Shown here: in pieces, positions 1 to 64,000 of the stretch | How positions within the stretch are numbered: position 1 is the stretch's first letter | Layout: each line of letters begins with the position of its first letter | From: Qipengyuania xiapuensis | Lineage (GTDB): Bacteria; Pseudomonadota; Alphaproteobacteria; Sphingomonadales; Sphingomonadaceae | Length of the DNA stretch: 64,000 bases | Direction of reading: 5' to 3' | Assembly: GCF_019711395.1 (NCBI RefSeq) | Contig: NZ_JAIGNL010000001.1 | Location: 62,001 to 126,000 of the forward strand | The notes under the pieces: model-generated | What the model was told of the DNA's origin: nothing | The model's input: the letters and a program-made list of their open reading frames with translations, nothing else | Database searches by the model: none | Position numbers and translations under genes: made by a program

Positions 1-132
1 GGGAATGCGCCCGCCGGTCTCGGGCAATTCGGTGAATTTCACCGGCCAGGTCAGGCGCTTCTCGTATCGCGCAACCAGCTCCGCCTCCGGAGAACGGGCA
101 ATCTTGCCGCGAGCGATGACGTGAAGAAGCAA
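1..132 (-). CDS. rlmH: 23S rRNA (pseudouridine1915-N3)-methyltransferase RlmH, N-terminal part
   Basis: Only the first 44 codons are in the window; the 3' end lies beyond position 1. The minus-strand reading begins M-L-L-H-V-I-A-R-G-K-I and continues SPEAELVARYEKRLTWPVKF, the usual RlmH start in sphingomonads. RlmH is a SPOUT-fold enzyme that methylates pseudouridine 1915 of 23S rRNA in the assembled 70S ribosome. The start is a TTG at 130-132 preceded by AGGGG seven bases upstream; no ATG is available. Gene order nadD-rsfS-rlmH on one strand is standard in alphaproteobacteria and supports the call. Confidence 0.88.
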   Translation of the reverse strand, partial: MLLHVIARGKIARSPEAELVARYEKRLTWPVKFTELPETGGRIP

Positions 133-201
133 GAGCAAACCCCTGAAACTCGAAGGTTCCTGGCCACGGCAGTCAAAGGGCGACTGCCCGCCCGCAGGTG
201 C

Positions 202-254
202 TCGACGCGAACCGCGTCGAAACAGCACCGAGGACGCTCGCGCGGAGGCGCGAG
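202..254. repeat. two tandem hairpins between rsfS and rlmH
   Basis: The rsfS-rlmH gap carries two perfect inverted repeats: TCGACGCG/CGCGTCGA (202-209 and 213-220) and CTCGCGC/GCGCGAG (237-243 and 248-254). Neither is followed by a T run on the minus strand, so they are not classical terminators. They could be mRNA processing or stability structures in the shared transcript. No function can be assigned from sequence. Confidence 0.4.
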
Positions 255-264
255 TGAAAGACGA

Positions 265-684
265 TTACGCCGTGCCGGCCACCGGTGGAGCGTCGCCGAA
301 CGCCCACATGCGCTCGAGATTGTAGAAGCTGCGCACTTCGGGGCGGAACAGGTGGACGACGATGTCGCCAGCGTCGAGCAGCACCCAGTCGGCCTGCGGC
401 AGCCCTTCGAGCTTCACCGGGCCATAGCCCTCGTGCTTCAGCTTTTCGGCGAGTTTCTGTGCGATCGAGGCGACCTGGCGGGTCGAACGGCCCGAGGCGA
501 TGACCATGTGGTCGGCGATCGAGCTTTTCCCGGCGAGGTCGATGGAAACCACCTCCTGCGCCTGGTCGTCGTCGAGCTGCGTGAGCACGAGGTCCAGCAG
601 TTCGTCCTTCTTGGCGTCAGTCATTTTCACGACCTTCGCCGTATCGGCTCCGGCAGCAGCCGGATTTGTATGCGCCTGAGTCAT
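265..684 (-). CDS. rsfS: ribosome silencing factor RsfS
   Basis: The 139-residue product is RsfS (Iojap/DUF143 family), which binds ribosomal protein uL14 and blocks 30S-50S joining during starvation. The domain fills residues 25-125, with DLAGKSSIADHMVIASG, then the conserved W at QADWVLLDAGDIVVHLF and the terminal RSFYNLERMW. Two starts are possible: ATG at 684 (AGGAG about 14 bases upstream) and ATG at 696 (AGGAG only two bases upstream); a still longer frame to 735 has no better signal. I chose 684 because homologues start with a short A/P-rich tail. It lies between nadD and rlmH, a usual co-transcribed trio. Confidence 0.9.
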   Translation of the reverse strand: MTQAHTNPAAAGADTAKVVKMTDAKKDELLDLVLTQLDDDQAQEVVSIDLAGKSSIADHMVIASGRSTRQVASIAQKLAEKLKHEGYGPVKLEGLPQADWVLLDAGDIVVHLFRPEVRSFYNLERMWAFGDAPPVAGTA

Positions 685-741
685 AGGCGAGTGCATTACT
701 CCTGATTTTAGAGGCTTGGTGCATGAAACAATCAACGCGCA

Positions 742-1395
742 TCATGGCGTAGTCGTTTCCTCCCCTGAAGGAATGAGGTGGTGTGTCACCTGGTCTCGCG
801 GGGAAAAACCGGCGTGGCGCGATGCCCAGTCGGGATCGGCGCGGCGGATGGCCGTGGCCGAACGCGGGTCGGGATCAAATCGCAATGTCACCAGTGCCGG
901 TGCGCTCCATTCGCCCCTGTTCCGGAAGCTGGCGAGCGGCACGCGATAGCGCCGTAGCCAGGCCATCGCGGGGCTTGCGACAGCAGCGCCATCATAGCCG
1001 GGCCGCGCGATCACCGCAATCGGCATGCTTCGTGCGATCCCCCGCCAGTCGCGCCAGCGGTGGAACTGGGCGAGGTTGTCGGAGCCCATCAGCCAGGTGA
1101 AATCGTGCCGCGGGAAGCGCCTCTGGATCGCGCGCAGGGTTTCGACCGTGTAGCGCGTGCCGAGCTCGCGCTCGATCGCGGTGACCCGGATCGGCGCGCG
1201 CCGCGCCTGCATGATGGCGGAGGTGACGCGCGCGGCCAGGGGCGCCATGCCCGCCTTCGGCTTCAGGGGATTTCCGGGCGACACCAGCCACCAGACCTCG
1301 TCCAGCCCCAGCGCCTCGCGCGCAAACAGCGAGATCTTCCGGTGGCCGCCATGCGCCGGATTGAAGCTCCCGCCGAGCAGGCCGATCCGGCTCAT
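742..1395 (-). CDS. nadD: nicotinate-nucleotide adenylyltransferase NadD
   Basis: This 217-residue enzyme transfers AMP from ATP to nicotinate mononucleotide in NAD synthesis. The nucleotidyltransferase signature GGSFNPAHGGH sits at residues 8-18. WLMGSDNLAQFHRW is the middle substrate motif, and RSATAIRR near residue 180 stands where most relatives have ISST.IR, a small departure that keeps the T.IR core. Length is normal for the family. It is first in a minus-strand set with rsfS and rlmH; the roughly 240-base gap to the opposite-strand M23 gene probably carries the promoter. Confidence 0.93.
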   Translation of the reverse strand: MSRIGLLGGSFNPAHGGHRKISLFAREALGLDEVWWLVSPGNPLKPKAGMAPLAARVTSAIMQARRAPIRVTAIERELGTRYTVETLRAIQRRFPRHDFTWLMGSDNLAQFHRWRDWRGIARSMPIAVIARPGYDGAAVASPAMAWLRRYRVPLASFRNRGEWSAPALVTLRFDPDPRSATAIRRADPDWASRHAGFSPRDQVTHHLIPSGEETTTP

Positions 1396-1484
1396 GCGGT
1401 GCGCCCCGTCGGCGGTGCAGGAAAGCTTGCGCCCATGGCGCGACGCCTATCAGGCGAATCCCCGCGTGTCAGCGCTTTGGGAAC

Positions 1485-1523
1485 GTTACCGATTCGGAAT
1501 CGGAAAATTAACCTCTCGGTAAC
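1485..1523. promoter_or_regulatory. nested inverted repeats in the nadD / M23 divergent gap
   Basis: GTTACCGA (1485-1492) is matched by TCGGTAAC (1516-1523), an 8-base perfect inverted repeat. Nested in it is the 15-base palindrome CCGATTCGGAATCGG (1489-1503). The right half also reads TTAA-N7-GTAA (1508-1522), one base from the TTAA-N7-TTAA spacing of CtrA sites. The position between two divergent envelope/housekeeping genes suits an operator, but no regulator can be named with confidence. Confidence 0.4.
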
Positions 1524-1679
1524 TTTTGTGGCTCGCAAATGAACGAAAGTTCCCGCTCGACGAAACGCTTCATCCCGCCGAGCACTCGACTCGTGGATTC
1601 GGGGGGAATGACGGTTCGATTTTATTAAGGATTGTCTGTAGGGAATGGCCAAGGGTCAAAGACCAAGGGACGGGTCGTT

Positions 1680-2837
1680 TTGGAACACACTATCGCCAAG
1701 CGCGGTTGGCTAGACCGCATCAACAGCTGGTTTCCTGATCGCGAATTCTTCATGCGGTCGGAAGGCCAGGTCCGCTTCATCACCATTTCGTCGCGTGTGC
1801 AGAAGGCAGCCGCTGCCTCCGCGCTGCTCGTCGTCGTGGTGTGGGCGGTCTCGCTGGCGATCGCCGGCTGGGCGCAGTACAGCGCGAGTGCCGATCGCAT
1901 GTCGCTGCTGAGCCGTGAAGCCAAGGTGGCGACTTCCGAGGAACGCCTCGCCGCCTATGGCGACAACCTCGAAGCGGTCAGCGAAGATCTCGATCGCCGC
2001 ATGGAATTCATCGAAGGCGTCGCAGAGCTCCTTCCGGAAAACATGAAGGTCGATACCGCGATCAGCGATTCGACCGGCGAAGCCGCCGCCACGGTCGAAA
2101 AGGTCAGCGCAGCTTTCCCGCAGGCTGCCGAACTCGCCCGCATCGAAGCGCGCCAGCTCGCCATCGTCGAAGGCCTGACCCGCTACGCCGACTGGCGTTC
2201 GGCCCGCGCTGCAGAAGCGCTCAAGAAGCTCCAGCTCAATCCCGACGCTGTGATCCGCCGTAGCGAAAGCCAGGCAATGGGTGGTCCGCTCGAAGGGCTT
2301 TCGACCAGTGCCAACGGCGAAATCGACCCGCGCTTCGAGCGCCTCGGTCTTTCGATGGCCCGCATGTCGGCTCTCGAAAGCGCGCTCGACGGCGTCCCGC
2401 AGCTCTCCCCTGCCGCTGGCGGTGTCACCTCGAAGTTCGGCTATCGCCGCGATCCCTTCAACCGCCGCGCCGCGATGCATAACGGCATCGACTTTCGCGG
2501 AGCGATCGGCAGCCCGATCTACGCCGCCGCCAAGGGCCGCGTCAGCTTCGTCGGCTGGAAGGGCGGCTACGGCAAGACGGTCGAGATCACGCACGGAAAC
2601 GGCTTGATGACGCGCTATGCCCACCTGTCACGTTTCGATGCCAAGGTCGGTGACCGGGTTGCAGCAGGCGAGAAGATCGCCGGCATGGGCAGCACCGGCC
2701 GTTCGACGGGTTCGCACCTTCACTTCGAAGTCCGCATCAACGGGCGACCCGTAAACCCCCGCACCTTCCTGGAGACAGCCCCCAATGTTCTCGAAGAAAT
2801 CCGCCGAGCCCCAGAGCTCGCCCACGCTTCCCACTAA
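1680..2837 (+). CDS. M23 family metallopeptidase, membrane-anchored, bactofilin-linked
   Basis: A 385-residue peptidoglycan endopeptidase of the LytM/M23 type. One membrane segment near residues 41-63 (ASALLVVVVWAVSLAIAG) is followed by a helical periplasmic stretch and a C-terminal LytM domain. That domain shows HNGIDF (zinc His and Asp) and the HLHFEV motif, so it appears catalytic. The start is set at TTG 1680 because AAGGGA lies nine bases upstream; the upstream TTG at 1632 abuts its purine run with no spacing. The end overlaps the following bactofilin gene by 53 bases. M23 peptidase plus bactofilin is a recurrent pair in which the scaffold localises the hydrolase. Confidence 0.85.
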   Translation: MEHTIAKRGWLDRINSWFPDREFFMRSEGQVRFITISSRVQKAAAASALLVVVVWAVSLAIAGWAQYSASADRMSLLSREAKVATSEERLAAYGDNLEAVSEDLDRRMEFIEGVAELLPENMKVDTAISDSTGEAAATVEKVSAAFPQAAELARIEARQLAIVEGLTRYADWRSARAAEALKKLQLNPDAVIRRSESQAMGGPLEGLSTSANGEIDPRFERLGLSMARMSALESALDGVPQLSPAAGGVTSKFGYRRDPFNRRAAMHNGIDFRGAIGSPIYAAAKGRVSFVGWKGGYGKTVEITHGNGLMTRYAHLSRFDAKVGDRVAAGEKIAGMGSTGRSTGSHLHFEVRINGRPVNPRTFLETAPNVLEEIRRAPELAHASH

Positions 2838-3252
2838 TCCAGGACGCAGCAATTCCATGGCCTCCAAGAGCAGTTCCACGTTTTCGGTCCTCGGTTCGGA
2901 CCTCGCCATCAAGGGTGACATCAAGGCTTCGGCCGACCTCCACATCGACGGCAGCATCGAAGGCGATATCGCCTGCACCAGCCTTGTTCAGGGCGAGACC
3001 AGCAAGGTCACCGGCGCAGTCCAGGCGGAAACCGCACGCCTTGCCGGCACGGTCGAAGGTTCGATCACCGCGCGCGAGCTCGTGATCCTCAAGACCGCCA
3101 AGATCACCGGCGACGTCTTCTACGATGCGCTGACCATCGAACAGGGCGCACAGGTCGAAGGCCGCTTCGCCCACCGCGATCCCAAGAAGAGCGCACAGCC
3201 CGCCGCCAAGGCGCAGGGCGACAGCAAGCCCGAGCTGCAGCTCGCCAACTGA
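2785..3252 (+). CDS. bactofilin (polymer-forming cytoskeletal protein)
   Basis: The 155-residue protein has a disordered S/P-rich head (residues 1-30), a central beta-helical bactofilin domain (about 31-130: STFSVLGSDLAIKGD, LHIDGSIEGDI, LAGTVEGSITA) and a charged Q/K-rich tail. Bactofilins polymerise without nucleotide into membrane-bound filaments that organise local peptidoglycan work. The start at 2785 is inside the last codons of the M23 gene in another frame, with GGAG about ten bases upstream; ATG 2857 is the alternative. Starting at 2785 gives the MFSKK opening usual for the family. A strong terminator follows. Confidence 0.9.
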   Translation: MFSKKSAEPQSSPTLPTNPGRSNSMASKSSSTFSVLGSDLAIKGDIKASADLHIDGSIEGDIACTSLVQGETSKVTGAVQAETARLAGTVEGSITARELVILKTAKITGDVFYDALTIEQGAQVEGRFAHRDPKKSAQPAAKAQGDSKPELQLAN

Positions 3253-3273
3253 GTTATCCTGCTAGGAGAGGAC

Positions 3274-3312
3274 GAAGGCCGCTTCCGCAACGACGGAGGC
3301 GGCCTTCTCTTT
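3274..3312 (+). terminator. rho-independent terminator after bactofilin
   Basis: GAAGGCCGCTTCC (3274-3286) pairs with GGAGGCGGCCTTC (3295-3307) over 13 bp with one G-T wobble and an 8-base loop, followed by TCTTT. It closes the M23-bactofilin unit and separates it from the convergent acyl-CoA ligase gene. Confidence 0.8.
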
Positions 3313-3334
3313 ATGGTGCGCCGATAAAGCGGCC

Positions 3335-5005
3335 TCAGGCGCCGACTTCGGCACGCAGGGCCTTGCGGTCGAGCTTGCCGATGATCGTCTTGGGCAGGTC
3401 CTCGCGCAGGACGACCTTCTCCACCCGTTCGTGCTTGCCGACACGCTTGTTGAGCCATTTCCTGAGCTCCGCCGCAGTCGCGGTGGCTCCGGGCTGCAGG
3501 ACGACATAGGCATAGGGGCATTCGCCGCGATATTCGTCGGGCTGGCCAATCACGAGCACTTCCTTCACGTCCTCGTGCTGGAGCAGGACGTCCTCGACCT
3601 GGCTCGGGAAGACCTTGAAGCCGCCGACGGCAATCATGTCCTTGATACGGTCGACGATCTTGAGGAAGCCGTCCTCGTCCATCACCGCGACATCGCCGGT
3701 GCGCAGGTAGCGCTTGCCGTCGCGGGTGACGAAGGTCTCGTCATCGGTGTCCGGGCGGTTCCAGTAGCCGCGCATGATCTGCGGGCCGTGGACCGCGAGT
3801 TCGCCCGGCTCGCCCTCGGGCGCGAGCCTGGTCGGGTCTTCCTTGTCGAGGAAGACCACTTCGGTGCCCATGACCAGCTGGCCGATCGTGCCCTTCTTGC
3901 GCACCCCGTCATAGGGATTGGCGGACACCACGCCCGAGCTTTCGGTAAGGCCGTAACCTTCGACGACGCGAACGCCCGTGACTTCCTCGAAGCGCGTGTG
4001 CACCGGTGCGGGCATGGGCGCGCCGCCGGAGATGCAGACCTTGATCGAGGAGACGTCGGTCTTCGCGAGCTTGGGGTGGTCGAGCAGCGCCTGGAACATG
4101 GTAGGCACGCCGGGGAAACCGGTCGCCTTGTACTTGGCGATCGTATCGAGCACCTGCCCCGCCTCGAAACGCGGGACCATGGCGATCGAAGCGCCGGTCA
4201 CCATCGCGTGGTTGAGCAGCGCGGTGTTGGCGAAGACATGGAAGAAGGGCAGCGCGCCCATGAAAACTTCGCTCGACGCTGTGCCGAAGGGATTGAGCCC
4301 GGCGGTCTGCTGCGCGTTCATCGAAAGCTGCGAATGGCCGAGCATGGCGCCCTTGGGGCGGCCGGTAGTGCCACCGGTATACTGCAGCAGGGCAATGTCC
4401 TCGGCGACGTCCACCGCCGGAAACTCCGCGTTCGAAGGATCGGCGAGCATGTCACGCCAGGCGCGGATGTCTTCGCCGTAATCGACCTTTGCGATCTTGC
4501 TGCGGCCGAGCATCTTTAGGGCAAGGCCCTTGTACCAGGGCAGCATGTCGGCGAGCGAGCCGACCACCAGCGTTTCGAGCCCGGAAGTCTCGAGCACCTG
4601 CGATGCCGTGTCGAACAGTTCTGGCACGTCCACCGTCACCAGCAGGCGGGTGCCCGAATCCGCGACCTGCCAGCTGAGTTCCTCGACCGTGTAGAGCGGC
4701 GAGAAATTGACCACGATCGCGCCCGCCAGCATCGCGCCGTAATACGCAGAGGCGTAGATCGGGACGTTCGGCAGGAACAGGCCGACCCGGTCGCCCTTCC
4801 TGATGCCGCTGGCGATCAGTCCGGCGGCGAAGCGGCGTGCTTCCTCGTTGATATCGGCGTAGGAAAAGCTGCGCCCGAGGAAATGCAGGAACGGCGCCTG
4901 CGGATTCTTCGCCGTGGTGGCGGCCAGCATATCGGGCAGGCTCGCCGGCGTGAATTGCGCGTCCCAGGGGGTGGGATGGTGATAGGCGTAACTATTTACA
5001 TCCAT
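3335..5005 (-). CDS. long-chain fatty-acid-CoA ligase (FadD type)
   Basis: An AMP-forming acyl-CoA synthetase of about 556 residues that activates fatty acids for beta-oxidation or lipid synthesis. Visible motifs are the phosphate-binding YTGGTTGRPKGA, the adenine motif VEGYGLTESS, YLRTGDVAVMDEDGF and the C-terminal lysine motif LPKTIIGKLDRKAL. Three starts are possible: GTG 5026, ATG 5023 and ATG 5005. I prefer 5005 because a possible -10 (TGTAAC) and an operator-like palindrome fall directly on it, suggesting a leaderless message; the longer starts have only AAGG at short spacing. FadD is the closest named relative; substrate length is not readable. Confidence 0.88.
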   Translation of the reverse strand: MDVNSYAYHHPTPWDAQFTPASLPDMLAATTAKNPQAPFLHFLGRSFSYADINEEARRFAAGLIASGIRKGDRVGLFLPNVPIYASAYYGAMLAGAIVVNFSPLYTVEELSWQVADSGTRLLVTVDVPELFDTASQVLETSGLETLVVGSLADMLPWYKGLALKMLGRSKIAKVDYGEDIRAWRDMLADPSNAEFPAVDVAEDIALLQYTGGTTGRPKGAMLGHSQLSMNAQQTAGLNPFGTASSEVFMGALPFFHVFANTALLNHAMVTGASIAMVPRFEAGQVLDTIAKYKATGFPGVPTMFQALLDHPKLAKTDVSSIKVCISGGAPMPAPVHTRFEEVTGVRVVEGYGLTESSGVVSANPYDGVRKKGTIGQLVMGTEVVFLDKEDPTRLAPEGEPGELAVHGPQIMRGYWNRPDTDDETFVTRDGKRYLRTGDVAVMDEDGFLKIVDRIKDMIAVGGFKVFPSQVEDVLLQHEDVKEVLVIGQPDEYRGECPYAYVVLQPGATATAAELRKWLNKRVGKHERVEKVVLREDLPKTIIGKLDRKALRAEVGA

Positions 5006-5017
5006 GTAAGTTACATG
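4995..5017 (-). promoter_or_regulatory. putative operator with three half-sites at the acyl-CoA ligase start
   Basis: The stretch reads TTACAT (4996-5001), CC, ATGTAA (5004-5009), G, TTACAT (5011-5016): two overlapping palindromes sharing the middle half-site. The inner 15 bases CATGTAAGTTACATG (5003-5017) are a perfect palindrome. On the minus strand the sequence TTGCGT, 18 bases, TGTAAC resembles a weak promoter whose -10 lies in this palindrome. The size and symmetry suit a TetR- or FadR-like dimer controlling fatty-acid genes, which is inference; no regulator gene is adjacent. Confidence 0.5.
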
Positions 5018-5044
5018 GCGCATCACGCCTTAAACGCAAGTAAA

Positions 5045-5078
5045 AAGGGCGGGAAAAGCCACTGCCTTTCCCGCCCTT
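5045..5078 (-). terminator. rho-independent terminator after trcR
   Basis: On the minus strand AAGGGCGGGAAA pairs with TTTCCCGCCCTT over 12 perfect base pairs around a 10-base loop, then runs into TTTTTAC. It ends the trcR transcript just before the acyl-CoA ligase gene, so that gene needs its own promoter in the remaining forty bases. Confidence 0.85.
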
Positions 5079-5098
5079 CGTGATTTGGTGCAGTGGGC

Positions 5099-5833
5099 TC
5101 AGGCTTCGCCCGGCGTCTCGCCTGCCTCTTCGCCGGCTTCCTCGGCAGCGCGCTTGGCGGTGAGCCATGCTTCGGCCTCGGCTTCCTGCGCAGCTTCGGC
5201 GGCAGCCTTCTCGTTGGCTTCGCGTTCGGCGCGCAGTTCTTCGATCAGCTTCTCGCGATCGCTGACGCCGCTCGGTGCTGCGGGGGCTTCGCCCTCTTCC
5301 GGAGCGGGAAGGTTCTTGGCGGCCTTGGCAACCACGGCATCGAGCTCGCGCTGCGAGCAAAGGCCGAGCGTAACCGGATCCTTGGGCTGGATGTTCTGGA
5401 TGTTCCAGTGGCTGCGCTCGCGGATCGCGGTGATCGTGTTGCGCGTGGTGCCGATCAGCTTGGAGATCTGCGCGTCCGAAATCTCGGGGTGGTTGCGCAG
5501 CAGCCATGCGATGCCGTCGGGCTTGTCCTGGCGCTTGGAGACCGGCGTGTAGCGCGGGCCCTTGGTGCGGCTGACCGCAACCGGAGCGCGCTGCATCTTG
5601 AGCGTGTATTCGCTGTCGGCCTCGCCCCTGGCGATTTCTTCCTGCGTCAGCTCGCCCGAGTGGAGCGGGTCGCGGCCCGTGTACTTGCTGCCCGCAAGAT
5701 CGTCGGCCATCGCCTGCACTTCGAGGATGTGGAGACCGCAGAATTCCGCGATCTGCTCGAAGGAGAGACCGGTGTTGTCGACCAGCCAGGTGGCGGTCGC
5801 ATGCGGCATCAGCGGAGTGGGTTGGTCGGCCAT
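5099..5833 (-). CDS. trcR: cell cycle transcriptional regulator TrcR (DUF1013)
   Basis: The 244-residue protein begins MADQPTPLMPHATATWLVDN and carries SFEQIAEFCGLHILEVQAMAD, the hallmark N-terminal DUF1013 segment, then a helix-turn-helix-like part (ISDAQISKLIGTTRNTITAI, about residues 120-140) and a long A/E-rich coiled tail from about residue 195. In Caulobacter TrcR associates with RNA polymerase and is linked to cell-cycle control. The start at 5833 has AAGG eight bases upstream; an upstream in-frame extension to 5929 lacks homology and crosses a hairpin. It has its own terminator. The family assignment is firm; the role is by analogy. Confidence 0.9.
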   Translation of the reverse strand: MADQPTPLMPHATATWLVDNTGLSFEQIAEFCGLHILEVQAMADDLAGSKYTGRDPLHSGELTQEEIARGEADSEYTLKMQRAPVAVSRTKGPRYTPVSKRQDKPDGIAWLLRNHPEISDAQISKLIGTTRNTITAIRERSHWNIQNIQPKDPVTLGLCSQRELDAVVAKAAKNLPAPEEGEAPAAPSGVSDREKLIEELRAEREANEKAAAEAAQEAEAEAWLTAKRAAEEAGEEAGETPGEA

Positions 5834-5867
5834 AGAATATGCCTTTTCTCGAAACTCAAAATAGAAG

Positions 5868-5889
5868 GGCCGCCCCTCGCGGAGCGGCC
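5868..5889 (-). promoter_or_regulatory. GNRA-capped hairpin in the trcR leader
   Basis: Read on the minus strand, GGCCGCTCC and GGGGCGGCC form a 9-bp stem closed by the tetraloop GCGA and followed by CTTCTATTTTG. It lies 35-56 bases upstream of the trcR start, inside its probable leader. The same stem with a GCAA loop terminates carD at 26.7 kb, so this copy could work as an attenuator, or as the terminator of an unseen antisense or short transcript. Confidence 0.5.
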
Positions 5890-6003
5890 ATTGCGCCTCC
5901 CATGTAGGCGAGCGCGCCGGATTCGGCAAGCAAATGCCGTTCTAAGAGTTGCTTAACGACCATTCGCTATACTTTCCCCGTCAAATCAATGGGGAACATG
6001 ATT

Positions 6004-6603
6004 ATGCGTCAATGGGTTGCACTTGCCGCCGCGCTGGGACTGGCGGCTTGCGGAGGAGGCTCGGACTTCTCGGTCAAGGTGAAGGGCGATGCCTCTGCAG
6101 TGAAGCAGAACCTCGCAAAGGCCGGCGGCGGAAGCAGCCTTACCGGCGTCGCTCCGGCTACGATGACTTCGGACGCGAATTCGCTCGTCTTCAAGATCGC
6201 CGCTGCCCAAGGTTACGACCCGGCCGAGATCAAATTCGAATTCTTGCAGGAAGGCGAGCAGACCAAGGTCGATGTGACCGTGGACGTGCCCGAAGTCTCG
6301 ATGGGCGCGAACGAGTACCTCAGCGAATCCAAGGTCGAAGGCGAGCTGCGCAAGAATCTCAACAGCTGGGCGCGCGACTATAACAAGTCGGGCAGCATGG
6401 CGAGCACGGGTGAGATCGCGCTGACCATGTCGCTCGTCGGCGTGGCCGCGCAGCAGGTGAACATCGACAACGTCCATTTCGCGAGCGACTGGTCGGTCGG
6501 CGAAGCCCGCGAAGTCGATTACGACAACTGGGCCGGTGCTGGCGAAGACAACAGCGGCTGGGCCTCGGATGCCTCCTATGACGACGGCGGCTGGGGCGAC
6601 TGA
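6004..6603 (+). CDS. hypothetical lipoprotein
   Basis: I do not recognise a named family. The 199-residue product has a lipoprotein signal (MRQWVALAAALGLAAC, lipobox cysteine at residue 16), a glycine/serine patch after the cysteine, a mixed alpha/beta middle and an acidic, aromatic, glycine-rich tail (DYDNWAG, YDDGGWGD). The start at 6004 gives a clean signal peptide with GGGGA eight bases upstream; ATGs at 5989 and 5998 are alternatives. It diverges from trcR and ends two bases before the convergent glycosyltransferase stop. Likely attached to a membrane in the periplasm. Confidence 0.75.
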   Translation: MRQWVALAAALGLAACGGGSDFSVKVKGDASAVKQNLAKAGGGSSLTGVAPATMTSDANSLVFKIAAAQGYDPAEIKFEFLQEGEQTKVDVTVDVPEVSMGANEYLSESKVEGELRKNLNSWARDYNKSGSMASTGEIALTMSLVGVAAQQVNIDNVHFASDWSVGEAREVDYDNWAGAGEDNSGWASDASYDDGGWGD

Positions 6604-6605
6604 CA

Positions 6606-7682
6606 CTAGGCCGGCAGCGGCTCTCCATCGAGCGCGGCGAGGCCGGCCAGGAACTGGTCGGTCGCCGCTTCCCAGCTGAAACGCGCTCCGTAATCGGCGC
6701 AGCTTCGCGGATCGCAATAGAGCGCCGCGTCGATCGCGCGGTCGATATCTTCGGACAGAGCGCCGACATCGTCGGTCACGATATCGCGCGGCCCGGCGAC
6801 CGGATAAGCCGCGACCGGCGTGCCGCAAGCCAGCGCCTCGATCATGACGAGACCGAAAGTGTCGGTCCGGCTCGGGAAGACGAAGACGTCCGCCCCCGCG
6901 TAGCAGCCAGCGAGCTCGCGGCCCGATTTGCGGCCGAGGAAATGTGCCTCGGGAAAGCGTGCCTTCAGCTTTTCCAGCGAAGGTCCGTCTCCGACCACCA
7001 CCTTGCTGCCGGGATGCTTCGCCTCGAGGAAGGCCTCGATGTTCTTCTCGACCGCGACGCGCCCGACATAGAGCTGGATCGGGCGCGGCAATTCGGCAAA
7101 CTCGGGCGGCGGCGGCGCGAGCGGGTCGAAACAGGCAAGGTCCACGCCGCGGGTCCAGTGATGCAGCTTTTCGAGGCCATGCGCGCGCAATTCCTCGCGA
7201 ATGCTCTCGGTCGCGACCAGCACACGGTGCGCGGGGGCGTGGAACCACTCGATATAGCGCCAGAACCAGCGCGCCGGCAGGTGCGTGCGCCTCGCGACAT
7301 ACTCGGGAAACTGCGTGTGATAGGCGGTGGTGAACGGCGTGCCCGCACGCCCGCAGTATCGGCGCGCCGCCATGCCGAGTGGCCCCTCGGTCGCGATATG
7401 GATCGCCTCGGGCGCGAAATCGCGCAGCTTCTTCGCCACTGCGCCGGGGCGGCTGATGGCGAGGCGTATCTCGGGATAGGTCGGACAAGGCACGGAGGCG
7501 AACTGGTCGGGCGAGATGACCATGACCTCGTGACCCTGCCGTCGCAGAATCGAGCAGGTCGTGGCGAGCGTACGGACCACGCCGTTCATCTGCGGACGCC
7601 AGGCATCGGTGACGATCGCGATGCGCTTGGGGGCCGGGCCGGCCATCCCGGGGGCAGGCATCCCCTCTTCGGGCAACTTCAC
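6606..7682 (-). CDS. glycosyltransferase family 4 protein (GT-B fold)
   Basis: The 358-residue protein has the N-terminal glycosyltransferase domain (IAIVTDAWRPQMNGVVRTL, residues 21-39) and a C-terminal GT1/GT4 nucleotide-sugar domain (LYVGRVAVEKNIEAFL, VVVGDGPSLEKL, SRTDTFGLVMIEALACGTP). It resembles the GDP-mannose-dependent alpha-mannosyltransferase/MgtA group of lipid glycosyltransferases; the donor cannot be read directly. It starts with GTG inside the stop region of the upstream phosphoesterase gene (4-base GTGA overlap; GGAGG just upstream), so the two are translationally coupled. A role in envelope glycolipid assembly is inference from that pairing. Confidence 0.85.
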   Translation of the reverse strand: MKLPEEGMPAPGMAGPAPKRIAIVTDAWRPQMNGVVRTLATTCSILRRQGHEVMVISPDQFASVPCPTYPEIRLAISRPGAVAKKLRDFAPEAIHIATEGPLGMAARRYCGRAGTPFTTAYHTQFPEYVARRTHLPARWFWRYIEWFHAPAHRVLVATESIREELRAHGLEKLHHWTRGVDLACFDPLAPPPPEFAELPRPIQLYVGRVAVEKNIEAFLEAKHPGSKVVVGDGPSLEKLKARFPEAHFLGRKSGRELAGCYAGADVFVFPSRTDTFGLVMIEALACGTPVAAYPVAGPRDIVTDDVGALSEDIDRAIDAALYCDPRSCADYGARFSWEAATDQFLAGLAALDGEPLPA

Positions 7683-8569
7683 GCAGCCTCCAGCGCTTCG
7701 GTCGCGGCGAGCACAGTTTCGCGCTTCGCCACTTCCTCGGGCCAGTGGAGCAGTTCCATCGTGCCGTCGAAATGTTCGACCAGTGCGTTGCAGCCTTCGA
7801 CCCAGTCGCCGTCGTTATAATATGCGACCTTGCGGCCTTCATATTCGAAGTCGCGGATCTCGGCGGTGTGGATGTGGCCGCACACGACGCCGTCGACGCC
7901 GCGCTCGCCCGCGGCGCGCGCCACCACCTCCTCGTATTTGGAGATGAACTCGACCGCGTTCTTGACCTTGTGCTTGGCCGCCTTGCTGATCGACCAGTAG
8001 GGCAGGCCGAGCATGCTGCGTGCCTTCGCCACCCAGCCGTTGAGCTTCATCATCATGTGGTAGAGCGCGTCACCCACGAAGGCGAGCCAGCGGTGCGCGA
8101 GCATGATCGTGTCGAACTCGTCGCCGTGAAGCACCATCAGGCGGCGGCCGTCGGCGGTATCGTGGAAGGCCGCGCGGCGAATTTCGACATCGCCGAAATT
8201 CATGCCCGAGAACGGCCTCACCATCTCGTCGTGGTTGCCCGGGATATAGACGATCCGCGTACCGCGCTTGGCGCGCTTGAGGATGCGCCAGACGATGTCG
8301 TTGTGTTCGGGCGGCCAGTAGAACTTCTTCTTCAGCCGCCAGCCGTCGATGATGTCGCCGACGAGGTACATGGTCTCGCTGTCGGTATGGTCGAGGAAGT
8401 CGATCAGCAGCTCGGCATTGCAGCCCTTGGTGCCCAGGTGGACATCGCTGATCCAGATCGTGCGGTACTTGCGCCGCTCGTCGACAATTCTTTCCGGGAC
8501 GCTCGGCTCCACCGGCGGAAAACCCGCCACATTGGTGAATTCGGCAAGGTCCTTGGGCAGTTCGGTCAT
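7679..8569 (-). CDS. UDP-2,3-diacylglucosamine diphosphatase-like metallophosphoesterase
   Basis: A calcineurin-like phosphoesterase of 296 residues with all metal motifs: SDVHLGTKG (residues 41-49), GDIIDGW, GNHDE, HGDEFD and GHIHTAEI. It belongs to the LpxH-like family, whose type member cleaves UDP-diacylglucosamine to lipid X, but is longer than E. coli LpxH and may use another substrate. The start has GGAG seven bases upstream. It is coupled to the downstream glycosyltransferase. Because sphingomonads largely replace lipopolysaccharide with glycosphingolipids, the substrate deserves testing; I keep the call at family level. Confidence 0.82.
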   Translation of the reverse strand: MTELPKDLAEFTNVAGFPPVEPSVPERIVDERRKYRTIWISDVHLGTKGCNAELLIDFLDHTDSETMYLVGDIIDGWRLKKKFYWPPEHNDIVWRILKRAKRGTRIVYIPGNHDEMVRPFSGMNFGDVEIRRAAFHDTADGRRLMVLHGDEFDTIMLAHRWLAFVGDALYHMMMKLNGWVAKARSMLGLPYWSISKAAKHKVKNAVEFISKYEEVVARAAGERGVDGVVCGHIHTAEIRDFEYEGRKVAYYNDGDWVEGCNALVEHFDGTMELLHWPEEVAKRETVLAATEALEAA

Positions 8570-8669
8570 GGTCCATCTCCCGAAGCTACGTTGGGAGAGC
8601 CATGACAGCCGAATGTTACCGGAGAATCTCGTTTCCGTTACGGATTCAAGGATTTGCTACAGATTGGCG

Positions 8670-9683
8670 TCAATCCGCCGCACGCACCTCGAGCACGATC
8701 TTGCCGATGTGGTCGCCGCCTTCCATGCGGGCGTGCGCCGCGCCCGCCTCTGCGAGCGGGAAGGTCTTGTCCATCACGGGCGCAATGGTGCGGTCTTCGA
8801 ATAGCGGCCAAGCGTGGTTGTAGATCTCGTCGGCGAGCAGCGCCTTGAACTCGTCCGAACGCGGGCGGAGCGTCGATCCGGTCAGCACCTGACGCTTGCT
8901 CATCAGCTTGGCCATGTTGATTTCGGCCTTCAGCCCGCCGAGCACGGCGATAGTCACGTGGCGGCCATCTTCGGCAAGGCAGTCGAGGTTGCGCTGGACA
9001 TAGTCGCCCGACACCATGTCGAGAATGACGTCGACACCCTTGCCGCCGGTGAATTCGTTGGTCTTCTCGACGAAGTCCTCGGTCTTGTAATTTATCGCAA
9101 GGTCGGCACCCAACTCGCGGGCGGCGTTGCATTTTTCTTCGCTGCCGGCGGTCGTGACCACCTTCATCTCGAAGGCCTTGGCGAGCTGGATCGCCATGGT
9201 GCCGATGCCCGAAGTGCCGCCATGCACGAGCAATGTCTCGCCATCGGCGGCGAAACCGCGTTCGAAGACATTGTGCCAGACGGTGAAGAGCGTTTCGGGG
9301 ATCGCGGCGGCAGAGGCCATGTCCATGTGCCGAGGAACGGTAAGACAATGGGCCGAATGCGCGAGGCAGTATTCGGCATATCCGCCGCCAGACACGAGCG
9401 CGCAGACCTTGCGGTTGAGCATTTCGGGCGCAACGCCCTCGCCTACCGCGACGACCTTGCCCGACACCTCGAGCCCGGGGATCGGCGAAGCGCCCGGCGG
9501 CGGCGGGTAGAAACCCTGCCGCTGGATGACGTCGGGACGGTTCACGCCCGCATGGCTGACCTCGATCAGCACCTGGCCCTCGCCGGGCTGCGGGACGGGC
9601 AATTCCTCGGGCCGGAGCACGTCCGGGCCGCCGGGTTGGTCAAATCCCATTGCGGTCATGGTCTTAGGTAAGCCGGTCGCCAA
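8670..9683 (-). CDS. NAD(P)H-quinone oxidoreductase, zinc-independent MDR (PIG3-like)
   Basis: A 337-residue medium-chain dehydrogenase/reductase without zinc-ligand cysteines. It shows HAGVNRPDVIQRQGFYPPPPG, typical of the PIG3/TP53I3 quinone oxidoreductases, and the Rossmann motif HGGTSGIGTMAIQLAK (about residues 153-168). It would reduce quinones or enones with NADPH in the cytoplasm. The start is uncertain: TTG 9683 has GAGGGG at good spacing, while ATG 9659 gives the shorter MTAMGFDQPGG opening common in homologues. It is a single gene between the phosphoesterase pair and DUF1192. Confidence 0.87.
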   Translation of the reverse strand: MATGLPKTMTAMGFDQPGGPDVLRPEELPVPQPGEGQVLIEVSHAGVNRPDVIQRQGFYPPPPGASPIPGLEVSGKVVAVGEGVAPEMLNRKVCALVSGGGYAEYCLAHSAHCLTVPRHMDMASAAAIPETLFTVWHNVFERGFAADGETLLVHGGTSGIGTMAIQLAKAFEMKVVTTAGSEEKCNAARELGADLAINYKTEDFVEKTNEFTGGKGVDVILDMVSGDYVQRNLDCLAEDGRHVTIAVLGGLKAEINMAKLMSKRQVLTGSTLRPRSDEFKALLADEIYNHAWPLFEDRTIAPVMDKTFPLAEAGAAHARMEGGDHIGKIVLEVRAAD

Positions 9684-9782
9684 AGGTGCCCCCTCGAATG
9701 CGTGACGTCGTGCCGGAGAAACGGTGCATTACCGTGGGGGCGTGTTGACAGCAACCGGGCTGAGGGGGATTGTGTAAGGGCA

Positions 9783-9983
9783 ATGGAAGACGACGATCGT
9801 CCACGCCCCAAAGGCGACGCCGCGAGCAAGCTCGCCGCCGAGGATCTCGGCCCCTATTCCCAGGACGAACTCCAGGAACGCATCGCCCTGCTCGAGCGCG
9901 AGATCGCACGGGTCGAATCGCACCGCCTGAAGGCCGCAGCCCACAGGGATGCTGCAGAATCGCTTTTCGGGCGAAAGGACTGA
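9783..9983 (+). CDS. DUF1192 small protein
   Basis: The 66-residue product matches the DUF1192 pattern: an acidic head, LAAEDLGPYSQDELQERI, then a short coiled-coil helix (LLEREIARVESHRLKAAAHR) and a basic end. Function is unknown; the family is almost confined to alphaproteobacteria and often neighbours quinone oxidoreductase genes, as here. The ATG at 9783 is preferred over longer frames because the conserved region starts immediately. The 130 bases after it contain an imperfect hairpin (10045-10066, GGCT/AGCC core) in the clpA leader. Confidence 0.8.
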   Translation: MEDDDRPRPKGDAASKLAAEDLGPYSQDELQERIALLEREIARVESHRLKAAAHRDAAESLFGRKD

Positions 9984-10113
9984 GCGTGGGCCGGACCCTT
10001 CCAAACCGGCATCTCGTACCCATATCACCGGAACATACAGCTTTGGCTAACCTTCATAAGGTAGCCTGTCTTCCTCTCGCGAGTTTGCGAGTCCCCGCAG
10101 AAGTAGAGACCTG

Positions 10114-12513
10114 ATGCCCAGTTTTGCTGCCAACCTCGAAAAGACCCTCCATGCCGCGCTGACCGATGCAGGCGAGCGCCGTCATGAATACGCCACGCTC
10201 GAGCACCTCCTGCTCGCGCTGATCGGCGACGAGGATGCTGCGCAGGTGATGGCGGCATGCGGCGTCGACACGGGCGAGCTCGAAGCGGTGGTGAAGCAGT
10301 ATCTCGAGCAGGAATACCAGTCGCTCAAGAGCGAGGACGGCGCCGATCCGCAGCCGACCGCGGGATTCCAGCGCGTGATCCAGCGCGCGATCCTGCACGT
10401 CCAGTCCTCGGGCAAGGACACGGTGACCGGCGCAAACGTGCTCGTCGCACTGTTCTCCGAGCGTGACAGCTATGCCGTCTATTTCCTCCAGCAGCAGGAC
10501 ATGAGCCGCCTCGACGCGGTGAGCTACATCAGCCACGGCATCGGCAAGGGCGGCAAGCAGGTCGAGAACAAGACCCCGCAGGGCGCAGCAGAAGGCGCGA
10601 ATCCGGCCGAACAGGGCGCCGAAAGCGGCAAGCCCGGCGACAAGAAGGAAACCGCGCTCGACCAGTTCACGGTCAACCTCAACCAGAAGGCCGAGGACGG
10701 CCGGATCGACCCGCTGATCGGCCGCGGACCCGAAGTCGATCGCACGGTGCAGATTCTCTGCCGTCGTTCGAAGAACAACCCGCTATACGTGGGCGACCCT
10801 GGCGTGGGTAAAACCGCGATCGCCGAAGGTCTCGCGCGCAAGATCGTCGAGGGCGACGTCCCCGACGTGCTCGAAGACGCGGTGATCTACTCGCTCGACA
10901 TGGGCGCGCTGCTTGCCGGCACGCGCTATCGCGGCGACTTCGAGGAACGCCTGAAGCAGGTCGTCTCCGAACTCGAGGACATGCCCGAGGCGATCCTCTT
11001 CATCGACGAGATCCACACCGTGATCGGCGCCGGCGCGACCAGCGGCGGGGCGATGGACGCCTCGAACCTGTTGAAGCCCGCGCTGTCCAGCGGCACGATT
11101 CGCTGCATCGGATCAACGACTTACAAGGAATTCCGCAACCATTTCGAGAAGGACCGCGCATTGCTGCGGCGCTTCCAGAAGATCGACGTCAACGAACCGA
11201 CGATCGAGGACACGGTTGCCATCCTCAAGGGCCTTCGCAGCGCCTTCGAGGAACATCACAAGGTCAAGTACACGCCCGATGCGCTCAAGACCGCGGTCGA
11301 GCTGTCGGCACGCTACATCAACGACCGCAAGCTGCCCGACAAAGCGATCGACGTGATCGACGAGGTCGGCGCGATGCAGATGCTGGTCCCGCCCAGCCGC
11401 CGCAAGAAGAAGATCACCGCCAAGGAAATCGAGGCCGTGATCGCGACGATGGCGCGCATTCCGCCGAAATCGGTCAGCTCGGACGACAAGAAGGCGCTCG
11501 AGAACCTCGAACGCGACCTCAAGCACGTCGTCTTCGGCCAGGATCCGGCAGTCGAGAAGCTCTCGACCGCGATGAAGCTCAGCCGCGCAGGCCTGCGCGA
11601 TCCGGACAAGCCGATCGGCTCGTTCCTGTTCTCGGGCCCCACCGGCGTCGGCAAGACCGAGGTCGCGCGCCAGCTCGCCTCGATCATGGGTATCGAGCTG
11701 AAGCGCTTCGACATGTCCGAATACATGGAGCGCCACAGCGTTTCGCGCCTGATCGGTGCGCCTCCGGGCTATGTTGGTTATGATCAGGGCGGCCTTTTAA
11801 CCGATGCGGTTGATCAGAACCCGCACTGCGTCCTCCTGCTCGACGAGATCGAGAAGGCGCACCCGGACCTGTTCAACATCCTCCTGCAGGTGATGGATAA
11901 CGGCCGCCTGACCGACCATCACGGCAAGACGGTCGACTTCCGCAACGTGGTGCTCATCATGACCACCAATGCCGGCGCGTCCGACATGGCCAAGCAGGGT
12001 ATCGGCTTCGGCGACGTGTCGAAGGAAGATGCGAGCGAGGAAGCGGTGAAGCGCATGTTCACCCCCGAGTTCCGCAACCGTCTCGATGCGATCGTGCCCT
12101 TCGGCTACCTCAACAAGTCGACGGTCGCCCGCGTGGTCGACAAGTTCATCCTCCAGCTCGAACTGCAGCTGGCCGAACAGAACGTCGACATCCAGTTCGA
12201 CAAGGAAAGCCGCGCGTGGATGGCCGACAAGGGCTACGACAAGCTCTACGGTGCCCGCCCGATGGGCCGCCTGATCCAGGAAAGGATCAAGCAGCCGCTG
12301 GCCGAGGAACTGCTGTTCGGCAAGCTGTCCGATGGCGGCGAGGTCTCGGTGACGATGAAGGACGGCAAGCCCTCCTTCGAACTCACCCCCGCCCCGCCCA
12401 AGACCAAGCCTGCCGCCAAGAAGAAGGCGGCGCCGAAGAAGAAGGCTCCTGCAAGGAAGAAGCCCGACGCCGGCGCGAGCGAAAGCAAGGACGGTGGTAA
12501 GGACGAGAGCTAA
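10114..12513 (+). CDS. clpA: ATP-dependent Clp protease ATP-binding subunit ClpA
   Basis: A 799-residue double-AAA+ unfoldase that feeds substrates to ClpP. The N-domain (residues 1-140) is followed by AAA-1 with [14 protein letters not shown] near residue 227 and FIDEIH, and AAA-2 with [12 protein letters not shown] near residue 508 and [15 protein letters not shown] at residues 630-632 (GIGFGD) is the ClpP-docking loop. Beyond the usual end near residue 757 there is a lysine/alanine/proline-rich tail ([17 protein letters not shown]) of about 40 residues. The adaptor gene clpS, often just upstream, is absent here. A terminator follows. Confidence 0.95.
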
Positions 12514-12549
12514 GCCGCCGGACTCGCTTCCATAGCGCAAATATGATTG

Positions 12550-12582
12550 AACCTCCCCCGCACCTGCAGGGGAGGTTTTTTC
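12550..12582 (+). terminator. terminator after clpA whose 3' arm is the next gene's Shine-Dalgarno
   Basis: AACCTCCCC (12550-12558) pairs perfectly with GGGGAGGTT (12569-12577) around a 10-base loop, followed by a T run to 12581. The next start codon is at 12583, so GGGGAGG in the stem is also the only ribosome-binding site. A transcript reading through the terminator would have its ribosome-binding site locked in the stem. Confidence 0.8.
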
Positions 12583-14622
12583 ATGCGCAAAGCCATCGTT
12601 CTGGCTCTATCACTCGGCATCGCGGCACCGGCTTACGCCCAGGAGGCGCCCGACCGGCACTTTACCGTCGACGACCTGTTCGGACTGACCGTGGCCGCCG
12701 ATCCGCAGATCAGCCCCGATGGCAAGCAGATCGCCTATGTCAGGCGCGCCAACGACATCATGACCGATGCGGCAGTCAGTTCGATCTGGATGGTCGACAC
12801 TGCCAGCGGTGCGCAGACCCCGCTCGTTACGGGCGCAGGAGCGCATTTTGCGCCGCGCTGGTCGCCGGACGGATCGCGGCTCGCCTATGTCTCGACCGAA
12901 AGCGGCGGCGGACCCGAACTGCACGTGCGCTGGATGGCAAGCGGCGAGAGTGCGAACATCACCGCACTTCCGGAAAGCCCGGGCAGCCTGAGCTGGTCGC
13001 CCGACGGCACGATGATCGCATATACCGCGCGCGTGCCCGGCAAGCCCGTCTCGCTCGGCAAGCCCGCCAGCAAGCCCGAGGGCGCACAGTGGAAGGCGCC
13101 GCCCGCGATTACCGATGCGGTGACCTATCGCTTCGATGGCGCCGGTTACCTCAAGCCCGGTTACACGCAGGTCTTCCTCGTCTCGGCTACCGGCGGCGCG
13201 CCGCGCCAGCTGACCTCCGGCGACCGCAACCACGATGGCCCCATTGAATGGATGCCCGACGGTAGCGCGCTCCTCATCAGCGGCAACCGCGACGAGAACT
13301 GGGAGCTCGCCGGCCTCGACACAGAGGTTTACGCGATCGACATCGCCAGCGGCGCGATCCGCGAGCTCACTACCCGAGATGGACCGGATACTTCGCCGCA
13401 GGTCAGCCCCGACGGACGCCGGATCGCCTATCTCGGTTTCGACGACGAAGGCCGCGACGCGCATATGGCGGGCCTCTATCTGATGGATTCCGACGGGAGC
13501 AACCATCGCCGGATCGCCGCCGGTTTCGACCGCAGTTTCGACAGCCTCGAATGGACCGAGGCGGGCATTTTCGCAGGGTACGAGGACGAAGGCGTCTACC
13601 GCGTAGCGCGGATTTCGACCTCCGGTTCGGTCGATCCGCTGCCCGCGCGTATCGCAGGTCCGGGCTACACCCGCCCCTATGTCGGCGGACAATGGTCGGT
13701 GTCGGATCGCGGCAATCTCGCCTTCACTTCGGGCAGTGCGACGCGGCCGGCCGATGTCTCGGTGCTGCGCGGCAACCGTTCGGTGCAGCTCACCCGGCTG
13801 AACGAGGTGTTCCTCTCGGGCAAGCAGCTCGGCGAGACGCGCGAGATCGCCGTGACCATGCCCGACGGAAAGGATATCCCGAGCTGGATCCTGTTGCCGC
13901 CCGACTACGTCGAGGGCACGCGCGTACCCATGATCCTGGAAATCCATGGCGGCCCGCACGCCGCCTATGGCCCGCATTTCGCGAGCGACTACCAGATCTA
14001 TGCGAGTTCCGGATATGCGGTGCTCTTCACCAACCCCAGCGGCTCGTCTGGCTACGGATCGCAGTTCCTCGGGGGCATCGACGGCACCTATCCCGTACCC
14101 AACGACGCCGAGCTTCTCGCCGCGGTCGATGCGGCAGTGGCGGCCGGATACGCCGATCCCGACAACCTCTTCGTGACCGGTGGCTCGGGCGGCGGCATCC
14201 TCACCGCATGGTTGGTAGGCAAGACCGATCGTTTCGCTGCTGCAGCCTCGAACAAGCCGGTCATCAACTGGACGACGATGGCGCTCGCGGCCGATGCCTA
14301 CCCCTTCTTCGCGCGCTACTGGATGAAGGGCATGCCCTGGGAGAACCCCGAAGGATACTGGGCGCGCTCGCCGCTTGCGGCAGCGGACAAGATCAACACA
14401 CCCACCCTCGTGCTCGTCGCGGCCGAGGATTACCGCACGCCGCGTTTCGAGGCCGAGCAGTTTTACGGTGCGCTCAAGCTGCGCGGGGTCGATACGGCCC
14501 TGCTCGTGACGCCCGGTGGCAGTCACGGCGATACAACCATGTCGCCGAGCCAGCTTGGGGCGAAGACCTCAGCCGTCGTCGCCTGGTTCGACAAGTACCG
14601 GACCGACTCCGGAGCCGAGTAG
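12583..14622 (+). CDS. S9 family serine peptidase, exported
   Basis: A 679-residue prolyl-oligopeptidase-clan enzyme with a signal peptide (MRKAIVLALSLGIAAPAYA). TolB-like beta-propeller blades (DPQISPDGKQIAYV, APRWSPDGSRLAYV, LSWSPDGTMIAYT) occupy about residues 35-400, and the C-terminal alpha/beta-hydrolase follows. The likely triad is Ser near 534 in TGGSGGG, Asp near 616 in AAEDYRTP and His near 648 in GGSHGD. It should trim peptides in the periplasm. The nucleophile elbow is G-G-S-G-G rather than the usual GxSYGG. A second, only distantly similar S9 enzyme lies at 53.6 kb. The start is set by GGGGAGG, which also belongs to a terminator stem. Confidence 0.88.
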   Translation: MRKAIVLALSLGIAAPAYAQEAPDRHFTVDDLFGLTVAADPQISPDGKQIAYVRRANDIMTDAAVSSIWMVDTASGAQTPLVTGAGAHFAPRWSPDGSRLAYVSTESGGGPELHVRWMASGESANITALPESPGSLSWSPDGTMIAYTARVPGKPVSLGKPASKPEGAQWKAPPAITDAVTYRFDGAGYLKPGYTQVFLVSATGGAPRQLTSGDRNHDGPIEWMPDGSALLISGNRDENWELAGLDTEVYAIDIASGAIRELTTRDGPDTSPQVSPDGRRIAYLGFDDEGRDAHMAGLYLMDSDGSNHRRIAAGFDRSFDSLEWTEAGIFAGYEDEGVYRVARISTSGSVDPLPARIAGPGYTRPYVGGQWSVSDRGNLAFTSGSATRPADVSVLRGNRSVQLTRLNEVFLSGKQLGETREIAVTMPDGKDIPSWILLPPDYVEGTRVPMILEIHGGPHAAYGPHFASDYQIYASSGYAVLFTNPSGSSGYGSQFLGGIDGTYPVPNDAELLAAVDAAVAAGYADPDNLFVTGGSGGGILTAWLVGKTDRFAAAASNKPVINWTTMALAADAYPFFARYWMKGMPWENPEGYWARSPLAAADKINTPTLVLVAAEDYRTPRFEAEQFYGALKLRGVDTALLVTPGGSHGDTTMSPSQLGAKTSAVVAWFDKYRTDSGAE

Positions 14623-14656
14623 GAAACTTGCGCGCTCCCCCGCCGTTGAGACGGGG

Positions 14657-15661
14657 ATGCGCGCGCCGTTTTCCTGGATAAAGCCCGAACCGCACGGGAT
14701 CTATATCGAGCCTGCCGACTGTTGGGTCGATCCCAGCCGCGCGGTCGATCATGCGCTGGTGACGCATGGTCATGCAGACCATGCACGCGGCGGGCACGGC
14801 CGCACGGTGGCGACTCCCGAAACGCTGGCGATCATGGAGCTGCGCTACAACACGCGCGAGGGCGCAACGCCGGTCGAATATGGCGAGACCATCCGCCTGA
14901 AGGGCGGCGTCGATGCGACCTATATCCCGGCGGGCCATGTGCTCGGCAGCGCGCAGATCCTGCTCGAACACGCGGGCGAGCGCGTGATCGTCACCGGTGA
15001 CTACAAGCGCCGCGAGGACCCGACCTGCCCGCCCTTCGAGGTGCAGAAGTGCGACATCTTCATCACCGAGGCGACCTTCGGCCTGCCGGTTTTCTGCCAT
15101 CCGCCGATCGAGGAAGAGATGGCCAAGCTCCTCGACCGGTTGCGCGCCCATCCCGATCGCTGCGTGCTCGTCGGCGCCTATGCGCTGGGCAAGGCGCAGC
15201 GCGTGATCTCGGAGCTGCGGCGCGCAGGCCACAAGGACCCGATCTATCTCCACGGCGCGATGGAGAAGATGTGCCGCCTCTATGAGGAACACGGTGTCGA
15301 TCTCGGCGAACTGAGGCTGGTTGCCGATCACGGGAAGGACGACATGCGCGGAGCAATCGTCGTCTGTCCGCCCTCGGCGCTCAACGACCGCTGGAGCCGC
15401 CGCCTGCCCGACCCGATCACTGCCATGGCGAGCGGCTGGATGCGCATCCGCCAGCGCGCCCGCCAGCGCAATGTCGAGCTTCCGCTGGTGATCTCCGACC
15501 ATGCCGACTGGGGCGAACTCACGCGGACGATTCGCGAGGTCGATGCGCATGAGAACTGGATCACCCATGGCCGCGAGGATGCGCTGCTGCGGTGGTGCCA
15601 GCTTCACCAGCGCCGCGCCCGCGCGCTGGCGCTGGTCGGCTACGAGGACGAGGACGACTAG
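14657..15661 (+). CDS. ligase-associated DNA exonuclease (metallo-beta-lactamase fold)
   Basis: The 334-residue protein is a beta-CASP/MBL nuclease related to SNM1 and CPSF73, with THGHADHARGG as the HxHxDH motif near residues 36-41, AGHVLGSAQILLEH, TGDYKRRED and a later SDHADWGEL. It matches the family found beside cis ATP-dependent DNA ligases and thought to process broken DNA ends. The start ATG 14657 follows ACGGGG; longer frames overlap the S9 gene. The ligase gene begins three bases after this stop, so the two form an operon. Confidence 0.9.
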   Translation: MRAPFSWIKPEPHGIYIEPADCWVDPSRAVDHALVTHGHADHARGGHGRTVATPETLAIMELRYNTREGATPVEYGETIRLKGGVDATYIPAGHVLGSAQILLEHAGERVIVTGDYKRREDPTCPPFEVQKCDIFITEATFGLPVFCHPPIEEEMAKLLDRLRAHPDRCVLVGAYALGKAQRVISELRRAGHKDPIYLHGAMEKMCRLYEEHGVDLGELRLVADHGKDDMRGAIVVCPPSALNDRWSRRLPDPITAMASGWMRIRQRARQRNVELPLVISDHADWGELTRTIREVDAHENWITHGREDALLRWCQLHQRRARALALVGYEDEDD

Positions 15662-15663
15662 GG

Positions 15664-17256
15664 TTGGAAGAGTTCGCCGCCCTGATCGACGCGCTGGTCT
15701 ACACGCGCAGCCGCAACGAAAAGCTGCGGCTGATCGCCGAGTATTTGCAGGCGACGCCCGATCCCGACCGCGGCTGGGCCTTGGCCGCGCTGTCCGACGG
15801 GCTCGATTTCCCGGCGGTGAAGAGCTCGACCATCCGCAATCTCCTCAAGGACCGGATCGACCCGGTGCTGTGGACGCTCAGCCGCGACTTCGTGGGCGAT
15901 ACGGCGGAAACCGCCAGCCTGCTGTGGCCCGCACCCGAGGAACCGCCCTCCCCGCCCACCCTCAGCGAGACGGTCGGCCTGCTTGACGCCATGAACCGCA
16001 AGACGGTTCTCACCGAGTTGCCGCTGCTGATGGACCGGCTCGATGCCTCGGGCCGCTACGCGCTGCTCAAGCTGGCCACGGGCGGCATGCGCATCGGCGT
16101 CTCCTCGCGCCTCGCCAAGACGGCATTCGCGCAGGCCTTCGACGTCTCGGTCGACGAGGTCGAGGAGTACTGGCACGGGCTGAAGCCGCCCTACCCCGAG
16201 CTTTTCGCCTGGGCGGCGGACGGCGAAGACCCGCCCGATATCGAGAACCTGCCCACCTTCCGCCCCTTCATGCTCGCCCATCCGCTCGAAGAGACGGTAG
16301 TCGACCTCGAAGACTATGCCGCCGAGTGGAAATGGGACGGCATTCGCGTGCAGCTGGTGCGCGCCGGCGGTGAAACACGGCTCTATTCGCGCTCGGGCGA
16401 CGATATCTCGGCCACCTTCCCCGAATTGCTCGACGTCCTGCCGATGAACGCCGTGCTCGACGGCGAACTGCTCGTGCGCGGCAGCACGCAGGGCGGCGAG
16501 GCGGGCGGCGCGGCGAGCTTCAATGCGCTCCAGCAGCGGCTCGGACGCAAGACCGTCTCGAAAAAGATGCTCGCCGAGTATCCGGCCTTCGTGCGGCTCT
16601 ACGACGTCCTGCTGCTGGAGGGCGAAGACCTGCGCCCGCAGCCATGGACGCAGCGCCGCGAGCGGCTCGAAGCATTGGCGTCACGCTTGCCGGCGTCGCA
16701 TTTCGATATCAGCTCCGTTGTCGAAGCAGCTGATTTCGAACATCTTTCGAGGATCCGCGAAGGCAGCCGCGAGGATGCCATCGAGGGCCTGATGCTCAAG
16801 CGCAAGGACAGCCCCTATATCGCCGGAAGGCGCGTGGGATACTGGTACAAGTGGAAGCGCGACCCGCTGCTGGTCGACTGCGTGCTGATGTATGCCCAGC
16901 GCGGCAGCGGCAAGCGCTCGAGCTTCTTCTCCGACTACACCTTCGGCTGCTGGGACGGCGATCCCGACAAGGGCGCGGACCTGCTGCCGGTCGGCAAGGC
17001 CTATTCGGGCTTCACCGACGAGGAGCTGAAGAAGCTCGACAAGCACGTGCGGCAGAACACGATCAACCGTTTCGGGCCGGTGCGCGAAACCGAGAAGAAG
17101 CTAGTCTTCGAAGTGGCCTTCGACAGCGTGCACGAGAGCAAGCGCCACAAGTCGGGCCTCGCCATGCGCTTCCCGCGCATCCACCGTATCCGCTGGGACA
17201 AGCCGCCGCACGAAGCCGACCGGATCGACGCCTTGCGCGCGCTCATCGCCGATTGA
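15664..17256 (+). CDS. ligase-associated ATP-dependent DNA ligase (cis)
   Basis: A 530-residue LigC-like ATP-dependent ligase. It has an N-terminal all-helical domain (about 1-185), the adenylation lysine in EWKWDGIRVQL near residue 222, DGELLV, EGLMLKRKDSPY, and an OB-fold with KWKRDPLLVDCVLMYAQ. It would seal nicks after processing by the coupled exonuclease. The start is the TTG at 15664, immediately after the exonuclease TAG; homologues begin with EEFAALIDALVYTRS and no ATG is placed better. In many bacteria the cluster also holds a ligase-associated helicase and a phosphoesterase; neither is seen here. Confidence 0.92.
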   Translation: MEEFAALIDALVYTRSRNEKLRLIAEYLQATPDPDRGWALAALSDGLDFPAVKSSTIRNLLKDRIDPVLWTLSRDFVGDTAETASLLWPAPEEPPSPPTLSETVGLLDAMNRKTVLTELPLLMDRLDASGRYALLKLATGGMRIGVSSRLAKTAFAQAFDVSVDEVEEYWHGLKPPYPELFAWAADGEDPPDIENLPTFRPFMLAHPLEETVVDLEDYAAEWKWDGIRVQLVRAGGETRLYSRSGDDISATFPELLDVLPMNAVLDGELLVRGSTQGGEAGGAASFNALQQRLGRKTVSKKMLAEYPAFVRLYDVLLLEGEDLRPQPWTQRRERLEALASRLPASHFDISSVVEAADFEHLSRIREGSREDAIEGLMLKRKDSPYIAGRRVGYWYKWKRDPLLVDCVLMYAQRGSGKRSSFFSDYTFGCWDGDPDKGADLLPVGKAYSGFTDEELKKLDKHVRQNTINRFGPVRETEKKLVFEVAFDSVHESKRHKSGLAMRFPRIHRIRWDKPPHEADRIDALRALIAD

Positions 17257-17303
17257 CGGCATGCTCCCAGCCGCTAACCCTTGGCGGCACACGGGAGAGA
17301 CGA

Positions 17304-17816
17304 ATGACCCACAAGGACCTGATCGTAAACGTGCACCTCAACATGCTGGGGACGCTCGACGGATTGCTGGCCAAGGCGGCCACGCACGAAAAGGGCGAGG
17401 CGCTGCTCGGCGCGAAGCTCGCCGACGACATGCTGCCGCTTTCGACCCAGGTGCGTTTCCTCTGCAATATGCCGGGCGAAGCCATGGCGCGGCTCATCGG
17501 GCTCGACTTCACCTCGCGCGAGGAAGATCCGAAGAGCCTCGCCGAAGCGCGCGAGATGGTCGCGGCCTGCAAGGCTGACATCGAGGGATGGTCACAGCAG
17601 GACTTCGTCGGCGAGGACGAGCAGGTCGAGCTGGTCATTCCCAACGGCATGGCGTTCGACCTGACCGCGGGCGAATACGTGCGCGACTGGGCCGTGCCGC
17701 AGTTCTATTTCCACGCCACCACCGCCTACGCCATCCTGCGCAGCGAGGGGCTGGAAATCGGGAAAGCCGATTTCGTCGGTTACATGTTCAAGTATCTGCG
17801 CCAGCCAGCAGGCTAG
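17304..17816 (+). CDS. DUF1993 family protein
   Basis: The 170-residue protein fits DUF1993: DGLLAKAATHEKGEALLGAKLADDMLPLSTQVRFLCNM... followed by LDFTSREEDPKSL and a C-terminal YFHATTAYAILRSEGLEIGKADF. The fold is a DinB-like four-helix bundle and the function is unknown. Start ATG 17304 has GGGAGAGA upstream. It follows the ligase by 47 bases and may share its transcript. Its stop overlaps the stop of the convergent DUF167 gene by four bases (CTAG). Confidence 0.85.
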   Translation: MTHKDLIVNVHLNMLGTLDGLLAKAATHEKGEALLGAKLADDMLPLSTQVRFLCNMPGEAMARLIGLDFTSREEDPKSLAEAREMVAACKADIEGWSQQDFVGEDEQVELVIPNGMAFDLTAGEYVRDWAVPQFYFHATTAYAILRSEGLEIGKADFVGYMFKYLRQPAG

Positions 17817-18094
17817 CGGGTAATCCGGAGCACTTTCTGGCGCGAGGTCTGACCGCGCAACATCTCGACCTTGCTCGGCGCGAGGCCAAGCGCCTTGGCC
17901 ACCACGGCCATGACCGCTTCGTTGGCGGCGCCATCCTGCGGTTTTGCCCGTGTCTTCACGGCGAGCTGGCCTTCGACAAGGCTCACATCGTCCGTTCGCG
18001 CGCCGGGAGTGACGCGGACCTTCAGCTGGCCGCGATCATCGATTAGGGATTCGATTTCGCTCGCAGCCGGAAGGGCCAGGCGTGGCCGGGCCAT
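17813..18094 (-). CDS. DUF167 (YggU) family protein
   Basis: A 93-residue small alpha/beta protein with LKVRVTPGARTDDV, VKTRAKPQDGAANEAVMAVVAKAL and QKVLRITR, the DUF167/YggU signature. Its biochemical role is unknown; crystal structures in the family show a compact fold. It starts four bases after the stop of the carbonic-anhydrase-like gene, so it is probably the last gene of a minus-strand run that begins at hemB. Confidence 0.9.
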   Translation of the reverse strand: MARPRLALPAASEIESLIDDRGQLKVRVTPGARTDDVSLVEGQLAVKTRAKPQDGAANEAVMAVVAKALGLAPSKVEMLRGQTSRQKVLRITR

Positions 18095-18097
18095 CGC

Positions 18098-18664
18098 CTA
18101 GCCAAGCGCTGCCGCAACGGCATCCGAATGATGCTTTGCATTTTCCGCGTAATGCGCAGTGCCCATGCGCATGCCGGCAACCGCCATGTCGTCGAGATCG
18201 CGCATCTTGCGCGCAGGGCGGCCGCCCCATAGCTCGCGCTCGCCCATCACCTTGCCTTCGGTAAGCATCGCGCCGGCTGCCAGCATGGCGTCGGAGCCGA
18301 TGACTGCCTTGTTCATGGCGATCGCGCCGAGGCCGACGAAGCCGCGATCCTCGATGCGGCAGCCGTGCACCATGGCCATGTGACCGATCAGCACGTCGTC
18401 GCCGATGATGAGCGGGCTACCATCGGGATCGCCCGGGCGTTCCGGATCGCAGTGGAGCACGCTACCGTCCTGCACATTGCTGCGCTCGCCGATGACGATG
18501 CGGCTGACGTCGGCGCGCAGCACGCAATTGTACCAGATCGAGCTTCCCGCCCCTATCGTGACGTCGCCGATTATCGTGCAACCGGGCGCGATGAAGGCGC
18601 TCTCGTGGATCTGCGGCGTCTTGCCGTGGATCGGGACGATGTTGACGCCGGGTCGGTTGGTCAC
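18098..18664 (-). CDS. gamma-carbonic anhydrase family protein
   Basis: A left-handed beta-helix hexapeptide protein of 188 residues (GCTIIGDVTIGAGSSIWYNC). It retains the gamma-class layout: RADVSRIVIGERSNVQDG, VLHCD with a zinc-ligand His, and GHMAMVHGC with two more. It may hydrate CO2 or be a non-catalytic YrdA/PaaY-like acyltransferase relative. The GTG at 18664 overlaps the upstream acetyltransferase TGA as GTGA with GGGAG before it, so I chose it over ATG 18679. Translationally coupled on both sides. Confidence 0.88.
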   Translation of the reverse strand: MTNRPGVNIVPIHGKTPQIHESAFIAPGCTIIGDVTIGAGSSIWYNCVLRADVSRIVIGERSNVQDGSVLHCDPERPGDPDGSPLIIGDDVLIGHMAMVHGCRIEDRGFVGLGAIAMNKAVIGSDAMLAAGAMLTEGKVMGERELWGGRPARKMRDLDDMAVAGMRMGTAHYAENAKHHSDAVAAALG

Positions 18665-19218
18665 TGCTGGCTCTCCCATTGGTCTTTCGTGAGCGAGTAC
18701 TGGATCGTGCGGCGATCTTCGGGCGGATAGTCCGGATCGTCGAAATCGAGGTCTTCGCGGCGCACCATGCCGAGTTTTTCCATCAGCTTCCAGCTTGGCA
18801 CATTGGCTTCACTCGTCAGCGCGACGACATGCGGCGCATCGACGCGGCCGAATGCCCAGTCGATCACTGCGCGGACTGCTTCCTCGGCAAGCCCAAGCCG
18901 CCACCGGTCCTCGCGGATGAGCCAGCCAATCTCGTGATCGCCCTGGTTGGGCGCGAGCGGGTTATCGACCAGCTTGATCCCCGCGTGGCCGACCAGCTCT
19001 CCGGTCTCCTTCTCGATCAGCATCAGGAAGCTGAAGCCGCGCGTCGCGTACCACTGCATCGCCTTGGCATGCTTCGCTTCGATCTCGTGCAGTTCCTTGG
19101 GCCCGCCCAGCCGCGCCATGACGGCCTGCGTGTTGAGCACCCGGTACTGCTCGGCAGCGTCGCTTTCCTCGATCGTGCGCAAGATCAGCCGGTCGGTTTC
19201 GGCGATGATGTCAGCCAC
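18661..19218 (-). CDS. GNAT family N-acetyltransferase (RimJ/RimL-like), first of a tandem pair
   Basis: The 185-residue protein opens MADIIAETDRLILR, the classic RimJ/RimL-type start, and has EIGWLIREDRWRLGLAEEAV as the acetyl-CoA site and SWKLMEKLGMVRREDLDFDDP near the end. The substrate could be a small molecule or a protein N-terminus; sequence alone does not say. The GTG at 19218 (GGAAGG five bases upstream) overlaps the previous gene by eight bases. It is a paralogue of the next gene in organisation and motif order, suggesting an old tandem duplication. Confidence 0.85.
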   Translation of the reverse strand: MADIIAETDRLILRTIEESDAAEQYRVLNTQAVMARLGGPKELHEIEAKHAKAMQWYATRGFSFLMLIEKETGELVGHAGIKLVDNPLAPNQGDHEIGWLIREDRWRLGLAEEAVRAVIDWAFGRVDAPHVVALTSEANVPSWKLMEKLGMVRREDLDFDDPDYPPEDRRTIQYSLTKDQWESQQ

Positions 19219-19754
19219 GCCAGCCTTCCCAATCCTCGCGCGAGATCGAATAGACGATGATGGTATCGTCACCGAAGTCACTGTTTGCAAAGTCGAGGTC
19301 GGGCCGGTGCTCCATGCCGAGGCGCTTCATCAGCCCCCAGCTCGGCTCATTGGGCTGAACGGTCAGGGCGATGACTTGCTCGGCACCGAAACGGTCGAAG
19401 GCGAGGTCGAGCGAGGCGATCGCGGCTTCCTTCGCATAGCCCTTGCCCCAGGCATCTTCGCGCAGGCGCCAGCCGACTTCCATTTCGCCGACCGGTCCGC
19501 CCTCCTGGTTGCAGCGCTTCAGGCCGCAAAAGCCGAGGATCGCGCCATCTTCCTTGCGCTCGACGACCCAGAACGTGTGGCCGTGATCGCGCTGGTATCC
19601 GAGCAGCCTGTCCTGCGCGCCCTGCCGTTTGGCGTCGTCGCATACACCGCCGAGCCATTCCATGACGGCAGGCGTGTTCGTGCCTTCCCAGAAGCGCGGC
19701 CAGTCTTCATCGCGCCAGTCGCGCAAGACCAGCCTGTCGGTCTCGTGGCAGAAC

Positions 19755-19762
<8 letters not shown>
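19211..19762 (-). CDS. GNAT family N-acetyltransferase (RimJ/RimL-like), second of the pair
   Basis: A 183-residue acetyltransferase opening MAEFCHETDRLVLRDWRDED, with EVGWRLREDAWGKGYAKEA (acetyl-CoA loop, about residues 93-111) and SWGLMKRLGMEHRPDLDF. It parallels the downstream neighbour segment by segment. The ATG at 19762 lies inside the last codons of hemB (8-base overlap), so hemB translation likely feeds it. No substrate can be assigned. Alternative upstream start at 19789 would lengthen the overlap without added homology. Confidence 0.85.
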
Positions 19763-20753
<991 letters not shown>

Positions 20754-20799
20754 GGGGCGAGCCTTGCCGCAAAGCGCGCGGCTTAGCAATCGGGGCCGG

Positions 20800-22386
20800 T
20801 CAGCCGATCTTCCGGGGCTGGTCGAGCTTGTCGATCTCGCGGGCGGGCTCTTCGCTCGCGGCTTCCTCTGCAGTCGGGGAAAGATCAGCCAGCGCAGCGC
20901 CTTCTTCGACCTTCTTGAGGTTCTGCAGCGTGTCGCGGAACTTGGTGAGATCCTCGCCCGAGAGCTGGCGGCGCGTTACGAAGCTGACCGAGGCCGGATT
21001 CACATGCTTGCCGCCGCGGTACATCTCATAGTGCAGGTGCGGTCCGGTCGACAGGCCGGTCGAGCCGACATAGCCGATCACCTGGCCGCGCTTGACGCTC
21101 TCGCCCCGGCGGACGGAGACGCGGCTCATGTGGCAATAGCGCGTGTCGACGCCGTTGCTGTGGCGCAGGCGAACTGCATTGCCGCAACCACCCATCCGGC
21201 CAGCGCCGGTAACGCGGCCATCGGTCACGGCGACGATCGGCGTGCCATGGCGGGCGCGGAAATCGACACCTGCGTGCATGCGGCGATAGCCGAGGATCGG
21301 GTGGCGGCGCATGCCGTAGCGCGAGCTCATCGGGCCGGGCACGGGCGCCATCAGGCCGCCCTTTTCCTCGCCCTCTCCATCGGCGCTGTAAAACTCGCCG
21401 TCCTTGCCCCAGCGCATCAACTGTACGCCGTTGCGCGATCCGCGCTCGAGGCCGGCAAAGAGGAGCTGGCCCGCCTGGCGTTCGCCCGTAGCGGCGCGGC
21501 GGTGCGAAATGATCATGTCGAACTGGTCGGTCGACCGCACGTCGCGCTGGAGGTTCACTTCCTGGCCGACCGCCTTGAGGTAGGCCTGGATGGCGCTCGC
21601 GGGAGCGCCGGCGGCGCGCGCCGAGCGGTAAAGGCTGTCGCCCACCGTGCCGCGGATGCGCAGCGGGGTCTCGTCGACTCGGATGAGGCGGCGGGTGAGC
21701 GCGAGCGGGCCGTCCTCGTCGAGACGGGCGACCTTGAGTTCGAGGTCGAAGCGCGCGCGGAGGTTGAGTTGGTCGAGCGGGCGGCTTTCGCCTGGTGCGG
21801 GGCGGCGGCCGAGCGTTATGTCGATCTGCGTGCCCGGCTCGATGTCTTCGAGGTTTACAGCCCTGCCGATCAGCGATGCGACCTGGTCGGCCTCCTCGCT
21901 GCTGACGCCTGCCCGGCGTAGCGTGCGGTCGAGACTGTCGCCGCGGCCGAGCGTTGCCAGCATCTGCATCTGCGGGCGTTCAGGCGCCTCGGCGAGCGGG
22001 CGGACCAGCGCAGTCGGGCCCATGCGGCGACCGGTGTCGGCGCCGAGTCCGAGCGGCGTGATCATGTGACTGCGGTATTCGCCCCGCACTTCGGCGTCGT
22101 CGGGCAGCGGCGAAGCGGCCTCGAGCGGAGCGAAGTCGGGCCAGAAGGCCAGCGCGACCACCGAGAGGCCGACGAAAGTGCCGAGACCGCGGAACCAGCG
22201 GCGCGAGCCGATGTCCGAACCGAGGTCGGGCGCGATATCGAGTGCTTCAATGCGGGCGTAGGCCTTTTCGCGAAGCTGGCGAATGGCCGAGGAGGGATTG
22301 CGCGATCCATCGCCGGCAGGCGCGCTGCCTGCCGCTTCGAATGCCATCGAATACTGCTGGGTCTGGTCCTTGCTGGACTGATCCAC
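20800..22386 (-). CDS. M23 family metallopeptidase with LysM/OapA-like region
   Basis: A 528-residue envelope protein. A cytoplasmic head of about 65 residues precedes one membrane segment (FVGLSVVALAFWPDF), then a long periplasmic part with MLATLGRGDSLDRTLRRAGVS, an OapA/LysM-like module, and a C-terminal LytM domain with HAGVDFRARHGTPI and HLHYEMY (zinc ligands). It resembles the MepM/DipM-type endopeptidases that cut peptidoglycan cross-links during growth or division. The start is GTG 22386 with GGAGGG seven bases upstream; TTG 22389 is adjacent. It diverges from the helicase gene. Confidence 0.88.
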   Translation of the reverse strand: MDQSSKDQTQQYSMAFEAAGSAPAGDGSRNPSSAIRQLREKAYARIEALDIAPDLGSDIGSRRWFRGLGTFVGLSVVALAFWPDFAPLEAASPLPDDAEVRGEYRSHMITPLGLGADTGRRMGPTALVRPLAEAPERPQMQMLATLGRGDSLDRTLRRAGVSSEEADQVASLIGRAVNLEDIEPGTQIDITLGRRPAPGESRPLDQLNLRARFDLELKVARLDEDGPLALTRRLIRVDETPLRIRGTVGDSLYRSARAAGAPASAIQAYLKAVGQEVNLQRDVRSTDQFDMIISHRRAATGERQAGQLLFAGLERGSRNGVQLMRWGKDGEFYSADGEGEEKGGLMAPVPGPMSSRYGMRRHPILGYRRMHAGVDFRARHGTPIVAVTDGRVTGAGRMGGCGNAVRLRHSNGVDTRYCHMSRVSVRRGESVKRGQVIGYVGSTGLSTGPHLHYEMYRGGKHVNPASVSFVTRRQLSGEDLTKFRDTLQNLKKVEEGAALADLSPTAEEAASEEPAREIDKLDQPRKIG

Positions 22387-22589
22387 CAAAATTCCCTCCG
22401 CCGCGGACCGGCCGGCACCATGCTGTGCCTTGGCGCTCGATCCATCTGCATGAATGACGTGAATCCATAAGGAAACAAAGTAAAGGGCGAATTAACGGAC
22501 GGCCCTGCTCAGGCTTGCGCAGCGGCCATCCGGCAGCTGCGGGGGACGAGCGGTTGCGCCGCGCCCCGCGCGCTGCCACCTAGGCTGCA

Positions 22590-25103
22590 GTGAACGACGC
22601 CAGCATCAAGGCGGTCCTCGGACCCACCAATACCGGCAAGACCCATCTCGCCATCGAGCGGATGTGCGCGCACTCGAGCGGGGCGATCGGCTTCCCGCTG
22701 CGGCTCCTGGCGCGCGAGGTCTACGACCGCGTAGTCGCGATCAAGGGCGAGAAGAATGTCGCCCTGATCACTGGCGAACAGCGGATTGAACCTGAAGGCG
22801 CGCGCTACCTGTGCTGCACCGTCGAGGCGATGCCGCGCGCATCGAACGAGCGGGCCTTCGTGGCGCTGGACGAGGCGCAACTCGCCGCCGACCGCGAGCG
22901 CGGACACGTCTTTACCGACCGCCTGCTCAACACGCGCGGCCGCGAGGAAACCATGCTGCTGGGCGCGGCGACGCTTGCGCCGATGGTCGAGGCACTGGTG
23001 CCAGGCGCCGAAATCTCCGAGCGCCCGCGCTTCTCAACCCTTACCCACATCGGCCCGCGCAAGCTCTCGCGCCTGCCCCCGAGAAGCGCAATCGTCGCCT
23101 TCAGTGCGGAGCAGGTCTACGCGGTCGCCGAAATGCTGCGGCGCTTCCGCGGCGGCGCTGCAGTGGTCATGGGCGCGCTTTCACCGGAAACGCGCAACAA
23201 GCAGGTCGAATTGTTCCAGAATGGTGAGGTCGACTATATCGTCGCGACCGATGCCATCGGCATGGGCCTCAACCTGGACGTCAATCACGTCGCTTTCGCA
23301 GGGCTGACGAAGTTCGACGGCGTTCGCATGAGGCGGCTGCAACCTGCTGAAATGGCACAGATTGCAGGCCGGGCGGGGCGTCACCAGCGCGACGGCACCT
23401 TCGGGACGCTGGCAGGTGGCGGCGGCAAGGCGGGTCCCGCCCCCGAATTCACCGAGGAAGAGATCTACGCGATCGAAGAACACCGTTTCGCGCCGATCAC
23501 GAAACTCTTCTGGCGCGAGCCCGAACCGCGCTTCGACTCGCTTTCCACGCTCATCGCCGACCTCGAACGCCCGCCCGAGCACGAGGCGCTGCGCCTCGCC
23601 CCCGAGGCGATCGATCTCGCCACGCTGAAGCGCCTCGCCGAGGAACCGCTCGCCGAGACGATCCGCGGTTCGGGGCAGGTTCGGCGCTTCTGGGAGGCAT
23701 GCTCGCTGCCCGATTTCCGAGCGCGCGGCCCCGACGTCCATGCCCGCTTCGTCGCGCGGCTGTGGCAGGACCTGCGTTCAGGGTATATCGGGGCGGACTA
23801 TGTTGCCGCGCGCATATCCGAACTCGACAATGTCAGCGGCGATATCGATACGCTGCAGGGCCGCATCGCGGCGATTCGCAGCTGGGCCTATATCTGCCAG
23901 CGGCCCGACTGGGTGCTCGCCCGCGACGAAATGGCGTCACGCGCCCGCGGGGTCGAAGCCAAATTGTCGGACGCGCTCCATGCGCGGCTCACCGAAAGAT
24001 TCGTCAACCGAAGGACTGCCATTTTGATGAAATCGCTGGGACAGGATGCCTCCATGCTCCCGATCACGCTCGCCGAGGACGGCACGCTGCTCGTCGAGGA
24101 CGAGGCTCTCGGCAAGGTCGAGGGCTTCCGTTTCGAAGTCGATCCTGCCGCCAACCATGCCGACCGCAAGATGTTGCTTGCCGCTGCCGAGAAGGCGCTG
24201 CCGCGCATCCTGGGCGAAAAGGCCGAGGTGCTGGCGGCTTCGGACATGGCTGACGTCGAGCTGTCGCGCGGTGCGATCCGCTGGAACGGCCAGATGCTGG
24301 CAAAGCTCGCTCCGCGGGACGGGCAGGTGAAACCCGCGCTCGAACCTTCGCGTGAAATCTCCGCCCTGCCCGATAACGCCAGGAAAACATTGCTCGATGC
24401 GCTCGATGCATGGCTCGACAAGCAGCTCGAACCGCTCGAGCCGCTGCGCAAGATGCATATCGCATCGGCCAATCCGGAAGCAGGCAGTCAGGCGCGCGCG
24501 CTGCTGCTCAACCTCATCGCGGGCCATGGTTTCGTGACCCGCGAGAAGGCGGGGATCGAGCATCTGCCCAAGGAAATGCGCCCCTTCCTGCGCAAGATCG
24601 GCGTCACTTTCGGCGCGCTCGACATTTTCGCGCCGCTCCTGCTCAAGCCCGCGCCGCGCCAGCTGCTGAGCGCGCTCGGCACCGACCGCCGCCCGCTGCA
24701 GGAAGCGATGCTGCCGGTCATCCCCGACGCCAAGAAGCTGCCCGCCGGTTATCGCCACGCAGGGACACAGGCGATCCGCCTGGACCTCGCCGAAAAGATC
24801 TTCCGCACCGCTCACGAAGCGCGCTCGAAGGCGGGCAAGAGCCGCAAGTTCACGCTCGACCTGAGCCTGCCGATCTCGATCGGGCTGGAAGAGAAGAACG
24901 CCGAGCGCCTGCTCGGACAGGCGGGCTTCCGCGTCCAGCGCGCGAGGCCGCTTGCGGAAGGCACCTTCGGCCCGCCGCGCCCCGATAGCTGGGAATGGCG
25001 CCCTTCGCGGCGCAAGCAGCAGCGCGGCAAGCCCCGCACCGAGCAGAAGCCGCGTGAGGGCAGCGCCTTTGCCGGCCTCGCTGACCTGATCAAGCAGGGC
25101 TGA
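22590..25103 (+). CDS. SUV3-like superfamily 2 RNA/DNA helicase
   Basis: An 837-residue helicase of the kind related to mitochondrial SUV3. Walker A is GPTNTGKTHLAIERM (residues 11-25), Walker B is ALDEAQLAAD, then ATDAIGMGLNLDVNHVAF and AQIAGRAGRHQRDG (motifs V and VI). A long alpha-helical C-terminal half ends with a basic tail (RRKQQRGKPRTEQK). In mitochondria the homologue works with exonuclease in RNA turnover; the bacterial role is poorly defined. Start GTG 22590 has only a weak AGG. It is followed at three bases by an S4 RNA-binding gene, which supports an RNA-related role. Confidence 0.9.
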   Translation: MNDASIKAVLGPTNTGKTHLAIERMCAHSSGAIGFPLRLLAREVYDRVVAIKGEKNVALITGEQRIEPEGARYLCCTVEAMPRASNERAFVALDEAQLAADRERGHVFTDRLLNTRGREETMLLGAATLAPMVEALVPGAEISERPRFSTLTHIGPRKLSRLPPRSAIVAFSAEQVYAVAEMLRRFRGGAAVVMGALSPETRNKQVELFQNGEVDYIVATDAIGMGLNLDVNHVAFAGLTKFDGVRMRRLQPAEMAQIAGRAGRHQRDGTFGTLAGGGGKAGPAPEFTEEEIYAIEEHRFAPITKLFWREPEPRFDSLSTLIADLERPPEHEALRLAPEAIDLATLKRLAEEPLAETIRGSGQVRRFWEACSLPDFRARGPDVHARFVARLWQDLRSGYIGADYVAARISELDNVSGDIDTLQGRIAAIRSWAYICQRPDWVLARDEMASRARGVEAKLSDALHARLTERFVNRRTAILMKSLGQDASMLPITLAEDGTLLVEDEALGKVEGFRFEVDPAANHADRKMLLAAAEKALPRILGEKAEVLAASDMADVELSRGAIRWNGQMLAKLAPRDGQVKPALEPSREISALPDNARKTLLDALDAWLDKQLEPLEPLRKMHIASANPEAGSQARALLLNLIAGHGFVTREKAGIEHLPKEMRPFLRKIGVTFGALDIFAPLLLKPAPRQLLSALGTDRRPLQEAMLPVIPDAKKLPAGYRHAGTQAIRLDLAEKIFRTAHEARSKAGKSRKFTLDLSLPISIGLEEKNAERLLGQAGFRVQRARPLAEGTFGPPRPDSWEWRPSRRKQQRGKPRTEQKPREGSAFAGLADLIKQG

Positions 25104-25106
25104 GGC

Positions 25107-25364
25107 TTGCGGATCGACCGCCTGCTCTGCTTCCTGCGCTTCGTGCGCACCCGCAGCGCCGCACGCAAGCTGGTCGACGAAGGTCACATCCGCCTCAATG
25201 GAGAGCGCGTGCTGCGCGCCAGCCGCGATATCGCCGCGGGTGATGTCCTCACCCTGCCGCTCGGCAAGACGGTGCGTCTCGTCGAGGTTCTCTCGCTGCC
25301 GGAACGGCGCGGGCCGCCGCGCGAGGCGCAAGAATGTTATCGGGAACTTGACCCCGGTGCATGA
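25107..25364 (+). CDS. RNA-binding S4 domain protein (Hsp15-like)
   Basis: An 85-residue protein, almost entirely an S4 fold: RIDRLLCFLRFVRTRSAARK, LVDEGHIRLNGERVL and DVLTLPLGKTVRLVEVL. Hsp15 (HslR) recognises stalled 50S-peptidyl-tRNA complexes; this shorter relative may act on ribosomes or structured RNA. The start is TTG at 25107, three bases after the helicase stop, with GAGG just before; no ATG is available and the S4 domain begins at once. Strong coupling to the helicase is implied. Confidence 0.87.
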   Translation: MRIDRLLCFLRFVRTRSAARKLVDEGHIRLNGERVLRASRDIAAGDVLTLPLGKTVRLVEVLSLPERRGPPREAQECYRELDPGA

Positions 25365-25413
25365 TTAGCCATAGCAGCGCAGAAACACCTACCACTCAGG
25401 GGAAACACGCCCA

Positions 25414-25752
25414 ATGACCTATGTCGTCACCGACGCCTGCATCAAATGCAAATACACCGACTGCGTCGAGGTCTGCCCGGTCGACTGCTTCTATGAAGGC
25501 GAGAACATGCTCGTCATCAATCCGTCGGAATGTATCGATTGCGGCGTGTGCGAACCCGAATGCCCGGCCGAGGCCATCCTGCCCGACACCGAGGACAATC
25601 TCGAAAAGTGGCTCGAGCTGAACACCAAGTTCAGCGCCGAATGGCCGAACATCACCGGCCAGAAGGAACCGCCCGCAGATGCCGACGAGCACAAGGGCGA
25701 AGAGGGCAAGTTCGAGAAATACTTCTCGCCCGAACCCGGCGAAGGCGACTGA
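25414..25752 (+). CDS. fdxA: seven-iron ferredoxin FdxA
   Basis: The 112-residue protein has [18 protein letters not shown] followed by [12 protein letters not shown], giving one [3Fe-4S] and one [4Fe-4S] cluster in the Azotobacter FdI manner. The acidic C-terminal extension (EEGKFEKYF) is typical of proteobacterial FdxA. It transfers electrons in the cytoplasm; the partner is unknown. The gene has a good AGGGG leader and sits directly upstream of carD, a conserved order in alphaproteobacteria. Confidence 0.94.
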
Positions 25753-26103
25753 TAGCCCCCCGAGGGTGCTTTCAGACCCCGAGGCCGCCTCGGTTCCGTG
25801 CTTGTCCTGATCACCTGGTCCTAGGCCAGCGCGATGCGCCTGCCGGGCGCGCAACTCGCTCCGGTGAAAGGAAGCGGTAAGGCCAACGAGGCGCCGTAAA
25901 CTGCGAAGACTCGCAATATTCCGCCTGCTGTGCTATATAATGCAACAACTGCCCCGGCCTGAACCGGTGCAGATGTGAGAATTGAAAGGGCCGTACCAGC
26001 CGCAACACCACCATCGGAACCAGACTGCACACCGTCCGACGGCGTGCGGCCATGGGTTTCCTTGGCGTTGCTCCCCCCTCGGCCCCGACGAAAGGATTGA
26101 TGC
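25753..26103 (+). other. 351-base fdxA-carD intergenic region and carD leader
   Basis: No convincing gene is seen. CCGAGG/CCTCGG (25779-25784 and 25788-25793) form a small hairpin without a T tract, a poor terminator for fdxA. A perfect TATAAT stands at 25936-25941 but no matching -35 is visible at 16-18 bases. If it is a promoter, carD has a leader of about 155 bases. Near the end of that leader GCACACCGT (26027-26035) and ACGGCGTGC (26039-26047) form a hairpin with one mismatch. The Shine-Dalgarno AAAGGA precedes carD. Confidence 0.45.
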
Positions 26104-26640
26104 ATGGCGAGCAAGGCGGACGCCTTCGACGTTGGCGATTACGTTGTTTACCCCAAGCACGGCGTTGGCCGTGTCATCGAGCTCCAGAGCGAGGAAATCG
26201 CCGGCATGCAGCTCGATCTCTATGTCCTCCGTTTCGAGAAGGAGCGCATGACGCTCCGCGTTCCGGTCAACAAGGTCGAATCGATCGGCATGCGCAAGCT
26301 GTCGAGTGACAAGACGCTCAAGGAAGCCATGGAAACGCTGAAGGGCAAGCCCAAGGTCAAGCGCACCATGTGGAGCCGCCGCGCGCAGGAATACGAGGCG
26401 AAGATCAACTCGGGCGAAATCGTCCTGATCGCCGAAGTGACCCGCGACCTTTTCCGCCCCGACGACCAGCCCGAACAGAGCTATTCGGAGCGCCAGATCT
26501 TCGAAGCGGCCTCGAGCCGTCTCGCACGCGAACTCGCAGCGATGGAAAAGACCGACGAGCCGACCGCGCTCGAGAAGATTCTCGACGTTCTGCGCGAGCA
26601 TGCTCCGCAGTATTACAACAACGAGGAAGAGGACGCCTGA
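26104..26640 (+). CDS. CarD family transcriptional regulator
   Basis: The 178-residue protein has the CarD N-terminal RNA-polymerase-interacting Tudor-like domain (FDVGDYVVYPKHGVGRVIEL, residues 8-27) and the helical DNA-binding part (TMWSRRAQEYEAKINSG, ELAAMEKTDEPTALEKILDVL). CarD proteins bind the polymerase beta subunit and stabilise open complexes at housekeeping promoters, notably rRNA. A strong terminator follows. The E/D-rich end is normal. Adjacency to fdxA is conserved; the long leader could allow autoregulation. Confidence 0.93.
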   Translation: MASKADAFDVGDYVVYPKHGVGRVIELQSEEIAGMQLDLYVLRFEKERMTLRVPVNKVESIGMRKLSSDKTLKEAMETLKGKPKVKRTMWSRRAQEYEAKINSGEIVLIAEVTRDLFRPDDQPEQSYSERQIFEAASSRLARELAAMEKTDEPTALEKILDVLREHAPQYYNNEEEDA

Positions 26641-26667
26641 TCGCCTAACGGCCATCGGCACTCGACG

Positions 26668-26700
26668 AAGGGGCCGCTCCGCAAGGGGCGGCCCTTTTGC
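26668..26700 (+). terminator. rho-independent terminator after carD
   Basis: AAGGGGCCGCTCC (26668-26680) pairs with GGGGCGGCCCTTT (26685-26697) around a GCAA tetraloop, followed by TTTTGCTTT. The core stem GGCCGCTCC/GGGGCGGCC is the one seen in the trcR leader. Confidence 0.85.
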
Positions 26701-26706
26701 TTTGGG

Positions 26707-26735
26707 TTGAAGTCGGTCTAATGCTGTATTATATC
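26707..26735 (+). promoter_or_regulatory. probable promoter for the DUF2807 lipoprotein gene
   Basis: TTGAAG (26707-26712) and TATATC (26730-26735) are separated by 17 bases, a near-consensus vegetative promoter placed just after the carD terminator and about 50 bases before the start codon. No experimental support. Confidence 0.45.
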
Positions 26736-26785
26736 GCCAATACGCCGAGCGTGGGCTCGCGCCAGGATTCAAAGGGATGAGACTT

Positions 26786-27538
26786 ATGATTCACAAGCTT
26801 CTGAAAGGCCTCGCTCCGGTCGCGGCGCTTGCTGCGAGTGCCATGCTGACAGGCTGCAACGTCGACATGCAGATCGGTGACGGCAAGGGCGTACCGCTGG
26901 CCGAACTCGACCGTGGCGGCGATGCGCCGACCGAAATCATTCTCGCAGGCCCCGATACCGTGATCATCAACACGGGCGAGACCTTCGATATCGACGTCTC
27001 CGGCGATGACGACGCCGTTGCCGCGCTGCGTTTCCACCGCGAGGACTCCACGCTCGCCATCTCGCGCGAGAAGGACAGCGGCAAGGGCCTCGGCACTGCA
27101 ACCGTTCGCGTCACCGTCCCCAGCCTGACCGCCATGGTCCTGGCGGGATCGGGCACGATGGAAGCCGACGAAATGACCGGCAGCGCCGACGTCACCATCG
27201 CCGGTTCGGGCACCGCCAAGGTCGCGCGCATGGAAGCCGAAAAGCTCGACATGACGATCGCCGGTTCGGGCGATTTCGAAGCATCGGGCACCGTGGACCG
27301 TCTCGACATGACCGTCGCGGGCTCGGGTTCGGGCAAGATGGAAGGCCTCAAGGTCGAACGCGCCGACATCACGATCGCCGGTTCGGGCAATGCCGCCTTC
27401 GCTTCGGACGGCCGCGTCGAAGCGAGCATCGTCGGCTCGGGTGACGTATCGGTGACCGGCAGCGCGACCTGCGAAGTCAGCGCGATGGGTTCGGGCAAGC
27501 TGCGCTGTTCTGCAGGTACGACCGAAACCGCCAGCTGA
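26786..27538 (+). CDS. DUF2807 (head-GIN) lipoprotein with beta-solenoid repeats
   Basis: A 250-residue exported lipoprotein: signal to MLTGC, then a putative head-GIN/DUF2807 domain. From about residue 115 the protein is built of short units ending in AGSG (LAGSGTMEAD, IAGSGTAKVA, IAGSGDFEAS, VAGSGSGKME, IAGSGNAAFA, IVGSGDVSVT, AMGSGKLRCS), about 20 residues per coil, which predicts a right-handed beta-solenoid. Function is unknown; relatives are called auto-transporter adhesin head GIN proteins without proof. ATG 26786 has AAAGGG about nine bases upstream; ATG 26777 abuts it. Confidence 0.8.
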   Translation: MIHKLLKGLAPVAALAASAMLTGCNVDMQIGDGKGVPLAELDRGGDAPTEIILAGPDTVIINTGETFDIDVSGDDDAVAALRFHREDSTLAISREKDSGKGLGTATVRVTVPSLTAMVLAGSGTMEADEMTGSADVTIAGSGTAKVARMEAEKLDMTIAGSGDFEASGTVDRLDMTVAGSGSGKMEGLKVERADITIAGSGNAAFASDGRVEASIVGSGDVSVTGSATCEVSAMGSGKLRCSAGTTETAS

Positions 27539-27567
27539 TTCACCGAATACTCACCAAGACTGCTATA

Positions 27568-27602
27568 GGCGGTGCATCGAAAGGAACCTCGATGCACCGC
27601 CT
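27568..27602 (+). promoter_or_regulatory. start-codon hairpin with the Shine-Dalgarno in its loop
   Basis: GGCGGTGCATCGA (27568-27580) is perfectly complementary to TCGATGCACCGCC (27589-27601), extended by one A-T pair. The loop AAGGAACC holds the ribosome-binding site, and the start codon ATG 27592-27594 lies in the 3' arm. Folding would expose the Shine-Dalgarno but bury the initiation codon and codons 2-3. This could be a temperature- or protein-responsive switch, or simply a weak-translation device. Confidence 0.6.
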
Positions 27603-27918
27603 TAGTCTTGTCGCCCTTCCCGCAACCGCCTTCCTGCTGTCCGGCTGCCTCGGCACGGTCGCCGACGTGGTGACGGCACCGGTCAAGGTTGCCTCCAAGG
27701 GCGTGGACCTGGCCACCACCAGCCAGTCCGAAGCCGACGAGAAGCGCGGCCGCGAGCTTCGCAAGCGCGAGGAACGTCTCGGAAAGCTCGAGCGCGACTA
27801 TGAAAAGCAGCTCGACGAATGCGAGGAAGGCAATCGCCGCGCATGTGACGATGCGCGCGACACCTATGCCGAAATGCAGCAGATCATCCCGACCATCCCG
27901 GTCGAGCCGGAAGGCTAA
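27592..27918 (+). CDS. small hypothetical lipoprotein
   Basis: The 108-residue product has a lipoprotein signal with lipobox LLSGC (cysteine near residue 19), then a stretch rich in V/T and a highly charged, probably coiled-coil segment (KRGRELRKREERLGKLERDY). Two cysteines in DECEEGNRRACDD could form a disulphide. I do not recognise a named family. Translation should be affected by the hairpin over its start. Its TAA overlaps the stop of the convergent Sua5-like gene. Confidence 0.75.
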   Translation: MHRLSLVALPATAFLLSGCLGTVADVVTAPVKVASKGVDLATTSQSEADEKRGRELRKREERLGKLERDYEKQLDECEEGNRRACDDARDTYAEMQQIIPTIPVEPEG

Positions 27919-28844
27919 TCCGCGGGAGTGGCGGCGCGGCGCAGCCGGTCGTTGATCGCCTTGCCGATGCCTTCCTCCGGGATCGGAGCGACGGCAATTC
28001 GCGGCTTTTCCGAGGCGGCGGCGAGGTGCAGGCACGCATAGAGGCGTGACGCCGCTTCCCCGAGATTACCTTCGGCAGAGAGCGAGCAGTCACCGCCAAC
28101 ATCCCTGAATCCAATCATGAATTCGTCGCTATCGGCGTGTTTGGCGTCAAGGCGAACGGGCTTGCCCGGCGCATAGTGGCTGGCGAGCTGGCCGGGCGCT
28201 TCGACCCCGCCCTTGCCGCCAGTACCGCTCGCGATATCGAGCGGCCCCGGGCGCAATTCCTCCACCGAGCCGTCTGCGCGGACCGCGACAATGGTGGATT
28301 CGACGCCGGCACTGCATTCGCCGCCATCGACGACCGCATCGATGCGCCCCTCGAGCGAAGCGAGCACATGCTGCGCGCTCGTCGGACTGATGAAGCCGCT
28401 GCGATTGGCCGAGGGCGCGGCAAGCGGGACACCGGCCTCGGCAAGCAGCGCCTGCATCACCGGATGGTCGGGCATGCGTAGCGCGATGGTCGGGAGCCCT
28501 GCTGTCACGGCATCGGCCAGACCAGCGCCCTCCTTGCGCGGTAGGACAAGCGTCAGTGGCCCGGGCCAATGCTCGGCGGCGAGCCTCTCCGCTTCCGGTT
28601 CGAAATCGGCCAGCTTCTTCGCCTGCTCGATGCTCGCCACGTGCACGATGAGCGGATTGAAGCTCGGGCGCCCCTTGGCCTCGTAGATCCGCGCAACGGC
28701 GTCATCGCTATCGGCCCGCGCCGCGAGCCCGTAGACCGTCTCGGTCGGAACAGCCACGAGGGCGCCTGCACGCAGGATTTCTGCGGCGCGCGCAATGCCA
28801 CTCTTTGTCGCCTCAAGCGTTTCCGTAGCGTATTTGCCGCTCAT
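27915..28844 (-). CDS. L-threonylcarbamoyladenylate synthase (Sua5/YrdC type)
   Basis: A 309-residue two-domain Sua5-type enzyme. It makes threonylcarbamoyl-AMP from threonine, bicarbonate and ATP for t6A37 of ANN-decoding tRNAs. The YrdC domain shows VPTETVYGLAA, KGRPSFNPLIVHV and LAAPSANRSGFISPTSA; a linker and a smaller Sua5 domain follow (APGQLASHYAPGKPVRL onward). The longer Sua5 form rather than short TsaC is usual in this group. The 46-base gap to the opposite acyl-CoA dehydrogenase gene must hold both promoters. Confidence 0.92.
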   Translation of the reverse strand: MSGKYATETLEATKSGIARAAEILRAGALVAVPTETVYGLAARADSDDAVARIYEAKGRPSFNPLIVHVASIEQAKKLADFEPEAERLAAEHWPGPLTLVLPRKEGAGLADAVTAGLPTIALRMPDHPVMQALLAEAGVPLAAPSANRSGFISPTSAQHVLASLEGRIDAVVDGGECSAGVESTIVAVRADGSVEELRPGPLDIASGTGGKGGVEAPGQLASHYAPGKPVRLDAKHADSDEFMIGFRDVGGDCSLSAEGNLGEAASRLYACLHLAAASEKPRIAVAPIPEEGIGKAINDRLRRAATPAD

Positions 28845-28890
28845 GCCTGCGCGCTATATCTGCAGGCACACAAAGCCAAGAGGATTGAAC

Positions 28891-30630
28891 GTGACCTATA
28901 CCCCCGCAACGCAAGACCAGCTGCTCGCGATCCGCGTGAACGCCGGGATCGAGGAGCTTGCGAAGTCGGAGAAATTCGCCGCCGCCGAGCCCGACATGGT
29001 CGAGGCCATCGTCGAAGGCGTGGGCCAGTTCGCTGCCGGGGAATTCGCCCCGCTCAACCGCGTCGGCGACCTCGAGGGCGCGAAACTGGAAAACGGCGTC
29101 GTGCGCCTGCCCGATGGCTATGCCGAGGCCTATGCCGAATATGTCGAGCAGGGCTGGAACGCGATCGCATCGCCCGAGGAATTCGGCGGCCAGGGCCTGC
29201 CCTTCACCCTTGCCTGCAACGTGCTCGAGAACCTCGGCACGGCCAACATGGCTTTCAACCTCCTCCCCATGCTCAGCGTGGGCGCGATCGAGGCGCTCGA
29301 ACATCACGGATCGGAAGAACTGCAGCAGAAATACCTCCCCGACCTCGTCAGCGGGAAGTGGTCGGGCACGATGAACCTGACCGAGCCGCAGGCAGGCTCC
29401 GATGTCGGCGCATTGCGCAGCACTGCGCATCCCATCGAGGATGGCGAGCATGCAGGAAAATACCTGATCAAGGGCCAGAAGATCTACATCACCTGGGGTG
29501 AGCACGAGCTGGCGGAGAACATCATCCACCTCGTCCTCGCGCGCCTGCCCGATGCGCCCGAGGGAAGCCGCGGCATCTCGCTATTCGTGGTCCCCAAGTA
29601 CCATGTGAAGCCCGATGGCTCGCTCGGAGCGCGCAACGACCTGCGCTGTGTCAGCCTCGAGCACAAGCTCGGCATCAACGCCTCGCCCACCTGTGTGATG
29701 AGCTATGGCGACAATGACGAATGCATCGGCGAGCTGGTGGGCGCGGAAAACCGCGGTCTCGCGGCGATGTTCACGATGATGAACAATGCGCGCATCAATG
29801 TCGGCAACCAGGGCGTGCAGATCGGCGAGCGCGCCACGCAGCAGGCGCTCGGCTATGCGCAGGAGCGCGTGCAATCGGCCCGCGCGGGTTCGCCCGACAA
29901 GAGCCCCGTCTCGATCATCGAGCACCCCGATGTGCGCCGCATGCTGCTGCGCATGAAGGCGCTAACCGAGGGTTCGCGCGCGCTGCTCTACTACACCGCC
30001 GGACAGGTCGATCGCGGCGTCCTGGGCGACGAAGCCGCCAAGGCACGCGGCGAGGTCCTCACCCCGCTGATCAAGGCCTGGGGCACCGATATCGGCATCG
30101 AGGTCGCCAGCCTCGGCATCCAGGTGCACGGAGGCATGGGCTTCGTCGAGGAAACCGGCGCCGCGCAGCACTGGCGCGATTCGCGCATTGCCCCGATCTA
30201 CGAGGGTACGAACGGCATCCAGGCCGCCGATCTCGTCACGCGCAAGCTGGGCCTCGACAATGGCGAGGCGCTGATCGGCCTGACCGAGGACATCGCGCGC
30301 GATGCTGCTGATGAGCTAGCGCTGTTCGCGCTTGCCGGCGATTGCGCGGCGATCGCCAAGTGGATGCGCGAGGACGCCACTCTCGACGACCGTCTCGCAG
30401 GCAGCGTGCCCTTCTGCACCATGCTCTCCGTGGCGACCGCCGGTTGGCAGCTGCTGCGCCAGTTGCGCGCAGTCGAGAACGGTGAGGCCCCTGCCCTCGC
30501 CAAGACCAAGGAGGCAAGCGTGCGCTTCTTCCTCGACCGGATCGTGCCGGAGGCCACAGGCCTCAAGGCCGCGGCGACTGCAGGTGCGCAGCCGCTCTAC
30601 GAACTCGATACGGCGGCGCTGCTCGGCTGA
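28891..30630 (+). CDS. acyl-CoA dehydrogenase with C-terminal extension (DmdC-like group)
   Basis: A 579-residue flavoprotein of the long acyl-CoA dehydrogenase subgroup that carries an extra C-terminal domain. Visible are MNLTEPQAGSDVGALRS (FAD/substrate), KIYITWGEHELAENIIHLVLAR, the catalytic-region IYEGTNGIQAADLVTRKLGL and the helical extension after residue 450. DmdC of DMSP degradation belongs to the same group, but chain-length preference cannot be read from sequence. GTG 28891 has AGAGGA six bases upstream and gives the MTYTPATQDQLL opening; longer frames run into the divergent gene. Confidence 0.9.
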   Translation: MTYTPATQDQLLAIRVNAGIEELAKSEKFAAAEPDMVEAIVEGVGQFAAGEFAPLNRVGDLEGAKLENGVVRLPDGYAEAYAEYVEQGWNAIASPEEFGGQGLPFTLACNVLENLGTANMAFNLLPMLSVGAIEALEHHGSEELQQKYLPDLVSGKWSGTMNLTEPQAGSDVGALRSTAHPIEDGEHAGKYLIKGQKIYITWGEHELAENIIHLVLARLPDAPEGSRGISLFVVPKYHVKPDGSLGARNDLRCVSLEHKLGINASPTCVMSYGDNDECIGELVGAENRGLAAMFTMMNNARINVGNQGVQIGERATQQALGYAQERVQSARAGSPDKSPVSIIEHPDVRRMLLRMKALTEGSRALLYYTAGQVDRGVLGDEAAKARGEVLTPLIKAWGTDIGIEVASLGIQVHGGMGFVEETGAAQHWRDSRIAPIYEGTNGIQAADLVTRKLGLDNGEALIGLTEDIARDAADELALFALAGDCAAIAKWMREDATLDDRLAGSVPFCTMLSVATAGWQLLRQLRAVENGEAPALAKTKEASVRFFLDRIVPEATGLKAAATAGAQPLYELDTAALLG

Positions 30631-30646
30631 GCGGCGCCCCTCGCGC

Positions 30647-32098
30647 TTACTCTGCCGTCACTTCGCGGGCGAAGTCTTCTTCGCCGAAGGTCGCCCGCTG
30701 TCCGCGCAACTCGCGCTGCGGCGGCAGGCGGCGGCCGGTGATGCGCTCGATAGCGGCTTGCGGTTCTGCACCCGGCGCCGTGACGCGCCAGATGATCCCG
30801 GCGGTATCGTCGCTCACCAGCAGCGAACCGTCACCTGCCCATTCGACCCAGGTCGGGCGGCCGCGCGTCGTGCCGTCGTCCTTGAGGAAGCCGGTCAGGA
30901 CCGGAACGGGCTTGCCCTGCGGATTGCCGCGCTCGTCGAATGCCACGTAAACGACGTCATAACCTGACGGCGGCTTGCGGTTCCATGAGCCGTGGCGGGC
31001 CACGAAAGCGCCGCTCGAGAAGTTCTCGCCCATCTTCGCGCCTTCCTTGCTGAAGACGAGGCCGAGCGCCGCTACGTGCGGACCCATCGAATATTCGGGG
31101 CGGCGGACGTAGTTGATATAGGCGGGGACCGGCGCATCGACGCGGCGGTCGTAATTGTCGCCCCAATAGACCCAGGGCCAGCCATACTGCGCGCCCACCG
31201 GCACGTTGGTGAGGTAGTCGGGCACGAGGTCGCTGCCGAGCATGTCGCGCTCGTTGACCGTGGTCCAAAGCTCGCCCGACCAGGGATTGAAATCGAGGCC
31301 GTTGGCGTTGCGCAGGCCGCCTGCGAACTGGCGGCGCGAACCCGTTTCGAGATTGATCTCCCAGATGAGCGCGCGGCCCTCTTCGGCCTCCATGCCCTTG
31401 TCGCCGATATTGGTGTCCGAGCCGACGGCAATGAACAGGCGGTCGCCTTCGGGGTGTAGCTCGAGATTGCGCATCCAGTGACCGCCGCCGGGCGCGAGAT
31501 CGGTTACCTTGGTCGGCTCGCCCGAAGGCGCGCCTGCGCCAAGTTCGTAAGGAAAAGCAAGGACTTCGTCGTGGTTTGCGATGTAAAGTGTGCCGTCGTT
31601 CCAGGAAAGGCCCGAGGGCGAGTCCAGCCCGTCGACGAGAACCTGCCGGGTCTCTGCCACGCCGTCGCCATCACCGTCACGGAGCAGCACGACCTGGTTC
31701 GGGGATTCGCCCGTGGCGCCCGCGCGGGTCATCAGCTTGTCGGCGATCCATCCCATGATGCCGCCGCCGCCCTTGTTGGGCGAGCGCGTGAGCGAGACGA
31801 GGATATCGCCATTGGGCAGCGCATAGAGCGTACGCGGATGATCGAGGCCCTCTGCAAAGCGCGAAACCTGCAGCCCTTCTGCCGCAACCGGTACCTCGCC
31901 CTCTTCCCAGCCGACCGGCTTCGCGATCGCGACGGTCGGGAATGTTTCCGCATCCGCTTCGTCGAGCGTGGGATCAGTACCGGTGACCTCATCGAAGGGC
32001 ACATCGGCCGTATCGCCGCGCGAGATGAAGAAGAACGCGATCGCAAGGACCAGGATCAGGACGAGAAGGGCAATGCCCAGCTTCTTGAGAATGCTCAT
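30647..32098 (-). CDS. sorbosone dehydrogenase-like (PQQ-type beta-propeller) protein
   Basis: A 483-residue protein with an N-terminal membrane anchor (MSILKKLGIALLVLILVLAI) and a soluble-glucose-dehydrogenase-like six-blade propeller: ADGLQVSR-like start at VPVAAEGLQVSRFAEGLDHPR, LLRDGDGDGVAE, GGGHWMRNLELHPEGDRLFIAVGS, GLDFNPWSGELWTT and RHGSWNRKPPSGYDVVYV. Relatives oxidise sugars or aldehydes with PQQ, but many are uncharacterised and substrate is open here. The active site would face the periplasm. The ATG at 32098 gives a clean signal anchor. Single gene. Confidence 0.82.
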   Translation of the reverse strand: MSILKKLGIALLVLILVLAIAFFFISRGDTADVPFDEVTGTDPTLDEADAETFPTVAIAKPVGWEEGEVPVAAEGLQVSRFAEGLDHPRTLYALPNGDILVSLTRSPNKGGGGIMGWIADKLMTRAGATGESPNQVVLLRDGDGDGVAETRQVLVDGLDSPSGLSWNDGTLYIANHDEVLAFPYELGAGAPSGEPTKVTDLAPGGGHWMRNLELHPEGDRLFIAVGSDTNIGDKGMEAEEGRALIWEINLETGSRRQFAGGLRNANGLDFNPWSGELWTTVNERDMLGSDLVPDYLTNVPVGAQYGWPWVYWGDNYDRRVDAPVPAYINYVRRPEYSMGPHVAALGLVFSKEGAKMGENFSSGAFVARHGSWNRKPPSGYDVVYVAFDERGNPQGKPVPVLTGFLKDDGTTRGRPTWVEWAGDGSLLVSDDTAGIIWRVTAPGAEPQAAIERITGRRLPPQRELRGQRATFGEEDFAREVTAE

Positions 32099-32174
32099 GG
32101 GTCTAGCGTTACGACAGCAGTGCTTTGGCCGCAACGGCTCTTGCAAGCGTGGCGCTTAGCCCTAAGTGACGCCC

Positions 32175-32657
32175 ATGTACGATTTCCGCCCCGCGCCCGA
32201 CTGTCCCAAGCCCGAAGCCTATCGCCAGCTGGTCGATGCTGCCGATGCCCTGACCTCGGGAGAGCCGGATCCGGTCGCCAATATGGCGAATGTCGCCGCG
32301 CTGCTATGGGACTTCCTGCCCGACCTGAACTGGGCGGGTTTCTACCGCATGGTCGAGGGCGAGCTGGTGCTCGGCCCCTTCATGGGCCGCCCTGCCTGTA
32401 TCCGCATCCCGCTCGGCAAGGGCGTTTGCGGTGTCGCGGCCGGCGATGCGGCGACGCAGCTAGTCGAGGACGTGCATGCCTTCCCCGGCCATATCGCCTG
32501 CGATTCCGAGACGAATTCCGAGCTAGTGGTACCTGTTATCCGCGGCGGCGACGTCGTGGCGGTGATCGACCTCGACAGCCCGCTCAAGGCGCGCTTTGAC
32601 GAGGAAGATCGCGAGGGAATTGAAGCACTTGCGGCGCTTATCGCCGAACGCATCTGA
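32175..32657 (+). CDS. free methionine-(R)-sulfoxide reductase (GAF domain)
   Basis: The 160-residue GAF-fold enzyme reduces free methionine-R-sulfoxide. The three functional cysteines appear at residues 75, 85 and 109 (ACIRIPLGKGVCGVAA, HIACDSE), with spacing 10 and 24 identical to E. coli fRMsr (84, 94, 118). VEDVHAFPGHIACD is the family signature. The start ATG 32175 is preferred to GTG 32166; neither has a strong Shine-Dalgarno. It converges on parB with a three-base gap. Confidence 0.93.
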   Translation: MYDFRPAPDCPKPEAYRQLVDAADALTSGEPDPVANMANVAALLWDFLPDLNWAGFYRMVEGELVLGPFMGRPACIRIPLGKGVCGVAAGDAATQLVEDVHAFPGHIACDSETNSELVVPVIRGGDVVAVIDLDSPLKARFDEEDREGIEALAALIAERI

Positions 32658-32660
32658 TCC

Positions 32661-33602
32661 TTAGATATCGCCGCCCGTAAGGCGCTGGCAGATCAGGTCG
32701 AGCTGGTCGAGCGTGCGATAGCCGATGGTCACCGTGCCGGTGCCCGGTGCGCCTTCGGTCTTGATCTTGACCGGAAGGCCGAGAAATTCCTCGAGATGGC
32801 CCTGCACTGCCGCGATATCGGCGTCGGTGGTGCTGTCCGCGACTGGCTTTGTCGTTCCGGCACTCGCCTTCTTGGGCTTGTCGCCGCGCGCCAGCTTTTC
32901 CACTTCGCGGACCGAGAGATTGTCGTTGGCGGCACGGCGGGCAATTTCGCTCGCTTCCTCGTGGCCGATCAGCGCGCGGGCATGGCCCATGCTGAGTTTT
33001 CCGTCGGCAACCAGGGCAAGCACATCCTCGGGCAGCGCGAGAAGGCGCTGGAAGTTCGCGACATGGCTGCGCGACTTGTCGACCAGCTTGGCGATTTCCG
33101 CCTGGGTCATGCCCTCGTCGTCCGCAAGTTTCTGATAAGCCTTGGCTTCTTCGACAGGATTGAGGTCTTCACGCTGCAGGTTCTCGATCAGTGCCAGCGC
33201 CATCACTTCGCGCTGGTCGAGCTCGCGCACGATTGCAGGGATCGTGTGGAGGCGCGCGCGCTGGGCGGCGCGCCAGCGGCGTTCACCGGCGACGAGGCGA
33301 TAACGGCCCTTTTCCGCCGGAGTGACGATAACAGGCTGGATAACGCCGCGCTGCGCGATCGAATCGGCCAGCTGGTCGAGCGCTTCCTCGTCGAAATGCG
33401 TACGCGGCTGTCCGGGAAGCGGCGAAATGTCCGCTACCGGGATGTCTGCAAGGCCGCTTGCCGGCGTTGCGGAGCCGGTTTCGCTGGCACCGGCGTCTTT
33501 CGCGCCCTCTTCGCGAACCAGCGGCTCTTCGCGCTGGATTTCGCCCATCAGCGCGCCGAGGCCGCGGCCGAGTTTCTTCTTGCGGTCGATGGCGGTGCTC
33601 AT
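32661..33602 (-). CDS. parB: chromosome partitioning protein ParB
   Basis: A 313-residue CTP-dependent DNA-sliding clamp. It has the basic head KKKLGRGLGALMGE, box I/II of the CTPase domain (PLPGQPRTHFDEEALDQLADSI; GERRWRAAQRARL), the helix-turn-helix around TQAEIAKLVDKSRSHVANFQRLL, and a C-terminal dimerisation region (residues about 255-313). ATG 33602 overlaps the parA stop as ATGA. Four parS-like sites lie 0.9-4.1 kb upstream in rsmG, mnmG-mnmE and mnmE. It loads at parS and links the origin to ParA and PopZ. Confidence 0.97.
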   Translation of the reverse strand: MSTAIDRKKKLGRGLGALMGEIQREEPLVREEGAKDAGASETGSATPASGLADIPVADISPLPGQPRTHFDEEALDQLADSIAQRGVIQPVIVTPAEKGRYRLVAGERRWRAAQRARLHTIPAIVRELDQREVMALALIENLQREDLNPVEEAKAYQKLADDEGMTQAEIAKLVDKSRSHVANFQRLLALPEDVLALVADGKLSMGHARALIGHEEASEIARRAANDNLSVREVEKLARGDKPKKASAGTTKPVADSTTDADIAAVQGHLEEFLGLPVKIKTEGAPGTGTVTIGYRTLDQLDLICQRLTGGDI

Positions 33603-34387
33603 GCGGCTTTCCTCTTCTCGGGCAGGCGTCCGATCAGCTCGCGCGCCAATCCGATATAGGCGCGGCTGCCGGGGCAATTATGGTCGTAGATCAGGGCGGG
33701 CATGCCGTGGCTCGGCGCTTCCGAGAGGCGGACATTGCGCGGAATGACATTCTCGAAGACGAGGTTGCCGAGACAGTCGCGCACGTCGTCTGCGACCTGG
33801 TCGGTCAGGCGGTTGCGGCGATCGAACATGGTCAGCGCGATGCCGACGATGCCGAGATCGGGATTGAAGCGCTGCTGGATGCGCTCGACCGTCTGGAGCA
33901 ACTGGCTAAGTCCCTCGAGCGCGAAGAATTCGCACTGCAGCGGCACCATCAGCGTATCAGCCGCGCCGAGCGCATTGAGTGTCAGCAGGCCCAGCGAAGG
34001 CGGACAGTCGATGAAAGCAATGTCGTAACCGGCGAAACCGGGCTGCGGCGCATCGAGCGCCTTCTGCAGGCGGTGTGTGCGGTCCTCGACCGAAACCAGT
34101 TCGACTTCGGCGCCCGAGAGATCCTGCGTCGCCGGGACGATGTCCAGGCCGGGGATCTCGGTCGGCTGCGCGGCCTGCGCGAGCGTGGCTTCGCCCAGCA
34201 GCAGGTCGTAGGTCGTGTATTCGCGGGCGGAATTCTCGATGCCGAGGCCGGTCGAGGCATTGCCCTGCGGGTCCATGTCGATCAGCAGCGTTTTCCAGCC
34301 GGACGCCGCCATGGCCGTGGCGATGTTAATCGCGGTGGTCGTCTTGCCCACCCCGCCCTTCTGGTTTGCGATCGCGATTGTGATCAT
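33599..34387 (-). CDS. parA: chromosome partitioning ATPase ParA (Soj)
   Basis: A 262-residue deviant-Walker ATPase: KGGVGKTTTAINIA at residues 10-23, IDMDPQGNASTGLG, DIAFIDCPPSLGLL and MFDRRNRLTDQV. Without the N-terminal extension of plasmid ParA, it is of the chromosomal Soj type. ATP-bound dimers cover the nucleoid and draw ParB-parS to the pole. ATG 34387 is ten bases after rsmG, making mnmG-rsmG-parA-parB one operon, as in Caulobacter. Confidence 0.97.
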   Translation of the reverse strand: MITIAIANQKGGVGKTTTAINIATAMAASGWKTLLIDMDPQGNASTGLGIENSAREYTTYDLLLGEATLAQAAQPTEIPGLDIVPATQDLSGAEVELVSVEDRTHRLQKALDAPQPGFAGYDIAFIDCPPSLGLLTLNALGAADTLMVPLQCEFFALEGLSQLLQTVERIQQRFNPDLGIVGIALTMFDRRNRLTDQVADDVRDCLGNLVFENVIPRNVRLSEAPSHGMPALIYDHNCPGSRAYIGLARELIGRLPEKRKAA

Positions 34388-34397
34388 TTTCCCGTCC

Positions 34398-35030
34398 CTA
34401 TTTTGCCGCCCCAATTCGACCTCGTCCGACCACGATTCCGGCCTCTTCGTCGGTCAGCGATTGTTCCACGTGGAACAATTTGCGCTTGGCTTTCGGCAGT
34501 TCGCTTACTTCTTGCGCCGCCGATCGCCCTTTGGGCAACACCCAATATGTGCCCGCTGTGGAGAAGCGTGAGGATAAACTGAGGAGTTTAGGAAGTGGCG
34601 CGAAGGCCCGGGCCGAGATTACTGCGGCTTTGCGGCTTTCGACGAGTTCGAGCCGTTTACCTTCGATTTCGCATTTTTCGAGGGCAAGCTTCTCCCTCAT
34701 CGCCTCAAGCCAGTCGACGCGGCGGCGGCGCGATTCGACGAGGACGGTCGGCTGCTCCGGTCGGAGGATGGCAAGGACGAGGCCGGGAAAGCCCGCTCCG
34801 CTACCGAGGTCGAACCAAGCGCCCTGTGTTCCACGTGGAACATGCGTGAGCAGCTGGGCGGAGTCTGCGAAGTGCCGGATCCACATGGTATCGAGCGATC
34901 CGCGCGAGACGAGGTTCTGGCGTTCGTTCTCTTCGCGCAAGGCCGCGCCCAATGCCTCTAGCTTCTCGATGGCCTCTGCGCCGCCCCATTCGGAAATGAA
35001 TGCGCGTGCCTGCGCTTCGTCGCGGATCAT
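34398..35030 (-). CDS. rsmG: 16S rRNA (guanine527-N7)-methyltransferase RsmG
   Basis: A 210-residue SAM-dependent methyltransferase (GidB). Motifs: [40 protein letters not shown] (SAM binding, about residues 72-88) and [10 protein letters not shown]. Two perfect parS sequences are built into its reading frame, as H-V-P-R-G-T near residue 64 and F-H-V-E-Q near residue 187, so the site constrains codons. Its ATG overlaps the mnmG stop by four bases. Confidence 0.95.
34462..34477. other. parS site 1 (inside rsmG)
   Basis: TGTTCCACGTGGAACA, a perfect 16-base palindrome agreeing with the parS consensus TGTTnCACGTGnAACA. It is read in rsmG as F-H-V-E-Q. It should be a ParB loading site. Confidence 0.9.
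34827..34842. other. parS site 2 (inside rsmG)
   Basis: TGTTCCACGTGGAACA again, identical to site 1, 365 bases away and read in rsmG as H-V-P-R-G-T. Perfect match to parS consensus. Confidence 0.9.
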
Positions 35031-36880
35031 GCTGCGCGCTCCTCTAGCCGGCGCGCATGGACAAGCAGCGCGGCGAGCGCAGCGGGAGTGATGCCCGGCA
35101 CACGTCCCGCGGCGGAGAGCGTCTCTGGCCGCGCCTTGCTGAGGCGCTCGACCATCTCGTTCGAAAGCCCGGGCACATTGGCATAGGGAAAGTCCTGCGG
35201 AAGGCGGAGCTTCTCGCCGGCCTTCAGCTCGCGCAGCTCGGCCTCCTGCCGCGCAAGGTAGGGTTCGTAGATGGCGTCCTCGACCATTTCGACTGTCAGC
35301 GCATCCTGAGCGTCGAGCCCGCCGACAATCCGGGAGAGCTCATCGATCGAGATCTGCCCGCCCCGCAACCAGTCGCGCAGGCGCTGCGAACCGCGGTCGG
35401 CCTTTGCCTTCACACCGCCCTCGATCAGGGCATTGGCATGCACTTCTTCGTCGAGCTGGTTGTCAATGACAGAGCGACGTGCCTCGCGCGAAGCGAACCA
35501 TTCCGCCCGCTCCTCGCCCACCAACCCTGCCTCGATGCCGAGGCCTGTCAGGCGCGTATCGGCATTGGCCGCACGAAGACGCAGCCGGTACTCCGCGCGT
35601 GCCGTCAGCATGCGGTAGGGCTCGCTCACGCCCTGGAGCGTGAGGTCGTCGACCATCACGGCGATATAGGAATTGCTCCGGTCGAGGCCCACGGGATCGC
35701 GGCCAAGCACCTTCGCCGCCGCATTCATGCCGGCGACGAGGCCTTGGGCGGCCGCTTCTTCATAGCCGGTCGTTCCGTTGATCTGCCCAGCACAATAAAG
35801 GCCCGGCATGTCGCGCAGTTCGAGCCCTGGCGTCAGCGCACGCGGGTCGATGTGGTCGTACTCCACGGCATATCCGGGCACCGCCATCTCAACTCTTTCG
35901 AGACCCTTCATGGCGCGAAGCATGTCGAGCTGGACGTCGACGGGCAGCGAAGTGCTGATGCCGTTGGGATAGACGAGATGCGTCGACAGCCCCTCGGGTT
36001 CGAGGAAGATCTGGTGGCCTTCACGGTCACCGAAACGATGGATCTTGTCCTCGATGGACGGGCAGTAGCGCGGCCCCGCAGCGCCGATGGCTCCGGAAAA
36101 AAGTGGCGACCGGTCGAGGTTGGCGCGGATGATATCATGCGCCTCGGCATTCGTGCGTGTGATCGCGCAGAAGACCTGCGGGTTCACCCGGCACTTCGAC
36201 AGCGAGGACATGGTCCAGCTTTCGCCATCGGAAGGCTGCTCCTCGAGCGAGGCCCAGTCGATCGTGCGTCCGTCGAGGCGGGGTGGAGTACCCGTCTTCA
36301 GTCGCGCCATCGGCAGGTCGGCCTCGCGCAGCTGCGCCGCAAGAACGCGCGCGGCATCCTCGCCGATGCGCCCGCCCTCGAATCGCTCCTCGCCGCGGAA
36401 CAGCGTTCCACCGAGGAACGTGCCGGTGCACAGGATCACCGCGGGCGCCTCGATCGCTGTTTCGTCGGCCAGGTTCAGCCCGCAGACCGCCGGGCCGTCG
36501 AAGCGCAGCGAAGCGGCCTCCCCTTCTACGAGCGTGAGGTTGTCCTGCCGCGCAACCAGGCCCTGCACCGCCTTGTGGAAGAGCGCACGGTCAGCCTGCA
36601 CGCGCGGGCCCCAGACAGCACTTCCCTTCGAGCGGTTCAGCATGCGGTAGTGGATCGCTGCGGCATCGGCTGCGCGTCCGATCACTCCGTCGAGCGCATC
36701 GACCTCGCGTACGAGGTGGCCCTTGCCCAATCCGCCGATTGCCGGATTGCAGCTCATCGCGCCGATCTTGGACAGGTCGAAGCTTACGAGCGCGGTGTTC
36801 GCGCCCATGCGTGCGGCCGCACATGCCGCCTCGACGCCGGCATGACCGCCGCCGACCACGATGATGTCGAAACTCTGCAT
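35027..36880 (-). CDS. mnmG: tRNA uridine-5-carboxymethylaminomethyl(34) synthesis enzyme MnmG
   Basis: The 617-residue FAD enzyme (GidA) that, with MnmE, installs cmnm5 on U34 of certain tRNAs. It starts with [20 protein letters not shown] (FAD Rossmann), has [21 protein letters not shown] with a key cysteine, and MGRY-type C-terminal helical domain for MnmE and tRNA. Full length. It begins the mnmG-rsmG-parA-parB operon; the 81-base gap to mnmE contains a parS site. Overlaps rsmG by ATGA. Confidence 0.97.
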
Positions 36881-36924
36881 GGGCGGGCCGATACCGCAAT
36901 CATCCGCGCGATCAAAGACAAAGC

Positions 36925-36940
36925 TGTTCCACGTGGAACA
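36925..36940. other. parS site 3 (mnmE-mnmG gap)
   Basis: TGTTCCACGTGGAACA in the short intergenic gap, perfect consensus and the only non-coding member of the set. It is 45 bases upstream of the mnmG start, so ParB binding could affect the mnmG operon promoter and thereby parAB itself. Confidence 0.9.
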
Positions 36941-36961
36941 ATCGCGGCAAATAGCGCGAAA

Positions 36962-38236
36962 TCACTTCCCGATACAGAAACGTCCGAACAATGCGTCGAG
37001 CATGTCTTCGGTCGAATGGCGCCCCAGCAAACGGTCGAGCGCAAGCCGCGCCAGCCGCAACCGCTCGCCGGTCAGGAGCGGGTCGTCATCGGCGGAAATG
37101 TCTTCGATCGCAGCAAGCGCCTCAGCGAGAGCAGAACCCTGCCGCGCATTTAACGCTGCTTCACCCGGTTTCGGAAGTAATGACCTTGCCGCATCCACCA
37201 GCCCACGGGTGAGATCGCCAATGCCGGTACCGGTTACTGCCGAGACCACATATTTCGGCTCCCTCTTGGCACCTTCATCGACATCGCAGCGCGACGCGAT
37301 TTCCCAGGCCCCATCGGGACCTTCTCCCTCCGGTCCGAGCCATAGGACAATGTCCGCTCTCTCGAGTTCGGTCCGCGCGCGGCCGATACCGATTTGTTCG
37401 ATCTGCCCTGCCCCTTCCTCCCGCAGGCCTGCGGTGTCTACCAGCACGAATGGCACCCCGGAGAAAGCGACCGGGCGCTCGATCACGTCGCGTGTGGTTC
37501 CGGCCTCTTCGGAGACGATCGCCGCGCCCTCGTCGAGCAGTGCATTGAACAGCGATGACTTGCCCGAGTTCGGAGGTCCGGCAAGGACTACCCTCACCCC
37601 GTCGCGCAGACGCTCGGCGCGCGGCGCCTCGATCGTCTCTCGCCACTCACCCGCAAGCCGCGAAAGTTCCACGTGAAACATTTCGGGCAGAGCATCGACA
37701 TCATCCTCATCGCCGAAATCGAGAACGGCCTCGACCAGGGCGGAGAGCTGCAGGACGCGCTCTCGCCACTCTTCGACCCGGCGCGACAAACCGCCGCCGG
37801 CGGAGGCCTGTGCGGCCCGGCGCTGCAACTCGGTTTCCGCCGCGAGCAGGTCTCCGAGACCTTCGGCTTCGGCGAGGTCGATCACACCATTGGCGAAGGC
37901 ACGGCGGGTAAACTCGCCCGGCTCCGCGCGGCGCAAGCCCCCGATCGCTCCGAGCGCGTCCTCGATGGCGGCAACGACCGCCCTGCCCCCGTGGCAATGG
38001 AATTCTGCCAGGTCCTCACCCGTCGCGGTGCGCGGGCCGTCGAACCACAGCACGAGAGCGCGGTCGAGCTGGCGCCCTTCGCTATCCCGAAGCGTACGCA
38101 GGCTCGCGCGGCGGGGCTCGGGAAGCTCCCCGGCCAGCGCGCGCACGGCGTCGCCGGCAGCAGGCCCGCTGATCCGCACCACACCGATCGCAGCGGGCGG
38201 CGCTCCGCTCGAGAGGGCGAAGATCGTGTCGGTCAT
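36962..38236 (-). CDS. mnmE: tRNA uridine-5-carboxymethylaminomethyl(34) synthesis GTPase MnmE
   Basis: A 424-residue K+-dependent GTPase (TrmE) that partners MnmG. The formyl-THF-binding head carries IFALSSGAPPAAIGVVRISG; the G domain has AGPPNSGKSSLFNALL, VSEEAGTTRDVIERP and LVDTAGLRE; the protein ends FCIGK with the catalytic-loop cysteine. Slightly shorter than E. coli MnmE. parS site 4 sits at residues around 187-190 (MFHVEL). Minus-strand block next to mnmG. Confidence 0.96.
   Translation of the reverse strand: MTDTIFALSSGAPPAAIGVVRISGPAAGDAVRALAGELPEPRRASLRTLRDSEGRQLDRALVLWFDGPRTATGEDLAEFHCHGGRAVVAAIEDALGAIGGLRRAEPGEFTRRAFANGVIDLAEAEGLGDLLAAETELQRRAAQASAGGGLSRRVEEWRERVLQLSALVEAVLDFGDEDDVDALPEMFHVELSRLAGEWRETIEAPRAERLRDGVRVVLAGPPNSGKSSLFNALLDEGAAIVSEEAGTTRDVIERPVAFSGVPFVLVDTAGLREEGAGQIEQIGIGRARTELERADIVLWLGPEGEGPDGAWEIASRCDVDEGAKREPKYVVSAVTGTGIGDLTRGLVDAARSLLPKPGEAALNARQGSALAEALAAIEDISADDDPLLTGERLRLARLALDRLLGRHSTEDMLDALFGRFCIGK
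37665..37680. other. parS-like site 4 (inside mnmE)
   Basis: AGTTCCACGTGAAACA: the central CACGTG with GTT/AAC flanks is intact, but the first base differs from the 16-base consensus. Read in mnmE as F-H-V-E. Probably a weaker ParB site. Confidence 0.75.
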
Positions 38237-38252
38237 GCGCTATGCGGAGGTA

Positions 38253-38516
38253 TCAGTCGTCGGAGGGTTCGGGCTTCTTGTTCTGCGACTTGGCAGCCTG
38301 CGCGCCCTCCATGAAGCTCTGGAAAAGCTTGAATCCGGCCTGCCCCATCGGCGCGAGCTGGCGTGCGTAGTCCTGCAGCTGGTCGGTGTTGGAAACACCC
38401 TTCATCGCCTTCGACATCATATCGACATAAATATCGTTCGCCTTGCCCACGTCGGGCAGGCCCATGAAAGTCCGCGCCTCCTCGGGCGTGCAGTCGATTT
38501 CGATATGGACCTTCAT
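38253..38516 (-). CDS. DUF6489 family protein
   Basis: An 87-residue protein beginning MKVHIEIDCTPEEARTFMGL, with LPDVGKANDIYVDMMSKAMKG and QLAPMGQAGFKLFQSFMEG: the DUF6489 pattern of sphingomonads and relatives. The function is unknown; it looks like a small helical cytosolic protein. ATG 38516 has GGAGGA at eight bases; a longer frame to 38576 lacks support. It is 16 bases from mnmE and probably the first gene of that transcript. Confidence 0.85.
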   Translation of the reverse strand: MKVHIEIDCTPEEARTFMGLPDVGKANDIYVDMMSKAMKGVSNTDQLQDYARQLAPMGQAGFKLFQSFMEGAQAAKSQNKKPEPSDD

Positions 38517-38629
38517 CGCGTTTCCTCCGTTAGAGCTTGCATCAAGCCGCTTCTTGCGCCCTATCTGGGACTGCAAGTCGCGTCATGCAAGCATAATACA
38601 CCGACCCAAGTCGAGGGAGACTTTTCGAA

Positions 38630-39328
38630 ATGAGCGAGACCGTCAAGATTGCCACCCTTTCCGGCGATGCGAAATTCGATGCCTATGTCGCCCGGCCTGC
38701 CGGTACGCCGCGTGCTGCCATCCTCGTGATCCAGGAGATTTTCGGGGTCAACGCCGGCATCCGCCGCAAGTGCGACAAGCTCGCCGAAGACGGATACCTC
38801 GCGGTCGCGCCCGACCTGTTCTGGCGCCTCGAACCGGGTGTCGAGCTCGATCCCGATGTCGAGCCCGAATTCCAGCGCGCGCTCGACCTCATGGGCAAGT
38901 TCGACCAGGACCAGGGCATTCGCGACATCGAGGCTACGATCCACCACATCCGCCGCGAGGAAGGCGTCGCCAAGGTTGGCTGCGTCGGATACTGCCTCGG
39001 CGGCCGCCTCGCCTACATGACCGCAGCGCGCACCGACGTGAATGCATCGGTCGGCTATTACGGTGTCGGTATCGATGGCCTGCTCAACGAGAAGCACGCC
39101 ATCGCGCATCCGCTGATGCTGCACATCCCCACCGAGGACGGTTTCGTCGACAAGGATACGCAGAAAGCCATGCACGAGGGGCTGGACGACCATCCCAAGG
39201 TCACGCTCCACGACTACGAAGGCCTCGATCACGGCTTCGCCACCGAATTCGGCAAGCGCCGCAGCGAGGAGGCGGCCAATCTCGCCGATGGGCGGACCGC
39301 GGAGTTCTTCAGGGAGAACCTCGGATAG
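38630..39328 (+). CDS. dienelactone hydrolase family protein
   Basis: A 232-residue alpha/beta hydrolase with the cysteine nucleophile in VGCVGYCLGGRLAYM (about residue 123), the glutamate in VIQEIFGVNAGI, and the histidine in YEGLDHGFATEF. The Cys-Asp-His triad matches carboxymethylenebutenolidase (DLH), though most chromosomal homologues have unknown substrates and no chlorocatechol genes are nearby. Start ATG 38630 follows GGGAGAC. Divergent from DUF6489. Confidence 0.88.
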   Translation: MSETVKIATLSGDAKFDAYVARPAGTPRAAILVIQEIFGVNAGIRRKCDKLAEDGYLAVAPDLFWRLEPGVELDPDVEPEFQRALDLMGKFDQDQGIRDIEATIHHIRREEGVAKVGCVGYCLGGRLAYMTAARTDVNASVGYYGVGIDGLLNEKHAIAHPLMLHIPTEDGFVDKDTQKAMHEGLDDHPKVTLHDYEGLDHGFATEFGKRRSEEAANLADGRTAEFFRENLG

Positions 39329-39337
39329 GGCGCGCTC

Positions 39338-40930
39338 GTGATCGAACGCATTCCATTCCGCTATTTCGTCCCCGTGGCGCTGCTGCTTCTCGTGGTGGCG
39401 TGCTGGGTGGTCGAACCACTCCGCTGGACGCTATGGATCCTGGTCCCGTTCACTCTGCTGGCTGTCTGGGATTTTTTCCAGCCACATCATACACTTAGGC
39501 GAAATTATCCGCTTCTGGGCCGGATCAGGTGGCTGATGGAGGACCTGCGCCCTTTCGCGCAGGCCTATATCGTCGAGGACGATCTCGAAGGCCGCCCCTT
39601 CAGCCACCAGGCACGCGCGCTCGTCTATGCACGCGCCAAGGGCGATCTCGACAAGCACCCGATGGGGACCGAACTCGACGTCTATTCGGACGAATACGAA
39701 TGGGTCGGCCACTCGATCGCGCCGAGCCGCAACACGCCCGAAGAGTGGCGCGTCACCGTCGGCGAAGGCACTTGCGATAAGCCCTATTCCTCGTCGCTCC
39801 TCAATATCTCGGCCATGAGCTTCGGTTCGCTCTCGGCGCGCGCGATCGAGGCGCTCAACGCCGGCGCAAAGCTGGGCAATTTCGCGCATAATACGGGCGA
39901 AGGCTCGATTAGCCGCTATCACCGCAGCCCCGGCGGAGACCTCATCTGGGAACTGGGCAGCGGCTATTTCGGCGCGCGGCGCGAGGACGGCCGCTTCGAT
40001 GCCGAACAGTTTCGCGAAAATGCCGCGAGCGACCAGGTCAAGATGATCGAGCTCAAGCTCAGCCAGGGCGCCAAGCCCGGCCATGGCGGCGTTCTGCCCG
40101 GCGCCAAAGTCACGCCCGAAATCGCCGAGGCACGCGGCGTACCCGTGGGTGAGGACGTCCTTTCTCCCGCAGCGCATCCCGAGTTCGACACGCCGATCGA
40201 GATGCTCGAATTCGTCACCCGCCTGCGCGAATTGTCGGGGGGCAAACCCACCGGCATCAAGCTGTGCGTCGGGCTGCCGCACGAGATTTTCGCGATCGGC
40301 AAGGCCATGCTCGAGACCGGGCTGCATCCCGACTTCATCACAGTCGACGGCGCAGAAGGCGGGACCGGGGCGGCGCCGCTCGAGCTCAGCAATTCTGTGG
40401 GCATGCCGCTGCGCGAAGGGCAGATCTTCGTGCGCAACATGCTTGTCGGCATAGGTATGCGCGACAAGGTCAAGATCGCCACGAGCGGCAAGATCCACTC
40501 GGGCGCGCAGATGGCCAAGAGCTTCGCGCTCGGCGCCGACTGGTGCAATGCCGCCCGCCCCTTCATGTTCGCGCTGGGCTGCGTGCAATCGATGAACTGC
40601 CACAAGGGCACCTGCCCCACCGGCGTCGCCACGCAGGAGGAATGGCGACAGCGTGGCCTCGTCGTGGAGGACAAGGCCCCGCGCGTCGCCCGCTTCCAGA
40701 GCCAGACGCTGTTCTCCCTGCGCGAGATCGTGATCGCCATGGGCCTCGACAGCCCCTGGGAAATGAAGCCGCTCGACATGCGCGAGCGGATCAACGGCGC
40801 TCGCTCGGACGCATTCGACAAGATCTATTATTTCGCCGAAGAGGGCGTGCTGCTGCACAAGCCGCAGACGACCCCGCTGGCGCGGCATTGGGCCGCAGCA
40901 AGGGCGAACAGTTTCCGGAGGGATGGATGA
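39338..40930 (+). CDS. FMN-binding glutamate synthase family protein, membrane-anchored
   Basis: A 530-residue protein with two N-terminal membrane segments (residues 9-25 and 30-46), followed by a GltS-type FMN barrel: SAMSFGSLSARAIEALN, NTGEGSISRYH, KPGHGGVLPGAKV, VDGAEGGTGAAPLEL and the cluster motif CVQSMNCHKGTCPTG for a [3Fe-4S] centre. It lacks the glutaminase domain of true glutamate synthase and the real substrate is unknown. GTG start at 39338. It overlaps the next gene by ATGA, so they are coupled. Confidence 0.88.
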   Translation: MIERIPFRYFVPVALLLLVVACWVVEPLRWTLWILVPFTLLAVWDFFQPHHTLRRNYPLLGRIRWLMEDLRPFAQAYIVEDDLEGRPFSHQARALVYARAKGDLDKHPMGTELDVYSDEYEWVGHSIAPSRNTPEEWRVTVGEGTCDKPYSSSLLNISAMSFGSLSARAIEALNAGAKLGNFAHNTGEGSISRYHRSPGGDLIWELGSGYFGARREDGRFDAEQFRENAASDQVKMIELKLSQGAKPGHGGVLPGAKVTPEIAEARGVPVGEDVLSPAAHPEFDTPIEMLEFVTRLRELSGGKPTGIKLCVGLPHEIFAIGKAMLETGLHPDFITVDGAEGGTGAAPLELSNSVGMPLREGQIFVRNMLVGIGMRDKVKIATSGKIHSGAQMAKSFALGADWCNAARPFMFALGCVQSMNCHKGTCPTGVATQEEWRQRGLVVEDKAPRVARFQSQTLFSLREIVIAMGLDSPWEMKPLDMRERINGARSDAFDKIYYFAEEGVLLHKPQTTPLARHWAAARANSFRRDG

Positions 40931-41325
40931 GCGCAAGGAACGGATTGGCACGTTGGCACAAGGTGATCGAGGACGGCTCCTCGCCCTCGGATCTTGCCGC
41001 AATGATCCGCGAGGATGCCGCCTTCCACTCGCCCGTGGTGCACACGCCGCAGCAGGGGCGCGATCTCGTGGTCGCCTATCTCTCGGCCGCCGGACAGACG
41101 CTCGGCAATGACAGCTTCACCTACGTCCGCGAACTGGTCGACGGGGAGAACGCCATGCTCGAATTCACAACCGAAATGGACGGCATCCACGTCAACGGCG
41201 TCGACATCATCCGCTTCGACGAGGACGGCATGATCACCGACTTCAAGGTGATGGTGCGGCCATTGAAGGCGGTGAACAAGGTCTGGGAGCAGATGGCCGC
41301 CATGCTGGAGCGCATGAAGGGCTAG
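40927..41325 (+). CDS. SnoaL-like/NTF2-fold protein
   Basis: A 132-residue protein of the nuclear-transport-factor-2 superfamily: ARWHKVIEDGSSPSDLAAMI, FHSPVVHTPQQGRDLVVAYLSAA and VNGVDIIRFDEDGMITDFKVMVRPL. Such folds bind small hydrophobic ligands or act as isomerases; here the function is open, but coupling to the FMN protein suggests a shared pathway. GGAGGG precedes the ATG within the upstream stop. Its stop overlaps the convergent gene's stop (CTAG). Confidence 0.85.
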   Translation: MSARNGLARWHKVIEDGSSPSDLAAMIREDAAFHSPVVHTPQQGRDLVVAYLSAAGQTLGNDSFTYVRELVDGENAMLEFTTEMDGIHVNGVDIIRFDEDGMITDFKVMVRPLKAVNKVWEQMAAMLERMKG

Positions 41326-41741
41326 GCGTCACTCCGCTCGACGAGAAAATAGTCTCCACGCGCCTGCGGGCTGAGGGGAAATCCTATCGCTGCGAGCGGC
41401 GACATGAGCAACGCCCAAAACGGAAGAGTGCCAAACACAACGCCCGCACCTGCCGTGGAGACGAGAATTCCCACGTACACGCCGAAAACACGCCGAGCCG
41501 CTCGTCTGGCACTTCGACTGAAATGCCATTGCTCCTGCACGCCTGCCTCACGAACAAGCTCGCTGGCTTGCTCCCACTGCGATTCCGGGACCGTGATCCG
41601 GTAACCACCGAGCGCTAGCGGGATCACCTCCACCGTACCGTGGCAATAGCCGACGATATGGACGGCTATTCCCTCGGCATTCAACATGTCAGCAAGACAG
41701 AGCGCCTCCACCCTCGACACGAGGATGGCGATCGTCGCCAT
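41322..41741 (-). CDS. DUF2007-like protein with C-terminal membrane segments
   Basis: The 139-residue protein begins ATIAILVSRVEALCLADMLN and contains VHIVGYCHGTVEVIPLALGG, resembling the DUF2007 signal-transducing-like domain, followed by two membrane helices (about residues 88-125, GVYVGILVSTAGAGVV and LPFWALLMSPLAAIGFPL). Base composition is visibly less GC-rich than its neighbours. The start is uncertain (41741 or 41759). It follows rho by 34 bases on the same strand. Function not known; family call is tentative. Confidence 0.65.
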   Translation of the reverse strand: MATIAILVSRVEALCLADMLNAEGIAVHIVGYCHGTVEVIPLALGGYRITVPESQWEQASELVREAGVQEQWHFSRSARRAARRVFGVYVGILVSTAGAGVVFGTLPFWALLMSPLAAIGFPLSPQARGDYFLVERSDA

Positions 41742-41775
41742 GTCACCGCCGGACGCCATCTGGCTGGCGCCCCGA

Positions 41776-43041
<1,266 letters not shown>

Positions 43042-43049
43042 GTATTTTC

Positions 43050-43061
43050 TCGAATATTCGA
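43050..43061. promoter_or_regulatory. palindrome just upstream of rho
   Basis: TCGAATATTCGA, a perfect 12-base palindrome, lies 9-20 bases before the rho start codon in an unusually AT-rich spot. It could be an operator or a leader structure for rho autoregulation. No regulator is identifiable. Confidence 0.35.
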
Positions 43062-43196
43062 ATGTGGAAATGGCCGGCAGGTCGATGGGCTTGGAGAAAG
43101 CGGACCTGGTCCCGTTATGGATGCGGGACTTATCGCCGGTCGGTAGGCGTCAGATAAATTCGCTTGGAGGCCGCGTCAATCGATAACGCGGTCGCG

Positions 43197-43643
43197 TCAC
43201 ATGTAGCGGAAGACGACGACGGTCACCACGATCAGCGCCAGCAGCACGCCGGGAACCTCGCCCCACATGCGCAGCTGTTTCTCGCTCAGCGGGCGTTCGC
43301 CGGCAGCCATCTTCTTAGATTGGGCCACGAGATAGCCGTGGAAGCCGCTCAGAGCCACGACAAGCAGCAATTTGACGTGCAGCCACCCCTCACCCCACAC
43401 CTGCAGCGTTTGCGCCAGCAGCAGGCCCAGGATCCACACCACGATGATGCTGGGTGTGAGGATGATCTTGCGCAGCAGCCCCATGCGCTTCGCCCAGAGC
43501 TTCGATTCCTCCGAATCCGGCGCCGCGGGGTGGAGATAGATCATCTGGCGCGGAAGCATGAACAGCCCGGCAAGCCAGAAGACCATGAAGATGATGTGGC
43601 CTGCCTTGAGCCAGAGATAGGTCATCGAAAGCACATCCTGCAT
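43197..43643 (-). CDS. hemJ: protoporphyrinogen IX oxidase HemJ (CopD family)
   Basis: A 148-residue membrane protein with four helices. It opens YLWLKAGHIIFMVFWLAGLFMLPRQMIYLH, carrying the conserved heme-linked histidine, and ends GEVPGVLLALIVVTVVVFRYM. HemJ oxidises protoporphyrinogen IX in bacteria lacking HemG/HemY. Its place beside hemE makes pathway sense. Start ATG 43643 or 43625 (MTYLWLK); both are plausible. Confidence 0.9.
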   Translation of the reverse strand: MQDVLSMTYLWLKAGHIIFMVFWLAGLFMLPRQMIYLHPAAPDSEESKLWAKRMGLLRKIILTPSIIVVWILGLLLAQTLQVWGEGWLHVKLLLVVALSGFHGYLVAQSKKMAAGERPLSEKQLRMWGEVPGVLLALIVVTVVVFRYM

Positions 43644-43688
43644 GACTGCGATGTAGCGACACCGCGCGCCGATTTCATCCCCGTCCGA

Positions 43689-44714
43689 TCAGACGGCGTG
43701 GTTGCGTACCGCTGCGATCAGCCGCTCGACATGTTCGATCGGCGTGCGCCGGTCGATCCCGTGACCGAGATTGAAGACATGCGGCCGCCCGGAAAAGGCA
43801 TCAAGGATCGTGCGCACGCGCTTTTCCAGCTCGTCCGAACCGGCAAGCAGCAGCAGCGGATCGAGATTGCCCTGTACCGGCATGCCCTCGGGCAGTTCGC
43901 GCGCGACCCATGCCGGATCGAGCGTTTCATCGACGCCGACGGCCTTCACGCCCGTCTCGCGGGCATAGGCGGGAAGCTTCTCGCCCGAACCCTTCGGAAA
44001 ACCGATCACCGGAGTATCCGGGTGCTTCTCTGCCAGCGCTGCGACGATCCGCGCATTGGGCGCGATCACCCATTTCTCGAATTCGTTGGGAGCAAGGCTG
44101 CCTGCCCAGCTATCGAACAACTGGACCGCTTCTGCGCCTGCCTCGATCTGGCCGGAAAGGTAGGTAATCGTCTCGTCCACGATCGCATCGATGATCACCT
44201 GCAGCGCCGCCGGATCGCGATAGGCGAGTGCGCGGGCCTCGTGCTGGTCACGGCTCCCCTCGCCTGCGACCATGTAGGTCGCGACGGTCCAGGGACTTCC
44301 CGCAAAGCCCAGCATCGTCACGCCTTCGGGAAGTCGCTTCCGACACAGGCGCACCGTCTCGTAGATCGGCTCGTAGCGTGAGGGATCGCGCGTCAGTGCA
44401 TCGAGCGATGAATCGACCAGCTTGGGCGAAAGCTTGGGTCCCTCGCCAGCGAGGAACTCGAGGTGCTGGCCCAGCGCATGCGGCACGATCAGGATATCGG
44501 AAAACAGGATTGCCCCGTCGAAACCGAACCGGTCGATCGGCTGCAAGGTAATCTCGCAAGCCGCCTCGCTATCGTAGGCCATCGCGAGGAAGCCGCCCTT
44601 CTTGGCGCGCAGCTCGCGATATTCGGGAAGGTACCGGCCCGCCTGGCGCATGAGCCAGAGAGGGACCTGGCCGCTAGGCGTGCCGTTCAGCGTGTCGAGA
44701 AGGAGTCCGGGCAT
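43689..44714 (-). CDS. hemE: uroporphyrinogen decarboxylase HemE
   Basis: The 341-residue enzyme removes four carboxyl groups from uroporphyrinogen III. It has WLMRQAGRYLPEYRELR (residues 20-36), ILFSDILIVPHALGQ, GFAGSPWTVATYMVAG and NLGHGIDRRTP. Full length. It is transcribed away from the putative origin, as in Caulobacter, where the origin lies between hemE and the RP001 homologue. The Shine-Dalgarno is weak. Confidence 0.96.
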   Translation of the reverse strand: MPGLLLDTLNGTPSGQVPLWLMRQAGRYLPEYRELRAKKGGFLAMAYDSEAACEITLQPIDRFGFDGAILFSDILIVPHALGQHLEFLAGEGPKLSPKLVDSSLDALTRDPSRYEPIYETVRLCRKRLPEGVTMLGFAGSPWTVATYMVAGEGSRDQHEARALAYRDPAALQVIIDAIVDETITYLSGQIEAGAEAVQLFDSWAGSLAPNEFEKWVIAPNARIVAALAEKHPDTPVIGFPKGSGEKLPAYARETGVKAVGVDETLDPAWVARELPEGMPVQGNLDPLLLLAGSDELEKRVRTILDAFSGRPHVFNLGHGIDRRTPIEHVERLIAAVRNHAV

Positions 44715-45011
44715 TCAGGAGTCCAATAATACCTAGTTATTATAAGGATTGATGGAGTCTGTTGGCCCTGTGGATATCGGGCACAAGCGGCCCCTGCCCG
44801 AATTCTTCGGCGATTGGAAGGCTTCTGGCGGGTTTGCGACTCGTGGTCGCACATGAGTCGAGTCAAACTTGTCCCCACTGTTCCCAGCCTGCGCAAAACT
44901 CCCCCCTTGGTGTGCGGGAATCACCCCCGAAGATGACTCGTAGCGGGGAGGGAATTCATCACCGAACTTGTCGCCAGACCTGTCCCGTGGTTTATCCCGC
45001 CGCTGTCCACA
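44715..45011. other. putative chromosomal replication origin (oriC)
   Basis: Between divergent hemE and ppsR. The left end is an AT-rich stretch with ATAATA (44726-44731) and TATTAT (44738-44743), a likely unwinding element. TGTGGATAT (44769-44777) is one mismatch from the DnaA box TGTGGATAA. Weaker box-like 9-mers are TTGTCCCCA (44869-44877) and CTGTTCCCA (44878-44886). Four more follow at 44968, 44980, 44992 and 45003, one per 11-12 bases in one orientation. The hemE-origin-ppsR gene order is that of Caulobacter Cori. No promoter-like or coding content explains the region. Position is strong by synteny, the exact boundaries are not. Confidence 0.75.
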
Positions 45012-45879
45012 GGCCGAGAGCGAGGCTCCTATCTCCCAACGCATCCATCTCCACCTGCTCTCCGATTCCACCGGCGAGACACTGGAAATGCTGGCAAAAG
45101 CGGCGCTGGCGCAGTTCGACGACGCCGATGTCGTGCGCCATTTCTGGCCCATGGTCAGGAGCAAGCAGCATCTCGACCGGATCGTGCCCGAACTCAAGGC
45201 CAATCCAGGGCTCGTGCTGTTCACGCTGGTCAATCCAGAGGCGCGCGGAAGGCTGGAAGAGGTCTGCGCACAGAACGGCCTGCCTGCTGTGCCTATCCTC
45301 GACCGCGTCACCGAGGCACTGGAAAAGGCGCTCGGCCAGCAGGCGCATGGCCGTCCGGGCAAGCAGCACCAGATGGACAAGGCCTATTTCGAGCGCGTCG
45401 AGGCGATCCAGTTCACGATCGCGCATGACGACGGTGTCGGCTGGGAGAACTGGGAAGAGGCAGATATCCTTCTCGCGGGCGTGTCGCGCAGCTCGAAGAC
45501 GCCGACCAGCATCTATCTCGCCAATCGCGGCTACAAGGTCGCCAACATCCCGCTGGTGGTCGAAAGCCCGCCCCCGCCCAAGCTCTTCGATCTGAAGGGG
45601 CCGATGATCGTCGGCCTGACGACCGCGCCCGAGCGGCTCGTCCAGATTCGCCGCAATCGCCTGCTGACGCTCAACGAGAAATCGCAGACCGACTATGTCG
45701 ACAACGAGCGGGTGAAGAGCGAGGTCGCCTTCGCACGCCGGATGTTCGCCGACAATGGCTGGCCGGTCATCGACGTGACCCGCCGCTCGATCGAGGAAAC
45801 CGCCGCCGCCGTGATCCGCCTGCTTGGCGAACGCGAACAGCGCGAGCAGGGCCTGTTCGAAGGAATGAAGCCGATATGA
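44968..45879 (+). CDS. ppsR: pyruvate, phosphate dikinase/PEP synthase regulatory protein (DUF299)
   Basis: A bifunctional kinase/pyrophosphorylase of about 280-303 residues that phosphorylates and restores PPDK or PEP synthase. Core features are [20 protein letters not shown] at the start of homology and the P-loop [20 protein letters not shown]. Start is problematic: TTG 44968 is the only usual start codon and its first 15 codons are the DnaA-box-like array; homology begins at about codon 25. A non-standard ATC at 45031, with GAGCGAGG upstream, fits homologue starts best. Equivalent to RP001 next to the Caulobacter origin. Overlaps maf by ATGA. Confidence 0.88.
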
Positions 45880-46472
45880 GCGGGCTTGCGAACGAGACAA
45901 TCGTGCTCGCCTCCAACAGCGCATCGCGCAAGGCCATGCTCGAAGCGGCAGGCGTGCCCTTCGAAGCGCGCGGGGCCGATGTCGACGAGCGCGGCCTCGA
46001 AGCCGAAATGGAAGGCGCAGAGCCGGCCGAGATCGCCCAGGCCCTGGCCGCAGCCAAGGCAGCCGCGGTCGAGGCAGACGGTGTCGTGCTCGGCAGCGAT
46101 TCCCTCGTCGAAGTGGACGGACGCCGTTTCGACAAGCCTGCCAGCCGTCAGCAGGCCGCCGAGCACCTGAGGTTCTTCTCGGGCAAGGTGATGACACTCC
46201 ACAGCGCGGCGGCGCTGGCGAAGGACGGGCAGATCGTCTGGGTCGGTTCCGATTTCGCCCGGCTTCGCGTGCGCGAATTGTCGGAGGAATTCATCGAGGC
46301 CTATCTCGATGCCGAATGGCCCGAGGTCTCCTATTGCGTCGGCGTATTCCGGATAGAAGGTCCGGGCGTCCAGCTGTTCGAGAGCATCATGGGCGACCAG
46401 TTCACCGTCCTCGGCATGCCGCTACTCCAGGTGCTCGCCGCGCTGCGCGAACAGGGTGTGCTCGCCTCGTGA
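45876..46472 (+). CDS. maf: Maf family nucleotide pyrophosphatase
   Basis: A 198-residue Maf/YceF-type enzyme: [19 protein letters not shown] (residues 9-27), [13 protein letters not shown] with catalytic Asp, [19 protein letters not shown] and [13 protein letters not shown]. It hydrolyses non-canonical or house-cleaning nucleoside triphosphates; the specificity type (dTTP/UTP or m7GTP) is not determined by me. Coupled by 4-base overlaps to ppsR before and aroE after. Confidence 0.92.
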
Positions 46473-47320
46473 CGATCTATGCCGAAGTGATCGGCGATCC
46501 GATCGCCCAGTCGAAGTCGCCGCTGATCCACGGGTTCTGGATCGAGCAGCTCGGGCTCGATGCAGACTATCGTGCGCATCATGTCACGAGCGATAATCTG
46601 GCGGACTATATCGCCTCGCGCCGCGAGGATCCCGACTGGCGCGGCTGCAATGTCACCATGCCGCACAAGCAGGCGGTGATCCCGCTGGTCGACCGGCTCG
46701 AACCGCTGGCGAAGCGCGTGGGTGCGGTCAACACGATCCACCGCGCTCCGGACGGCAAGCTCGTCGGTCGCAACACCGATGTCGCGGGCTTTCTCGAGCC
46801 GCTGCGCGAGCGGCTGGCGAAGCAGCACTATTTCCGCATGGCGCGGGTGCTCGGTACGGGCGGCGCGGCCCGCGCGATCGTGGCCGGGCTCGCGCGCGAA
46901 GGCTTCACCATCGTCCTTGCCGGCCGCAATCCGGAAAAGGCGGGCGCGCTCCTTTCGGAACTGGCCGAGGGCGAGCATCACGCCGCCGATCTTGCGCATT
47001 TCGCCGAAACGACCGACTTCGACTTCGACGACCGCGAAGGCTGCTGCGACCTCGTGGTCAACGCCAGCCCGCTCGGCATGCGCGGCCAGCCTCCCCTGCC
47101 CTTCGACTGGAGCCACGCGCCGCCAGGATCGCTCGCTTATGACATCGTCACCGATCCGGTCGAGACACAGTTCCTCGCAAATGCCCGCGCGGCCGGTTTC
47201 GAGACCATCGACGGGCTCGCCATGCTGATCGGCCAGGCGGCGGCTGCCTTCACCCACTTCTTCGGCGAGGATGCCCCGCGAGAGGGCGACGCCGAACTGC
47301 GCGAAAGGCTCCTTGCATGA
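46469..47320 (+). CDS. aroE: shikimate dehydrogenase AroE
   Basis: A 283-residue NADPH enzyme reducing 3-dehydroshikimate. [17 protein letters not shown] (shikimate site), [13 protein letters not shown] with the catalytic lysine, [20 protein letters not shown], and [15 protein letters not shown] for NADP. It starts with GTG in the maf stop (GTGA). Part of ppsR-maf-aroE-coaE-dnaQ, with overlapping ends throughout. Confidence 0.95.
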
Positions 47321-47931
47321 CGAAACCGCTCATCATCGGCCTCACCGGCTCGATCGGCATGGGAAAGTCGACCGTCGCGGCGATGTTCGAGGCCGCCGGC
47401 GTGCCGGTCTTCGATGCCGATGCCGAAGTGCGCGCCATGCAGGGGCCCGGCGGCGAGCTGGTCCCTGCGATCGAGTCGGAGTTCCCGGGCAGCACCGACG
47501 AGACCGGCGTGCTGCGCGATCATCTCGGCAAGCAGGTCTTCGGCGACAAGGAAGCGCTCGCCCGGCTCGAGGCGATCGTGCATCCGGCAGTGGCGGCGAA
47601 ACGCGAGGCGTTCCTGATCGAGCACTTCGGTGCGCCCTTCGTCGTCTTCGATATCCCGCTATTGTTCGAGAAGGGCGGCCATGCGGCGGTCGACCGGATC
47701 GTCGTCGTCTCCGCGCCTTCGGAAGTGCAACGCAAGCGCGTGCTCGCCCGGCCCGATATGACGCCCGAAAAATTCGCGCATATCCTTTCGCTCCAGACAC
47801 CCGATGCCGAGAAGCGAGAGCGCGCGCACCACATCATCGATACGGGCCAGTCGCTCGCCGAAACCGAGGACGAGGTGATCGACCTGATCGCCCTTCTGCG
47901 AGCCGAGATAGGTAGCCAAGACCCCTTGTAA
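47317..47931 (+). CDS. coaE: dephospho-CoA kinase CoaE
   Basis: The 204-residue P-loop kinase catalyses the last step of coenzyme A synthesis. IGLTGSIGMGKSTVAAMF (residues 7-24), VFDADAEVRAM, FVVFDIPLLFEKG and VVSAPSEVQRKRVLAR are all present. ATGA overlap with aroE. Followed 30 bases later by dnaQ. Confidence 0.95.
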   Translation: MTKPLIIGLTGSIGMGKSTVAAMFEAAGVPVFDADAEVRAMQGPGGELVPAIESEFPGSTDETGVLRDHLGKQVFGDKEALARLEAIVHPAVAAKREAFLIEHFGAPFVVFDIPLLFEKGGHAAVDRIVVVSAPSEVQRKRVLARPDMTPEKFAHILSLQTPDAEKRERAHHIIDTGQSLAETEDEVIDLIALLRAEIGSQDPL

Positions 47932-47961
47932 TCTGCGGAATTGAGTCCGATAGGTTAGCCA

Positions 47962-48651
47962 ATGCGTGAAATCGTTTTCGATACCGAAACCACCGGACTC
48001 GACCCCAAGACGGGCGACCGGATGGTCGAAATCGGCTGCGTGGAAATGGTCAACCTCGTTCCCACCGGCAACACCTACCACGCCTATTACAATCCCGAAC
48101 GCGACATGCCTGCGGGCGCGGAAGCGGTGCACGGCCTGTCGAGCGCGTTTCTCTCCGACAAGCCGCTCTTCCGCGATACCTTCCACGAGCTGCTGGAATT
48201 CATCGGCGATGCGCCGCTGGTCGCGCATAATGCGGGCTTCGACTTCGGATTCCTCAATGCCGAGCTCACCCTGATCGAGCGCGAGCCGATCTGCATGAGC
48301 CGGATGATCGACACGGTGCAGATCGCCAAGAAGCGCCATCCGGGCGCCAAGCTTTCGCTCGATGCGCTGTGCACGCGCTACGGGATCGACCGCAGCCACC
48401 GCGTGAAGCACGGCGCGCTGCTCGATGCCGAGCTGCTCGCGCAGGTCTATGTCGAGCTGAAGGGCGGTCGCCAGATCGGGCTCGAGCTGGCTGCCGAGGC
48501 TTCGGTCGTCTCGATCACCGAGGAAGTCACGGCCGTTCGCAAGGCGCCGGAGGGGCCGCGCCGCGAACCGCGGCCGCACATGCCGACCGCCGAAGAGCTG
48601 GAGCGGCACAGGAAGTTCATGTCCGGGATCGACAACGCCCTCTGGGGCTAG
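47962..48651 (+). CDS. dnaQ: DNA polymerase III epsilon subunit (3'-5' exonuclease)
   Basis: The 229-residue proofreading subunit. ExoI is VFDTETTGLDP (residues 5-15), ExoII VAHNAGFDFGFLN, and ExoIII HGALLDAELLAQVYVEL. A basic/proline C-terminal tail of about 35 residues would contact the polymerase alpha subunit. Location close to oriC in the rightward block is conserved in alphaproteobacteria. Confidence 0.95.
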   Translation: MREIVFDTETTGLDPKTGDRMVEIGCVEMVNLVPTGNTYHAYYNPERDMPAGAEAVHGLSSAFLSDKPLFRDTFHELLEFIGDAPLVAHNAGFDFGFLNAELTLIEREPICMSRMIDTVQIAKKRHPGAKLSLDALCTRYGIDRSHRVKHGALLDAELLAQVYVELKGGRQIGLELAAEASVVSITEEVTAVRKAPEGPRREPRPHMPTAEELERHRKFMSGIDNALWG

Positions 48652-48723
48652 GTCACCGGCCAAGGAATCCGGCGGACGGGGCCGGAAGGATCGTCGGGGC
48701 GTTACAAGAGGAGAACGACGCTT

Positions 48724-49296
48724 ATGGATATCCGTGTTTCGGGCCACCAGATCGACACCGGCGCAGCTCTGCAAGCGCATGTCGAGGACCGACTGGAAGG
48801 CATCGTGGAGAAGTACTTCAACCGCGCGATCTCCAGCCACGTCACTTTCGGCAAGGCCGCGGGCGGCGCCTACTCCTCCGACATCGTCACCCACGTGATG
48901 CAGGGCCTGATCCTCAAGGGTCATGCCGAGGCGCATGACGTGCACCAGGCCTTCGATGCGGCCGTCGCGAAGATCGAAAAGCAGCTGCGGCGCTACAAGC
49001 GGCGGATCAAGGACCGGCACGAACAGGCCGATCACGCCATGCGCGAGCAGGAAGCGGCCTATACGATCTTTGCCGCGCCCGAGCCCGACACCGAGGAAGA
49101 GATCGATCACGAGAGCCCGCCGGTGATCGCCGAAACCAGCGCGATGATCCCCGAATGCTCGGTCGCCGATGCGGTGATGCTGCTCGACCTGCAGAACACC
49201 AATGCGCTGTTTTTCAAGAACGGGGCTACCGAAGCGCACAATATGGTCTATCGGCGCCCCGATGGTTCGATCGGCTGGGTCGAACCGCGCGGCTAG
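48724..49296 (+). CDS. hpf: ribosome hibernation promoting factor, long form
   Basis: A 190-residue long HPF: N-terminal S30AE domain (MDIRVSGHQIDTGAALQ to about residue 105, with KIEKQLRRYKRRIKDRH) and a C-terminal dimerisation domain (PVIAETSAMIPECSVADAV..., MVYRRPDGSIGWVEP). Long HPF alone forms 100S ribosomes in stationary phase. AGAGGAG precedes the start. Independent of dnaQ by 72 bases. Confidence 0.94.
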   Translation: MDIRVSGHQIDTGAALQAHVEDRLEGIVEKYFNRAISSHVTFGKAAGGAYSSDIVTHVMQGLILKGHAEAHDVHQAFDAAVAKIEKQLRRYKRRIKDRHEQADHAMREQEAAYTIFAAPEPDTEEEIDHESPPVIAETSAMIPECSVADAVMLLDLQNTNALFFKNGATEAHNMVYRRPDGSIGWVEPRG

Positions 49297-49317
49297 GAAA
49301 GGCAGGGCGACGCGACC

Positions 49318-49776
49318 ATGGACGGGGCGGCAAGCAGCGGAGCCGAGCGGCACTGGCGCGCGCTCGAGAGCCTTTACGCCTCTGCTCCGGTCAATTCTAA
49401 GTTCGAATCCTCGCTCGAGGTAACCGGCGAAGGCACCGCGCAGATCACCTTCGAAGTGACCGAGGCGTCCTATCACGCGGCCGGCGCCGCGCATGGCACG
49501 ATCTACTTCAAGATGCTCGACGATGCGGCCTTCTATGCCGCCAACACGCTGGTGACCGACCGCTTCCTGCTGACGACCTCGTTCAACCTCCACTTCACCA
49601 AGCCCGTGCGCGAGGGGAAAGTCGTTGCCGAAGGGCGCTGGGTGAGCGGCAAGAGGCGCGTTTTCGTGGCGGAATCGCGGCTGGTCGATGCCGAGGGTGA
49701 CGAAATCGGGCGCGGCACCGGGACTTTCATGAAATCGCGCATCCCGCTCTCCAGCCTTGAGGGATATACGGGCTGA
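49318..49776 (+). CDS. PaaI-like hotdog-fold thioesterase
   Basis: A 152-residue protein with HGTIYFKMLDDAAFYAANTL, the hotdog active-site helix with HG...D, and LLTTSFNLHFTKPVREG. It probably hydrolyses acyl- or aryl-CoA thioesters in the cytoplasm; substrate unknown. Its TGA shares a base with the next gene's ATG, so they form a pair. Confidence 0.86.
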   Translation: MDGAASSGAERHWRALESLYASAPVNSKFESSLEVTGEGTAQITFEVTEASYHAAGAAHGTIYFKMLDDAAFYAANTLVTDRFLLTTSFNLHFTKPVREGKVVAEGRWVSGKRRVFVAESRLVDAEGDEIGRGTGTFMKSRIPLSSLEGYTG

Positions 49777-50114
49777 TGGAAGACGCGCGCCTTCCAGCGC
49801 ATCTGGAAGTGGCCGGATTGCTGCGCCTGGCGCAGGAATTGGGGGGCTTCGGCATGGTCCTGCAGAAGGGTGAATACGATGCCGGAACTATTGCCATATT
49901 AACCACACATAGTGGCAAAAATACCCGCTTGTGGGAGCGGATGCCGCAGATGGACGGGTCTCGAAGGTTCACCTGCACCCGCGAGCAAGACGATGAAAAC
50001 GTGCGGGAATTCGATGAATACATCGCCCGCAGGAAGCGCCAGGATCCCGATTGCTGGTTCGTTGAGCTCGACGGTCCCGAAGTGGAACGGCTGATAGATT
50101 CACCCGCTCGTTAA
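49776..50114 (+). CDS. DUF1491 family protein
   Basis: A 112-residue small protein with RLPAHLEVAGLLRLAQELGG, GMVLQKGEYDAGTIAI and RRKRQDPDCWFVELDGPEVERL, matching DUF1491, an alphaproteobacterial family without known function. The codons for AGTIAILTTHSGKN are relatively AT-rich. Coupled to the thioesterase by TGATG-type overlap. Confidence 0.86.
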   Translation: MEDARLPAHLEVAGLLRLAQELGGFGMVLQKGEYDAGTIAILTTHSGKNTRLWERMPQMDGSRRFTCTREQDDENVREFDEYIARRKRQDPDCWFVELDGPEVERLIDSPAR

Positions 50115-50115
50115 C

Positions 50116-50143
50116 TTGACAAGGTTTCAATTGAGACTATTTG
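50116..50143 (+). promoter_or_regulatory. possible promoter in the gap before the cell-wall hydrolase
   Basis: TTGACA (50116-50121) is a perfect -35; TATTTG (50138-50143) is a modest -10 with a 16-base spacer. The leader from here to the hydrolase start is about 170 bases with a second TTGACA near 50192. The gap 50115-50318 holds no convincing gene. Confidence 0.4.
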
Positions 50144-50318
50144 GCCTCGCAGCTTCGATGCGTAGGCGGTCGGGATCGGCAATGGGGTCGAATTGACAAG
50201 CACGCAGACGGGGAGCCAGCGGCAGGCCCGCTAAACGGATTCGAGTTTCAAGACGCAAGATAACGCGCACTGAATCCCAGCCTGTGACTGCTTGCTCACC
50301 GCCTTAACAAGCGGAATT

Positions 50319-50963
50319 ATGCGTAAATCGATTTTCGGTCTTGCGGCAGGCGCCGCAGCCATGATTGCAACGTTTGCCGGTGCGGAAGAAACCGGTGCCC
50401 AGGTCGCCGATGCGGCCGCAGAAACCACCGCCGAGGAAACGGTTCTCACCGACGAGGTCGTTCCCGTTTTCGTCAGCGAAGAAGTGGTCCAGGAGCTTCC
50501 CGAGGAAGCCTCCCCCGAATATATCGGAGACGTTCCCGCCGCGGCGAACAACCTGCGCGACCTTGTCGCTGCAATGTCCGCGCCCGAGGAACTCACCGAC
50601 GAGATGCGCTGCCTTGCCGGCGCAGTCTATTTCGAATCGCGCGGTGAACCGCTTGCCGGCCAGCTGGCCGTTGCGCAGGTCGTGATCAACCGCTCGGAAT
50701 CGCGTCGCTTCCCCTCGAGCTATTGCGGGGTCGTGTACCAGCGCGCGCAGTTCAGCTTCGTGCGTGGCGGCACCATGCCGCGTATCAAGACCGGTTCGGC
50801 CGCTTGGGCGCGCGCCAAGAAGATCGCGCGCATCGCGCACCAGGGCCTGTGGGAAAGCGAAGCGGACGATTCGCTCTATTTCCACGCCACTTACGTGAAC
50901 CCGCGCTGGGCTTCGAAGAAGACCCGCCGCGCTGCGATCAAGACGCACATCTTCTACCGCTAA
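50319..50963 (+). CDS. cell wall hydrolase (SleB/CwlJ family)
   Basis: A 214-residue exported protein: signal MRKSIFGLAAGAAAMIATFA, an acidic E/V/T-rich linker (about residues 25-75), then a hydrolase_2 domain with DEMRCLAGAVYFESRGEPLAGQ (catalytic Glu in the SleB family), QFSFVRGG and HATYVNPRWA. It probably cleaves peptidoglycan glycan strands. ATG 50319 is preferred over TTG 50292. A terminator follows. Confidence 0.88.
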   Translation: MRKSIFGLAAGAAAMIATFAGAEETGAQVADAAAETTAEETVLTDEVVPVFVSEEVVQELPEEASPEYIGDVPAAANNLRDLVAAMSAPEELTDEMRCLAGAVYFESRGEPLAGQLAVAQVVINRSESRRFPSSYCGVVYQRAQFSFVRGGTMPRIKTGSAAWARAKKIARIAHQGLWESEADDSLYFHATYVNPRWASKKTRRAAIKTHIFYR

Positions 50964-50989
50964 GCGGTAAACCGGACGGGAAATCCGAG

Positions 50990-51018
50990 GGCCGTCGCTG
51001 CATGCGGCGGCCCTTTTC
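50990..51018 (+). terminator. rho-independent terminator after the cell-wall hydrolase
   Basis: GGGCCGTCGC (50990-50999) pairs with GCGGCGGCCC (51005-51014), one T-G wobble, 5-base loop, then TTTTCC. It separates the hydrolase from convergent xthA. Confidence 0.85.
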
Positions 51019-51033
51019 CTTTGCGCAGCTGCC

Positions 51034-51819
51034 TCAGCCGGCGATCTCGACCCACACGGGCGTGTGGTCGGAAGCTTTCTCGCGCCCGCGATATTCCTTG
51101 TCGACGCCTGCCGCCGCCATCCGGTCGGCCAGTTCGGGCGAGAGCAACAGGTGGTCGATCCGGAAGCCGTGGTCGCGCTGCCATGCCCCGGCCTGGTAGT
51201 CCCAATAGGTCCACACGCCGCCGCGCGGGTTGAGCGTGTTGATGGCATCGGTCCAGCCATCGGCAAGCAGGCGCCGGTAAGCATCGCGGCTTTCGGGCTG
51301 CATCAGCGCATCGCTGGCCATTGCCTTGGGAGACCAGACGTCCTTGTCTTCGGGAATGACATTGAAGTCGCCCAGCACCACGGCGGGCACCTCCTCGTCC
51401 CAGACCGCCTTCATGCGCGCGCGCAGCTTCTCCATCCAGGCAAGCTTGTAATCGAACTTGGGTCCGGGATGCGGATTGCCGTTGGGCAGGTAGAGGTTGC
51501 AGATGCGCACGCCGTTTACCTCGGCCTCGAGATAACGCGCCTGCTCGCCTTCGCCGTCCTTGGGCCCGTCGATCCCCAGCCCGCGCTGGATTTCTACAGG
51601 CTTGGTCCCATCGGCAAGGATGGCGACGCCGTTGAAGCTCTTCTGCCCGTGCCAGATGGCCTCGTATCCGATCTTCTCGAATTCCTCGGCCGGGAAGTTC
51701 TCGTCCATGCTCTTGATCTCCTGCAGGCAGGCGACCGTGGGCCGGGTTTCCTCGAGCCATTCGATGAGGCGCGGCAGGCGCGCCTTGATACCGTTGATGT
51801 TGAAAGTGGCGATCTTCAT
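51034..51819 (-). CDS. xthA: exodeoxyribonuclease III
   Basis: A 261-residue AP endonuclease/3'-exonuclease. MKIATFNINGIKARLPRLIEWL opens the fold; CLQEIKSMDENFP has the metal Glu, VVLGDFNVIPEDKDVW the Asp/Asn pair, and KASDHTPVWVEI the terminal Asp-His. Full length and probably monocistronic. The 3' side is a terminator; upstream lies a long inverted repeat. Confidence 0.95.
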   Translation of the reverse strand: MKIATFNINGIKARLPRLIEWLEETRPTVACLQEIKSMDENFPAEEFEKIGYEAIWHGQKSFNGVAILADGTKPVEIQRGLGIDGPKDGEGEQARYLEAEVNGVRICNLYLPNGNPHPGPKFDYKLAWMEKLRARMKAVWDEEVPAVVLGDFNVIPEDKDVWSPKAMASDALMQPESRDAYRRLLADGWTDAINTLNPRGGVWTYWDYQAGAWQRDHGFRIDHLLLSPELADRMAAAGVDKEYRGREKASDHTPVWVEIAG

Positions 51820-51872
51820 GAGCAGGGCTTTATGGCGTCTGACCGGACATGGCTAGCGCCACGTCCTGCGCT

Positions 51873-51953
51873 CGGCTCCGGCCCGCTCCCCCACTCGGCC
51901 TCCCACGGCACGATCCTGCTTGGGTGGCCGGGTGGGGGAGCGGGCTGGTGCCG
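51873..51953. repeat. long imperfect inverted repeat in the xthA-ErpA gap
   Basis: Arms 51881-51900 and 51926-51945 are complementary over 20 bases with a single T-G exception (arm ends GCCCGCTCCCCCAC / GTGGGGGAGCGGGC). Complementarity continues with two mismatches to 51873 and 51953. The loop is 25 bases. There is no T tract on either side. GC-rich with a purine/pyrimidine bias per arm; it looks like an intergenic palindromic repeat rather than a plain terminator. Confidence 0.65.
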
Positions 51954-52000
51954 AAAGGTTCGGACGGATGTCCGGACCGCATCACCAGAGAAAGTCTAAT

Positions 52001-52330
52001 CTAAATCCCGAAACTCGATCCGCAGCCGCAGCCGGCGGCCGCGTTGGGATTTTCGACGCGGAAGGCCGCGCCGCCCAGCGATTCCACGAAATCGACCTTG
52101 CTTCCGGCCACCAGGTCGAGGCTGACCGGATCGACGACGAGGCGCACGCCATCGGTTTCGCTCACCATGTCGTCGCTTTCCGCGGCCTCGGCGAGGTCGA
52201 ACTTGTACTGGAAGCCCGAGCAGCCCCCGCCCTCAACCGATAGTCGCAGGATCGCGGGCTTTGCCTGCTTTTCGGCAATGGCGGCCACGCGCTTGGCGGC
52301 GGCATCGGTAAGGGTGAGCATTTCGGCCAT
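52001..52330 (-). CDS. iron-sulfur cluster insertion protein (ErpA/HesB family)
   Basis: A 109-residue A-type carrier with the three cysteines in SVEGGGCSGFQYKF and GCGCGSSF at the C-terminus. It would pass Fe-S clusters to apo-proteins. LTLTDAAAKRVAAIAEKQ is the usual opening. ErpA is the best guess; IscA/SufA cannot be excluded without neighbouring isc/suf genes. Possibly co-transcribed from near the inverted repeat side of the CBS gene. Confidence 0.88.
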   Translation of the reverse strand: MAEMLTLTDAAAKRVAAIAEKQAKPAILRLSVEGGGCSGFQYKFDLAEAAESDDMVSETDGVRLVVDPVSLDLVAGSKVDFVESLGGAAFRVENPNAAAGCGCGSSFGI

Positions 52331-52361
52331 GGGCGCGATGTAGGAGGCGTTGCGCCTTGTC

Positions 52362-52793
52362 TCAAGCGGTCTGGATATATTCGCGCATCGCTTCGGCTTC
52401 GTGCTGGATCTCGTCCAGTCGTGCCTTCACGAGGTCGCCGATCGAGATGAAGCCGCACATCGCCTCCCCGTCGATCACCGGAAGATGGCGGATGCGGCGC
52501 TTCGTCATGAGCGAAAGTGCATCGAGTATGGGCGTGTCGTTGGTCGTCGTGATGGCAGGAGAAGTCATCACCTCGCCAATCGGGCGATCGAGGCAGGCGG
52601 AGCCTTCGTCGGCCAGCCGGTAGATCACGTCGCGTTCGGAGAAGATCCCGGCAACCCTGCCACCGGACATGACCGGCAGCGCACCGATGCGCCTCGAAGC
52701 AAGCAGTTTCACCGCTTCCCTGACGGGCTGGTCGACATTGACCGAGATGATGTCCGAACTCGCCCGGGCCTCGATCAGGTTCCCAATGTTCAT
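52362..52793 (-). CDS. CBS domain pair protein
   Basis: A 143-residue protein made of two CBS motifs: VREAVKLLASRRIGALPVMSGGRVAGIFSERD and ILDALSLMTKRRIRHLPVIDGE..., linked by PIGEVMTSPAITTTND. CBS pairs bind adenosyl nucleotides and regulate partners; here no partner domain is attached. ATG 52793 has GAGGAGG at good spacing. Upstream frame extension is not supported. Confidence 0.88.
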   Translation of the reverse strand: MNIGNLIEARASSDIISVNVDQPVREAVKLLASRRIGALPVMSGGRVAGIFSERDVIYRLADEGSACLDRPIGEVMTSPAITTTNDTPILDALSLMTKRRIRHLPVIDGEAMCGFISIGDLVKARLDEIQHEAEAMREYIQTA

Positions 52794-52903
52794 TCGCGCC
52801 TCCTCAACAGACCACGAAAGAATGCCACTTCTGGCCGCGAAAAGCCAGCGAGCGGCCCCGAAAGCGTTGAAACGCGGTCCGTTGAAGGCCATGTGGGCCG
52901 CCG

Positions 52904-53200
52904 ATGACTGGCAATTCCCCGCTCGACGATCCCGAAGCAGCCGCATTCGCATGGGCGCGCTACCGCCGCATCATGCGCGCCATGTTGCTGTTCACGATCG
53001 GCCTCGTCGCGATCGCGATGGCGCTGCTCTGCAAGTTCGGCGGCGAGGTTTCGGTGCACTTCTACATCGCGACCGCGCTCGGCGTGGGCTTCGTGATGTT
53101 GCTGGCAGGCGCGCTGATGGGCCTCGTGTTCCTGTCATCGGGAACGGGCCACGACGAATCGGTCGACAACAACCTGCCCGACAACGATCCCGACAGTTAG
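52904..53200 (+). CDS. small two-helix membrane protein, unknown
   Basis: 98 residues: an acidic N-terminus, a basic patch (RYRRIMRA) and two membrane helices (about residues 25-45 and 53-77), ending in a soluble acidic tail. No family recognised. The basic patch before the first helix predicts the N-terminus inside. Its stop overlaps the convergent ferredoxin-like gene stop by four bases (TTAG). Confidence 0.7.
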
Positions 53201-53574
53201 GCCGTCTCGCCGCTCTGCAGGCGGTATTCCTCGACCGGAACACCGCCGATCAGGTGGCGCTGGATGATTGCCTCGAGCACTTCCTCGTTACACGAATGGT
53301 ACCAGACGTTGTCCGGCCAGACGACGGCGATCGGCCCGTGCGCGCAAATCTGCAGGCAGTCGGCCTTCGTCCGCTGCACGGTACCCCCACGCCCGACGAG
53401 CTCCAGCTCCTTCAGTCGCTTCTTGAGGTAGTTCCAGGCCGCCTTCCCGTCACTGCGCGAGCAGCACTTCTGCTTCTCGCTCACCGCGCACAGGAAGATC
53501 TGCCGCTCGGCCGTCTCGCCGCCGATCTTGCCGAGTGCCTTCTGCGCCTTCTCGAGGCTGCCCTTCTTACTCAT
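53197..53574 (-). CDS. (2Fe-2S) ferredoxin domain protein (thioredoxin-like fold)
   Basis: A 125-residue protein with [17 protein letters not shown] and [20 protein letters not shown], the cysteine pattern of thioredoxin-like [2Fe-2S] ferredoxins related to NuoE and Shethna-type proteins. [15 protein letters not shown] is a family end motif. Redox partner unknown. ATG 53574 overlaps the upstream S9 peptidase stop by eight bases. Confidence 0.88.
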
Positions 53575-55675
53575 CCGGCTTGAGCCAGCGATCGAGCCAG
53601 TTGAAGACCGTGTTGTGCCATTGGAGCGAGTTCTTCGCGCCGAGCACCCAGTGGTTTTCGTTCGGGAAAACCAGCAGCTGGCTCTCGATGCCGCGCTCCT
53701 GCAGCGCGGTGAAGCTGGCGAGACCCTGCGTATAGGGTACGCGGAAATCCTTCTCGCCTGCGACCACGAGCATCGGCGTCTGCCACTTGTCGACGTGGTT
53801 CACCGGGTTCCAGCGCTCGTAGAGCTCGCTGTTCTCGGCGTAGCTGCCGCCGAAGTCCCACTTGGGAAACCACAGTTCCTCGGTCGTGTAATAGAAGCTG
53901 CGCATGTCGAAGAGGCCGTCATGCTGGACGAGGCAGTCGAACCGATCGGGCCAGTTCCCCGCGATCCAGTTCATCATGTAGCCGCCGTAACTCGCACCCA
54001 TGGCGCAGGCGCGGCTGCCGTCGATCTGCGTGTCGCGTTCGAGCGCTGCAGCAAGGCCGAGCTTGAGGTCCTCGAGCGGCTTGCCGCCCCAGTCGCCGTT
54101 GATGCTGTCGGTGAAGTCCTGCCCGTATCCGGTGGAGCCGTGGAAATCGACCGAGATCACCGCATAGCCCTGGCTAGCGACGACGCGCGGGTTCCAGCGG
54201 CTCGACCAGCCATCGTTGAACGAACCCTGCGGTCCGCCGTGGACATAGAGGATCGCGGGCATCTTGCCCTTGTGCCCTTCGAGCTTGGTAATCTGGCCCC
54301 AGACCGTGTCGCCATTGGCGCCGGCGAAGCTGAAACGCTCTACCACCACTGGTGCGAACTTGCCGATCGTCGGGGTGGCGACCTGCGTCAGCGGTTCGGC
54401 CATGCCCCAGTCCTTCGACAGGAACAGTTCGGCAGGGGCCCCGATCGAATCGCGCGTGAAGAGGATGTCGCCGCTGGCGAGCGGCGTGACATTGCCGATA
54501 TGCGCTTCATTGCCCGCCATCAGGTCGAGGCGTTCGACCGCGCCGCTACGCGGGTCGATGCGGAATGCGGGCGTATCGAGCACGTCCTGCGCGGTAGCGA
54601 CGATCCAGCGCGAGTCGGGCGTCCATGCGAGCGAGCCGAAGCTGCGGTCGAAATCGGCCGTCAGCGGGGTGACCACTCCGCTCTTCAGGTCGCGCAGCAT
54701 GATGACCTGCCGGTCGGCTTCGTAGGTCGGCCGTTCCATTGCGACATAGGCGAGGAACTGGCCGTCGGGTGAAGGCACCGGCAGCGCGTCTAGCGCCTCG
54801 TTTGCATCCGTGAGATTGGTGGGCGCACCGCCCGAAAGATCAGACCACCAGATGTCGAGATTGGTGGAATAGGGTTCGCTCGCCCCGCCCTCGCGGGCGA
54901 CGAAATAGACGCCGGAGCCATCGGGTGCCCAGACTACGTCCTCGCCCCCGCCGAACGGCTTGGTCGGCGTATCGCCCTGCGGCCCGCCTGCGCCGATCGC
55001 TCCGTCGACCGGCGTGAAGGCTTCGCTCGACAAGAAGCTGCCCATCCCGGCAGTGAAGACACGGCTATAGGTGCCCGGGGTCTCCCACTGGTCCCAGTGG
55101 CGATAGAAACCGCCGTCGCCTTCGTAGAGGCGCCCATCGCCCGGTCCGGGCGCATAGGGCTTGGCGCTGTCGTCGCAGGCGAGATCGGTGCAGCTGCGGG
55201 CGATATCGGTCCAGATCGCGATCTTCTCGCCATTGCCCGAGACGCTGTAACCCTCGACGCCGCGAGGGATGTCGGTCACCTGCACGATGTTCGATACGCT
55301 TCCGTCCGCTCCGATCTGCGCGCGCCAGACCTGCGTCGGTCCTCCGTGATGGCCTTCTGCGAGATAATACAGCCAGCCATCGCCTGCGAAGCTTGCCGCA
55401 CCGCCTGCAAGGTCGAGAGCGACGGGCTCCGCGTCCTCATCTGCAAGCGAGCGCATGTAGAGCTGGCCCGAGCGAGCCAGGCTTTCGCTATCGGTGGTGG
55501 TCACCGAATAGACCGCCATCGTGCCGTCGGGCGAAACCGTCGGGCTGCCGAGGCGCGGCATGGTGACGAGGTCCTTCGCCTGCATCGGCGCGGCATCGGT
55601 ATGCGCGGCGAGAGGAGTGGCGATGAGCGCGAAGGCGCTGGCGAGCGGGAATGCGGCCCGTTGGATTGCTGTCAT
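53567..55675 (-). CDS. S9 family acylaminoacyl-type peptidase, exported
   Basis: A 702-residue peptidase with a signal peptide ([20 protein letters not shown]), WD/TolB-like repeats and a C-terminal hydrolase. Nucleophile in [12 protein letters not shown] (Ser near 562), Asp in [13 protein letters not shown] near 642 and His in FPNENHWV near 674. The [15 protein letters not shown] stretch forms the oxyanion side. It is expected to hydrolyse oligopeptides in the periplasm. It is a distinct subfamily from the S9 enzyme at 12.6 kb. Coupled to the ferredoxin by an overlap, which is unlikely to be functional. Confidence 0.9.
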
Positions 55676-55718
55676 GGCTGCGCGGTCTAGCGCGCAATGG
55701 AGCCTTAGGTAAGGGGAA

Positions 55719-56240
55719 TCAGCGCTTCTTGCCGGCGATGCGCGCGATCTCGGCCTTGACCAGTTCCTCGACCATCGAGGGCAGGTTGTCGTCGAGCCAC
55801 TGTGCGAGCATCGGGCGCAGCATCTGGCGCACGAGGCCCTCGAGCGAAGTCTCGCCCGAACGCACGATCTGCGGCTGCTTGCCGGGCTTGGCGAGCATAC
55901 TGAGCGCGGCGAAATTCTGCTGCATCGCGCTGCGCGTGGCGTCGGCGATCAGGCTTTCGTCGAGGCCATCCTCGTTTTCGCCGGGCTCGTCGCCGAAACG
56001 GGCGTTGATCGCGGCATCATCGTCCAGCGCGTCTTCATCGATGATGAGTTCCTCGCCGAGTTCCGCACCGAGTTCGAGGACTTCCTCGGCCTCTTCGGCA
56101 TCGGCAGGTTCGGCGTCACCGGCCACGAGGCCGCGGCGACGGCCGAATGCAGCGGCAGGCGTCTCGCCGCTGTCGCGCGCGATCACCTTCTTGATCGAGT
56201 CGAGGATTTCTTCGACCGACGGTTCGCCGTTGTTCTGCAT
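55719..56240 (-). CDS. popZ: PopZ-like polar organizing protein (DUF2497)
   Basis: A 173-residue protein with the PopZ plan: an N-terminal helix EPSVEEILDSIKKVIARD (residues 6-23), an acidic D/E/A-rich linker (about 40-95), and a C-terminal oligomerisation region with LRPMLAQWLDDNLPSMVEEL and VKAEIARIAGKK. PopZ condensates at the pole bind ParB-parS and hold the origin. Close linkage to the origin domain (11 kb) makes functional sense. A palindrome TCCCGAATCGGGA lies 30-42 bases upstream. Confidence 0.9.
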   Translation of the reverse strand: MQNNGEPSVEEILDSIKKVIARDSGETPAAAFGRRRGLVAGDAEPADAEEAEEVLELGAELGEELIIDEDALDDDAAINARFGDEPGENEDGLDESLIADATRSAMQQNFAALSMLAKPGKQPQIVRSGETSLEGLVRQMLRPMLAQWLDDNLPSMVEELVKAEIARIAGKKR

Positions 56241-56332
56241 CTTGCGCCCTGCCCTTGCCTCAAGTCCGATCCCGAATCGGGAAGGATTCCAGTGCTAAGG
56301 CCAATCGGCCCCATCTTCAATCTAGCGCGTGG

Positions 56333-57787
56333 TCAATCCTGCGGACCCTGCACTTCGGGAATGTCCGAGGTGGCGGGAGGGATGTCGACGGTGCGGGTCG
56401 ATTTGGCTGTCGGCTCGGGGTCGCGGCCCCAGTCCCAGATGCTTCCGCCAACGCGTTCGTAATTGTCGATCGGGTCGTAGAGTACGCCCTCGTCGCCGAG
56501 GCCGAGATCGCGCGCTTCTGCGCGGCCCATGGCTGCAAGCAGCGAGAAGCCGGCGACATAGGCGTTGCGGCGCGCGGTCACCAGCTGGACGCGTGCGGAA
56601 AGCAGTTCCTGCTCGGCGTTGAGCACGTCGAGAATGGTGCGGTTGCCGATCGAGTTCTCGGCGCGCACGCCCTCGAGGCTCAGCGTGGCCGCATCGACGG
56701 CCGCCTGCGAGCTTTCGATGATGGCGAGGCTGGCCTGCCAGCTCGAATAGGATGCGCGGGTCTGCGCGATCACGTCACGCTCGGTCGCGATTACCTGTTC
56801 GAGCGCCGCCGATTCGCGGGCCATCGCCTGGCGCTGGCGCGCAGCCGGAAGGCCGCCCTGGAAGATCGGGATGCTGACCTGCACGCCTGCATTGGCGGTG
56901 GTCTCGTTCTGGGCGATCCCGCCCGCACCACCGGCCAGCGTGTCGAAGTAATTGGTGTAATCTGCGCCGGCGAATAGCGAGAGCGTCGGCAGGCGGCCAG
57001 CTCCGGCCACTTCGCTGTCGTAGCCTGCGGCCTGTGCGCGTTCCTTGGCGGCGATCAGATCGGGATTGTTCTCAAGCGCCACGTCGACGGCCTCGATGGC
57101 GCTATCGGGAAGGCCGGGCAGCGGCGGGGGCGCCTGCAGGTCCTGCGGCGCATCGCCCACCAGCGCGATATAGGTCTCGCGGGCCTGGATCAGGGTTGCC
57201 TGTGCGCTCCGCAGGTCGCTCTGCGCCACCGCGAGGCGTGACTGCGACTGGGCAACGTCGGTGCGCGTCAGGTCGCCGATCTCGAAGCGGTCTCCGGTTG
57301 CCTCGAGATTGACCGTCAGCACGTCCACCTGGTTTGCCGAAAGGGCCACCAGCGCCTGTCCGCGCAGCACGTCCATATAGGCGGCAACGACCTGGCTGAA
57401 GATCGCGCTCTCGGTCGCACGCAGGTCCGCGCGTCCGGCATCGACCCGCTCGCGCGCTGCCTTGATGCCATTGCGCACGGCGCCGCCGGAATAGACCGGC
57501 ACGGTGAGATCGGGGCCGACCTGCAACCGGCGATCGGGTGCAGTGAAGCTGTTGGGCGAGTTCTTGATGAACTCGATGTAGTTACCGCTGGCGGTAATCG
57601 ACGGGAGACCCTGCGCACGCTGGATCTGCACGCCCTCGTCGGTAGCGCGCTGGTTTGCCCGTGCGGCCTCAAGCGTCGGGTTGTTCACATAGGCATCGGT
57701 CAGCGCTTCCTGCAGCGTGTCGGCATGGGCAGGAGCCGTCGACATGGCGAGCGCGACCACGCTCCCCGAAATTGCCAGCTTTCTCAT
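56333..57787 (-). CDS. TolC family outer membrane efflux protein
   Basis: A 484-residue outer-membrane factor with signal MRKLAISGSVVALAMSTAPAHA, two TolC repeats, and typical segments LQEALTDAYVNNPTLEAARAN, FEIGDLTRTDVAQSQSRLAVAQ and YEIGNRTILDVLNAEQELLSA-like NSIGNRTILDVLNAEQELL. It spans the periplasm for type I secretion or drug efflux. ATG 57787 has GGGAGGGG just upstream. The proline/threonine tail after residue 440 is extra. It follows the Pcm-like gene, a conserved alphaproteobacterial pair. Confidence 0.92.
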   Translation of the reverse strand: MRKLAISGSVVALAMSTAPAHADTLQEALTDAYVNNPTLEAARANQRATDEGVQIQRAQGLPSITASGNYIEFIKNSPNSFTAPDRRLQVGPDLTVPVYSGGAVRNGIKAARERVDAGRADLRATESAIFSQVVAAYMDVLRGQALVALSANQVDVLTVNLEATGDRFEIGDLTRTDVAQSQSRLAVAQSDLRSAQATLIQARETYIALVGDAPQDLQAPPPLPGLPDSAIEAVDVALENNPDLIAAKERAQAAGYDSEVAGAGRLPTLSLFAGADYTNYFDTLAGGAGGIAQNETTANAGVQVSIPIFQGGLPAARQRQAMARESAALEQVIATERDVIAQTRASYSSWQASLAIIESSQAAVDAATLSLEGVRAENSIGNRTILDVLNAEQELLSARVQLVTARRNAYVAGFSLLAAMGRAEARDLGLGDEGVLYDPIDNYERVGGSIWDWGRDPEPTAKSTRTVDIPPATSDIPEVQGPQD

Positions 57788-57805
57788 GACCCCTCCCGTC
57801 TGCAT

Positions 57806-58402
57806 TCAGAAACTCCAGCTTGCCGGTTTGTCGAAGGCGCCCATGCGCGGCACGCCCATTTCGGCAAGCGGCAGCAGTGCCAGCGCCTTGCCTGCCTTGC
57901 GGCCCGTGGCGAGGCGGGTGACGCCGCGCTCGACGAGGCCGGTGACGATGCGGCCGCCTTCGGCGACCAGCTTGGCCATATTGGCCGGAACATGTTCGAT
58001 CGCGCCGTCGACGAGGACGAGCGTGTAGTCGCCCTTCTTGGCCTTCAGCGCCTCTGCCGGGGTGATCGTCTTCACCGACGCCACCAGCGGTTCGACCAGC
58101 GCGGTCAGGTAGCCGCTGCCGCCATCGACCACGAGGACCTTGTCGTCGCTCTTCGGGCTCGCCTCGGCAAGCATCGCGCCGTGGAACAGCGGAGCGGGCA
58201 GGAAGCCACCATCCTCGAGCCGGATCGCGCGGTCCATGTAGGCGGTGCCCTTGGCGTTCTCGGGCACGTGATCCTCACGCGCGACACTGCCCATGCGCTC
58301 GAGCACGAAGGGCTCGTTCACGCCGCTGGTGCGCAGCTGGCTGTCGATCATCGCCTTGCGGGCGGCGGCGTAGTCGGGGCGGGTCTTGGTCGTAGTGGTC
58401 AT
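57806..58402 (-). CDS. Pcm-like protein-L-isoaspartate methyltransferase homologue, shortened
   Basis: The 198-residue protein resembles the Pcm family: DYAAARKAMIDSQLRTSGVN, SVAREDHVPENAKGTAYMDRA, and a motif-I-like VLVVDGGSGYLTAL. Compared with typical relatives the part after motif I is short: ASVKTITPAEALKAKKGDYTLVLVDGAIE goes straight to the DGA motif, so roughly 20 residues including the ribose-binding acid are missing. Catalytic activity is therefore doubtful. Located before TolC, as often in this class. Start ATG 58402 lacks a Shine-Dalgarno. Confidence 0.8.
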   Translation of the reverse strand: MTTTTKTRPDYAAARKAMIDSQLRTSGVNEPFVLERMGSVAREDHVPENAKGTAYMDRAIRLEDGGFLPAPLFHGAMLAEASPKSDDKVLVVDGGSGYLTALVEPLVASVKTITPAEALKAKKGDYTLVLVDGAIEHVPANMAKLVAEGGRIVTGLVERGVTRLATGRKAGKALALLPLAEMGVPRMGAFDKPASWSF

Positions 58403-58418
58403 AAATATCCGAGGGGCT

Positions 58419-58446
58419 GTATTACATCGATAACACGGCTTGGCAA
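58419..58446 (-). promoter_or_regulatory. possible promoter for the Pcm-like gene
   Basis: On the minus strand TTGCCA (58446-58441) and TAATAC (58424-58419) are 16 bases apart. The start codon at 58402 is only about 17 bases beyond the -10, so the leader would be very short, in line with the absent Shine-Dalgarno. Confidence 0.4.
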
Positions 58447-58578
58447 GCCCTGTCCTCGATAGGGTCTGTCACTGGGCGTTGCCTTAGGCGCAAGACCCTT
58501 TGCTTCCAAGCGCTTTGACCGATGGCCGCAAACGCGCCTATCGGGGAGCGCAATTCTGCAACATGGGAACGCGCAGCG

Positions 58579-60102
58579 ATGAACGGCATGGTGGTAATCA
58601 AGGAAGAAGACCTTATCGAGAGCGTGAAAGACGCGCTCCAGTACATCTCCTACTATCATCCGATGGATTATATCCGGGCGCTGGGTGAGGCCTACGAAGC
58701 CGAGCAGGGTCCGGCGGCCAAGGACGCGATCGCGCAGATCCTCACCAACAGCCGCATGTGCGCCGAGGGTCACCGCCCGATCTGCCAGGACACGGGGATC
58801 GTCAACGTCTTCGTCAAATGGGGCATGAACTGCCGCATCGACACGACCCGCAGCTTGCAGGAAGTGGTCGATGAGGGCGTGCGCCAGGCCTACAACCATC
58901 CCGACAACAAGCTGCGCGCCTCGATCCTCGCGGATCCCGCCTTCACCCGCCGCAATACGCGCGACAACACGCCCAGTGTCCTCTCGGTCGAGATGGTGCC
59001 GGGCGATACGATCTCTGTCGATGTCGCGGCCAAGGGCGGCGGCAGCGAGAACAAGTCGAAGTTCAAGATGATGAACCCCAGCGACAACATCGTGAACTGG
59101 GTCGTCGAACAGCTGCCCTCGATGGGCGCGGGCTGGTGTCCGCCTGGCATGCTCGGCATCGGCATCGGCGGAACGGCGGAGCACTGCATGAAGCTCGCCA
59201 AGCTTTCCCTGATGGACCCGATCGACATGGGGCAGCTCAAGCAGCGCGGTGCGCAGACCGATCTCGAGCAGCTGCGCATCGACATTTTCGATGCCGTCAA
59301 CGCGCAGGGCATCGGCGCACAGGGCCTCGGCGGCCTTTCGACCGTGCTCGACGTGAAGATCCTCGATGCGCCCTGCCACGCGGCGGGCAAGCCGGTCGCG
59401 ATGATCCCGAACTGCGCCGCCACACGCCATGCGCATTTCACGCTCGACGGATCGGGCCCTGCCTATCTCGATCCGCCGAACATCGACGAATATCCGGATG
59501 TGACCTGGCAGCCGGATGCGGCCGCCAAGCGCGTCGATCTCGACAATCTCACGCCCGAAGAAGTGGCCAGCTGGGAGCATGGCGACCGCCTGCTGCTCTC
59601 GGGCAAGATGCTCACCGGGCGCGATGCCGCGCACAAGCGCATTCACGACATGCTCGAAAAGGGCGAGGAACTGCCGGTCGAATTCAAGGGCCGCGCGATC
59701 TATTATGTCGGCCCGGTCGATCCGGTGATGGGCGAAGTCGTCGGCCCGGCTGGCCCGACCACGGCCACCCGCATGGACAAGTTCACCGAAATGATGCTCG
59801 ACCTCGGCCTGCTCGCCATGATCGGCAAGGCAGAACGCGGGCACGATGCTGTCGAGGTCATCAGCCGCTTCAAGGTCGCCTATCTCATGGCCACCGGCGG
59901 CGCTGCCTATCTCGTCAGCCGCGCGATCAAAGGCGCTGAGGTCGTCGCCTTCGAGGATCTCGGCATGGAAGCGATCTACGAGTTCGAGGTGCAGGACATG
60001 CCGGTGACCGTCGCGGTCGATGCGGCCGGCAACAATGTTCACACGCTGGCGCCTGCGCGCTGGCGCGAGAAAATCGCGAAAGGCGAGGTAGAGACCGCCT
60101 AA
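58579..60102 (+). CDS. class I fumarate hydratase (iron-sulfur)
   Basis: A 507-residue fumarase of the heat-labile [4Fe-4S] type with both domains on one chain. Cluster cysteines are in RPICQDTGIVNVFVKWG, GAGWCPPGMLGIGIGG and MIPNCAATRHAHF; the C-terminal beta domain includes LLLSGKMLTGRDAAHKR and YVGPVDPVMGEVVGPAGPTT. It interconverts fumarate and malate in the citrate cycle. ATG 58579 is chosen over 58522 and 58588; homologues begin near VVIKEEDLIESVKDAL. Single gene. Confidence 0.92.
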   Translation: MNGMVVIKEEDLIESVKDALQYISYYHPMDYIRALGEAYEAEQGPAAKDAIAQILTNSRMCAEGHRPICQDTGIVNVFVKWGMNCRIDTTRSLQEVVDEGVRQAYNHPDNKLRASILADPAFTRRNTRDNTPSVLSVEMVPGDTISVDVAAKGGGSENKSKFKMMNPSDNIVNWVVEQLPSMGAGWCPPGMLGIGIGGTAEHCMKLAKLSLMDPIDMGQLKQRGAQTDLEQLRIDIFDAVNAQGIGAQGLGGLSTVLDVKILDAPCHAAGKPVAMIPNCAATRHAHFTLDGSGPAYLDPPNIDEYPDVTWQPDAAAKRVDLDNLTPEEVASWEHGDRLLLSGKMLTGRDAAHKRIHDMLEKGEELPVEFKGRAIYYVGPVDPVMGEVVGPAGPTTATRMDKFTEMMLDLGLLAMIGKAERGHDAVEVISRFKVAYLMATGGAAYLVSRAIKGAEVVAFEDLGMEAIYEFEVQDMPVTVAVDAAGNNVHTLAPARWREKIAKGEVETA

Positions 60103-60184
60103 GGAGCGTTCCTGCTCGACAAACGGCAGTGCATATTCGACGGCGGCGCTGGCCTTCGCCCCGTCGAAACGCCATCTAGAGCCG

Positions 60185-61426
60185 GTGTCAGACACTGAAC
60201 CCCAGATTAATCGCACCGAGGCGCGTGCGCCGGTCAAGGTCATCGCCTTGTCCATCGTCGGCCTGTGGATCGCCTACTTCCTGCTGATCACTGCGCGCGG
60301 CGCCGTGGTCGGGCTCGAAATGCAGAACGAACTGCTGTGGAGGCGCGCCGTCGTCTGCATCGCGGGCGGCGGGATCACCGTCCTGCTGTGGATGTTCCTC
60401 CGCATGTTCGATGCGAAGAGCCTCGCCTTCAAGGTCGGCATTGCCATCATTGCTGCCGTGCCCGCCTCGCTCGCCATTGCGCAGATCAACACGATGATCT
60501 TCGCGCCGATCGAGGACGAGGTCCGCCAGAAAATCGGCGAACAGCGCGGCCTCACAATCCGCCGCGACGAATCGGGTAACCTGCTGCTCGATATTCCGGG
60601 GCAGGGCACCGAGGGCGGCTCGCGGCGCGATGCCGGCGATCCCTCGTCACCGGGCCCCGCCTCCATCGTGATCGAACCCGCGCCAACGGCTGCCGATTAC
60701 TGGCGCCGCCTGACTGATCTTGCCCTCAGCCGCTACTTCCTGCTGCTCGCATGGGCCGCGCTCTACCTCGCGATCGTCGCCGGTGCCCGTGCCCGCGCTG
60801 CCGAACGACGCGGCGAACGCTTCCGCACCGCTGCCAAGGCGGCCGAGCTGCGGAGCCTGCGCTACCAGGTGAACCCACATTTCCTCTTCAACACGCTCAA
60901 TTCGCTGTCCTCGCTGGTGATGACCGGCAAGGCCGACCGCGCTGAGGAAATGATCCAGTCGCTCTCGCGCTTCTATCGCCATTCGCTGGCCGACGATTCG
61001 ACCGGCGATGTCAGCCTCGAGGACGAGATCGACCTGCAGGAGCACTATCTCGAGATCGAATCGGTGCGTTTCCCCGAACGCCTCAAGGTGCGCGTCGACC
61101 TGCCGAGGGATCTCGCCCAGCTCAAGGTACCGGGCATGATCCTGCAGCCGCTGGTCGAGAACTCGGTTAAATACGGCGTCTCGGCGAGCGCGCAGCCGGT
61201 GACGATCAGCATCGTCGCGCGCGAGGAATACGGCCGCCTCGTGATCCGCGTCAGCGACAATGGTCCGGGCGTGCCCACCGGCCATTCGGGCGGTTTCGGC
61301 ATCGGTCTCGCCAATGTCCGCGACCGGCTCGAAGCGCGCTTCGGCCAGGAAGCGACGATCACGTCCGGCCAGTCGATCGATGGCTATGAAACCGAATTGA
61401 GGCTACCCATGGTGAAGCATGGCTGA
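60185..61426 (+). CDS. LytS/YehU-type sensor histidine kinase
   Basis: A 413-residue membrane kinase: helices near residues 17-38, 53-72, 80-105 and 180-200, with an extracytoplasmic loop of about 70 residues between the third and fourth. The His_kinase domain has the phospho-acceptor in YQVNPHFLFNTLNSLSSLV, then the ATP-binding PLVENSVKYGV, SDNGPGVP and GFGIGLANVRDRL. Paired with a LytTR response regulator by an 8-base overlap. Starts at GTG 60185. The signal sensed is unknown. Confidence 0.92.
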   Translation: MSDTEPQINRTEARAPVKVIALSIVGLWIAYFLLITARGAVVGLEMQNELLWRRAVVCIAGGGITVLLWMFLRMFDAKSLAFKVGIAIIAAVPASLAIAQINTMIFAPIEDEVRQKIGEQRGLTIRRDESGNLLLDIPGQGTEGGSRRDAGDPSSPGPASIVIEPAPTAADYWRRLTDLALSRYFLLLAWAALYLAIVAGARARAAERRGERFRTAAKAAELRSLRYQVNPHFLFNTLNSLSSLVMTGKADRAEEMIQSLSRFYRHSLADDSTGDVSLEDEIDLQEHYLEIESVRFPERLKVRVDLPRDLAQLKVPGMILQPLVENSVKYGVSASAQPVTISIVAREEYGRLVIRVSDNGPGVPTGHSGGFGIGLANVRDRLEARFGQEATITSGQSIDGYETELRLPMVKHG

Positions 61427-62156
61427 GGAAACCGAAGACAAGCTGCGCACGCTGATCGTCGACGACGAGCCGCTGGCGGTCGAACGCATGCAGGTGATCT
61501 GCAGCAAGATGGACGCGCTCAACGTGGTCGGCACCGCGAGCGACGGGGCACAGGCGCTGCGGCTGGTCGAGGCACTGACGCCCGATCTCATCCTGCTCGA
61601 CATGACCATGCCCGAAGTCGACGGCCTCTCGGTCGCCAAGACTCTCGCCAAGCAGGAACAGCGCCCCGCGGTCGTCTTCGTCACCGCGCATGACAATTAC
61701 GCTGTCGAGGCCTTCGATCTCGACGCGGTCGATTATGTCCTCAAGCCAGTGAAGCCCGATCGCCTCGAACGCGCGATCCAGCGTGCGCTCGCCCGCCGCG
61801 GCGATGGCGACCGCGAGGAAAGCAAGTGGCTCGAGGAGCTGTGGATCCCGCATCGCAGCGAGCTCATCCGCATCGACACCGAGGAAGTCTCGCGCATCGA
61901 TGCCGAGCGCGACTATGTCCGACTCCATGTCGAGGACCGGTCCTACCTGCTGCTGCAGACCATCGCCGGCCTCGAGAAGCGGCTCGACCCCGCCAAGTTC
62001 ATCCGCATCCACCGCTCGACCATCCTCAGGAAGGACCGCATCAAGGGCCTGCGCCACGATGGCCTGGGCGTGTGGTCGGTCGAGATGGAAGACGGCGAAG
62101 CGCTGCGCATCGGCCGGACCTACCTTCCCAAGGTAAAGGCGATGGCGGGGCGGTAA
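61419..62156 (+). CDS. LytTR-family response regulator
   Basis: A 245-residue regulator: receiver domain 1-125 with VDDEP (acidic pocket), phospho-acceptor Asp61 in LILLDMTMPEVDG, and lysine in DYVLKPVKPDRL; LytTR DNA-binding domain about 140-245 (IDAERDYVRLHVEDRSYLL, FIRIHRSTILRKDRI). The kinase upstream is its partner. Targets unknown, but LytTR proteins bind paired imperfect repeats. The 240 bases after it hold only a perfect GTGCAGC/GCTGCAC hairpin near 62278 and the UrcA terminator. Confidence 0.93.
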   Translation: MAEETEDKLRTLIVDDEPLAVERMQVICSKMDALNVVGTASDGAQALRLVEALTPDLILLDMTMPEVDGLSVAKTLAKQEQRPAVVFVTAHDNYAVEAFDLDAVDYVLKPVKPDRLERAIQRALARRGDGDREESKWLEELWIPHRSELIRIDTEEVSRIDAERDYVRLHVEDRSYLLLQTIAGLEKRLDPAKFIRIHRSTILRKDRIKGLRHDGLGVWSVEMEDGEALRIGRTYLPKVKAMAGR

Positions 62157-62337
62157 TTTTCCCGGCTTGCGCTCTCGCGATTATGCGAGCGCGCCCCAGG
62201 TTCCCTATTCAAAGACTGCTTGTGACCGATCGGGCTGCGAACAGCAGTCCGCAAGGCCAACCGACTGCCCGCAGCGGGTGCAGCTTGCTGCACATCGAGT
62301 GAGGACACGCCTGCGGATGTGGGCGCCAAACATAAAA

Positions 62338-62374
62338 GCGCCCCGGCCGGGGGACTGCAATCCGGCCGGGGCGC
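62338..62374 (-). terminator. rho-independent terminator after the UrcA gene
   Basis: GCGCCCCGGCCGG (62338-62350) is a perfect 13-bp match with CCGGCCGGGGCGC (62362-62374). Read on the minus strand it is followed by TTTTATGTTT, so it ends the UrcA transcript. Confidence 0.88.
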
Positions 62375-62398
62375 AGGTTGTAGCGGACTGGGGGTTGA

Positions 62399-62689
62399 TC
62401 AGCCGCCGTTCGCGCGCTGCTCTTTGACAGCTGCGAATTTCTTGGAAGCCGAGGCCTTGGCCTCGAGGTAGCAGCGGCGCGTATCTGCGCTGCGCATGCG
62501 GGAACCGGTCTCGTGGCGGCTGTAACGGCAGGCCTTGCGGGCCGCGACGTCGATGCGCTCTTCGAGGGTTTTCTGGCCGTGCGCGCTGGCAAGGTCGAGG
62601 TCGCGATATTCGACTTCGAACGAAGCGGTCTGCGCGCTGGCGGGGAGTGCAAAAGCGGCAATTGCGAGAGCTGTGAGGGTCTTCTTCAT
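62399..62689 (-). CDS. UrcA family protein
   Basis: A 96-residue exported protein: signal MKKTLTALAIAAFALPASAQ, YRDLDLASAHGQKTLEERID and the two cysteines in ARKACRYSRHETG and TRRCYLEAKA, the UrcA pattern. UrcA proteins are common in sphingomonads, small and periplasmic, with unknown function. AGGAAAGACCC before the start gives a good ribosome-binding site. Confidence 0.88.
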   Translation of the reverse strand: MKKTLTALAIAAFALPASAQTASFEVEYRDLDLASAHGQKTLEERIDVAARKACRYSRHETGSRMRSADTRRCYLEAKASASKKFAAVKEQRANGG

Positions 62690-62892
62690 GGGTCTTTCCT
62701 CCGGGTCTGCGGCGGGCCCTAACTTTACTGGGGGACTGTCTTACCGGACCCGCCGCACAACCTGTATTGCTCAGCTACAACTGTAATTGCACGCGGCTAT
62801 CGACGGGCGTGAACGCATTCTGGACCGATGATCGAAAAGTGCCGACGAAGTGCGATTGGCAATCGGCGAACGGCACACCTATCTTTGGAGGG

Positions 62893-63159
62893 ATGCTGAT
62901 TTTCCTGCTCTTCATCCTCGGTACGGCGAATTTCGCCATGCAGAAGGCCGTGCTGGAGAGCCGTCATCCCATGCTCGACGCGCTGCCCGGCTTCTACAAG
63001 CGCGGTGGCGGGCGCTTCTCGCTCGCCTTCGAGTTCGTCGTCCTCGTGGTGGCGATGATTCTCACCGCGCAGGGCTGGTCAGGTGCAGCCGTCGCCTATG
63101 GCATCTATAGCGCCCTCAACCTCGCCACCGCCTGGCTGATCCTTTCGGGTCGCATTTAA
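62893..63159 (+). CDS. small membrane protein, unknown
   Basis: An 88-residue product with two or three membrane segments (MLIFLLFILGTANFAM; FEFVVLVVAMILTAQGW; AVAYGIYSALNLATAWLIL). No family recognised. The assigned ATG is abutted by GGAGGG with no spacing, which would normally prevent initiation; ATT 62899 or CTG 62896, 6 and 3 bases away, could be used instead. Frame and hydrophobic periodicity support a real gene. A weak GCGCGC hairpin follows. Confidence 0.6.
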   Translation: MLIFLLFILGTANFAMQKAVLESRHPMLDALPGFYKRGGGRFSLAFEFVVLVVAMILTAQGWSGAAVAYGIYSALNLATAWLILSGRI

Positions 63160-63198
63160 CCCGCGGGAACCGCGCGCTTTTCGGCGCGCTTAAGCCGC

Positions 63199-64000
63199 AT
63201 GGCGAGCGACAACTCCATCTGGCTTCTCACCAATGCCCGCTCAGGCAGCAATTCGGCGCAGGCGATCGGCCTGATCGAAGAGCACTGCGATCGGCACGGC
63301 TTCTGCATCGAGCGGAAGATCTGTTTTCCCGACGAGGACCTGCCGTCTGCCGCCGATCTCGACCGGGCAGGAACCACGCGGCTGGCGATCTTTACCGGCG
63401 ACGGAACGCTGAACGCGGCAATTACTTCGCTTTATGGCTGGGGCGGGGCAATCGCCGTGCTTCCGGGCGGGACGATGAACCTGCTCAGCAAGCGTCTGCA
63501 CGGCGTGGATGCTTCAATCGAAGAGATAATTGCCCGCATGGCCTCGGGCGCCGCGAAACGCGTGCGGCCCCAAATCACGCGCTGCGCCGCCGGGGACGCG
63601 CTCGCAGGCCTGCTTGTCGGCCCCGGGACCTCTTGGGCCGGCGTGCGCGAGTCCATGCGCGATTTCGATATCGCCGGGATCGCGGAAGGCACGAGTGAGG
63701 CCATCGCGGACATCACCGGCGAATCCATGGTGCGCTGCGTCGAGCCGGACCGCGGCAGAAGTGAGGGATATCCGCTGATCGAGCTCTCTCCGGGACACCG
63801 CGGCATGCATGTCGATGCCTTCCATGCAGAGGGGACGGGCGAAGTGCTCAGCCAGAGCCTCGCGCTCCTAAAGCGCAATTTCCGCGAAGGGCCGCACACG
63901 CGCCTCGGCCTGCTCGACGAAGTGACTCTCGAAACGGCCGACGGTTCGCCGCTCTCTATCCTGATCGACGGCGAACCTGCCGAGCTTGGCCCCAGGGCGC
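63199..64000 (+). CDS. diacylglycerol kinase catalytic domain protein (DagK/YegS-like), 3' end missing
   Basis: The frame stays open to the window end (267 codons). It reads MASDNSIWLLTNARSGSNS (the usual LLVNPxSG loop), FTGDGTLNAAITSLYGWGG (the GGDGT-type catalytic motif, here with T-G-D-G-T) and VLPGGTMNLLSKRLHG. It belongs to the DAGKc family that includes YegS and sphingosine-kinase-like proteins; the lipid substrate is not known, and a role in sphingolipid phosphorylation is only inference from the organism type. 39 bases separate it from the previous gene. Confidence 0.85.
   Translation, partial: MASDNSIWLLTNARSGSNSAQAIGLIEEHCDRHGFCIERKICFPDEDLPSAADLDRAGTTRLAIFTGDGTLNAAITSLYGWGGAIAVLPGGTMNLLSKRLHGVDASIEEIIARMASGAAKRVRPQITRCAAGDALAGLLVGPGTSWAGVRESMRDFDIAGIAEGTSEAIADITGESMVRCVEPDRGRSEGYPLIELSPGHRGMHVDAFHAEGTGEVLSQSLALLKRNFREGPHTRLGLLDEVTLETADGSPLSILIDGEPAELGPRA

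Follow-up and report, generated by a model that had tools for sequence, protein, structure and literature searches.

The 316-bp intergenic region between hemE and ppsR (positions 44715 to 45030 of the window, by which we mean the whole 64,000-bp stretch analysed, C1:62001-126000) can be assigned with high confidence, on the grounds of sequence comparison, as the putative chromosomal replication origin (oriC) of Qipengyuania type (Erythrobacteraceae) in this 2.71-Mb genome (2,713,266 bases in two contigs). An origin candidate in this conserved neighbourhood had been proposed in the initial annotation, and the proposal is supported by gene order, a footprint of conserved blocks, nearby parS sites, a change in GGGNAGGG polarity and a dif-like site located towards the opposite pole, all of which point to the gap or its near surroundings. 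This kind of origin has already been predicted for the Sphingomonadaceae and very probably works like Cori of Caulobacter.

The region is bounded on the left by the start of hemE (43689..44714, minus strand, gene start at 44714; URO-D, PF01208, E 2.5e-110), beyond which Pfam identifies rho and UPF0093 genes, with parA/parB farther out. On the right lies ppsR (45031..45879, plus strand; Kinase-PPPase, PF03618, E 1.9e-95), for which we propose a start at ATC 45031 and not at TTG 44968, followed on the plus strand by maf, aroE, coaE and a dnaQ-like exonuclease gene (RNase_T, PF00929). The order hemE–gap–ppsR–maf–aroE–coaE–dnaQ was placed correctly from the outset, its dnaQ being the dnaQ-like exonuclease. 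The accompanying statement that the gap holds no gene also stands: the gap contains no convincing gene, the Rfam scan of the gap gave no family above its gathering score, and a simple scan of 44600-45100 gave neither a sigma-70-like promoter nor a terminator.

Matches to ppsR were present in 59 of 60 genus, 113 of 119 family and 66 of 95 class genomes. Comparison of the upstream gap covered the 59 genus genomes with a single locus apiece, 39 of the 111 matching family genomes outside the genus, and 60 of the 65 class matches besides the own genome, one of the 60 being from the same family. For the incomplete genome G053, which has two matches, the more distant locus L138 (72% identity, perhaps a contaminant) was used, the better match being L168. 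A divergent hemE lies beside ppsR in all 59 genus loci and in all 39 family loci from other genera, and the two genes adjoin in 177 of 179 genus and family loci, a count that includes 80 named loci, many of them from the same genomes; in the two misses the sequence ahead of the match is just 313 and 376 bp long. At class level the pairing is found within the fetched 700 bp in 50 of 60 loci; the ten misses include one truncated stretch (L290). The gap is 312-341 bp long across the 59 genus loci, and its position beside hemE and/or COG1806 is the one that characterises hemE–COG1806-linked alphaproteobacterial origins. Four near-complete family genomes of 2.1-2.3 Mb (G083, G084, G136 and G167) gave no ppsR match, so that the origin neighbourhood in those four may differ.

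No perfect DnaA box (TTATNCACA) is found in the gap, which carries one conserved box with a single mismatch and four degenerate ones, fixed in spacing within the genus. The former, predicted DnaA box I (44769..44777, minus strand; TGTGGATAT, reading ATATCCACA on the minus strand), is the near-perfect box already recorded in the initial annotation; its TGTGGA core is kept in 59/59 genus and 39/39 other-genus gaps, and most of it lies, together with a GANTC site, in the 21-bp block GGAGTCTGTTGGCCCTGTGGA (44754..44774), each position of which is at least 90% conserved in the 59 loci. The same annotation mentions weaker box-like 9-mers; the four weaker blocks distinguished here, all read on the plus strand, are: box-like II (44869..44877; TTGTCCCCA, TTATCC... 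in many relatives), present in 50/59 genus and 20/39 other-genus gaps; box-like III (44968..44976; TTGTCGCCA), inside the conserved block CCGAACTTGTCG (44962-44973) and present in 51/59 and 9/39; box-like IV (44991..44999; TTTATCCCG), inside the conserved block CCGTGGTTTAT (44985-44995) and present in 56/59 and 33/39; and predicted DnaA box V (45003..45011; CTGTCCACA, which is TTCTCCACA in 41 relatives), present in 55/59 and 27/39. Runs of at least six positions conserved at 90% or more in the 59 genus loci fall at 44754-44774, 44793-44798, 44855-44864, 44962-44973, 44985-44995 and 45006-45011.

The distances between the boxes are nearly constant in the genus: 99-101 bp from I to II in 46/50 gaps, 97-99 bp from II to III in 43/45, 23 bp from III to IV in all 49 gaps holding both, and 10-13 bp from IV to V in 52/52. 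In most genus loci the steps from box I (44769) to II (44869) and on to III (44968) are about 100 and 98 bp. The poor retention of boxes II and III beyond the genus (20/39 and 9/39) was counted against the origin reading. DnaA boxes alone prove nothing here, since the 946.7 kb of own sequence contain 95 boxes with at most one mismatch and, under the same scoring scheme, all 20 clusters listed (some overlapping) score 6-8 as against 5 for the gap. A dense cluster of DnaA-box-like and GANTC sites is also found upstream of an nrdA-like ribonucleotide reductase gene (L009:16640-17190, C1 ~316.7 kb); because of that position it was dropped as a rival origin.

Between hemE and box I, and overlapping the hemE leader, lies an AT-rich stretch (44720..44750) which we propose as the unwinding element. 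The inverted repeat reported at 44726-44743 is real, ATAATA (44726-44731) being answered by TATTAT (44738-44743), with 6-bp arms of modest significance (own shuffle p 0.02; p<0.05 in 19/59 genus gaps). The AT-richness is matched by 500 of 945,500 26-mers of the sampled genome, and left of box I the AT fraction averages 0.78, with a minimum of 0.67, over the 56 of 59 genus gaps in which the neighbouring block could be located. AT content is the robust feature of the stretch; being better kept than the repeat, it led us to reject the repeat as a conserved element, and raised AT content is again a character of hemE–COG1806-linked origins. The arrangement of the basal unwinding system, at least three NAN DnaA-trios with a spacer of at most 16 nt, is absent here. 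A matching box is present in 45 genus gaps; in 42 of them a trio run begins within 30 nt of it (at 24 nt in our own), and the DnaA-trio model at its published spacing was rejected, since only 3 of the 45 fit it.

On the scale of the chromosome, parB and parA (32661..34393, minus strand; Pfam ParB_N/HTH_ParB and AAA_31) are accompanied by four predicted parS sites (34462, 34827, 36925 and 37665, together 34462..37680; two mismatches each, chance 0.06). Their distance from the gap, to its left, is 7.0-10.3 kb, in agreement with the 7-10 kb first given for parABS, a spacing which we take to resemble that at Caulobacter Cori.

The polarity of GGGNAGGG, an FtsK-orienting motif, was followed over 190 sites in own samples that begin in contig 2 and reach 1.51 Mb on contig 1, within a chromosome-scale sample of 1,246,700 of the 2,713,266 genome bases. 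Left of the gap (from contig 2) 4/54 sites are on the plus strand; from the gap (106,945) to 563 kb the motif is mixed (42/71 plus), and from 563 kb, a point that adjoins dnaA (558.5 kb), to 1.51 Mb it is nearly pure (63/65 plus). In the samples covering contig 1 from 1.56 Mb to its end, 20 sites are minus and none is plus. A model with two change points places the first at 106,792-106,945, in the gap, while a model with one prefers 118.2-122.6 kb, the gap being 0.57, dnaA 7.3 and the GC-skew minimum 9.4 log units worse; a permutation test on the first 48 sites gave 0.0005. Polarity changes, then, in the gap or within ~15 kb of it and stays mixed for 450 kb rightward, for which we can offer only the guess of a rearrangement or of weak polarity near the origin. 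Two of four closed relatives, those for which a list (plus-strand sites only) was obtained, display only a modest change in motif density at ppsR, from 28 in 331 kb before the gene to 72 in 572 kb after it (G092), and from 27 in 436 kb to 23 in 204 kb (G150).

GC skew behaves differently from what the initial annotation had expected, namely a turn at about 44.8 kb of the window. It is nearly flat around the gap, with a local minimum at contig position 157 kb, some 50 kb away, and a test based on it would mislead by about that distance. A single dif-like site was detected at C1:1540452, with no match in the control. It falls close to the opposite pole; were the two contigs joined as one circle, the replichores would measure ~1.43 and ~1.28 Mb.

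From these features we infer DnaA binding, melting and initiation at the gap. DnaA would occupy box I, which flanks the AT-rich stretch, along with the weaker boxes II-V distributed over ~240 bp, and on oligomerising would melt the AT-rich DNA adjoining hemE. Helicase loading would take place at this site, with forks departing both ways, after which ParAB would move the copied origins apart via the nearby parS sites.

Could the gap instead merely house the control elements that two divergent genes share, under DnaA and CcrM regulation, with the origin elsewhere within some 20-50 kb? The slight preference of the one-change polarity model for 118-122 kb, the skew minimum at 157 kb and a box density that is unexceptional beside the stronger box and GANTC cluster upstream of the nrdA-like gene would all suit such an arrangement. 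We nevertheless consider it improbable, as conserved positions extend across the entire gap at fixed spacing, the hemE–ppsR pairing is class-wide (50/60), the simple scan found no sigma-70-like promoter, and parS sites lie beside the gap. Origins often adjoin dnaA, and an origin at that gene (C1:558.5 kb) would coincide with the second GGGNAGGG change, from mixed to nearly pure plus, at 563 kb. The stretch to its left should then be minus-rich, but 42/71 sites between the gap and 563 kb are plus, and a single change there fits worse by the margin given above; dnaA is, moreover, described as not kept near ori in Sphingomonadales (PMC8116508), and we regard this location as highly improbable.

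Considering how this candidate compares with known systems, Caulobacter crescentus Cori (hemE / CC0001, the latter being COG1806) is likewise situated between hemE and ppsR and likewise has an AT stretch, DnaA boxes and a nearby parABS. Unlike Cori, the genus gaps lack CtrA sites (TTAA-N7-TTAA with at most one mismatch; none in 58/59 genus and 34/39 other-genus gaps), the best match in our own gap having two mismatches, and lack the IHF consensus WATCAN5WTR (none in our own gap or in 56/59 genus gaps); a gap of ~319 bp holds a dense, conserved cluster of GANTC. As the CtrA feature was looked for and is absent, the origin should not be called CtrA-silenced. E. coli oriC also has dense methylation sites within the origin, acted upon through Dam/SeqA, the likeness being in their density and the difference in the site and enzyme, GATC/Dam there and GANTC/CcrM here. 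An oriC near hemE is predicted in DoriC for most Sphingomonadaceae, and a move of the DoriC entry of Sphingopyxis alaskensis to the hemE region has been argued for (PMC4741004). The predicted oriC of Sphingopyxis granuli TFA shares the neighbourhood, predicted DnaA boxes and a DUE; the GANTC array, the spacing rule and the lack of CtrA and IHF sites do not figure in the excerpted Sphingopyxis granuli TFA/DoriC account (PMC4741004). Our literature search found no paper on a Qipengyuania origin.

The GANTC (CcrM) cluster spans 44755..44939, with sites at 44755, 44838, 44855, 44860, 44918 and 44935, retained respectively in 54, 59, 57, 53, 43 and 44 of the 59 loci; a seventh, at 44719, is retained in 14. 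Among the best-kept sites are those of 44838-44864, where a tandem GAGTCGAGTC follows GCGACTCG. On average a gap holds 6.5 sites in the genus and, for the 39 family genomes outside it, 4.9, as against 1.2 expected from base composition in each case; the 50 class-level gaps hold from 0 to 8. The gap is the second-densest 316-bp place for GANTC in the 946.7 kb of own sequence, the densest being a repeat-like stretch elsewhere in the genome. A gene at C1:888003 encodes a protein with a RAMA domain, matched by only Caulobacter among 14 control genomes; it scores 601 bits (E 4.5e-181) against the CcrM model NF050803, below the curated cut-off of 830, and is therefore termed CcrM-like.

These observations suggest an origin with a methylation-rich gap and without CtrA sites, in which the cluster, we infer, would act in timing via CcrM methylation and so replace the CtrA sites of Caulobacter. 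GANTC in origins is not new as such, since several motifs are described in the origins of Caulobacter and close species (PMC3973325), and repABC replicons are GANTC-rich (PMC6090056). It is possible, if somewhat less probable than its opposite, that the cluster serves transcription instead, through GcrA/CcrM control of hemE or of a small RNA: GcrA prefers methylated GANTC promoters (PMC8116508), the ncRNA CcnA is located in the Caulobacter origin (PMC8959179), and initiation in Caulobacter does not need CcrM, although CcrM overexpression there disturbs chromosome content (PMC6090056). Against a role in transcription only is the layout of six sites over 185 bp, each kept in 43-59 of 59 loci and interleaved with the box-like blocks, and against the small RNA the lack of any Rfam family above gathering score in the gap.

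The right-hand boundary of the gap raises a question of its own. In 25 of 28 loci from other genera ppsR begins ATG-x-CGN, one codon past the position of 45031, the other three having GTG, CTG and TTG. In 44 of the 59 genus loci (L043-L073, L110, L112-L119 and L121-L124) that next codon is TCC, GCC, CCC, ACC, GCA or TCA, and the codon preceding it is ATC (21), ATT (17) or ATA (6), never ATG; the better match of G053, L168, has ATT too. We consider it likely, from such comparisons, that ppsR in these 44 loci has a near-cognate start at this ATH codon. On a 360-bp tree two changes (two gains, or a gain plus a loss) account for the ATH state, against 14 for the four-state codon. At ATH the anti-Shine-Dalgarno energy is -5.0, as against -2.6 for background positions; shuffling the ATH windows still gives -4.1, so that much of the signal is composition. 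GAGG, GGAG or AGGA precedes ATH in 25/44. For the other 15 genus loci the energy is -5.6 one codon further on, two of them having GTG one codon earlier. RNA folding around the ppsR start was unremarkable (z 0.02), and there was no paper on the ppsR start codon among the literature matches listed.

The competing explanation, which we think unlikely without dismissing it, is that ppsR starts upstream (at TTG 44968, or at GTG or ATG in other loci) and that ATH encodes an isoleucine of a longer protein. All 44 loci do have some in-frame ATG, GTG or TTG upstream of ATH, and the absence of ATG would be natural at an isoleucine codon. However, the conserved upstream block stands in three different frames relative to ATH (22, 12 and 9 of 43 loci, one locus having no exact block) and would yield unrelated peptides, hence there is no shared N-terminal extension of ppsR. 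The Shine-Dalgarno energy at the nearest upstream in-frame ATG, GTG or TTG is background-like (-2.2), weaker than that at ATH or in its shuffled windows. Third-base use also departs from that of ten of the eleven other conserved isoleucine columns: among the 12 all-isoleucine columns of 31 full-length sequences, the ATH column is 61% non-ATC and ten others 0-29%, and the remaining one (all ATA, at the end of ppsR) overlaps the start of maf. TTG 44968, which a gene finder could choose, sits inside a conserved origin block.

Near-cognate starts have precedents, infC with its AUU start being one. The infC of the same genome (contig 2, L230:1441) reads, by eye, GGAG, 8 nt and ATA-GCC-CGT; an in-frame ATG stands 8 codons downstream, and the gene perhaps has an ATA start. 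ppsR, with ATH in 44/59 genus loci, would share the conserved non-ATG/GTG/TTG start of IF3-sensitive near-cognate genes, as judged from sequence. Control of such a start by IF3 may be proposed by analogy with Streptomyces sigR, which has a GTC start and is IF3-repressed (PMC5472188). As in sigR and infC, the near-cognate start would be kept in a clade; in ppsR, unlike these, ATC, ATT and ATA vary inside one genus.

Taken as a whole, the proposal for Qipengyuania, which we hold to be evenly balanced, is that ppsR, encoding the pyruvate dikinase regulatory protein, would have kept an AUC, AUU or AUA start in most of the genus, never AUG, with translation that may be low or tied to IF3, and that CtrA/IHF control would have given way, in the adjoining origin, to a conserved CcrM (GANTC) array. 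If the near-cognate start is true, ppsR would carry a misannotated N-terminus in much of the genus, because each of the three reading frames happens to contain a TTG, GTG or ATG supplied by conserved elements of the origin. For the origin, the comparison provides a fine-grained map in a group where predictors based on DnaA boxes and GC skew are weak.
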